DNA of 32,281 nt, taken from positions 1 to 32,281 of the forward strand of contig JADGDY010000044.1 in NCBI GenBank assembly GCA_016744655.1. The letters run 5' to 3'. Origin of the DNA: Bacteroidales bacterium. Its GTDB lineage: Bacteria; Bacteroidota; Bacteroidia; Bacteroidales; UBA12170. Shown in pieces: positions 1 through 32,281 of the stretch. The notes below the pieces were generated by a model. The model did no database searches and had not been told where the DNA came from. It saw only the letters and a list, made by a program, of their open reading frames with translations. The stretch's first letter is position 1; each line of letters opens with the position of its first letter. Made by a program: the position numbers and the translations under genes.

Positions 1-570
1 ATATTACCTATAGTAGCCTACGGGCATCCCATTTTAAAGAAAATGTCTATAGACATTGATAAAGATTATCCTGAATTAGATAAGCTTATCGAAAACATGT
101 TTGAAACCATGTATGCTACCAATGGTGTAGGTTTAGCAGCTCCTCAAATTGGTAAAAACATTAGGTTATTTGTTTTAGATGCTACGCCATTTAAAGAAGA
201 TTATCCAGATGCTTTTGAAGGGAAGAGAGTGATGATAAATATCCATATTGTTGAACAAGAGGGCGAAGAATGGAGCTTTGATGAAGGTTGTTTGTCAGTT
301 CCTGATATTCATGAAGCTGTGATGCGAAAACCTAGAATCAAGATTCAATATATGGATGAAAATTGGGAGCAACACGAGGAGTGGATAGATGGTATTATGG
401 CCAGAGTAATGCAGCACGAATATGATCATATTGATGGGAAAATATTTACTGAACATTTGAGTTCTATGCGTAAAATGCTGTTAAAGAGAAAGCTGAATGA
501 TATTATGACTGGTAATATAAATCCTAAATACAGAATGGTATTTGCTAAAGCCAAAAAGGGTAGAAGGTAA
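1..570 (+). CDS. def: Peptide deformylase, 5' end clipped by the window
   Basis: Removes the N-formyl group from nascent proteins in the cytoplasm, using a bound divalent metal. All three family motifs are present: GVGLAAPQIG, EGCLSVP (metal-binding Cys) and QHEYDHIDG (the HExxH metal and catalytic motif). The frame is open from base 1 and reads ILPIVAYGHPILKK before the first internal Met at 43. That matches the usual deformylase N-terminus (MILPIVAYG...), so only the start codon, or very little more, lies outside the window. The Met at 43 is not the real start. About 190 residues is normal for the family. A hairpin with a T tract follows the stop. Upstream neighbours are not visible. Confidence 0.95.
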   Translation: MLPIVAYGHPILKKMSIDIDKDYPELDKLIENMFETMYATNGVGLAAPQIGKNIRLFVLDATPFKEDYPDAFEGKRVMINIHIVEQEGEEWSFDEGCLSVPDIHEAVMRKPRIKIQYMDENWEQHEEWIDGIMARVMQHEYDHIDGKIFTEHLSSMRKMLLKRKLNDIMTGNINPKYRMVFAKAKKGRR

Positions 571-592
571 GCTGTTCTATAAGAAAATATGT

Positions 593-627
593 AAAGGTGA
601 GCCTATTAATATGCTTACCTTTTTTTT
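593..627 (+). terminator. Rho-independent terminator after def
   Basis: Arms 593-602 and 613-622 pair over ten bases with one G-U wobble, around a ten-base AT-rich loop. The 3' arm runs straight into a T tract that ends at 627. It lies 23 bases past the def stop. The opposite strand has no comparable T run, so it mainly serves the plus strand. Confidence 0.75.
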
Positions 628-640
628 GTGCAGTTTTTGT

Positions 641-1519
641 TTAATTCTTAGTTTCTAGCCAATTATAAATGGTTTCGGTAAGCAGTATCCTTTTGTCAGA
701 AAAAGAATGATCATTAGCATTTAAAACCCATATATGATCTTCTTTTATGTTAGAATGATATTTATGAAACTCATTCTTCTCTTTTTTATTGCTAAATATA
801 TAAGCACTTGATTGACTGCTACTTTTAATAGACTTTTCTAAATTCATTTTTTCAATGTTCATTATTTCATTTACAAATTCCGATCCTGAAGCAATATCAA
901 TACAAGGTCGTTGTTCTAAATTAACAATATACTTGTTGAGTTGTTTGTCTAGTTTATTATTCAAAACATCATAACCACTCCAAGGGTCTATTGTGAGAAC
1001 TCCTTTAATTCCATCTAATTCTTCATAAGATAAAAGAGCAATATCTCCACCCATACTATGACCTAGAAGGAATATTTGTTTTGTATCGATTCGAAATTGT
1101 TTGGCATTTAAAATAAGGTAATTGTATATGTCTTTAGTGTCTTGAATACTTTGAGAATAACTAAATAATCCATTGTTTCCCCATGTTCCAGAGTAAGAAA
1201 AGAAAACACAATTGTAACCATTTCTCCTTAATCCTTGACCAATATCTTCGTTTTTCTCAAATCCAGGGTTTCCATGGATAAATATAATTGTAGGTTTTTG
1301 GCTTTTCCCAGAAGCCATTAAAATTCGAGCTGTTAGTTTGTTATCCGATGGAATGATAAAGGGAATACTCAAGGGAGTGCCGCTTTTTTTGAAGCCAATA
1401 GGATCGTTCAATTTGAAGGAACTTGTTGATGTATCTTCATCTTTCGTAGTATTATTGTTTTCACAAGAACTCATAATGAAGAGGCTAAGGGATAATAAAA
1501 CCCATATTCTATTTTTCAT
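641..1519 (-). CDS. Lipoprotein alpha/beta hydrolase
   Basis: Predicted secreted or envelope-anchored serine hydrolase; the substrate cannot be read from sequence. Residues 1-18 form a signal peptide ending in a lipobox-like MSSC (Cys19), followed by a polar linker. The fold signs are HGNPG (82-86, oxyanion-hole loop), the nucleophile elbow GHSMGG (Ser155) and a C-terminal DHSFSDKR with the likely catalytic His271. The acid residue is less clear. I chose the ATG at 1519 because it starts a clean signal peptide; the frame stays open to an ATG at 1588, which would add 23 residues and mask it. It is a single gene facing def, with no operon partner. Confidence 0.8.
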   Translation of the reverse strand: MKNRIWVLLSLSLFIMSSCENNNTTKDEDTSTSSFKLNDPIGFKKSGTPLSIPFIIPSDNKLTARILMASGKSQKPTIIFIHGNPGFEKNEDIGQGLRRNGYNCVFFSYSGTWGNNGLFSYSQSIQDTKDIYNYLILNAKQFRIDTKQIFLLGHSMGGDIALLSYEELDGIKGVLTIDPWSGYDVLNNKLDKQLNKYIVNLEQRPCIDIASGSEFVNEIMNIEKMNLEKSIKSSSQSSAYIFSNKKEKNEFHKYHSNIKEDHIWVLNANDHSFSDKRILLTETIYNWLETKN

Positions 1520-1704
1520 AAATTTCGGTTTTGATGCTTTTTTATTATTAAAGATTACTAATAAGATGTGTTTTATAATACAGATCAAATATATGCATTA
1601 ATATTTTACATATAATATGGTAATATGAATAATTGTTTAGAAGAAACGACGGAAAGTATTATTCCCAAAATTATCTAATTTTATAAATTTCATCTGTCTT
1701 TTAC

Positions 1705-1712
1705 TATTTTTG
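1705..1712 (+). promoter_or_regulatory. Candidate -7 box for xseAB
   Basis: TATTTTTG fits the Bacteroidota -7 consensus TAnnTTTG and ends 14 bases before the xseA ATG. No TTTG lies at the -33 position, so the support is partial. Confidence 0.4.
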
Positions 1713-1726
1713 TAGAAAATATTTTC

Positions 1727-3157
1727 ATGCCAAATCAACAGAATTATAGCCTATCCGATTTGATGGATGAATTGCAAATGGTGATTCGATCCTCTTTTGA
1801 TCATTCTTATTGGGTGATTGCCGAGTTGGCTAATGTATCAGGTTCTGCTCGTGGGCATATGTATATGGAATTGGTGGAGAAATCCAATCATCAAATTATT
1901 GCAAAAGCTAGAGCAAATCTTTGGAGTTCAAGAAAACATCAGATCATGAAGGCTTTTGAGGAGGTGACCAAAGAAACTGTAAAAACAGGAATGAAGGTGC
2001 TTTTGCAGTTAAGTGTTGATTTCCATCCAGTGTATGGATTGAGTTTTCAGGTTTTGGATATCGATCCTTCTTTTTCTTTAGGAGAATTAGAACGTCAAAA
2101 GCAAGAAACCATCAAACGTCTTCAAGAAGAAGATTTACTTGATTTTAACAAGCAATATGTTCTCCCTGTAGTTCTTCAAAAACTAGCTGTAATTTCATCT
2201 GAATCTGCAGCAGGTTATCAGGACTTTATGAATCAGTTGGAACAGAATACTAATAGTTATCAGTTTGATGTACAATTGTTTCCTGCGGTAATGCAAGGTG
2301 ATAAAGCTCCTGAATCCATAGTTTTAGCATTGGAGAAACTTGAAAATAAAGGGATAGAATTTGATGCACTAATTGTTATTAGAGGAGGAGGTAGTAATTT
2401 GGATTTAGCATGTTTTGACGACTATGCCCTTAATGTTCGTTTAGCTCAATCTTTCTTTCCCATATTTACCGGAATAGGACATGAACGAGACCAATCGGTT
2501 ACAGATATGATAGCTCACACTCGGCTTAAAACACCAACCGCAGTTGCCGAACACATTGTTCAGCACAATTATGAATTTGAAAAAGGTGTAAAGGATCTAT
2601 TCAGCTATGTTTTAGAATCTTCACAAGATTCCATAGCCGAAAATCAATATCAGCTAGAAAAAGCATCTTCAAGAATGGCCAAATCTAGTTTAGATTTACT
2701 CCATTCCGAGAAATCAGAAATACGTGAGTTGAGTTTTTTGACCAATCAATCTGCCATGGAATTGATTCACCAGAATAAGAGTCAAATACAACAAATAAAA
2801 AACGATGTTATGTATTTGTCTAAGTCTTTTATTAAGGAACAAGAACAGTTTATTGGTCATCAAAAGAGGAATGTGGCATTGGTTGCAAAGGATTTTATTA
2901 ATAGAGAAAATGTGGACCTCTATCCATCGAAACATCTCGTAAAGTATTCATTATTAAGTATTGAAAAAGAGAATAATAAACTTGATTATATCAAGAATTT
3001 AATTAGAGTGTCAGATCCAGAACTTCTTTTAAAAAGAGGTTTTAGTATTACCCGATACAATGGCAAGGCAGTAACAAATGCCGAGGTTTTAGAGGAGGGA
3101 AATGAAATAGAAACTCAATTGGCAAAAGGCAGTATCAAAAGTAAAATTATTAAGTAG
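1727..3157 (+). CDS. xseA: Exodeoxyribonuclease VII large subunit
   Basis: Catalytic subunit of exonuclease VII, which degrades single-stranded DNA from both ends in repair and mismatch processing. The N-terminal ~100 residues form an OB-fold (ANVSGSARGHMYMEL...). The nuclease domain carries IRGGGSNLDLACFDD (near 217-232) and TGIGHERDQSVTDM (near 250), followed by a long charged helical region typical of the XseB-binding part, and a C-terminal LLKRGFSITR segment. Its 476 residues are close to the usual 400-480. The xseB start follows five bases after the stop. The ATG at 1727 comes just before the first conserved block and just after a -7-like box. Confidence 0.95.
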   Translation: MPNQQNYSLSDLMDELQMVIRSSFDHSYWVIAELANVSGSARGHMYMELVEKSNHQIIAKARANLWSSRKHQIMKAFEEVTKETVKTGMKVLLQLSVDFHPVYGLSFQVLDIDPSFSLGELERQKQETIKRLQEEDLLDFNKQYVLPVVLQKLAVISSESAAGYQDFMNQLEQNTNSYQFDVQLFPAVMQGDKAPESIVLALEKLENKGIEFDALIVIRGGGSNLDLACFDDYALNVRLAQSFFPIFTGIGHERDQSVTDMIAHTRLKTPTAVAEHIVQHNYEFEKGVKDLFSYVLESSQDSIAENQYQLEKASSRMAKSSLDLLHSEKSEIRELSFLTNQSAMELIHQNKSQIQQIKNDVMYLSKSFIKEQEQFIGHQKRNVALVAKDFINRENVDLYPSKHLVKYSLLSIEKENNKLDYIKNLIRVSDPELLLKRGFSITRYNGKAVTNAEVLEEGNEIETQLAKGSIKSKIIK

Positions 3158-3162
3158 AAATT

Positions 3163-3360
3163 ATGGCTAAGAAATTAACATACGAATTGGCATTAAACGA
3201 ATTACAGCTCATCGTATCAGAGATCGAAGGAGAAGGAATTGGTATTGATGAGTTGTCAAAAAAAGTAAAACGAGCAGCTGAGCTGTTGAAGTTTTGTCAA
3301 GGAAAATTACGTCAGACTGAAAATGATGTCAATGAGATTTTAGGGCAATTTGAAGAGTAG
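3163..3360 (+). CDS. xseB: Exodeoxyribonuclease VII small subunit
   Basis: A 65-residue all-helical subunit that binds the helical region of XseA. The family pattern is clear: YELALNELQLIVSEIEGEGIGIDEL, then AAELLKFCQGKLRQTENDVNEIL. It lies five bases after xseA, so the two are co-transcribed and probably translationally coupled. The length is normal for the family. Confidence 0.93.
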   Translation: MAKKLTYELALNELQLIVSEIEGEGIGIDELSKKVKRAAELLKFCQGKLRQTENDVNEILGQFEE

Positions 3361-3553
3361 TTTAATTGATACTACTGATAAATTGGAGAGTTTTGGGTGC
3401 CTGAGTTGGTCGAAGGAGAGATTGTATTAGTAAATCGTGAAAAGTTATACGTTCTTGATATAATTTTGATTGAAAACATCTGTTTGTATGATTCCTAAAT
3501 CTTAAATGAATAAAATCTAAATATTTAACACCTGTCCATGGAATCATGTTGTA

Positions 3554-3588
3554 ATATCGAAAAACAAATATAATATATCGAAAAACAA
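3554..3588 (+). promoter_or_regulatory. Tandem 14-bp direct repeat, candidate operator
   Basis: ATATCGAAAAACAA occurs at 3554-3567 and again, identically, at 3575-3588. The starts are 21 bases apart, about two helical turns. Each copy is itself a rough palindrome (TATCG and CAATA around A's). It sits just upstream of a candidate -33 (TTG 3599-3601) and -7 (TACTTTG 3623-3629) pair and of an operon that encodes an HTH regulator. Binding by that regulator is an inference. Confidence 0.5.
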
Positions 3589-3598
3589 TAAATAATAC

Positions 3599-3629
3599 TT
3601 GATTATTAATAATAATTGCTTTTACTTTG
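3599..3629 (+). promoter_or_regulatory. Candidate promoter of the DUF2975 operon
   Basis: TTG at 3599-3601 and TACTTTG at 3623-3629 are 21 bases apart, close to the Bacteroidota -33/-7 pattern although the -7 is one T short. The ATG follows at 3654. Confidence 0.4.
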
Positions 3630-3653
3630 TAGTGAAATTAAAAACTGATTATT

Positions 3654-4274
3654 ATGAATACGAAACCCACAAGTGTTAAAGTTATTTATTGGATGACCAA
3701 TATTTTATTTTGGTTATATTCAATCGCATCAATTTTTGCTATGTTCTTTGCAGTTGCATTAATTATTGGATTGCTCGATAAAATTAAACTACATGTTGGT
3801 ATGCCTATGGCTATGGATTTAAAAGAAGTTGGTCAATTAGTTTATAATGGTCAAATAATTGATGTTGAGCTTGTCGAGATGTATGGAAAGATTCATATTG
3901 TAGATGCACCAAAAGAAGTAAATAGAATTTTTGGTGTTTTTATGCTGATGGCTTTGAGTATGGGTTTGTATATTTTCATGACATTCAAAGAGTTTATAAC
4001 CAATGTATATCGTGGGGCCTATTTTGATAGAAGTAATATTCTGCTTCTGAAAAGAATAGCTTATGCATTATTAGCTTCATGGATATTTGCTGTTTTTTAT
4101 GCCGCTTTCCAAAGTTTTTATTTCCTTAAACAATTAAGTTTTGAAGGAGCCATTGCTTCTGGAGATTATCAGACCTTTAATGGGGTTTTAGTTGTCGCAT
4201 TATTACTCTGGGTTCTATCTCACATTTTTCAAAAAGGGGTAGAGCTTGAAAAAGAAAATGAATTAACAATTTAA
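3654..4274 (+). CDS. DUF2975 family membrane protein
   Basis: An inner-membrane protein of unknown function. About four membrane segments can be seen, near residues 10-40, 95-115, 140-160 and 180-195. The family hallmark in the middle is an F..NV.RG.YFDRSNILLLKRIAYALL stretch. DUF2975 genes are typically followed by a small YozG-like HTH gene, as here four bases downstream, which makes the assignment firm though the biochemical role is unknown. The 206 residues include an extracytoplasmic loop between the first two segments. Confidence 0.85.
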   Translation: MNTKPTSVKVIYWMTNILFWLYSIASIFAMFFAVALIIGLLDKIKLHVGMPMAMDLKEVGQLVYNGQIIDVELVEMYGKIHIVDAPKEVNRIFGVFMLMALSMGLYIFMTFKEFITNVYRGAYFDRSNILLLKRIAYALLASWIFAVFYAAFQSFYFLKQLSFEGAIASGDYQTFNGVLVVALLLWVLSHIFQKGVELEKENELTI

Positions 4275-4278
4275 GGAC

Positions 4279-4488
4279 ATGGCTATAATAGTAAACCTAG
4301 ATGTGATGCTTGCCAAACGCAAGATGAGCCTTACAGAACTCTCTCAAAGAGTAGGAATAACAATGGCCAACTTGTCCATACTAAAAACGGCAAAAGCTAA
4401 GGCCATTCGATTTTCAACCTTAAATACCATTTGTGAAGTATTGGATTGCCAACCAGGCGATATATTAGAGTATCAACCTGAAAAATAA
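4279..4488 (+). CDS. YozG-like Cro/CI family HTH regulator
   Basis: A 69-residue DNA-binding protein that is essentially one helix-turn-helix domain: LDVMLAKRKMSLTELSQRVGITMANLSILKTAKAKAIRFSTLNTICEVLDCQPGDILEY. This is the HTH_26/YozG type that accompanies DUF2975 genes. The A-rich TAAGGACATG spanning the previous stop provides an SD-like AAGGA and suggests coupled translation. It probably controls its own operon through the tandem repeat at 3554-3588 (inference). Confidence 0.9.
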   Translation: MAIIVNLDVMLAKRKMSLTELSQRVGITMANLSILKTAKAKAIRFSTLNTICEVLDCQPGDILEYQPEK

Positions 4489-4494
4489 AAAACC

Positions 4495-4704
4495 ATGAGC
4501 AAAGAAAAAGTAGTTAAAGAGTATTTTATCAAAAAAGGACTAAAACTAAAATGTGTGATTTGTAAAGAAACATTGTTTTGGACCCGTGAGACTTTAATGA
4601 ATACAAAAGGAATGAGTTTTTTAAACCTTGATTGGGCCAATAAAAGTGCAACCAATTATGTATGCAATAATTGTGGCTATGTCCATTGGTTTTTGGAAAT
4701 CTGA
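4495..4704 (+). CDS. Small zinc-ribbon protein
   Basis: A 69-residue protein with two Cys pairs, CVIC (near 21-24) and CNNC (near 58-61), arranged like a zinc ribbon, ending in GYVHWFLEI. The function is unknown. The start is six bases after the HTH gene, so it is the third gene of the operon. The TGA stop (4702-4704) lies inside the first bases of the inverted-repeat element that starts here, so the element may have supplied the stop codon. The domain looks complete, so any loss from the C-terminus would be small. Confidence 0.75.
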   Translation: MSKEKVVKEYFIKKGLKLKCVICKETLFWTRETLMNTKGMSFLNLDWANKSATNYVCNNCGYVHWFLEI

Positions 4705-4964
4705 GTTCGGCATTAAATTACACCACAGTTTCAGATAATTAGCTCATATATGACACAAATTTTATGGAGAGCTATCGGGATAAAAAATGAAATTTGGGGA
4801 AATAGTGGTGGTAATTATCGAAATCCACTCATGGAAAAGCCAATAATACATCATCTTTTCACTAAAATCCAATTGATATAGTCCGCTATATCTTCTTGAT
4901 TATCAGGTAAAACCAAATGTATTGTTGGCTTTCTGTGGGATGATTTAATAGCCAAACTCAGGTT
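4698..4964. repeat. Inverted-repeat (MITE-like) element, copy 1
   Basis: A ~267-bp non-coding element whose diverged sister lies at 20834-21101 in the same orientation. The ends are inverted repeats: CTGAGTTCGGC at the left and GCCAAACTCAG at the right, extending inward with small gaps to CCACAG (4723-4728) and CTGTGG (4933-4938). Inside, 4836-4849 pairs with 4919-4932 (13 Watson-Crick pairs and one G-T). The centre has a 7-bp hairpin, GATATAG-TCCG-CTATATC, at 4875-4892. No ORF is present. It could be a miniature transposable element or a folded RNA/3'-UTR element. Confidence 0.8.
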
Positions 4965-4971
4965 TGAAGAT

Positions 4972-4979
4972 TAGTTTTG
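4972..4979 (+). promoter_or_regulatory. Candidate -7 box of the NTF2-like gene
   Basis: TAGTTTTG fits TAnnTTTG exactly and lies eight bases beyond the right end of the repeat element. No -33 TTTG is seen at the right spacing; that position falls inside the element's terminal repeat. Confidence 0.45.
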
Positions 4980-5008
4980 TATTTTTACCACAAATAAAAC
5001 CTAAACCT

Positions 5009-5452
5009 ATGAAAAAGTTATTCGTGATCATCAGCTTATTTTTAAGCTTTGGTGTTCTAGCACAAGATTTAGAAAACGATCAAGAATTAATTAAAAATGT
5101 GATTCAAACTGCTTATGTCGAGGGTTTACAGAACGAAGGAAATATTGAGAAAATAGATTCTGGAATTCATCCTGATTTTAATCTTATTGGAATTGATAAA
5201 GGCGATAAAATGTGGAATTTATCCATAAGCGATTGGAAAGCCAAAACAGTTAAAAGACTTGAAGCAGGGGAGTTACCACGAAAAGAAAACCTCATTTCCA
5301 TTAAGTTCCTTGATGTGGATGTAACCGGAACTGCTGCAGTAGCTAAAATTGAGTTTTACGTTGGCGAAAAGCTTACCTATGTGGATTATATTTCACTTTA
5401 CAAGTTTGAAAGTGGATGGAAAATGGTAAATAAGATTTATTACAAGTTTTAA
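5009..5452 (+). CDS. Secreted NTF2-like (lumazine-binding-type) protein
   Basis: A 147-residue protein with a cleavable signal peptide (MKKLFVIISLFLSFGVLAQ) and a single alpha+beta domain resembling the Lumazine_bd_2/SnoaL-like NTF2 family. Visible pieces are IQTAYVEGLQNEGNIEKIDSG, HPDFNLIG, then beta strands ending in DYISLYKFESGWKMVNKIYYKF. No catalytic role can be given. The ATG at 5009 is chosen because it begins the signal peptide; the frame extends to a TTG at 4964 with no leader-like sequence. It is probably monocistronic. Confidence 0.75.
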   Translation: MKKLFVIISLFLSFGVLAQDLENDQELIKNVIQTAYVEGLQNEGNIEKIDSGIHPDFNLIGIDKGDKMWNLSISDWKAKTVKRLEAGELPRKENLISIKFLDVDVTGTAAVAKIEFYVGEKLTYVDYISLYKFESGWKMVNKIYYKF

Positions 5453-5551
5453 TTCTCTCTATTATTAAAACCTATTTCTGTTTCTTACGTACAACGAAGA
5501 ATCTATAAATCAATGAATTTAGAGTTTTTTTGTGTAATTAAACAAATTGTT

Positions 5552-6928
5552 ATGAATCTAAAGGCTATTTATTTTTCATGGACTAAGCCACTGATACTGT
5601 TTTTGGTATTGACTTTATTATTTAGCCAATGCAAGAAAAAAACAGAGGAGACCATCACACCAATAGACCCAGGTCCTAAAACCTATACTGCTAGTCTTGT
5701 GAACCCTGATAGTTTAACCTTGAAAATGATATTTGATGAGAACTATATTGTTCTCGGAGAAGATTTAATATTTTCCTACAGTGGAATTTCAGATCTTTCA
5801 TATTTATCAAAAATAACAGAAATTTCAGGAGATGTTATTATAGAATATTGCCCTAATCTACAAAATTTTAGTGGTTTAGATAGTTTGAAAACAATAAAAG
5901 GCGATGTAACCTTAAGTGCAAATAATTCATTCAATAGCTTTCATGGTTTTGAGCAACTTGAATTTATTAGAAAAGATTTAACCATCACCGACAATCCAAG
6001 TTTAACTGTGATTGAAGGTTTAGGAAACCTAACAGAAATTAAACAAAGTCTTATTATTCAATTTCAAAATAGTATTGAGGATTTATCAGGTTTTAAAAGT
6101 CTTAAGGTTCTAGGCAAGAGCCTGATACTTTATTCAAATGAGAAAATAAATTCATTTAGTGGGCTATCTGGACTTACAGAAATTAGGGGAACCATTTTGG
6201 TTTCCGGCGACAATCAGTTTAAAGATTTTACTGGGCTTTCCTCATTAAAAAGCATTAGAGGAGGGCTTCGGATTAGTAATTACCCCCATTTAGAATCTTT
6301 TGAAGGACTGGAGAACTTGAATTATATCTACGATGACTTAGAAATCACCTATAACCCGAGACTAAAATATATTGATGGTTTAAGCGCAGTAGATAGTTTG
6401 AATGGCAGGCTAATCATTAAAGGAAACGATTCCTTGGTTGAAATCAATTCGTTTGGTCAATTAGTGAATATTAAAAACGATCTGACCATAGAATCAAACC
6501 CCATGCTTAATGATTTAAAAGCTTTTAATAATCTTAGTTTTGTTGCTGGGAAATTGAAAATAACCGATAATAATAGATTAACAGATATTGATGAGTTTAG
6601 TCAATTAAAAACTATTGGCGAAGGATTATCCATCACTGGAAATCTAAGATTGCAACAAATTTATGGTTTAGCATCATTAACTACTCTAAAAGAAAAACTC
6701 TACTTAGGAGACAACGATAGATTAAGTTCATTGGATGGTTTAGAGTCTTTGGTTTTTATTGATGGTGATTTGTCAATTAAAGGAAACGACAATTTAACCG
6801 ATTTATGTGGATTAACTTCTATATTTGAATTAGGCGGTGTTAATGGATTAATCGATATTACTGGAAATACCTATAATCCAAGTGTAGCAGATGTATTATC
6901 AGGAAATTGTAGTGTAGATGGGAAATAA
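5552..6928 (+). CDS. Surface lipoprotein with receptor-L-domain-like repeats
   Basis: A 458-residue lipoprotein: hydrophobic leader, lipobox ending LLFSQC, lysine-rich spacer, then many ~23-residue units of the pattern F.GL..L..I.GDL.I..NP.L...., which form a right-handed solenoid like the receptor L domain. It ends with an LCGLTSI...GNTYNPS cap. Such repeats usually bind proteins or glycans; the ligand is unknown. An in-frame ATG at 5513 would add 13 residues, but the ATG at 5552 puts the charged start right before the hydrophobic core. It overlaps the next gene by 11 bases, so they are co-transcribed. Confidence 0.8.
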   Translation: MNLKAIYFSWTKPLILFLVLTLLFSQCKKKTEETITPIDPGPKTYTASLVNPDSLTLKMIFDENYIVLGEDLIFSYSGISDLSYLSKITEISGDVIIEYCPNLQNFSGLDSLKTIKGDVTLSANNSFNSFHGFEQLEFIRKDLTITDNPSLTVIEGLGNLTEIKQSLIIQFQNSIEDLSGFKSLKVLGKSLILYSNEKINSFSGLSGLTEIRGTILVSGDNQFKDFTGLSSLKSIRGGLRISNYPHLESFEGLENLNYIYDDLEITYNPRLKYIDGLSAVDSLNGRLIIKGNDSLVEINSFGQLVNIKNDLTIESNPMLNDLKAFNNLSFVAGKLKITDNNRLTDIDEFSQLKTIGEGLSITGNLRLQQIYGLASLTTLKEKLYLGDNDRLSSLDGLESLVFIDGDLSIKGNDNLTDLCGLTSIFELGGVNGLIDITGNTYNPSVADVLSGNCSVDGK

Positions 6929-7589
6929 GAAATACGCTCGCATCCTTGTTTTTTTTATTCTCTTTCAATCTGTATTTGTACCGCGAATAGTTTCACAAAA
7001 TGCAAATGCCAAGCTCGTTAAGAAATCCAATGGAATTTCAGTCTATAAAATTAAAAACTCCCATGAGTCTCTTAACCGGATTATTGCCAAAACGCAAGTC
7101 TCCACTAATTATATGGATATACTTTGCTTAATAAAAGATTTTAATCATCAGAAAGATTGGATTTATGCCAACCACGAGGCTTTTGTATTGGATAGCATAA
7201 ATCCTTACCGATGGATTTATTACGGTGTGTCTGAAACACCATGGCCTATTTTGGATAGAGACGTGGTAGCTGAAGTGGAACTAATTATTGATGAAAATGA
7301 AAATCGACTTATATTGCACTCTATTGCCAAACCAGATATTATTCCAGAATCTGAAGAATTGGTGAGAATACAAATGATGGATTCTAAATGGATACTGACA
7401 AAGCTAGAAGAGAACCTTACTCTGGTAGAATTAGATTTGTTGGTAGATGTAGGAGGAACAGTACCTCATTGGTTGGTGAATCTTTTTGGATCGAAAGGAC
7501 CCATGGGAACCCTTAAGAATATGAAGATGGAAATGCAGAAACCTGAATCACAAGATTGTGAATGTGGTTATAATGAATTATTGAATTAA
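6918..7589 (+). CDS. START-domain protein with signal peptide
   Basis: A 223-residue exported protein. A signal peptide (residues ~1-27) precedes a StAR-related lipid-transfer (START) fold. Recognisable parts are KLVKKSNGISVYKI, IKDFNHQKDWIYANHEAFVLD, YYGVSETPWPILDRDVVAEVEL and the C-terminal helix TVPHWLVNLFGSKGPMGTLKNMKMEM. START domains bind a hydrophobic ligand; which one is unknown. The start overlaps the lipoprotein gene by 11 bases, and menE starts just after the stop, making a three-gene unit. Confidence 0.85.
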   Translation: MGNKKYARILVFFILFQSVFVPRIVSQNANAKLVKKSNGISVYKIKNSHESLNRIIAKTQVSTNYMDILCLIKDFNHQKDWIYANHEAFVLDSINPYRWIYYGVSETPWPILDRDVVAEVELIIDENENRLILHSIAKPDIIPESEELVRIQMMDSKWILTKLEENLTLVELDLLVDVGGTVPHWLVNLFGSKGPMGTLKNMKMEMQKPESQDCECGYNELLN

Positions 7590-7590
7590 T

Positions 7591-8664
7591 ATGTTAAGCA
7601 AAGAAACATACCCCATATTATGGTTTGGAAAAGCTTACTCCAAAACGGAATTTCATACCTTTTTAAATGAAAAAGTAAGGAGGAGTCTTCAAGATTGGGA
7701 ATTAGAAATTTTAAAGTTTACGAAAGAATGGTTGGATGAGAAAAACGAGTGGTTTATGGTCTCCACATCTGGCTCTACTGGTAAAGCTAAAGATATTTCA
7801 ATTTCTCGTAAACAGATGATAGAGAGTGCTCTATCTACAGGGGAGTATTTGAATCTCGAAAAAGGACAATCCGCTTTACTCATCCTCCCAGCACAGTTTA
7901 TTGCAGGGAAAATGATGATAGTTAGGGCTTTGGTTTTAGGTCTCGATTTTTATTATTTAGAACCTAAACTGGGTATTCTAAAGCAGTTAGATAGAAAGTA
8001 TGATTTCTGTGCTGTTATTCCACTTCAAATACAGAAAGTGTTAAATACCAAACAACTCGAATTGTTCTCAGAAGTTATTATTGGAGGAGCGGCTATTGGT
8101 AACGAGGATATTACAAAATTACAAGGTTTTGACACTCGTTTTTATGCCACCTATGGTATGACAGAAACAGTTACGCATATAGCCATTAAACCACTCAATG
8201 GAACTCGTATATCTCCATTTTACCATTGCCTCCCAGGAATTTCTATAGATAGAGATGATCGCGAATGTTTGAGAATATTTTCACAGCGACTTCCTCAAAA
8301 AATAACGGTGACAAATGATAGAGTCGAAATGATTAATGCAAGCACATTTAAATTATTGGGCAGGGTAGATGCAGTGATTAATTCAGGAGGTTTGAAAATA
8401 CAAGCAGAGGAAATTGAGGAGCTTATAAAAGAAAAACTAGGTTTAGTTAGCATGTTGGGCTATAGAGAAGATAAAGCGCTAGGTCAGAAAATGGTTTTAT
8501 TAGTCGAAGGAGAAGAAAAAGAGCTGGACAAGCTCAATATACAAGCACAGCTTGAAGATATTCTTGATAAAAATAAGGTTCCAAAAGAAATACTATTCGT
8601 AAAAGAATTATTCCGTACCCCAAATAATAAAATTAATCGTGCTAAAAATCAGGAGTGGATTTAA
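7591..8664 (+). CDS. menE: o-Succinylbenzoate-CoA ligase-like AMP-forming enzyme
   Basis: Activates o-succinylbenzoate to its CoA ester in menaquinone synthesis, if the assignment holds. Adenylation-enzyme motifs are in order: STSGSTGKAK (58-67, P-loop-like A3), YGMTET (near 190, A5), LGRVDAVINSGGLKIQAEEIE (near 258, A7/A8) and a C-terminal NNKINR with the catalytic lysine Lys347. At 357 residues it is the short MenE form common in Bacteroidota. It starts one base after the START gene. No other men gene is visible, so substrate identity rests on size and motif similarity. Confidence 0.8.
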   Translation: MLSKETYPILWFGKAYSKTEFHTFLNEKVRRSLQDWELEILKFTKEWLDEKNEWFMVSTSGSTGKAKDISISRKQMIESALSTGEYLNLEKGQSALLILPAQFIAGKMMIVRALVLGLDFYYLEPKLGILKQLDRKYDFCAVIPLQIQKVLNTKQLELFSEVIIGGAAIGNEDITKLQGFDTRFYATYGMTETVTHIAIKPLNGTRISPFYHCLPGISIDRDDRECLRIFSQRLPQKITVTNDRVEMINASTFKLLGRVDAVINSGGLKIQAEEIEELIKEKLGLVSMLGYREDKALGQKMVLLVEGEEKELDKLNIQAQLEDILDKNKVPKEILFVKELFRTPNNKINRAKNQEWI

Positions 8665-8902
8665 AAGTATATAAATATTTATTTATTCAAGAAGCTAATT
8701 ATTTTATTCGAGTTACCGTGTTTGCTCTTAAGTGATAGATTACTAGAGTTTTAATAAAATATGAATTAAGATAATAGCGTCCTAATTATTATAAAGATTC
8801 CTTCTTCGCCTTAGGCGAGATCGAAGTGACAATTGTTCAATGGTGGATTAGGAAGAAAGGGCTTGAATCTGAAAACTTTAGTTGCAATAAATTTCTCTGT
8901 TC
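8665..8902. other. AT-rich intergenic region with a nested dyad
   Basis: No ORF or RNA gene is seen. It holds a TCGCC-TTA-GGCGA hairpin (8806-8818) within CTTCG ... CGAAG (8804-8826), like short dispersed palindromes common in Bacteroidota spacers. Confidence 0.4.
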
Positions 8903-9178
8903 TCATTTATTGGAAGATGTATCATAACCTATCTCCTTATCCAGTTTTTCAAACTCAGCTTTTTCTTCATTAACTGTCATTTTAGGAGAGGATTTCTCCA
9001 ATTCCTCAACTTCCTTAAGAGATTCTTCATCGGTTTCCTGTTGTTTGGTATTTCTTAGGTGTTGTCGCACGAAGTAAGCTGCAGCAATAGCTAGAATAGC
9101 AAACCAAAAGAAGTTGACCTTTAAGACTATAAGTAAAATGAAGATTACAATTAAGCTCAGGATAGCGAATTTATTCAT
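8903..9178 (-). CDS. Small membrane protein with acidic tail
   Basis: A 91-residue protein of unknown function. Two closely spaced hydrophobic stretches (residues ~5-20 and ~22-37) are followed by RQHLRN and a long charged, Glu/Lys-rich tail that is probably cytoplasmic and helical. The ATG at 9178 starts directly before the membrane segment; a 14-residue extension to 9220 would overlap the divergent gene's upstream region. It is divergent from the DDAH-like gene, with about 80 bases between the chosen starts. Confidence 0.65.
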   Translation of the reverse strand: MNKFAILSLIVIFILLIVLKVNFFWFAILAIAAAYFVRQHLRNTKQQETDEESLKEVEELEKSSPKMTVNEEKAEFEKLDKEIGYDTSSNK

Positions 9179-9257
9179 GAATTTTTCTGTAAAAATATAA
9201 AAGTCATCTATGCTATCCAAGAATTTTATAATTTCACTTTTTATAAAAAATGATGAT

Positions 9258-10019
9258 ATGTTTCAAAAAGCAATAGTTAGAATACCCAGTAAAAGTATGG
9301 TTAAAGGATTGAGTTCTGCCAATTTAGGTTTGCCAAATTATGAATTAGCATTAAAACAACACGAAGCCTATGTTGAAGCTCTTCTATCATGCGGAGTAGA
9401 GGTAATAACTCTAGAAGCAGATGAGAACTTTCCTGACAGTACTTTTGTAGAGGATGTAGCACTTTGTACACCACATTGCGCAATAATTACTCGCCCTGGT
9501 GCAGAAAGCAGAAGACAAGAAATAGAGGAGATGAAAGAAGTTTTAAAGGATGAATATGAGAATATAGAATTTATTCAAGCTCCAGGTACTGTGGAAGCAG
9601 GTGATATCATGATGGTGGAGAATCATTATTATATTGGTTTATCTGCAAGGACCAATGAGGAGGGTGCTCAGCAAATAATTTCTAATTTGGAAAAATATGG
9701 TTTGACAGGTTCCATAGTGTCTTTAGAAGAAGTATTGCATTTGAAAACAGGTCTTGCTTATTTAGAGAATAATTATCTAGTTGCTTGCGGAGAGTTTTTG
9801 GAGAAGGACGAGTTTAAGAAGTTCAACATTTTAGAAATTGAAAAAGAGGAGTCTTATGCCGCCAATTGTATTTGGGTAAACGATACGGTGATTATTCCAA
9901 AAGGATTTCCAAAAGCAAAACAAGTGATAGAAAAAACAGGCTATGAAATAATAGAATTAGACATGTCTGAGTTTCAAAAACTGGATGGTGGATTGAGTTG
10001 TTTGTCATTGAGGTATTAA
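9258..10019 (+). CDS. Dimethylarginine dimethylaminohydrolase / arginine-deiminase-fold hydrolase
   Basis: A 253-residue guanidino-group-modifying enzyme that hydrolyses arginine derivatives through a covalent cysteine intermediate. Visible motifs are FPDSTFVEDVAL (substrate and acid residues, 58-69), GTVEAGDIM (110-118), GLSARTNEEG (127-136), LHLKTGLAYL with catalytic His161, and the C-terminal LDGGLSCLSLRY with catalytic Cys248. Length and the GGLSCLSLR end match the DDAH group better than the longer arginine deiminases. Another guanidine such as citrulline or ornithine derivatives remains possible. The ATG at 9258 is preferred; one at 9210 would add an unrelated tail. Confidence 0.85.
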   Translation: MFQKAIVRIPSKSMVKGLSSANLGLPNYELALKQHEAYVEALLSCGVEVITLEADENFPDSTFVEDVALCTPHCAIITRPGAESRRQEIEEMKEVLKDEYENIEFIQAPGTVEAGDIMMVENHYYIGLSARTNEEGAQQIISNLEKYGLTGSIVSLEEVLHLKTGLAYLENNYLVACGEFLEKDEFKKFNILEIEKEESYAANCIWVNDTVIIPKGFPKAKQVIEKTGYEIIELDMSEFQKLDGGLSCLSLRY

Positions 10020-10066
10020 AAAAAATAGCCAAAAGAATAAGTGGTTTTAAAAAGATAGGGATAAAT

Positions 10067-10154
10067 GAATTTCAATGAATTTTTGCCCCAACCCTGACGG
10101 GAGATTCATTGAAATTCAGGCTCTCTTTAGGGAAGGGGTAAACCTGAATTTCAA
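10067..10154. repeat. Nested, mutually exclusive inverted repeats in a convergent intergenic gap
   Basis: A motif built on TGAATTTCAA occurs three times. The middle copy is inverted and can pair with either flank: 10067-10080 with 10104-10117 (14 bp, perfect) or 10109-10120 with 10143-10154 (12 bp, perfect). A GC-rich stem encloses the middle copy: CCCCAACCCT (10086-10095) against AGGGAAGGGG (10129-10138), plus GGGAGA against TCTCTTT. It lies between the 3' ends of two convergent genes. Confidence 0.65.
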
Positions 10155-10219
10155 TAATTTCAGCAACTAATTTTATTTCAGGTAACCACTTATAATTAGA
10201 TTTTGTTTTAAGATAAAAA

Positions 10220-11983
10220 CTATAGTTTAACCCATTTTTTACTCATTGTCATATTGTCAGTCTCAACTTTTACTAAATAACTACCATTTTTTATTTGCCT
10301 AATATCTAGTGAGATATAGTCTTTATCTAAAGTGATGGTTGAAAACACAGATTCCCCTAAATAATTAATTACTGTTATTTCTATTTTTCTAAATTCATTA
10401 TTGAATTGTAAATTTAAAAGACCGTTTGAAGGGTTGGGACTCAAATTAAAATCGTAAGAATCCTCAAAGTTTTCTGAGATTCCAACATTGGTTTCTATGT
10501 TTACATTTCCATCTCTCAATTGATTTCCTTTATATCCATTAGCTAATATTTTCGACTCATCATAGGGAACATTTAAGTTATAGGAAGTGATGAAAATAGA
10601 ATCGTTTCCGGTAAACTGAGTATAGGAAAGACAACTAATATCTAATAAGTCATCACCATTAATATCTCCTAAAACTGCTGAATTAATAAATGTAAATCCT
10701 TTTGGACGAAGAGGAAAACCCTCAACTTCCCCAGTTCCATCTAAGGAATAGGCATGAATAAAACCATATCCATCGGCATCGGTAATATTACTGGTAAATA
10801 CCAAATCCATAATATCATCATTATTCACATCGGATACAGAAATTACGCCTTCGCAACCACCATTTTTGTTGATAGGCAGATTGTCTAATGCTTGACCAGC
10901 CGCATCGTATCCAAAAATCACATCCATAGGTGAACCTCCATTATCGGTATTTGGATGTCCAATGTATATTTCATATTCACCATCATCATTAGCATCAACA
11001 ACAGTTGGTGGAGAATATCTCCAGCCACTTGGGGTAGTTTTTGGCCAACCAAAAGGGTAAGAACCATTGGATTTCACCATATAATAATCTGGAGAATCAC
11101 CATGTCGTGACCCCACTATTTCCATTTGCTCATCACCATCAAAATCATATACAATAGGCGATTGGTAAGAAAATCCTTTGCTTGCATCAACCAAAGGAAA
11201 ACCAAATAAAAAGCTTGCATCTAAGTTAATGGCATATAAAGAACCAGAAGAAATAGAAATCACTATATCTTTTGTTCCATTATTGTCAATATCAGCTATG
11301 GAAGGCGTGAAAGCTAAATTCCCAGGAAGTTCTAAAGGCCAGTTTTCATTAAAAGGTTCTCCATCTATATTCACTACATGAAGCATTCCGTAAGTCGAGG
11401 TTCCTCTTTCGCAGGTAATAACTTCCATGATATTATCACCATCTAAATCGGCAATTGCAGGTGCGTTAAACATCCAATGTTCTTCGAAGTTCAATGGCCA
11501 GCCTTCTAGGTCGTTTCCGTCCTTGTCCAACAAATATACCCGTCCGGCATTGGGAGAGCCACCAGTATTTAAAATGATTTCGAAATGTCCATCACCATTC
11601 ATATCTGCAATGCTTGGAGGATAGATAATGGTACCACTCACGTTTTTCATCCACAGAACATCCCCATTTCCTTTTATAGCATAGAGTTTTTTATTGGCAC
11701 CGAAAACTATTTCATCTGCACCATCCTCATCAATATCTGCAATGGCAGCACCCCTGAAATTTTTAAAACTAGCATTTGCTGGGCTTCCAAAAGGAAAGCC
11801 ATCGAGCATTTCAGTTGTGTTTTTAAAAGAGTTATCCGCAGGTAAAAGGGTATTCTCGAGAAGGATTTTTCCATTTTCATCTAAGGAAGCTTTTTTTCCA
11901 ATAGTGTTTTGACTAAAAGAAATAGTGGTGAACAAAACTAAAGAACTTAGTAATGCTGCATAGTAGAGCGTTTTTTCCATCAT
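10220..11983 (-). CDS. FG-GAP/VCBS repeat protein with type IX secretion sorting domain
   Basis: A 587-residue exported protein. A signal peptide (MMEKTLYYAALLSSLVLFTTISFSQ) is followed by about eight beta-propeller-like repeats, each with a calcium-loop pattern such as IADIDEDGADEIVFG, IADMNGDGHFEIIL and IADLDGDNIMEVI. The last ~75 residues (LSPNPSNGLLNLQF ... GSYLVKVETDNMTMSKKWVKL) are a type A sorting domain for the type IX secretion system. It is therefore expected to be surface-attached or released. Two adjacent ATGs exist at 11983 and 11980; a longer frame to 12019 hides the leader. A TAAATTTG -7-like box lies on the minus strand at 12017-12024. Confidence 0.88.
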   Translation of the reverse strand: MMEKTLYYAALLSSLVLFTTISFSQNTIGKKASLDENGKILLENTLLPADNSFKNTTEMLDGFPFGSPANASFKNFRGAAIADIDEDGADEIVFGANKKLYAIKGNGDVLWMKNVSGTIIYPPSIADMNGDGHFEIILNTGGSPNAGRVYLLDKDGNDLEGWPLNFEEHWMFNAPAIADLDGDNIMEVITCERGTSTYGMLHVVNIDGEPFNENWPLELPGNLAFTPSIADIDNNGTKDIVISISSGSLYAINLDASFLFGFPLVDASKGFSYQSPIVYDFDGDEQMEIVGSRHGDSPDYYMVKSNGSYPFGWPKTTPSGWRYSPPTVVDANDDGEYEIYIGHPNTDNGGSPMDVIFGYDAAGQALDNLPINKNGGCEGVISVSDVNNDDIMDLVFTSNITDADGYGFIHAYSLDGTGEVEGFPLRPKGFTFINSAVLGDINGDDLLDISCLSYTQFTGNDSIFITSYNLNVPYDESKILANGYKGNQLRDGNVNIETNVGISENFEDSYDFNLSPNPSNGLLNLQFNNEFRKIEITVINYLGESVFSTITLDKDYISLDIRQIKNGSYLVKVETDNMTMSKKWVKL

Positions 11984-12016
11984 ATTAAATTGGGGTTTGT
12001 TATTTTGGTATAAGCC

Positions 12017-12024
12017 CAAATTTA
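12017..12024 (-). promoter_or_regulatory. Candidate -7 box for the T9SS protein gene
   Basis: The minus strand reads TAAATTTG, an exact TAnnTTTG, about 33 bases before the start. No -33 match was found. Confidence 0.35.
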
Positions 12025-12190
12025 AGAAAAAAACTATAGTCTTAAGAAGATGGTAGATTTTAAGTTATTAACTGTTAGAGAAATATGGTTAATAAATAGG
12101 AGGAGTATCAAGTGTAGTGATGTGCTCGCTTAAGTAGTTCAAAACTTTCATCTGACATTAAATATTCATGACCTGTTAACTAGCTTCCAT

Positions 12191-12253
12191 CATCTCACAT
12201 CGGTCATCGGTACTCTGTCATCCCACATCAGTCATCACGCATCGGTCATCAAG
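12191..12253. repeat. Degenerate heptamer repeat, nine CATCNNN units
   Basis: Nine consecutive 7-base units fill 63 bases. Eight begin CATC, with variable tails (TCA, GGT, GGT, CCA, AGT, ACG, GGT, AAG); the fourth is ACTCTGT. It lies just past the stop of the ABC-F gene. Related arrays occur at 22083-22124 and 28340-28367. Confidence 0.7.
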
Positions 12254-12259
12254 CTTTTG

Positions 12260-13897
12260 TTACTTCCCAGCTTCCAACTCCCTCAAATGCTCCATCTTTT
12301 TACGCTCCAAGAATTCCTGAATGCCCTCGAAATGCTCTCTGATTCTTTTGTTTCCAAACTCGTAAATCTTGCTCACCATCCCGTCTAAGAAATCTCTATC
12401 GTGAGAAACGAGGATTAGCGTTCCATCATATTCCATTAAGGCTTGCTTGAGGATGTCTTTGGTTTTTAAATCCAAGTGATTGGTAGGCTCATCGAGAATA
12501 AGAAGGTTAACAGGCTCGAGGAGTAGTTTAATCATAGCCAGACGAGTTTTTTCTCCTCCGGATAGGATTTTTACTTTCTTATCCCAATCATCGCCACTAA
12601 ACATAAAAGCACCTAGAATGTCTTTAATTTTGTTTCTAATGTCACCTTTGGCCACATCATCAATAGTTCCGAAAACGCTATTGCTTTCATCTAACAAAGA
12701 AGCTTCGTTTTGCGCAAAGTATCCAATATGAATATTATGGCCAATGGTGAGTTGACCATCGTGATCAAGCTCATTCATAATGGCTTTAACTAAAGTCGAT
12801 TTTCCTTCTCCATTTTTTCCTACAAAGGCCACCTTCTCACCTCTCGTAATACTAAATGAAGCATCGGCAAAAACAGTATGTTCACCATAAGTCTTTCCAA
12901 CTTCCTCTGCCATTACAGGGTAATTTCCAGAGCGTGGAGAAGGAGGGAAGCGAAGTTTTAAATGAGAGTTGTCCACCTCGTCAACTTCTATAATCTTTAG
13001 CTTCTCAAGCATTTTTACTTTCGATTGTACTTGCAATGTTTTTGAATAGGTTCCTCTAAACCTATCAATAAACTGTTGTGTGTCAGCAATGAATTTCTGC
13101 TGCTCATCAAACTGTTTCTGTTGTTGTTCTCTGCGTTCTTGGCGCAATTGTAGGTAGGCAGAATAATTTACTTTGTAATCGTAAATTCTACCCATGGTAA
13201 CTTCAATCGTTCTGGTAGTGATTCTATCGATGAACATTCTATCGTGAGAAATAATCATCACTGCTTTCGCACTATTGATTAAGAAATCTTCTAACCATTG
13301 TACCGACTCAATATCTAGGTGATTGGTAGGCTCATCCAGAAGGATTAAATCAGGGTCTTGTAATAGAATTTTAGCCAATTCAATCCTCATTCGCCATCCT
13401 CCGCTAAATTCACTAGTAGGCCGCTGAAAGTCGGAACGCACAAAACCCAAACCCATCAAAGTTTTTTCTATTTCTGCATCGTAATTGATCTCAGCCTGGC
13501 TATAAAGCTTCTCACTAATATCGGATACTTTTTCTATGATTTCGTAGTATTCCTCCGATTCGTAATCAGTTCTGGAGGTGAGCTGTTGATTCAAGTCGTC
13601 CAACTCCTTTTGCATACTTTGTACTTGAGAAAAGGCTTGAGCTGCTTCCTCAAAAACAGTTCTGTCATCCTCTGTCATCAAATGCTGTGGAAGATAGGCA
13701 ATTACAGCATCTCTGGGTGCTGATATTTTACCACGGCTTGGAGTTTGAACTCCAGCAATAATTTTGAGGAGGGTAGATTTTCCGGCACCATTCTTACCCA
13801 TTAAAGCAATTCTATCTTTATCGTTTACCACAAACGAAATATCTTTAAATAGGGTAGTGCCACCAAATTCTACTGCCAAGCCGTCAATTGAAATCAT
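12260..13897 (-). CDS. ABC-F family ATPase (ribosome-associated)
   Basis: A 545-residue soluble protein with two ABC domains and no membrane part. First domain: Walker A GKNGAGKST (34-42), signature FSGGWRMR (near 164-171), Walker B LILLDEPTNHLD. Second domain: Walker A GKNGEGKST (360-368), signature LSGGEKTR and LLILDEPTNHLD. The charged helical linker between them (about 240-305, rich in Gln, Arg and Lys) is the tRNA/ribosome-contacting part of ABC-F proteins. These act on translating ribosomes, and some give antibiotic resistance. Nothing here points to resistance rather than housekeeping. The start at 13897 gives the usual MISIDGLAVEFGG opening. Confidence 0.9.
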   Translation of the reverse strand: MISIDGLAVEFGGTTLFKDISFVVNDKDRIALMGKNGAGKSTLLKIIAGVQTPSRGKISAPRDAVIAYLPQHLMTEDDRTVFEEAAQAFSQVQSMQKELDDLNQQLTSRTDYESEEYYEIIEKVSDISEKLYSQAEINYDAEIEKTLMGLGFVRSDFQRPTSEFSGGWRMRIELAKILLQDPDLILLDEPTNHLDIESVQWLEDFLINSAKAVMIISHDRMFIDRITTRTIEVTMGRIYDYKVNYSAYLQLRQERREQQQKQFDEQQKFIADTQQFIDRFRGTYSKTLQVQSKVKMLEKLKIIEVDEVDNSHLKLRFPPSPRSGNYPVMAEEVGKTYGEHTVFADASFSITRGEKVAFVGKNGEGKSTLVKAIMNELDHDGQLTIGHNIHIGYFAQNEASLLDESNSVFGTIDDVAKGDIRNKIKDILGAFMFSGDDWDKKVKILSGGEKTRLAMIKLLLEPVNLLILDEPTNHLDLKTKDILKQALMEYDGTLILVSHDRDFLDGMVSKIYEFGNKRIREHFEGIQEFLERKKMEHLRELEAGK

Positions 13898-13921
13898 ATT
13901 TTACTTTTAAAAATGAATCGG

Positions 13922-13952
13922 CAAATATAATTAATTAGTGCTTGCACTTAAA
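13922..13952 (-). promoter_or_regulatory. Candidate promoter of the ABC-F gene, with a palindrome in the spacer
   Basis: The minus strand has TATATTTG (13922-13929), an exact -7 match. A TTTA at 13949-13952 lies 19 bases upstream in the -33 place (three of four bases). A perfect 12-base palindrome, AGTGC-TT-GCACT, occupies 13937-13948 in the spacer, a position where a bound protein would block RNA polymerase. Confidence 0.5.
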
Positions 13953-14095
13953 GTTCAATTTCGGCATAACGCATTTGCAAAAATGATAAGTTTTCAATCT
14001 TGTAAAAATTACAAGAACTAGCTCGGTTAGGATTTGCTATTGTTTTCCAAAACAGGTTTCTTGGGAAGGGATAATAATGAATTCTGTTTTTTTAA

Positions 14096-14623
14096 TTAGA
14101 AAAAGAATCTAAATCCTGTATTTATGATGAGACCGTTAGAGTAAATGGGCTTGTACAATACTTTATCAGCAGTAGCTCCGGTTCCTACACCTCCAATTTC
14201 AATAAAATAATTGCTCCCATTACTCATGAAAAACTCAAATCCAAATAACCCATATCCTCCAAATTCCATTTGCTCTGAGGAAAAGTCAGAACTAGGGAAG
14301 ATAATTAACATTCCTCCTTCACCATATAATCTAATTTTCTCATTGATTTCTCCAGCAACACCAACAACTCCGAAGGATAAGTTGGAATAAGGAGTCCAGG
14401 TAGTTTCTTTTTTATAAATATGCTCATTGAACATCAAATTTCCTCGTAGTCTGAACGCAATTTTTTGCTTTGCAAAATATGGTGTGGTGACTTGTAGCCC
14501 TATCCCATAATCTTTTTGGTACTGACCTAACTGAAACCCAGCATTAAACTGATGTCTTTTTTCTTGGGCAAATACAGACATGAATAGCGTTAAAAACAGA
14601 ATGGTAAGTATTCTTGATTTCAT
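14096..14623 (-). CDS. Outer-membrane beta-barrel protein
   Basis: A 175-residue exported protein with signal peptide MKSRILTILFLTLFMSVFAQ. The rest is alternating polar and hydrophobic strands (for example FNAGFQLGQYQKDYGIGLQV and FGGYGLFGFEFFM) with many Gly and aromatic residues, ending GFRFFF. A terminal Phe is typical of barrels inserted by the BAM complex. The function is not recognised. It lies 103 bases after the DUF4249 gene and has its own well-formed promoter, so it can be expressed apart from the TonB receptor unit. Confidence 0.65.
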   Translation of the reverse strand: MKSRILTILFLTLFMSVFAQEKRHQFNAGFQLGQYQKDYGIGLQVTTPYFAKQKIAFRLRGNLMFNEHIYKKETTWTPYSNLSFGVVGVAGEINEKIRLYGEGGMLIIFPSSDFSSEQMEFGGYGLFGFEFFMSNGSNYFIEIGGVGTGATADKVLYKPIYSNGLIINTGFRFFF

Positions 14624-14628
14624 ATGAA

Positions 14629-14686
14629 GTGGTTTTGTTTAACATACAAAAGTAGTTTAATCTATTTTGAAATCAAACAAAACCAC
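14629..14686 (-). promoter_or_regulatory. Promoter of the barrel gene bracketed by a 12-bp inverted repeat
   Basis: On the minus strand TTTG (14674-14677), 19 bases, then TACTTTTG (14647-14654) match the full Bacteroidota consensus. Arms GTGGTTTTGTTT (14629-14640) and AAACAAAACCAC (14675-14686) are perfectly complementary and enclose the -7 box, overlapping the -33 box on one side and the expected start of transcription on the other. The coding start is at 14623. Confidence 0.6.
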
Positions 14687-14726
14687 ATTTATTTCGAGCT
14701 AACATTTTAATCAGAAACTATGGATA

Positions 14727-15527
14727 CTATTGAGCAATTTCAGTATGTTCGTCGTAGGAACTAGCAAGAAAATAGCCCAATATTTGAGAGCCAAAATTAG
14801 ATTGAGCATTATAGGGTGTTGAACTGCCCATCATACCACCATTATTGTCGTTAAGTTGTTGATAGTAAGTTCTCGTTTCTTTGTTAATGCTGTAGATTCT
14901 CACTTTTACTACATCATCCTTGTCAAAGTTTTGCCTAAAAGGCTCATAGATGATGGTATCTTTTGGATTTTCAATCACCATTGTTCTGTATTGCTTTGAA
15001 TCTAACTTCCCATTTACCCAAAACTTAAACATAAAATAATTTGTATTTTCACTAATGCTTTTAAATTTAATTTTGGGAGCATATTTTAACTCATTGGAGG
15101 TAGGATTAGGAGAATCTGTTTTTTCAAAAGTCATCTCAAATATTTCAGTAGGAGATAATAAATTAGATTCAGCTTGATAATTTTGTCCTTCAATCTCAAT
15201 TTCCATTCGATAATCAGAGTGAATACTTCCGATCAATTGTGTGCCTCGATAATAACCTTTAGAAATATATTCCAGAGTTTCCGTTTCATCATTTTGATTT
15301 ATAACTTTTATAATGGCATTTTCAATATACTGAGGAGCATCATTATTAAAATAATCTGAAGTATAGCTAAGTCTTACAAGTGCTGTAGAATCTTTTAGCA
15401 ATTTGGCATCAACTGTAGGAATTGGGTTAGAAGAATTTAAATCCATATCGATCACTTTTTCGCACGAGACACCAATAATGGCTAATGAAAAAATGAAGAG
15501 CAAGTTTTTTATTTGTTTAAATATCAT
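14727..15527 (-). CDS. DUF4249 family lipoprotein
   Basis: A 266-residue lipoprotein: leader IKNLLFIFSLAIIGVSC with lipidated Cys22 or so, then EKVIDMDLNSSNPIPTVDAKL and a beta-sandwich-like region (SALVRLSYTSDYFN-type start, IENAIIKVINQNDETETL, GYYRGTQLIGSIHSDYRMEIEIEGQNYQA). DUF4249 proteins regularly sit next to a TonB-dependent receptor and may act as its outer-membrane partner. It starts 17 bases after the receptor gene, so the two are one transcript. The substrate is unknown. Confidence 0.85.
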   Translation of the reverse strand: MIFKQIKNLLFIFSLAIIGVSCEKVIDMDLNSSNPIPTVDAKLLKDSTALVRLSYTSDYFNNDAPQYIENAIIKVINQNDETETLEYISKGYYRGTQLIGSIHSDYRMEIEIEGQNYQAESNLLSPTEIFEMTFEKTDSPNPTSNELKYAPKIKFKSISENTNYFMFKFWVNGKLDSKQYRTMVIENPKDTIIYEPFRQNFDKDDVVKVRIYSINKETRTYYQQLNDNNGGMMGSSTPYNAQSNFGSQILGYFLASSYDEHTEIAQ

Positions 15528-15544
15528 GATTGTTTTCTTTTAGA

Positions 15545-17869
15545 TTAAAATTTAAAGTTCCAAGTTACAGAAGGCACTATTCCAAATAAACTCAGCTGAA
15601 CTGCTTCGGTGGTTCCGGGAACCGTTTCGCTTTCTTGAAAATCGATGGAGTAAGCATTGTATCTGTTGTAGGCATTGTAAATTGAAAAATCCCAACTCGA
15701 TTTAAATCTCTTTTTTTGCTTTCCTTCTAAATGCACATTTAAGTCTAAGCGATGATAATCAGGCATTCTATAACCATTTCGCTCTGTATAGTAAGGGTAG
15801 GTAAAACCATCATATTCATATTTACCGCTAGGGAAAGTCACAGCATTTCCGGTATAATACACCCAAGTTGCAGACACACTCCATCTTTTGTTTATTTGAT
15901 AACTACCTACTAAAGAAATATCGTGGGTTTTGTCAATTTTACTGGGATACCATTCGTTATTATTAATGCCTTCAATTTGGTTTTCGGTGCGAGATAGCGT
16001 ATAACTCAACCAACCCGTAAACTTTCCTGTTTTCTTTTTTAAATAAAACTCTGCTCCAAAACTTCTTCCTTTTCCTTGAAGAATATAGGATTCTAAATTT
16101 TCATTTAGTACAATATCAGCACCATCTTTAAAATCGGTAATATTATACATATCCTTATAATAAGCCTCCACAGAAAACTCATAATTATTATCTTGGAAAT
16201 TTTGGAAATAGCCAAGCGCATACTGATTTACATCTAATGGTTGAATATTGTGTGAACTAGGTACCCAAGTATCAGTGGGCTGTCCGGAGGTGCTATTTGA
16301 CATCAGGTGCAAATATTGCCCCATTTTATTATACGAGGCTTTAATTGATTTGTCTTCAGCTAATCTGTAACTTAATGATAACCGTGGCTCGATGCTATTA
16401 TAAGATTGCATAACTTCGTTTTTTCCAAAATAAACAGAATCAACAATTTGATTATCTTCATTATAAGTATTGTTATAACCTTCTCCGAGTTGACTGAAAT
16501 TAGATATTCTTAGGCCATATTCAGCAGAAACCCTATCTGTTATTTCTTGTTTGTTGGAGAGGTATATTGACGATTCCAAAGCAAATTTCTCATCCAATAA
16601 AATTTCGGTATTGTCATTATTCTCATGCTCCAACTTACCAGGATTAAAGGTGTGATGTGTAGAGTTAAAACCAAAACTTAATGTGTTTTTAGGATTCAAA
16701 AAGTAGGTGAAATCTTGTTTGAAACCATAGTCTACGATTCCTGAAGATAATTCAGATTCTCCATCATTAAGTTTAAATCCGTAATCGTATTCACTATAAA
16801 TTAGCGTAGTATTACTAAATAGTTTTGAATTAAAAATATGGTTCCATCTTAGTGTTCCTGTTTTATTGCCCCAGTTCATGCCCATTGCACCATAGCCAAA
16901 TTCATCATTGCCAAAATATCCAGATAGGAATATTCTATTATTGTCATTTATTTGATAATTTAATTTAGCATTCAAATCGTAGAAATAAAGATTGGCATCA
17001 TCATCTAAAATACCTACCGCTCCAGCTACCAAATCGGCATAACTCCTTCGTCCAGAAACTATAAAAGACATTTTATCTTTTATAATCGGTCCTTCTAAGG
17101 TTAGGCGAGAAGAGATGAGACCTAATCCACCTGAGACTTGAAAATTCTGATTATTACCATCTTTCATACTGATATCTAATACTGAAGATGCTCGTCCACC
17201 ATAATTGGCTGGAATACCTCCCTTATAAACAGACATGTTCTTTAAGGCATCAGAATTAAAAACTGAAAAGAATCCCATTAGGTGAGATGCACTATAAACA
17301 GGAGCTTCATCCAATAAAATGAGGTTTTGATCTATAGAGCCTCCTCTAACACTAAATCCATTTCCTCCCTCAGAGGTAGCACTTATTCCTGGAAGAAGTT
17401 GAATGGTTTTTAATATGTCTTTCTCACCAAAAAGAACAGGAAGTTTGCTTATTTGTTTCATGTCCATTTTCTCAACACTCATTTGAGCAGAACTTAAATT
17501 AGCATCTTTCTTCTCTGAAATGATTTCAACTTCATCTAAACTATTACTGGAGGGCTCAAGGCTGATGTTTAACTTGAGGTTTTCATCTAGCTGGATTTTT
17601 TTTGTTATGGTCTGAAAACCTAGATAAGAAATTTGTAATTTGTAATTCCCCTCGGGTAATGTTAGAGAGAAAAAACCATAGGTATTGGTACTTGTTCCTA
17701 ATTGCTGCTCTATGTCGAAAATAGTAGCCCCAATTAGGTCTTCACCGTTTTCTGCATCGGTAATCTTTCCGCTAATTGTAAATTTATCCTGAGAAAAACT
17801 TAAGAAAGGTAGAATCATAAGGAGTGCTATTCCAAAGATTTCAATTCGTTGATTTGTGTGTATCTTCAT
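15545..17869 (-). CDS. TonB-dependent receptor with CarboxypepD_reg-like N-terminal domain
   Basis: A 774-residue outer-membrane importer. Order: signal peptide (MKIHTNQRIEIFGIALLMILPFLSFSQ), a carboxypeptidase-regulatory-like beta domain (FTISGKITDAENGEDLIGATIFD..., about residues 30-115), a plug domain (LPVLFGEKDILKTIQLLPG ... GFSVRGGSIDQNLILLDEAPVY), then a beta barrel ending in SVTWNFKF with C-terminal Phe. The frame is open to 17971, but the ATG at 17869 starts the leader. It is the first gene of the receptor-DUF4249 unit, divergent from a LytS/LytTR pair that may regulate it. The cargo cannot be inferred. Confidence 0.92.
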   Translation of the reverse strand: MKIHTNQRIEIFGIALLMILPFLSFSQDKFTISGKITDAENGEDLIGATIFDIEQQLGTSTNTYGFFSLTLPEGNYKLQISYLGFQTITKKIQLDENLKLNISLEPSSNSLDEVEIISEKKDANLSSAQMSVEKMDMKQISKLPVLFGEKDILKTIQLLPGISATSEGGNGFSVRGGSIDQNLILLDEAPVYSASHLMGFFSVFNSDALKNMSVYKGGIPANYGGRASSVLDISMKDGNNQNFQVSGGLGLISSRLTLEGPIIKDKMSFIVSGRRSYADLVAGAVGILDDDANLYFYDLNAKLNYQINDNNRIFLSGYFGNDEFGYGAMGMNWGNKTGTLRWNHIFNSKLFSNTTLIYSEYDYGFKLNDGESELSSGIVDYGFKQDFTYFLNPKNTLSFGFNSTHHTFNPGKLEHENNDNTEILLDEKFALESSIYLSNKQEITDRVSAEYGLRISNFSQLGEGYNNTYNEDNQIVDSVYFGKNEVMQSYNSIEPRLSLSYRLAEDKSIKASYNKMGQYLHLMSNSTSGQPTDTWVPSSHNIQPLDVNQYALGYFQNFQDNNYEFSVEAYYKDMYNITDFKDGADIVLNENLESYILQGKGRSFGAEFYLKKKTGKFTGWLSYTLSRTENQIEGINNNEWYPSKIDKTHDISLVGSYQINKRWSVSATWVYYTGNAVTFPSGKYEYDGFTYPYYTERNGYRMPDYHRLDLNVHLEGKQKKRFKSSWDFSIYNAYNRYNAYSIDFQESETVPGTTEAVQLSLFGIVPSVTWNFKF

Positions 17870-17920
17870 ATGTGTGTTTTGATGGCACAAAAGAAGGGGG
17901 AAGTGGCAAGTAGAAAAAAT

Positions 17921-17953
17921 AAAATGTACAAAGAGACCTGTTTTAAGGACAAA
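17921..17953 (-). promoter_or_regulatory. Candidate promoter of the TonB receptor operon
   Basis: On the minus strand TTTG (17950-17953), 21 bases, then TACATTTT (17921-17928). This is a good -33 box and a -7 box with one mismatch, about 50 bases before the start. Confidence 0.4.
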
Positions 17954-18042
17954 TGCATTCCACAGCCTCATTTTAAGAAATCTTAAGTTTGTTGAAGAAA
18001 ATCAATTGTTGGTGGTCTAATTATGTACCTTAGTCCAAAATA

Positions 18043-18073
18043 TTTGTAGATTATTGGTTTGCTTGTAATTTTG
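18043..18073 (+). promoter_or_regulatory. Consensus promoter of the LytS/LytTR operon
   Basis: TTTG (18043-18046), exactly 19 bases, then TAATTTTG (18066-18073). This fits the Bacteroidota TTTG-N19-TAnnTTTG consensus fully. The kinase ATG is at 18093. Confidence 0.65.
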
Positions 18074-18092
18074 CCTTGTAAAATACTAATTC

Positions 18093-19097
18093 ATGAAAAG
18101 ACGAATTTTATTTCATTCATTTCTTTGGTTGACAATTTTATTGCTAGCAACAGTATTCCGACTGAGCAAGCTTGGATTTAATGATGCAGTAACTATTAGT
18201 GCATTTAATATTAGTGTTTATATTATTGTATTTTACTTCAACTCTCTTTTTATTTTTCCAAAATATTATAATGGCAAAAAACTGACAAACTTTGTCCTAT
18301 TAAATGTAGGATTCATATTTCTGATGTCAGTATTATATTTACCATTTGAAATAAAATATATTGAAGTGAATTTTGATGTCATCAGAAAACCATTAATAAT
18401 TTTCTTTCTTAGAAATTTCTTTGCGAGTCTGTTAATAGTCTCTATACACACTGTATTTTTATTTCAAGAGAAAATAAAAGAACGTGAACTCGCTTCAGAA
18501 CATATTATTGGAGAAAAGCTTCAGGCAGAACTCATGCTTTTAAAATCACAAATAAATCCTCATTTTCTATTCAATGCTCTTAATAATATTTACTCTTTAA
18601 GCTATTTGAAATCAGATAAAGCTCCAGAAAGCGTTTTACTATTATCAAATATGTTGAGATATATTATTGAGGATTGTAAAGAGGAGGCCTTACCATTACG
18701 TTCGGAAATAGATTATTTGGAAACGTTTATTTCATTTCAAAAAATTAGAACAGCAGGCGAGTTAGACGTGAGTTTCGAGCATAGTGAAGTAAAATCTGAC
18801 CAATTAATCTCTCCTTTGATATTTTTACCTTTTGTAGAAAATAGCTTTAAATACAGCAGGGTTGGAGAGGTGAAAGATAGTTTTGTTAAAATATTATTGA
18901 AGTCCACAGAGAATAAATCAATATATTTTGAGATTGAAAATTCAATGCCGTCTCCTTTTAATGTGAGTCCTGGGGCTGGAACTGGCTTAGCAAATGTAAA
19001 AAAACGTTTGAACCTGGTATATCCAGATAAACATGATTTACAAATAGATAAACAAAATAATACTTACAAGGTAGTGCTAAAAATAGATTTCACATGA
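18093..19097 (+). CDS. LytS-like membrane histidine kinase
   Basis: A 334-residue sensor kinase. Four membrane segments (about 6-24, 34-54, 66-86 and 100-124) are followed by a short helical linker and the His_kinase (LytS/YehU type) domain. The phosphoacceptor is His157 in QINPHFLFNALNNI; the ATP-binding part shows PLIFLPFVENSFKYS (N box) and GAGTGLANVKKRL (G box). No periplasmic sensor domain is present. It shares an ATGA overlap with the response regulator gene, so they form one operon. It is divergent from the TonB receptor unit, suggesting local regulation (inference). Confidence 0.9.
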   Translation: MKRRILFHSFLWLTILLLATVFRLSKLGFNDAVTISAFNISVYIIVFYFNSLFIFPKYYNGKKLTNFVLLNVGFIFLMSVLYLPFEIKYIEVNFDVIRKPLIIFFLRNFFASLLIVSIHTVFLFQEKIKERELASEHIIGEKLQAELMLLKSQINPHFLFNALNNIYSLSYLKSDKAPESVLLLSNMLRYIIEDCKEEALPLRSEIDYLETFISFQKIRTAGELDVSFEHSEVKSDQLISPLIFLPFVENSFKYSRVGEVKDSFVKILLKSTENKSIYFEIENSMPSPFNVSPGAGTGLANVKKRLNLVYPDKHDLQIDKQNNTYKVVLKIDFT

Positions 19098-19807
19098 AAA
19101 TTAACTGTGCCATTATAGATGATGAATATTTAGCACGTGAATATTTGAAAGATTATGTTGCTAAAATTCCCTACTTAAATTTAAAAGGAGATTTTGAATC
19201 TCCACTGTTGGTTATGGATGCCATAAAGTATGGAGAGCTCGATTTATTATTTCTAGATATACAAATGCCTGAAATTACTGGCTTGGAATTTATTAGGGCA
19301 TTAGAAAAATGTCCCTATGTGATAATCACAACTGCTTATAAGGAATTTGCTCTTGAAGGCTACGAATTGAATGTTGTAGATTATTTATTGAAGCCTTTTC
19401 CTTTTGCAAGATTTGTAAAAGCTACAGATAAGGTTCTTGATTTAATGAGTCATACACCAGGCGCCTCAAGCACAAAGGTTGAAAATGAAAAGGAAGGTTA
19501 TATTATTGTAAGAGCCGATAGGAAGTTTTACAAGATTAATTTTGAGGAGTTGATATATATGGAAGGACAAAAATCCTATGTGAGTTTCTATACCAAAACT
19601 GAAAGGATTACAGCCCTAATGACCATGAAAGAGTTGGAAGAAGTGTTGCCTGATAATCAATTTATTAGAATTCATAAATCTTTTATTGTATCTGTTGTGG
19701 CTATTCATTCTATGGATGGAAATATGTTGGGGGTTGAGCATCACAAACTCCCAATAGGTAAGAGTTACAAGAAATTAGTTGAAAATATTTTTCGCAAGGA
19801 GAGCTAG
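19094..19807 (+). CDS. LytTR-type response regulator
   Basis: A 237-residue two-domain regulator. The receiver domain has acidic residues DDE (9-11), phosphoacceptor Asp55 in LLFLDIQMPEITG, a TTAY switch and the LLKPF lysine. The C-terminal domain, from about residue 135, is a LytTR DNA-binding fold (YIIVRADRKFYKINFEELIYMEGQKSYV ... FIRIHKSFIV). The start overlaps the kinase stop by four bases. Its stop codon overlaps, on the other strand, the stop of the TfoX-like gene in a shared CTAG. Confidence 0.93.
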   Translation: MKINCAIIDDEYLAREYLKDYVAKIPYLNLKGDFESPLLVMDAIKYGELDLLFLDIQMPEITGLEFIRALEKCPYVIITTAYKEFALEGYELNVVDYLLKPFPFARFVKATDKVLDLMSHTPGASSTKVENEKEGYIIVRADRKFYKINFEELIYMEGQKSYVSFYTKTERITALMTMKELEEVLPDNQFIRIHKSFIVSVVAIHSMDGNMLGVEHHKLPIGKSYKKLVENIFRKES

Positions 19808-20169
19808 TTTTTCTTTTTCTTGCTCTTCTTAGCCAGAGGATTATAATCTAAGCAAATTTGAATCCATTCTTCCAAGTCCTTTTGCATATCCAAGCCTAAA
19901 GAATCAATGAAAATAAAGCCTTTCAATGGTCGACCAGTAAAAGTCATTTCCGAGGCATATTCTTTTTTCAAAGCTGATTCATATACGAACTCACCAACTC
20001 TAGCCATCATTCTTGGTCGCTTATTTGATTTGTCGGAAGTTAAACCTACACACATTTTGTCATCAACCATGAAACTGAGTCCGCCCATCATTTTCTTTTC
20101 TGTAAACAATACTCGCTTTTGCTTTAAAACTTGTCTGATGCGTTCTGCTAAATTTTCATCGTAGGCCAT
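19804..20169 (-). CDS. TfoX N-terminal domain protein
   Basis: A 121-residue protein matching the TfoX/Sxy N-terminal domain: MAYDENLAERIRQVLKQ, TEKKMMGGLSFMVDDKMCVGL, then RVG and TFTGRPLKGFIFID, ending in a Lys-rich tail (KKSKKKKN). The domain is known from the competence regulator Sxy but occurs alone in many species with no known role. The ATG at 20169 starts the domain. A longer frame to 20247 would translate an octamer DNA repeat into an STSQPLNL-type repeat and is rejected. Confidence 0.85.
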   Translation of the reverse strand: MAYDENLAERIRQVLKQKRVLFTEKKMMGGLSFMVDDKMCVGLTSDKSNKRPRMMARVGEFVYESALKKEYASEMTFTGRPLKGFIFIDSLGLDMQKDLEEWIQICLDYNPLAKKSKKKKN

Positions 20170-20179
20170 GTTTTTTAGT

Positions 20180-20232
20180 GTTAAGAGGTTGAGAGGTTGA
20201 GAGGTTGAGAGGTTGAGAGGTTGAGAGGTTGA
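20180..20232. repeat. Octamer tandem repeat (GTTGAGAG)
   Basis: About six and a half units of GTTGAGAG. The first unit has one mismatch and the last is partial. It lies between the DUF3795 stop and the TfoX-like start. Such arrays can change copy number by slippage. Confidence 0.85.
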
Positions 20233-20233
20233 T

Positions 20234-20539
20234 TTAGCTTTCTTCACTTTTCCCTTTTGCTTTCATTTTAAGCTCTTTTTGGTTCTCAATTAAATTTTGT
20301 CCATATTTTTCCCACGTTTTTGAAAACTTCTTAAATCTACTGCATGGGAATTTTGAGCATTGATAGCAATAATCAATTCCTTTCTTCTCGTTGCATTGGT
20401 ATATGGTTTTACAATGCTTGCAACCTTTGTCAGCTCCTTCGCATCCGTTTTTCTCTTTACCAAAACGAGGGCAACCATTACAATCGATGCCACATGGGGG
20501 AGTGGTTCCTTTATATTTCTTTTTCTTCTTCTCTTTCAA
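20234..20539 (-). CDS. DUF3795 cysteine-rich protein
   Basis: A 101-residue protein with 11 cysteines in the DUF3795 pattern: PCGIDCNGCPRFGKEKNGC, CKHCKTIYQC, then YCYQCSKFPCSRFKKF. It probably binds metal; the function is unknown. The frame has no ATG before the conserved block. The most upstream usable start is a TTG at 20539, inside the 3' end of the preceding gene (29-base overlap), so translation probably depends on that gene. Confidence 0.75.
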   Translation of the reverse strand: MKEKKKKKYKGTTPPCGIDCNGCPRFGKEKNGCEGADKGCKHCKTIYQCNEKKGIDYCYQCSKFPCSRFKKFSKTWEKYGQNLIENQKELKMKAKGKSEES

Positions 20540-20801
20540 GTTCTGAATCTTTATGACCTGACCCTTTAAACCAGTTTTTGGGATTAAAATAAGATTTGTA
20601 TTTGGTAAATAGTTCTTTACCCACTAAAAGACCGCCGCCCCAAAATAAAATTTCTCCAATAACTAGCGATGCTGTACTAAGCCACACTTTTGTTGTGTTT
20701 TCTATTTCAATAAATGGGAAAACAGGGATAATTAGAAAGAATGGAATGCAAGCAACCATTAATCCGATACCTAGCTTAATCTTCCAGTTTTGTTTTTTCA
20801 T
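20511..20801 (-). CDS. Transporter-suffix-domain small membrane protein
   Basis: A 96-residue protein with two membrane segments (about 9-30 and 40-60) and the motif LVIGEILFWGGGLLVGKELFTKYKSYFNPKNWF, which matches the small transporter-suffix family found alone or fused to the end of transporters. The C-terminus is charged (EREEEKEI). Its role is unknown. A TATATTTG -7-like box sits on the minus strand at 20821-20828, next to the end of the repeat element. Confidence 0.75.
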   Translation of the reverse strand: MKKQNWKIKLGIGLMVACIPFFLIIPVFPFIEIENTTKVWLSTASLVIGEILFWGGGLLVGKELFTKYKSYFNPKNWFKGSGHKDSELEREEEKEI

Positions 20802-20820
20802 GGTTTTCTCAATCAGAAGC

Positions 20821-20828
20821 CAAATATA
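20821..20828 (-). promoter_or_regulatory. Candidate -7 box for the small-gene cluster
   Basis: The minus strand reads TATATTTG, an exact TAnnTTTG, about 20 bases before the start at 20801 and five bases outside the repeat element. No -33 match is seen; that position lies inside the element. Confidence 0.4.
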
Positions 20829-20833
20829 TTAAA

Positions 20834-21101
20834 AACCTCAGTTCGACATTAAATAATGCCACAGTTTCATAGAATTGGCTCATATATGACAGAAATTTAT
20901 GAAGAGCTATCGGGATAACTTAAAGAAATTTCTGGAGATATAGGGGCTAATTATCGAAATCCACTAGTGGAAAAGCTAATAATACATCATCTTTCACTTA
21001 ATAATCATTTAATATAGCCCGCTATAACTTCATGATTATTAATATAAATCTAATGCATTATTAGCTTTCTGTGGCAATTATTTCATAATCGTTCTGAGGT
21101 T
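20834..21101. repeat. Inverted-repeat (MITE-like) element, copy 2
   Basis: Sister of 4698-4964, alignable along the full ~268 bases. Terminal repeats: 20834-20864 (AACCTCAG ... CCACAG) against 21069-21101 (CTGTGG ... CTGAGGTT), about 31 bases with a few mismatches and gaps. Internal arms 20972-20985 and 21055-21068 pair at 13 of 14 positions. An 11-bp perfect stem (20998-21008 with 21032-21042) encloses a TATAG-CCCG-CTATA hairpin (21013-21026). CCACTAGTGG is a further 10-bp palindrome. There is no ORF. Confidence 0.8.
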
Positions 21102-21906
21102 ATAACTGAAGCTTAGTTTGTATCTGGTGTACGTCTTTTTGCAAAGATTTAAGACTTTGAGCTAGGGCCTCCGTTTTCATTTCGTTGGTATCGGGGAGTT
21201 CTCCGCTAATATAATTCACGAATTTCCAAACTTCTTTAACCTCCTGAACGTGGATTTCGTAAGGTTCGTAGAGTGGATTGAGTGAATGGAGTTTGAGAGT
21301 GCCGTCGCTTACTATTTTATTCTCGGCCACTTTAAATACCACGCCATCGTCAATGGTAAGAATGATATAAGCTTGCTTGCTCTTCATGTGAGTCCAGTTT
21401 TGAACGAACTCCGCTGTTACATAAGAACCATCGGGGATGGGAAGCATAGAATCACCACTGATTTGAAAGCTGCGGTATTTCTTTTCCTTAGATAGGAAAG
21501 GAAGCCTAAATGTGGGTAGTATTTTTATATACTCTGGGTCGGCAAAGCCACTGGTATAGCCTGCTTTAGCTTTCTCAGGAACCAATTCTATATTTTCCTC
21601 GTTGTCCTCACTTACTGAAGTTACTAAAACCCTCAATTTGCTTCCTTTAATATATACATCGTAACCTCTTTCCAGTTGGTTGAGTTGATTTTCTGGAAGA
21701 TTCCCCAAATCAATTTTTATTAAAGTATCCACCGATACATTATAGTATTCCGAAAAGCTCACCAAAGCAGACATATTAGGCTGTGCCACTTCATTTTCAT
21801 AACCACTCAAAGTAGAGCGCTTCATATTTAATGATTGCGCAATATCCTCTTGAGTAAAACGCCTTCTCTTTCTTAATAGTTTAATATTGCTGCTAAATAT
21901 TGTCAT
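21100..21906 (-). CDS. XRE-S24 (CI/LexA-like) self-cleaving repressor
   Basis: A 268-residue repressor. The N-terminal HTH (residues 7-62: LLRKRRRFTQEDIAQSLNMK..., STLSGYENEVAQPN) is joined to a C-terminal S24 peptidase domain. The expected Ala-Gly cleavage site is Ala115-Gly116 in EKAKAGYTSG; the catalytic dyad is Ser153 (SGDSMLP) and Lys192 (GVVFKVA). It therefore looks able to cleave itself when RecA is activated, like LexA or CI. A short helical tail follows. It is divergent from dinB over 339 bases, the usual arrangement for a locally controlled damage response. Its stop codon sits at the end of repeat element copy 2. Confidence 0.9.
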   Translation of the reverse strand: MTIFSSNIKLLRKRRRFTQEDIAQSLNMKRSTLSGYENEVAQPNMSALVSFSEYYNVSVDTLIKIDLGNLPENQLNQLERGYDVYIKGSKLRVLVTSVSEDNEENIELVPEKAKAGYTSGFADPEYIKILPTFRLPFLSKEKKYRSFQISGDSMLPIPDGSYVTAEFVQNWTHMKSKQAYIILTIDDGVVFKVAENKIVSDGTLKLHSLNPLYEPYEIHVQEVKEVWKFVNYISGELPDTNEMKTEALAQSLKSLQKDVHQIQTKLQL

Positions 21907-22013
21907 ATCTCTATTTGTTTTTTTAACTTAGGTATTATTTAAGGGCAACACATCCGTCATTCAGCGCCTCGCTTTCCCAAGGTAAGCGCACACTTTTTTT
22001 ATAATAAAAGCTA

Positions 22014-22034
22014 GCGCGGAAATGTTTTCCGTGC
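22014..22034. promoter_or_regulatory. GC-rich palindrome between repressor and dinB
   Basis: Arms GCGCGGAAA and TTTCCGTGC around TGT pair at eight of nine positions. It could be an operator or a dispersed repetitive palindrome; it stands out by GC content from the AT-rich flanks. Confidence 0.4.
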
Positions 22035-22082
22035 ATATATAGTTCTAATTATTACCGTACCAAATTCACATCAGCGTTATAT

Positions 22083-22124
22083 CATCCCACATCCATCATC
22101 CATTATCCATCATCCCGCACCCAA
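22083..22124. repeat. Heptamer repeat, six CATCC-type units
   Basis: Six 7-base units: CATCCCA, CATCCAT, CATCCAT, TATCCAT, CATCCCG, CACCCAA. Same period and core as 12191-12253. Confidence 0.65.
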
Positions 22125-22160
22125 CAAATTTTCCCAAACCTTCTTTCAATTTTCAAAATA

Positions 22161-22201
22161 ATGATTATATTACCGTCATAAAAATGATTAAATAATAATC
22201 A
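22161..22201 (+). promoter_or_regulatory. Candidate operator upstream of dinB
   Basis: TGATTA-AATAA-TAATCA (22185-22201) is a perfect 6+6 inverted repeat. A further ATGATTA at 22161-22167 repeats the half-site 23 bases upstream. It lies 44 bases before the dinB start. Binding by the S24 repressor is an inference; no matching site was found near the repressor's own start. Confidence 0.4.
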
Positions 22202-22245
22202 AAAGTAAATAAAATAATTTAAATCACAAATATTTCAGATAATTT

Positions 22246-23478
22246 ATGTTCACAGCTCAAGACAATAGAACTATAGTCCATTTTGATTTGGATACTTTTT
22301 TTGTTTCGGTAGAGCGACTCACAAACAGTGCTTTAAATGGATTGCCTATCATTATTGGAGGAGGCTCGGATAGAGGAGTAGTGAGCACTTGTAGTTATGA
22401 AGCACGAGCATTTGGAGTGCATTCGGCCATGCCCATGAAAATGGCCATGCGACTTTGTAAAGATGCAGTGGTTATTAGAGGCGATATGGATGAGTATAGT
22501 AAGTATTCGCGCTTGGTAACCGATGTGATTGCCGATAAAGCACCACTTTACGAAAAAGCCAGCATCGATGAACATTATTTAGATATCAGTGGAATGGATC
22601 GTTTCTTTGGTTCCTATCAGTGGACTAAAGAATTGCGGCAGAGTATTATTAAGGAAACTGGCTTACCTATTTCATTTGGTTTGTCGGTAAACAAGACTGT
22701 CGCGAAAATAGCTACAGGAGAATCCAAACCCAATGGTGAACTGAATATTTCAGCTGATATGGTACAGCCTTTTATGTTTCCGCTTTCTATTCGTAAAATT
22801 CCCATGATTGGCAAAAAGACTTACCATTTATTACGTTCTATGGGAGTTTCTAATATTGAAACATTGAGTCGTATTCCTCCCGAAATGATGGAGCAAGTAT
22901 TGGGAAAGTTTGGTGCTGTGATTTGGAAAAAAGCCAATGGCATAGATTTTACACCAGTGCAGGCCTATAGCGAACGCAAGAGTATTAGCAGTGAACGAAC
23001 TTTCCAGAAAGATACCATCGATGTGGTTCGACTTCGACTTTTGCTGATTTCTATGGTTGAAAAATTAGCGTTTAAATTGAGAAAAGAACAAAAGATGACA
23101 GGCTGTATCACGGTAAAAATTCGTTATTCCAATTTTGATACTCACACCCAACAAAAGCACATTCCTTATACTGGTTTCGATCATGTGCTAATGAAAACAA
23201 CCACAGACTTATTTGAGAAGCTCTATAACCGGCGCATGCTGATACGCTTAATTGGAGTACGATTTAGTGATTTAGTATATGGAGTGCAACAGCTCAATTT
23301 ATTCGAAGATACCCCTGAAATGATCAATCTCTATCAGGCCATGGATAAAGTGCGTCTTCGATTTGGTAGCCAGGCGGTAAAACGTGCTAGCTCTTTAGTG
23401 AGTAAAGATTTCTTTAAGTCTGAAGCACAGGCGCAGGCTGGAAATAGTTACAGTGCACTGCACCTCAAAGATCCCTAG
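22246..23478 (+). CDS. dinB: DNA polymerase IV (Y family)
   Basis: A 410-residue error-prone translesion polymerase. Catalytic acids: Asp14 in VHFDLDTFFVSVE and Asp108-Glu109 in ASIDEHYLDI. Then come the palm/thumb signature SFGLSVNKTVAKIATGESKPNG, a helix-hairpin-helix region (IRKIPMIGKKTYHLLRSMG) and the little-finger domain. QLNLF (349-353) is a beta-clamp-binding motif. The usual SIDEAY is SIDEHY here, which leaves the acids intact. It is divergent from the S24 repressor and so probably damage-inducible through it. Confidence 0.95.
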   Translation: MFTAQDNRTIVHFDLDTFFVSVERLTNSALNGLPIIIGGGSDRGVVSTCSYEARAFGVHSAMPMKMAMRLCKDAVVIRGDMDEYSKYSRLVTDVIADKAPLYEKASIDEHYLDISGMDRFFGSYQWTKELRQSIIKETGLPISFGLSVNKTVAKIATGESKPNGELNISADMVQPFMFPLSIRKIPMIGKKTYHLLRSMGVSNIETLSRIPPEMMEQVLGKFGAVIWKKANGIDFTPVQAYSERKSISSERTFQKDTIDVVRLRLLLISMVEKLAFKLRKEQKMTGCITVKIRYSNFDTHTQQKHIPYTGFDHVLMKTTTDLFEKLYNRRMLIRLIGVRFSDLVYGVQQLNLFEDTPEMINLYQAMDKVRLRFGSQAVKRASSLVSKDFFKSEAQAQAGNSYSALHLKDP

Positions 23479-23504
23479 GTGAATTGAATTCTTATAGATA
23501 TTAT

Positions 23505-23517
23505 GCTGCTCTGCAGC
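23505..23517. repeat. CAGAG-core hairpin 1
   Basis: Arms GCTGC and GCAGC around TCT; on the minus strand the loop reads AGA. With the flanking T and A the stem has six pairs. It lies 27 bases past the dinB stop. Confidence 0.6.
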
Positions 23518-23538
23518 AATGATTTTGATAAAAAAATA

Positions 23539-23551
23539 GGGGCAGAGCCCC
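23539..23551. repeat. CAGAG-core hairpin 2
   Basis: Arms GGGGC and GCCCC around AGA. Same 13-base design as the hairpins at 23505 and 23589 with different arms. No T tract follows, so it is not a normal terminator. Confidence 0.6.
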
Positions 23552-23588
23552 GATAAGCTTTATAAAACTCTAATAATAAGTAATCAAA

Positions 23589-23601
23589 GCTACAGAGTAG
23601 C
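23589..23601. repeat. CAGAG-core hairpin 3
   Basis: Arms GCTAC and GTAGC around AGA, 23 bases before the start of the small ORF. Confidence 0.6.
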
Positions 23602-23623
23602 GTAACAATAAAAAAAACGACAA

Positions 23624-23797
23624 ATGATATTAGAAAACATCAAACACCCAACATCATACATTCTGCAATTTCACAAATACCAAAAGCTAAAAGCCATGCA
23701 AAGCTTTCGCCAAAAATTTAGTGAAATGACGCGTGAGTATAGAGATGGTTTTCAACCAAAAAATCAGTATAAGGATAAAGTAAATTGGTATGAATAA
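23624..23797 (+). CDS. Possible small protein, 57 residues
   Basis: Not recognised. The ORF starts MILENIKHPTSYILQF and ends KDKVNWYE; it is basic and probably helical, with no membrane segment or signal peptide. Its composition is protein-like, and it lies between dinB and the BRO-N gene on the same strand. No clear promoter or ribosome site is seen. It may be a genuine small gene of the damage island or a remnant of a larger one. Confidence 0.4.
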   Translation: MILENIKHPTSYILQFHKYQKLKAMQSFRQKFSEMTREYRDGFQPKNQYKDKVNWYE

Positions 23798-23878
23798 AAC
23801 AAAACCGATGTAGAAAAGATAATTATCAAAACAAGTTTTTGATTCTATTGTTTTTAGTAATTTTATAAAAAATTCTGT

Positions 23879-24709
23879 ATGACGAAAGAAACAGCCATTA
23901 GGTTATTCAACGATAACAAAATAAGAGTTCACTGGGATGAAGAGCAAGAAAAGTGGTTTTTCTCCATTGTGGATGTTATATCTGTTTTAGCTCAGAATTC
24001 TAGACCAAGAAAGTATTGGAGTGATTTAAAAAGCAAACTTAAATCAGAAGGAAGTGAGTTGTCCGAAAAAATCGGACAACTGAAAATGAAATCAACTGAT
24101 GGTAAATACTACAAAACCGATGTAGCTGATACAGAGCAGCTTTTAAGGTTGGTTCAAAGCATCTCATCTCCTAATGCAGAACCCTTTAAACTTTGGTTGG
24201 CAAAGGTGGGTTACGAAAGAATAGAGGAGACGGAAGACCCGGAACTGGCTTTTGAAAGAGCAATGGAGACCTATCTGAAAAAAGGTTATTCCAAAGAATG
24301 GATCAATCAAAGATTAAAAAGTATTGAGGTAAGAAAAGAACTTACAGATGAATGGGAGGTCAGAGGAATTAAGAAAGGATTAGAATATGCTATTTTAACT
24401 GATGAAATTACCAAAGCATGGGCAGGGATAACTACCAAACAATACAAATCACTTAAGGGCCTAAAAAAAGAAAACCTGAGAGATAATATGAGTAATCTGG
24501 AATTGGTGTTAAATATGCTAGCTGAAGCTTCCACTAAAGAAATCTCAGAGAAAAAGAAGCCTACAAGTTTCGATAAAAATAAGGAAGTGGCCAATCAGGG
24601 TGGAAATGTTGCTGGTGTTGCTAGAAAGGAGCTCGAATCACAAACAGGGGACTCGGTTATAACAAAAGATAATTACTTAGATATTAGGAAAAAAAAGCGC
24701 TTAAGTTGA
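23879..24709 (+). CDS. BRO-N domain protein with DinD-like C-terminal part
   Basis: A 276-residue protein. Residues ~1-110 are a BRO-N/antirepressor-type DNA-binding domain (IRVHWDEEQEKWFFSIVDVISVLAQ, RPRKYWSDLKSKLKSEGSEL, DTEQLLRLVQSISSPNAEPFKLWLAKVGYERIEE). The rest resembles E. coli DinD in its last ~100 residues: a TTKQYKSLKGLKKENLRDNMS stretch, then NLELVLNMLAEAST and DNYLDIRKKKRLS. DinD is a damage-induced protein that destabilises RecA filaments; a similar role here is an inference from resemblance and from the neighbouring dinB and S24 repressor. A phage-type antirepressor is the alternative. Confidence 0.75.
   Translation: MTKETAIRLFNDNKIRVHWDEEQEKWFFSIVDVISVLAQNSRPRKYWSDLKSKLKSEGSELSEKIGQLKMKSTDGKYYKTDVADTEQLLRLVQSISSPNAEPFKLWLAKVGYERIEETEDPELAFERAMETYLKKGYSKEWINQRLKSIEVRKELTDEWEVRGIKKGLEYAILTDEITKAWAGITTKQYKSLKGLKKENLRDNMSNLELVLNMLAEASTKEISEKKKPTSFDKNKEVANQGGNVAGVARKELESQTGDSVITKDNYLDIRKKKRLS
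24057..24081. repeat. Perfect inverted repeat inside the BRO-N gene
   Basis: Arms AGTTGTCCGA and TCGGACAACT, ten bases each, enclose five A's. The region codes for part of ELSEKIGQL. Confidence 0.6.
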
Positions 24710-24928
24710 GAAATAATAAATCTATCGAGATTGTAAATTAAACTCTGTTCAAAACTTGTTATTCGCCATACATCAGAATTAATTAAATATCCTTAAGAAA
24801 AAGATTTGGAGCAATTTCAAAGTCTTCAACAATATTAGATTGTAAGAATAAAGGTGCTTATCGGCTCAAATTAAACGCATAAAAAATCACACATATTTTT
24901 TTCTATTTTTGCCAAAAACAGATTAGGT
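24710..24928. other. Intergenic region, possible gene remnant
   Basis: Apart from the mfd -7 box there is no gene. On the minus strand, 24783-24857 reads APLFLQSNIVEDFEIAPNLF followed by LKDI and a stop, with no start codon. It looks like the end of a decayed coding sequence, but it is too short to name. Confidence 0.25.
24904..24911 (+). promoter_or_regulatory. Candidate -7 box for mfd
   Basis: TATTTTTG, an exact TAnnTTTG, 17 bases before the TTG start. No -33 TTTG is present. Confidence 0.4.
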
Positions 24929-27900
24929 TTGAAGATAAACGATTTACTCTCCCGTTATCAGTCTGAAAAGACGAAGCAGTTTCTGCAATTATTCGATAAG
25001 CAAGAACAGATTGGCTTAAAAGGTTTGTCTGGTTCGGCCTTGGCTTTATATGTAGCATCAGTATTTCAGCAGCGGAAAGGATTTCACCTTTTGGTGATGC
25101 CTGATAAAGAAACAGCAGCATATTTATATAATGATTTGGAAAACCTCTTGGAGGATGTTGGTGTAGATTATCCCCGCAAGAAAGTGATGTTTTATCCTTC
25201 GGCCTATAAACGACCTTACGAAACCGATCATCCTGATAGCGCCAATCTGCTATCCAGAACAGAAGTAATAGCCCGCATCAATTCAGGAACTAAAGACCTG
25301 ATTTTATTAAGCTTCCCAGAGGCTTTGTCAGAGAAAATTGTTTCCAAAAAATACGTGTCGGATAATACGATTATGATTCGCCAGGATGATGAATTGGAAC
25401 AGGATGACTTACTCGAGAAGCTAGTGAATATGGGCTTTTCTAGAGTCGATTTTGTTGTAGAACCGGGACAGTTTGCATTGAGGGGAGGCCTAATGGATAT
25501 ATTTTCCTATGCCTATGACCACCCCTATAGAATTGAGTTTTTTGGGGACGAAGTGGAGTCTATTCGTACCTTTGAGCCGGCCAGTCAGCTGAGTGTGAAA
25601 AAGCTCAAAACTGCTAAAATCCTTCCAAATCTTCAACGCCAAGAAATTGTAGAAAAACGAAATTCTTTCTTCAAACTCATTCCCAATGAATGTAGTGTTT
25701 GGATTCAAAATCAAGACTTTATAAAAGAAAAGCTGAAGAAAGGATATGAAAACGCCATAAAGCATTATGAAGAGCTGAGTGGAGAAATCAAGCATTTACA
25801 TCCTGAAGAAATGTTTATCAGTGGAGAAAGCTTTGCTGATGATATTCTCGATTATAAACTGATCTATACTCAAGCTAAATCCAATCAAAAGATAGATATT
25901 CAATTCAATACTCAACCTCAGCCAAATTTCAATAAGCAGTTTGATTTGCTCTTGGATAATATTCAAGAAAATGAGAATAATGGTTTAAAGACCATCATTG
26001 TAAGTGAATCAGAGAAGCAATTAACTCGTTTAGAGCAAATTTTTGAAGATTTAAGGCCAGATGCTGAAGATAAAATCTATCAAGGATTGTTGGTTGGACT
26101 GCATCAAGGATTTGTAGATGAAGATAATGGGTTTGTAGTTTATACTGATCATCAGATATTTGACCGATACCAACGATTCCGCTTGCGGGAAGACTTTGGA
26201 GGAAAAGAAGCAGTCAGTTTAAAGGAATTATATGATTTGCGTAAAGGAGATTACGTTACTCATATAGACCATGGAGTTGGGCGTTTCGATGGTTTGCAAA
26301 AGATTGTAAACGATGGAAAAACCCAAGAAGTCATCCGGATTATCTATAAAAATGAAGACTTACTCTATGTAAATATTCATTCTTTACATAGGATTGCAAA
26401 ATATAGTGGTAAAGATGGTGCTGCCCCATCTCTCCATAAAATTGGATCTCCAGCTTGGAAAGCGGTAAAAGCCAAAACCAAGAAAAAGGTAAAAGACATT
26501 GCCGAGGAACTCATTAAGCTCTATGCTGAGCGAAAAGCTAAACCCGGATTTGGGTTTACACCAGATACTTATCTACAAACGGAATTAGAGGCTTCTTTTA
26601 TTTATGAAGATACTCCCGATCAGGTAAAAACAACGGTTGCAGTTAAAGAAGATATGGAGGCTGAAAATCCTATGGACCGTTTGGTTTGTGGGGATGTGGG
26701 TTTTGGGAAAACAGAAATAGCCATCAGAGCTGCTTTTAAGGCAGTAGCCGATAGTAAGCAAGTGGCAGTTCTTGTTCCAACCACCATCTTGGCTTATCAG
26801 CATTACAAAACTTTTGCTGCAAGATTAAAAGATTTTCCATGCAGAGTGGAATATATCAGCCGATTTCGCCCACGCAAACAAGTTACCCAAGTTTTAAAAG
26901 ATACCAAAGATGGTAAAGTTGATATATTAATTGGAACCCATAAGTTGGTTGGAAAGGATATTGAATTCAGAGACTTGGGGCTTTTAGTTGTTGATGAAGA
27001 ACAAAAGTTCGGAGTATCTATTAAAGAAAAGCTCAAGCAATTTAAAGTAAATGTTGATACTTTAACACTCACTGCAACTCCAATTCCTCGTACGCTTCAA
27101 TTTTCGCTCATGGGAGCCAGAGACATGAGCGTGATAAATACGCCTCCTCCAAATCGTCAACCTGTTTTAACCGAAGTTCGATCTTTTTCTGAGGAGGTCA
27201 TTAGAGATGCAATACACTATGAAGTAAGTAGGAGAGGACAAGTCTTTTTTGTTCATAACAGAGTTCAGAATATTCAGGAAGTGGCTGGGATGATTCAAAA
27301 GTTTGTTCCTGATGTTAAGATTGCCATTGTACACGGTCAAATGGATGGATCGAAGATTGAAAAAACCATGCTCGATTTCATTGAAGGTGATTATGATGTC
27401 TTATTAGCCACAAAGATTATAGAATCTGGATTAGATATTCCAAATGTGAATACTATCATTATAAATGAAGCCAACCACTATGGGTTGAGTGAATTGCATC
27501 AAATGCGTGGACGAGTGGGCAGAAGCAATAAAAAAGCTTTTTGTTATCTCTTAGCACCCCCAGATATGGCTTTAACCGATGATGCTAGAAAACGATTAAG
27601 AGCTATTGAGGAATTTTCAACATTGGGTTCGGGCTTTAATATAGCCATGAGAGATTTGGATATTCGTGGAGCAGGAAATATTCTTGGAGGAGAGCAATCT
27701 GGGTTTATCTCTGATATAGGGTTCGAAATGTACCAGAAAATTTTGGATGAAGCATTGAAAGAGCTGAAAGACTCTAAGTTCCAAGAATTAAATAAAAACG
27801 AAGTACCAGCAGATTATATTTCAGAATGTCAATTAGATACTGATTTAAATGCCCTGATACCTGATGATTATGTTGAAAATGTAGGTGAAAGACTATCCTT

Positions 27901-28285
27901 GTATAAAGAGCTCTCGCAGGTTGATAATGAAGAGAAACTAGATAAGTTTGGATTAGCTCTAGAGGATCGCTTCGGAACAATTCCTCGTGCTGTGGATAGT
28001 TTATTACAGTCTATGAAATTGAAATGGCTTGGTAAGGAATTAGGGTTTGAGCAAATCAGGTTAAAGGGAGGATATCTCTATGCTTATTTCATCAGCAATC
28101 AGGAAAGTAAATTTTATTCCGGACCATATTTTGGAATGATGATACAACATATACAAACGAATTCTAGCTGTAAAATGCGCGAGAAAAATGGGAAATTAAG
28201 CTTGATGTTTAAAAATGTAAAAACCATTAAAGCAGCGTTAATGATTTTGGAAGATTTAAAGAATCAATTGTCTGTAGAGGCTTAG
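24929..28285 (+). CDS. mfd: Transcription-repair coupling factor
   Basis: A 1118-residue DNA translocase that removes RNA polymerase stalled at lesions and recruits UvrA. In order: N-terminal UvrB-like damage-recognition module, RNA-polymerase-interacting domain with KGDYVTHIDHGVGRFDG (near 440), helicase motif I GDVGFGKTE (near 588), DEEQ (about 689-692), TATPIPRT (near 714), motif VI QMRGRVGRS, then the C-terminal TRCF domain. The length is close to the usual 1150. The start codon appears to be TTG: no in-frame ATG lies upstream before the -7 box, and MKINDLLSRYQ is a sensible opening. Confidence 0.95.
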   Translation: MKINDLLSRYQSEKTKQFLQLFDKQEQIGLKGLSGSALALYVASVFQQRKGFHLLVMPDKETAAYLYNDLENLLEDVGVDYPRKKVMFYPSAYKRPYETDHPDSANLLSRTEVIARINSGTKDLILLSFPEALSEKIVSKKYVSDNTIMIRQDDELEQDDLLEKLVNMGFSRVDFVVEPGQFALRGGLMDIFSYAYDHPYRIEFFGDEVESIRTFEPASQLSVKKLKTAKILPNLQRQEIVEKRNSFFKLIPNECSVWIQNQDFIKEKLKKGYENAIKHYEELSGEIKHLHPEEMFISGESFADDILDYKLIYTQAKSNQKIDIQFNTQPQPNFNKQFDLLLDNIQENENNGLKTIIVSESEKQLTRLEQIFEDLRPDAEDKIYQGLLVGLHQGFVDEDNGFVVYTDHQIFDRYQRFRLREDFGGKEAVSLKELYDLRKGDYVTHIDHGVGRFDGLQKIVNDGKTQEVIRIIYKNEDLLYVNIHSLHRIAKYSGKDGAAPSLHKIGSPAWKAVKAKTKKKVKDIAEELIKLYAERKAKPGFGFTPDTYLQTELEASFIYEDTPDQVKTTVAVKEDMEAENPMDRLVCGDVGFGKTEIAIRAAFKAVADSKQVAVLVPTTILAYQHYKTFAARLKDFPCRVEYISRFRPRKQVTQVLKDTKDGKVDILIGTHKLVGKDIEFRDLGLLVVDEEQKFGVSIKEKLKQFKVNVDTLTLTATPIPRTLQFSLMGARDMSVINTPPPNRQPVLTEVRSFSEEVIRDAIHYEVSRRGQVFFVHNRVQNIQEVAGMIQKFVPDVKIAIVHGQMDGSKIEKTMLDFIEGDYDVLLATKIIESGLDIPNVNTIIINEANHYGLSELHQMRGRVGRSNKKAFCYLLAPPDMALTDDARKRLRAIEEFSTLGSGFNIAMRDLDIRGAGNILGGEQSGFISDIGFEMYQKILDEALKELKDSKFQELNKNEVPADYISECQLDTDLNALIPDDYVENVGERLSLYKELSQVDNEEKLDKFGLALEDRFGTIPRAVDSLLQSMKLKWLGKELGFEQIRLKGGYLYAYFISNQESKFYSGPYFGMMIQHIQTNSSCKMREKNGKLSLMFKNVKTIKAALMILEDLKNQLSVEA

Positions 28286-28339
28286 ATTTGTTATTAAGCG
28301 AGAACAAAACAGGGCGTATATAAGACATCTTTAGGTCCA

Positions 28340-28367
28340 CATCCCGCATCTGTTATCCCATATCTAA
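28340..28367. repeat. Heptamer repeat, four units
   Basis: CATCCCG, CATCTGT, TATCCCA, TATCTAA: the third site of the same 7-base repeat family, between the convergent ends of mfd and the TerB-like gene. Confidence 0.5.
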
Positions 28368-28369
28368 GC

Positions 28370-28759
28370 CTACTCAAAAGCCTCTTTAAGCTTAATAATG
28401 ATTTGTTTTTCCTCTGTAACAATTCCACCATAGGCTTGAGCTACTTTTAGAACAGAGTTTATGCAGAAATCTTTAATCCAATCAGGGAATAGCTTTTTAT
28501 TTTCTAGGTAGTAGGAGAGAAACTTTTCTAAAGCAATATCTGCAGGAATTTCAGCATGATAACTATTTAGAAAGCCGCTGTCCGCTAATAATTCGTTAAA
28601 GTGATGAACCTCAGTGTCAGGAGCATCAGCTAATTTCTTCAATTCATTTCTGGTTATTTTGTGGAACTCTTCGATTTCTTCCATTTGAACAGTTGAATCC
28701 GAGATGGCAATAGCATAAAGTAAATTTCCAAAGGCGAGGTAAAAACTATTTGGTAACAT
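28370..28759 (-). CDS. TerB-like helical protein
   Basis: A 129-residue soluble, all-helical protein. NLLYAIAISDSTVQMEEIEEFHKI near the start and AQAYGGIVTEEKQIIIKLKEAF at the end resemble the paired helical halves of the TerB (tellurite resistance-type) fold, where acidic loops may bind metal. The acidic positions are only partly kept. The function is unknown. It is a single gene, convergent with mfd and divergent from the PAS kinase. Confidence 0.6.
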   Translation of the reverse strand: MLPNSFYLAFGNLLYAIAISDSTVQMEEIEEFHKITRNELKKLADAPDTEVHHFNELLADSGFLNSYHAEIPADIALEKFLSYYLENKKLFPDWIKDFCINSVLKVAQAYGGIVTEEKQIIIKLKEAFE

Positions 28760-28856
28760 AGGTCAATTGTTTATAAGTTGGTTATTGCTAATATACTAAA
28801 ATCTTTTATGGTATTCAATAATTTCGTTATTTTGAGCAATTGAAATGCAATTTACT

Positions 28857-30371
28857 ATGGGACTTTTTGGAAAGAAAAACAAAACAGAATTAAATCAGGC
28901 AAATGGATACCTAAAACTCGATGACTTAAATGGGATTTTTGGTGTCATTGTTTTGGAATCACAGCAACAAATAGTTTCTGTTAATGATAAAATGCTCAGC
29001 TATTTAGGTTTAGCTTCTGATGATTTGATTGGGAAATCAATCAGTACAATACAAACATCCATAATAAACACAGAATTTCATGATGGTTTTTGGATAGAAA
29101 CTCTTGCAGCAAATTTCTTCACCAATCAAGTTCAAGTTTTATTAAAGGATAATAGTTTGGTTCAACTTCAATTAAAAATAGTAAAAAGTGCTGAAGGATG
29201 TTTTACCTTATTATTTGAGAACATAGTCCAGCAAATAGAGACAAAAGAAGTATCTGAACCTTCGAACATGAACAGTGAACTATTTCTTGAATTAATCAAT
29301 CAAACACCTGATATCATTTGTTTTAAAGATGGAGAAGGTAGGTGGTTGTTAGCAAATGCCTCTGATCTAGATTTGTTCCATTTAAAAGACGTTGATTATA
29401 TAGGTAAAACAGATGCTGATTTAGCTGATGAAACCCACGAAATATATCGAGATGCATTTAGTGTTTGTATGCAAACTGATGAGGAATGCTGGAAGCAAAA
29501 GAAGATAGTAAGAAAAGATGAAGTTATTCCATTAGTAAGTGAGGAAGAAGCTATTTACGATGTTTTTAAAATTCCTGTTTTTAATGAGGATGGTAGTCGT
29601 AAAAACCTCATAGTATTAGGTAGAGATGTTACTGCTCGTAGACTAGCTGAACACGAACTCTTTTCGGCAAAATTGCAAGCAGAAGAATCTGATAGATTGA
29701 AATCAGCTTTCTTAGCAACCATGTCCCACGAACTAAGGACTCCTCTAAACGCCGTTATAGGATTTGCAAATCTGATTTTTGAAGAAGAAAACCTTAATGA
29801 AATTCAAGATTTCGCTAGAATTATTAATAATAACTCCAATGTTCTACTAAATCTTATTGAGGATATTTTTGATATTTCATTAATTGAATCTGGTCAAATG
29901 CAAGTCACAAAAGGAGAGTTTGATATTGTTAAAGCAGTAAATGAGGTGTATGAAACATTCCCGGTAGAGATCAGTATGTTAGATAAAATGGATATTGATT
30001 TTAAATTAAATATCCAAGACCAAGGAATTGTTATTAATAGTGATGTATTTAGGGTAAAACAAATCCTTATGAATTTAGTGAGAAATGCCCTTAAATTTAC
30101 CGAAGAAGGATTTATCCATATCTCATTTAAAGAACTTGAATCAACTGTAGAAATTGAAGTTAAAGATTCAGGAATTGGTATTTCTAAGGAGATGTTAGAG
30201 CAAATATTTGAATCTTTCGAGCAAGGTGAAACTGGATACAATAGAAAGTTCGGAGGAGCAGGATTGGGTCTTTCTATTTCTAAAAAGTTGGCAATAATCT
30301 TAGGAGGAAATATCTATGTCAGCTCAAATTCTGGAGAGGGTTCTACATTTGTCTTATCACTTCCCAAGTAG
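28857..30371 (+). CDS. Cytoplasmic PAS-domain hybrid-less sensor histidine kinase
   Basis: A 504-residue soluble kinase. No membrane segment is visible. Two PAS-like domains (about 25-120 and 140-265; the second has FLELINQTPDIICFKDGEGRWLLAN ... FKIPVFNEDGSRKNLIVLGRDVT) precede HisKA with phosphoacceptor His291 in FLATMSHELRTPLN, and HATPase with LMNLVRNALKFT, VKDSGIGIS and GGAGLGLSIS. There is no receiver domain and no adjacent regulator gene, so its partner is elsewhere. An ATG at 28845 would add four residues; a TATTTTG at 28828-28834 would leave that one almost leaderless, so 28857 is preferred. Confidence 0.88.
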   Translation: MGLFGKKNKTELNQANGYLKLDDLNGIFGVIVLESQQQIVSVNDKMLSYLGLASDDLIGKSISTIQTSIINTEFHDGFWIETLAANFFTNQVQVLLKDNSLVQLQLKIVKSAEGCFTLLFENIVQQIETKEVSEPSNMNSELFLELINQTPDIICFKDGEGRWLLANASDLDLFHLKDVDYIGKTDADLADETHEIYRDAFSVCMQTDEECWKQKKIVRKDEVIPLVSEEEAIYDVFKIPVFNEDGSRKNLIVLGRDVTARRLAEHELFSAKLQAEESDRLKSAFLATMSHELRTPLNAVIGFANLIFEEENLNEIQDFARIINNNSNVLLNLIEDIFDISLIESGQMQVTKGEFDIVKAVNEVYETFPVEISMLDKMDIDFKLNIQDQGIVINSDVFRVKQILMNLVRNALKFTEEGFIHISFKELESTVEIEVKDSGIGISKEMLEQIFESFEQGETGYNRKFGGAGLGLSISKKLAIILGGNIYVSSNSGEGSTFVLSLPK

Positions 30372-30630
30372 AGGAATTAGGTAAATAAAATCCTGAATTC
30401 AGATTTCCGTATTTTACCTATCTAACTGATAATCTTCCCCTTCTTTAATTGTTAAATTCACAAGTATTTATAATACAGGAGATTACTGTGTTCGTAAACG
30501 GACGCTCTTTAAAAATCAATTTATAATTGCTCTAAATTGTATGATCAAGGTGCTTGGGGCTTTCTAGCACTAATATTTCTGATCTAAAATGATTAATTTC
30601 GCAGTAATTGAAATATTAAAATCTATAAAA

Positions 30631-30861
30631 ATGGCGAAAGTAAAAGGTGCAATTGATGTGGATGTGGAAAAATGCAAAGGCTGCGGCGTTTGTGTTCCTG
30701 CTTGTCCAACAGATGTCATACTCTTGGCGAAAGACGTGAATGGTAAAGGTTACAACTATGCTTACATGGAAAATCCAGAAGCATGTATAGGTTGTGCAAA
30801 TTGTGCAATTGTTTGTCCTGATGGAGTTATCTCTGTTTATAAGGTTAAAATAGCTAGTTAA
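30631..30861 (+). CDS. 2x[4Fe-4S] ferredoxin subunit of 2-oxoacid:ferredoxin oxidoreductase
   Basis: A 76-residue electron-transfer subunit with two cluster motifs, CKGCGVCVPACP and CIGCANCAIVCP. It carries electrons between the TPP active site and free ferredoxin. The ATG at 30631 (MAKVKGAIDVD) starts a normal family N-terminus; the frame is open to 30589 without leader-like sequence. It lies 23 bases before the alpha-subunit gene, making the first gene of the operon. Confidence 0.9.
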   Translation: MAKVKGAIDVDVEKCKGCGVCVPACPTDVILLAKDVNGKGYNYAYMENPEACIGCANCAIVCPDGVISVYKVKIAS

Positions 30862-30884
30862 TAATAATTATAAAGACATAATAA

Positions 30885-31970
30885 ATGGCTGAAATAAAAT
30901 TAATGAAAGGAAATGAGGCTGTTGCTGAAGCTGCTATTCGTGCAGGTTGTGATGCCTATTTTGGATATCCTATCACGCCTCAGTCAGAAGTGATAGAATA
31001 CTTAATGATGGAACGTCCTGAAGAAAGAACCGGAATGGTTTGTCTTCAAGCAGAAAGCGAAGTTGCTGCCATCAATATGGTTTATGGTGCTGCTGGCGCT
31101 GGTAAAAAGGTGATGACATCATCTTCAAGCCCTGGGATAAGCCTTAAACTTGAAGGAATTTCATATATCGCTGGTGCAGAATTACCAGCAGTTATTGTAA
31201 ACGTAGTTAGAGGAGGACCAGGTTTAGGAACTATCCAGCCTTCTCAAGCAGATTATTTCCAAGCTACTAAAGGTGGTGGACATGGTGATTATAGAATGTT
31301 AGTTTTAGCTCCTGCTTCAGTTCAGGAAATGGCTGACTTTGTTGCTGATGCTTTTGATTTAGCATTTAAATACCGTAATCCTATCATGATTCTTTCTGAT
31401 GGTGTTATTGGCCAGATGATGGAAAAAGTAACCATGCCAGAACAATCTCCTAGAATGACCAATGAGGAAATTAAGGAGAAATATGGTGATTGGGCTACTA
31501 TTGGAAAACCTGCAAACAGAGAAAGAAATATTGTTACTTCTTTAGAATTAGATCCATTCAAACAAGAAGCACATAATAAAAAGCTTCAAGCAAAATATCA
31601 GCAAATGTGCGAAAATGAAGTTCGCTACGAAATGATAAATTGCGAAGATGCAGAATATATATTTGTTGCTTATGGTTCAAGTGCTCGTATTGCTCAAAAA
31701 GCAATGGAACAAGCTAGAGCTAAAGGTATCAAAGCTGGTATTTTCAGATTGATCACTCTTTATCCTTTCCCAATGAAGGAATTGAATAAATTGGCAGATC
31801 AAGTTAAAGGTTTCTTAGCAGTAGAAATGAGTGCTGGTCAGATGATAGAGGATGTTAAATTAGCTATCGAAGGAAAAGCTAAAGCTGAACATTTTGGACG
31901 TTTTGGTGGTATTATTCACTCTCCTGAGGAAATTTTAGAAGCCTTAGAACAAAAAATTATTGGAGGATAG
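30885..31970 (+). CDS. vorB: 2-oxoacid:ferredoxin oxidoreductase alpha subunit (VorB/KorA type)
   Basis: A 361-residue subunit with the pyruvate-ferredoxin-oxidoreductase type I and II domains: MKGNEAVAEAAIRAGCDAYFGYPITPQSEVIEYL at the N-terminus, GAGKKVMTSSSSPGISLKLEGISY, RGGPGLGTIQPSQADYFQ, and a C-terminal transketolase-like part (FVAYGSSARIAQKAM ... RLITLYPFP). The enzyme oxidatively decarboxylates a 2-oxoacid to acyl-CoA with ferredoxin as acceptor. Whether the substrate is branched-chain (Vor) or 2-oxoglutarate (Kor) cannot be settled here. GGAGG at its end serves as a ribosome site for the next gene. Confidence 0.92.
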   Translation: MAEIKLMKGNEAVAEAAIRAGCDAYFGYPITPQSEVIEYLMMERPEERTGMVCLQAESEVAAINMVYGAAGAGKKVMTSSSSPGISLKLEGISYIAGAELPAVIVNVVRGGPGLGTIQPSQADYFQATKGGGHGDYRMLVLAPASVQEMADFVADAFDLAFKYRNPIMILSDGVIGQMMEKVTMPEQSPRMTNEEIKEKYGDWATIGKPANRERNIVTSLELDPFKQEAHNKKLQAKYQQMCENEVRYEMINCEDAEYIFVAYGSSARIAQKAMEQARAKGIKAGIFRLITLYPFPMKELNKLADQVKGFLAVEMSAGQMIEDVKLAIEGKAKAEHFGRFGGIIHSPEEILEALEQKIIGG

Positions 31971-31973
31971 AGC

Positions 31974-32281
31974 ATGGATGTTAAAGAAATAATGAAACCT
32001 GAAAACTTAGTTTATTCAAAAACTGAGAACATGACCGATAAAGAGCTGAGCTATTGCCCAGGTTGTGGTCATGGTACCGCTCATAGAGTTACTATGGAAG
32101 TAGTAGAAGAAATGGGTATTACTGAGGAAACTATTGGTGTTGCTCCTGTTGGATGTTCTGTTTTGGCTTACGAATTCATGAATATCGACATGACTCAAGC
32201 TGCTCACGGTAGAGCTCCTGCTGTTGCAACTGGCATCAAAAGAATATATCCTGAGAAATATGTATTCACTTATCAAGGTGA
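31974..32281 (+). CDS. 2-oxoacid:ferredoxin oxidoreductase TPP-binding (beta) subunit, 3' end clipped
   Basis: Thiamine-diphosphate-binding subunit, visible for its first 102 residues. It opens [18 protein letters not shown], then has [15 protein letters not shown] (a CxxC near the start, typical of the family), [18 protein letters not shown] and [27 protein letters not shown], which leads into the missing GDGD TPP motif. The ATG is three bases after the alpha-subunit stop and has a real Shine-Dalgarno (GGAGG at 31962-31966), unusual in this window. Confidence 0.9.
   Translation, partial: [102 protein letters not shown]

Follow-up and report, generated by a model that had tools for sequence, protein, structure and literature searches.

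REP/BIME palindromes, with their RAYT (Y1) transposases, consist of two inverted imperfect hairpins with conserved mismatches, and are not known to have terminal repeats or target duplications. REP/BIME pairs, like attC sites, are recognised as single-stranded DNA hairpins. The element described here differs from them in having terminal repeats, 5-bp target duplications, the ends of a DDE-type insertion sequence, and arms of about 100 nt each.

IS982-derived miniature transposons (MITEs) are already known, as are the RNA effects of folding MITE transcripts. MITECca01 of Cardinium is such an IS982-derived MITE and is similar to the present element: it has about 240 bp without a transposase, IS982-like ends, and many copies that are mostly intergenic (PMC9769881). 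In the passages of that paper that deal with MITECca01, its blastn matches are confined to one Cardinium lineage; compared by description, the conserved core fold, covariation and exchange of ends found here do not figure in those passages (PMC9769881). Closer to our host, the printed ends of MITE239 from Porphyromonas gingivalis (Bacteroidales), ACGTGAGTTCGA..., resemble both IS982 ends and the type Ib ends found here, and in the part of the source concerned MITE239 and MITE700 are linked to ISPg3, which is filed under IS5 (PMC4596501). The Correia, ERIC and Coxiella QMITE elements are described, in the relevant parts of a review, as short, A/T-rich and folding when transcribed, with some structured MITEs altering RNase III or RNase E cleavage or yielding small RNAs (PMC10969869). 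These belong to other hosts and have other sequences, and those parts of the review describe neither strand-resolved covariation nor opposed arms (PMC10969869). The open-licence literature yielded no account of the present element, of opposed arms constrained as single strands, or of one core on two types of end.

Anatomy and copies of the element

The window is a stretch of 32,281 nucleotides from a Bacteroidales bacterium, whose own genome (G000) comprises 5.23 Mb in 273 contigs and is 86.8% complete. From its letters alone, an original prediction had singled out two homologous fold-back elements in the same orientation, each with terminal inverted repeats, a pair of inner arms and an apex hairpin. 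Both copies are there, about 80% identical, and contain all of these parts, the apex loop being TCCG in copy 1 and CCCG in copy 2. Their homology does run over the full length, but each boundary had been placed one base too far out; likewise the inner arms are real (they are arm C below), but the terminal stem encloses three folded parts rather than one. The features are as follows.

4495-4704, plus strand: 69-aa reading frame (mechanical ORF), with its stop codon within the left end of copy 1
4698-4964, plus strand: copy 1, whole element; element proper 4699-4963, ATC...GGT
4698-4727, no strand assigned: copy 1, left half of the terminal stem; the outer 12 bp are the IS982-type end
4729-4823, plus strand: copy 1, arm A, constrained on the plus strand; apex GAGCTATCGGGATAAAA at 4769-4785
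4824-4835, no strand assigned: copy 1, small hairpin B, TCCACTCATGGA
4836-4932, minus strand: copy 1, arm C (the inner arms first predicted), constrained on the minus strand; apex 4877-4890
4934-4964, no strand assigned: copy 1, right half of the terminal stem
20834-21101, plus strand: copy 2, whole element; element proper 20835-21100
20834-20863, no strand assigned: copy 2, left half of the terminal stem
20865-20959, plus strand: copy 2, arm A; apex 20904-20921
20960-20971, no strand assigned: copy 2, small hairpin B, TCCACTAGTGGA
20972-21068, minus strand: copy 2, arm C; apex 21013-21026
21070-21101, no strand assigned: copy 2, right half of the terminal stem
21100-21906, minus strand: 268-aa reading frame (mechanical ORF) with the look of a helix-turn-helix protein and with its stop codon at the right boundary of copy 2

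Inside the terminal stem, arm A, small hairpin B and arm C follow one another, and arm C, when read on the minus strand, repeats the plan of arm A: an outer stem, an internal loop, a second stem, UGAAG, a short stem, the loop CGGG, and UCAA. The element is an inverted pair of related hairpin modules around a small hairpin, a relationship that had escaped the original prediction. The loop is CGGG in 24/32 rows for arm A and 21/32 for arm C, and in three of the deviating arm A rows a GC-rich hairpin is nested at this place. Such a GC-rich palindrome (CTTGCCTACCGGCAGGCAGG or similar) sits in the apex of arm A at L156, L195, L196 and L197 (genome G302), and a similar one in arm C at L180, L218 and L219 (G077), as though the apex were a site of insertion for a REP-like element.

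Copy 1 contains no long internal reading frame and no transposase gene. Instead of two copies only, a DNA search of G000 with copy 1 revealed 13 near-full ones of about 268 bp, plus several partial ones. A covariance model (R1), for which 20 copies were aligned on their sequence without structure (alignment A1), matched all 13 across their whole length and also found shortened copies. Internal deletions are seen in L016, L048 and L014, and those of L016 and L048 seem, by eye, to join the repeats TTATCGAA and TAATCGAAC.

When copies are aligned together with their flanks, they end in ACC...GGT followed by short A/T duplications. Among the 48 copies of a model-aligned set (A3), the 5-bp duplication is perfect in 24 and has one mismatch in a further 11, as compared with a frequency of 0.09 for chance agreement between left and right flanks of different copies. 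The duplications around the window copies are imperfect, with one mismatch each (TGGAA/TTGAA for copy 1, TAAAA/TATAA for copy 2). Direct evidence of insertion comes from the sister species G009, in which a region 84% identical to the L003 locus lacks the element and has a single TAATA at the junction. Because its copies are dispersed, share their terminal repeats with IS982, are flanked by target duplications and in one case face an empty site, the element is almost certainly a MITE, a non-autonomous DNA transposon, whose ends are of IS982 type and whose target duplications measure 5 bp. The suggestion of a MITE in the original prediction is thereby borne out, down to the target-site duplications.

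Ends, relatives and spread

The ends of the element, ACCTGAGTTCGA, match those of IS982-family insertion sequences of Bacteroidales. G009 has two matches to the transposase profile PF13612; an IS982 transposase remnant there, recognised by PF13612 and interrupted by one in-frame stop, has TATTA-ACCTGAGTTCGG in front of it. The closest relative of the G009 transposase, at 81% identity, lies at L126 inside a 1041-bp insertion sequence with the ends ACCTGAGTTCGA...TCGAACTCAGGT and a TAATA duplication, and it is an IS982 transposase by NCBIfam NF033520 (275 bits, cut-off 130). A transposase gene with the same terminal repeats, for which the original prediction had proposed to look, is found in this insertion sequence at L126; no insertion sequence with these type I ends was found in G000. 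A PF13612 search gave no match in G000 (86.8% complete), G004, G008 or G014. Of the other IS982 insertion sequences, most of those whose ends could be located carry ACGTGAGTTCGA with duplications that, by eye, span 6 to 8 bp. IS982 matches occur in 14 of 295 Bacteroidales genomes (E <= 1e-40), and the element and an IS982 transposase occur together only in G086 and G212, among element-scanned genomes not all of which had a transposase scan; a close transposase is therefore absent from most assemblies carrying the element. At L005, L013, L160 and L170 the outer terminal repeats co-vary within a single copy (ACCTCAG/CTGAGGT, ACCGGAG/CTCCGGT, ACCTGGG/CCCAGGT), a pattern which suggests that conversion may take place between the two ends.

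The same core is also found on other ends, another feature that had gone unnoticed. In G077, G086, G248, G268 and one G185 copy, it is bounded by AAGGGGACTTCTA...TAGAAGTCCCCTT or AAGGCCACC... (type II), with 4-bp duplications such as TTAA or TATA that are perfect in 6/10 copies and have one mismatch in 3/10 (by eye). An insertion sequence in G077 (L280) has a type II left end and a diverged right end flanking an IS5-family transposase (NF033581, 252.8 bits, cut-off 140), and the link of type II ends to IS5 is made through this single insertion sequence. Three G302 copies have ACGTGAGTT ends and 6- or 7-bp duplications (by eye).

How far has the element travelled? In a DNA search over 60 genomes, it was matched besides G000 in two of the 59 relatives, G008 and G009, both of the same genus. 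Model R1 places it in at least 21 of 393 Bacteroidales genomes including its own, in 15 of 206 genera, and model R2, at E <= 1e-6, in at least 3 of the 395 genomes scanned from the phylum (G000, plus G625 and G557 from other orders of the class). The E-values of both models are rough, and the counts are lower bounds, since any scan of more than 40 genomes was filtered more strictly, with five candidates scored in each genome. With an exact pattern, three loci were retrieved among named genomes, from two MAGs, Bacteroidales GMC9.concoct.117 and Prolixibacteraceae PL24a_bin.47. Viral contigs scanned with one pattern gave 0 matches, and the L172 copy had no match when compared with plasmids and phages.

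Several further elements were also seen. L277 (G557:C39:380654-380986) is a 333-bp distant relative from another order, with a GATATAGCGGACTATATCAA apex and a ACCTGAGTT end. L244 (G014:C35) is compact, about 145 bp in length; it has a degenerate ACCTGAG-type end and what looks by eye like a single arm, with the ATCGGGAT apex on its minus strand. G014 itself holds 212 matches (105 + 107) to the end pattern ACCTSAGTTCGAC with at most one mismatch, against 2 for a reversed control; its MITEs measure about 220-280 bp, along with one of just 33 bp, ACCTGAGTTCGACGTAATTTTTCGAGTTCAGGT, which in L083 has TATTA on its flanks (examples of these loci are L083:1501, L096:1501 and L101-L113).

Folding and strand constraint

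Compared with dinucleotide shuffles, copy 1 folds with z = -8.5 on the plus strand and -5.7 on the minus strand, and with z = -7.1 when folded as DNA. The original prediction had argued for selected folding from two pairs, both of which are real: columns 153/253 are C-G in 19/20 copies and T-A in copy 2, and columns 156/250 are T-A in 19/20, the T-G exception being copy 1. They are joined by many further covarying pairs. In A1 (20 copies), the RNAalifold structure has 81 pairs, of which 22 show changes on both sides, as against 9.8 in shuffles; structures slid along the alignment gave 6 to 13 such pairs, but in 9 to 15 cells versus 71. In A3, both-side changes affect 50/64 predicted pairs, and in 43 of its rows 60/76 pairs on the plus strand and 53/64 on the minus strand, counts that lean towards the R1 structure because A3 was fitted to it, A1 having been aligned by sequence only. 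Sixty tree-simulated alignments without structure average 0.05 such pairs, with a maximum of 3. The core pairing is kept by selection. For these tests A3 was thinned to 43 of its 48 rows (below 97% identity) for the tree null and to 32 of 48 (below 90%) for the strand, motif and energy tests, with a further thinning by hand to 14 rows, one to four per genome, for a repeat of the wobble test.

At the gathering threshold Rfam has nothing for the window, nor for five loci that carry divergent copies; when 4600-5060 was scanned permissively, every match was far below threshold. A kissing interaction between CGGG and CCCG loops was considered and set aside: the two represent one motif seen from the two strands, and inspection by eye shows no CCCG loop in type II copies or in several of type I. 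Could arm A instead owe its conservation to a short encoded peptide? A frame of about 27 codons is open in many A1 copies, but the differences by codon position (0.179, 0.127, 0.159) reveal no third-position excess, 5/18 rows have an internal stop (L001 and L034 left out before the count), and the compensatory pairing would stay unexplained, so that a coding arm is extremely improbable.

Which strand is it, then, that folds? A first count over arm A (GU 36, AC 3) suggested an RNA from one strand of the whole element, a reading ruled out when the minus strand proved to fold as well or better, the plus strand being the more stable in 6/32. This failure led to a test of each arm separately. If pairing has to be kept in one single strand, that strand will accept G-U and reject A-C, the two being exchanged on the other strand. 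Pairs were chosen symmetrically, as the union of the predictions from both strands with at least 60% Watson-Crick. In 32 rows, arm A has GU 36 and AC 8 (p = 2.5e-5) and arm C has GU 11 and AC 52 (p = 1.7e-7), p-values that treat the sequences as independent, which they are not; the terminal stem (24:21) is without clear bias, and hairpin B stands at 3:6. In the 14 hand-thinned rows, the GU:AC ratios are 16:2 for arm A, 1:24 for arm C, 3:10 for the terminal stem (p = 0.09, on the same assumption) and 1:1 for hairpin B. Pairs predicted from both strands alone have little bias (arm A 12:7, arm C 6:8); the bias thus sits, as was to be expected, in pairs that only one strand can form, and this also makes the choice of pairs matter.

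Folding energies go the same way. Arm A is more stable on the plus strand in 31/32 copies (mean -26.7 vs -19.0 kcal/mol) and arm C on the minus strand in 31/32 (-33.4 vs -20.2 kcal/mol), with the terminal stem even between strands (13/31). In the set with IS5-type ends, which lies outside A3, the corresponding counts are 9/9 for arm A and 8/9 for arm C, for nine related rows without shuffle control. Both arms are rich in G on their inward strand (GC skew 0.29 and 0.34), and, as dinucleotide shuffles show, base composition reproduces about half of the strand energy difference; for each arm, 27/32 copies exceed their own shuffle mean. Within each arm, paired and unpaired columns also differ in their GU:AC ratio (p = 2e-6 and 3.6e-8, with rows again counted as independent), and strand-biased C-to-U mutation is not suggested, since the U/A skew is near zero. 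One feature speaks against this strand assignment: in the apex of arm A, a nearly invariant C.A juxtaposition, which fell outside the pair filter, would pair as U-G on the other strand; it is read here as part of the apex motif. Altogether, each arm very probably owes its shape to folding in single-stranded form, on the strand that is read from its own end inwards; this opposed constraint had not been seen in the original prediction.

Imperfect DNA palindromes might imitate such covariation without any function, if template switching corrected one side from the other. The element does have long inverted repeats, and its terminal stem covaries too without clear strand bias, as DNA correction would give; for that stem the process may suffice. 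Correction would, however, remove the C.A mismatch, the bulges and the internal loops, yet all of these are kept across families, and it offers no reason for the opposite wobble biases of the two arms. As the sole cause for the arms it is rejected, and as an account of the element it is improbable.

There remains the nature of the folded molecule, as the G-U argument cannot separate RNA from single-stranded DNA. The arms might be recognised as single-stranded DNA hairpins during replication or transposition, in the manner of REP/BIME or attC: they too are imperfect hairpins, arranged as an inverted pair, in which mismatches and the loop are conserved, G-T is better than A-C in DNA as well, and copy 1 folds well as DNA (see above). 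Yet the element moves with terminal repeats and target duplications, and since its core occurs on ends like those of two families of DDE transposases, the arms do not seem tied to any single enzyme. We regard recognition as DNA as quite unlikely, and consider the selected molecule to be probably RNA.

Gene context and possible roles

Transcription entering from outside would make the inward strand of each arm first, whichever the orientation, and from this a role in cis on read-through transcripts can be proposed, as a possibility and with some doubt. Each copy in the window is met by the 3' end of a reading frame directed towards it: the 69-aa frame stops inside the left end of copy 1, so that its transcript would run into arm A, and the 268-aa frame stops at the right boundary of copy 2, so that its transcript would run into arm C. 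In the proposed mechanism, transcription of an adjacent gene would continue into the element, on whichever side that gene lies, and the first arm that the transcript met would fold into the conserved bulged hairpin with its CGGG loop. The folded arm would then act in cis on its own transcript, most likely limiting the damage done by the insertion, through premature termination or decay of the read-through RNA or, less likely, through processing or insulating. Having two opposed arms would make the device function in either orientation, and a core that is useful whatever moves it might for this reason persist on different transposon ends. Taken as a whole, a MITE with inward-folding arms whose RNA acts in cis on read-through is an explanation that we favour tentatively, with somewhat less than even confidence.

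The wider gene context is neutral. Among 65 copies, 22 and 14 lie between co-directional genes, 11 between convergent and 10 between divergent ones, and 8 have one side unknown. These figures come from a mechanical gene finder and do not distinguish insertion into a gene from insertion between genes. By the same count, 63 element ends face an incoming gene and 59 do not; the frames it used, of at least 90 aa, leave out the 69-aa frame of copy 1. There being no orientation preference, placement lends no support to a read-through role. A recurrent neighbouring gene was also sought around these 65 copies and discarded: three protein matches between loci were obtained, none recurring, one being the same gene in two overlapping loci and the other two weak.

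Alternatively, the element could give rise to two small RNAs, one from each end, each read inward from a promoter in or close to that end and acting in trans, or keeping the element by binding a host or transposase factor. Two convergent RNA genes would fit the opposed inward strand constraint and the conserved loop and bulge motifs. By eye, the stretch that separates the outer 12 bp from the arms has no conserved sequence other than CACAG/CTGTG in type I, so that no common promoter is seen, nor does a terminator-like U run follow hairpin B. Such small RNAs seem unlikely. For the cis-acting reading that we prefer, a working analogy is provided by put and EAR, antitermination RNAs in which a structured RNA acts on the very transcript that carries it. 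They are not MITEs, and the analogy is one of action, with homology checked through the Rfam scans.

The folding of MITE transcripts has often been noted; here the evidence for selection on the fold is quantitative and strand-resolved, with opposite wobble biases within one element. The wobble test, which asks on which strand each hairpin tolerates G-U, is applicable to other MITE families. The presence of one core on two types of end suggests that the core of a MITE can outlive the transposase that first moved it. It is even conceivable, if rather unlikely, that a transposon-borne RNA module is the real unit of selection, made up of two inverted hairpins that each serve the transcripts arriving from their own side; it would have spread in Bacteroidia on the ends of the unrelated IS982 and IS5 systems and would act in cis, either to make insertions tolerable or to reprogram read-through. 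If the arms do act on read-through RNA, the element would be a mobile RNA device able to function whichever way round it lies, and this would explain how such elements sit between genes at a tolerable cost.
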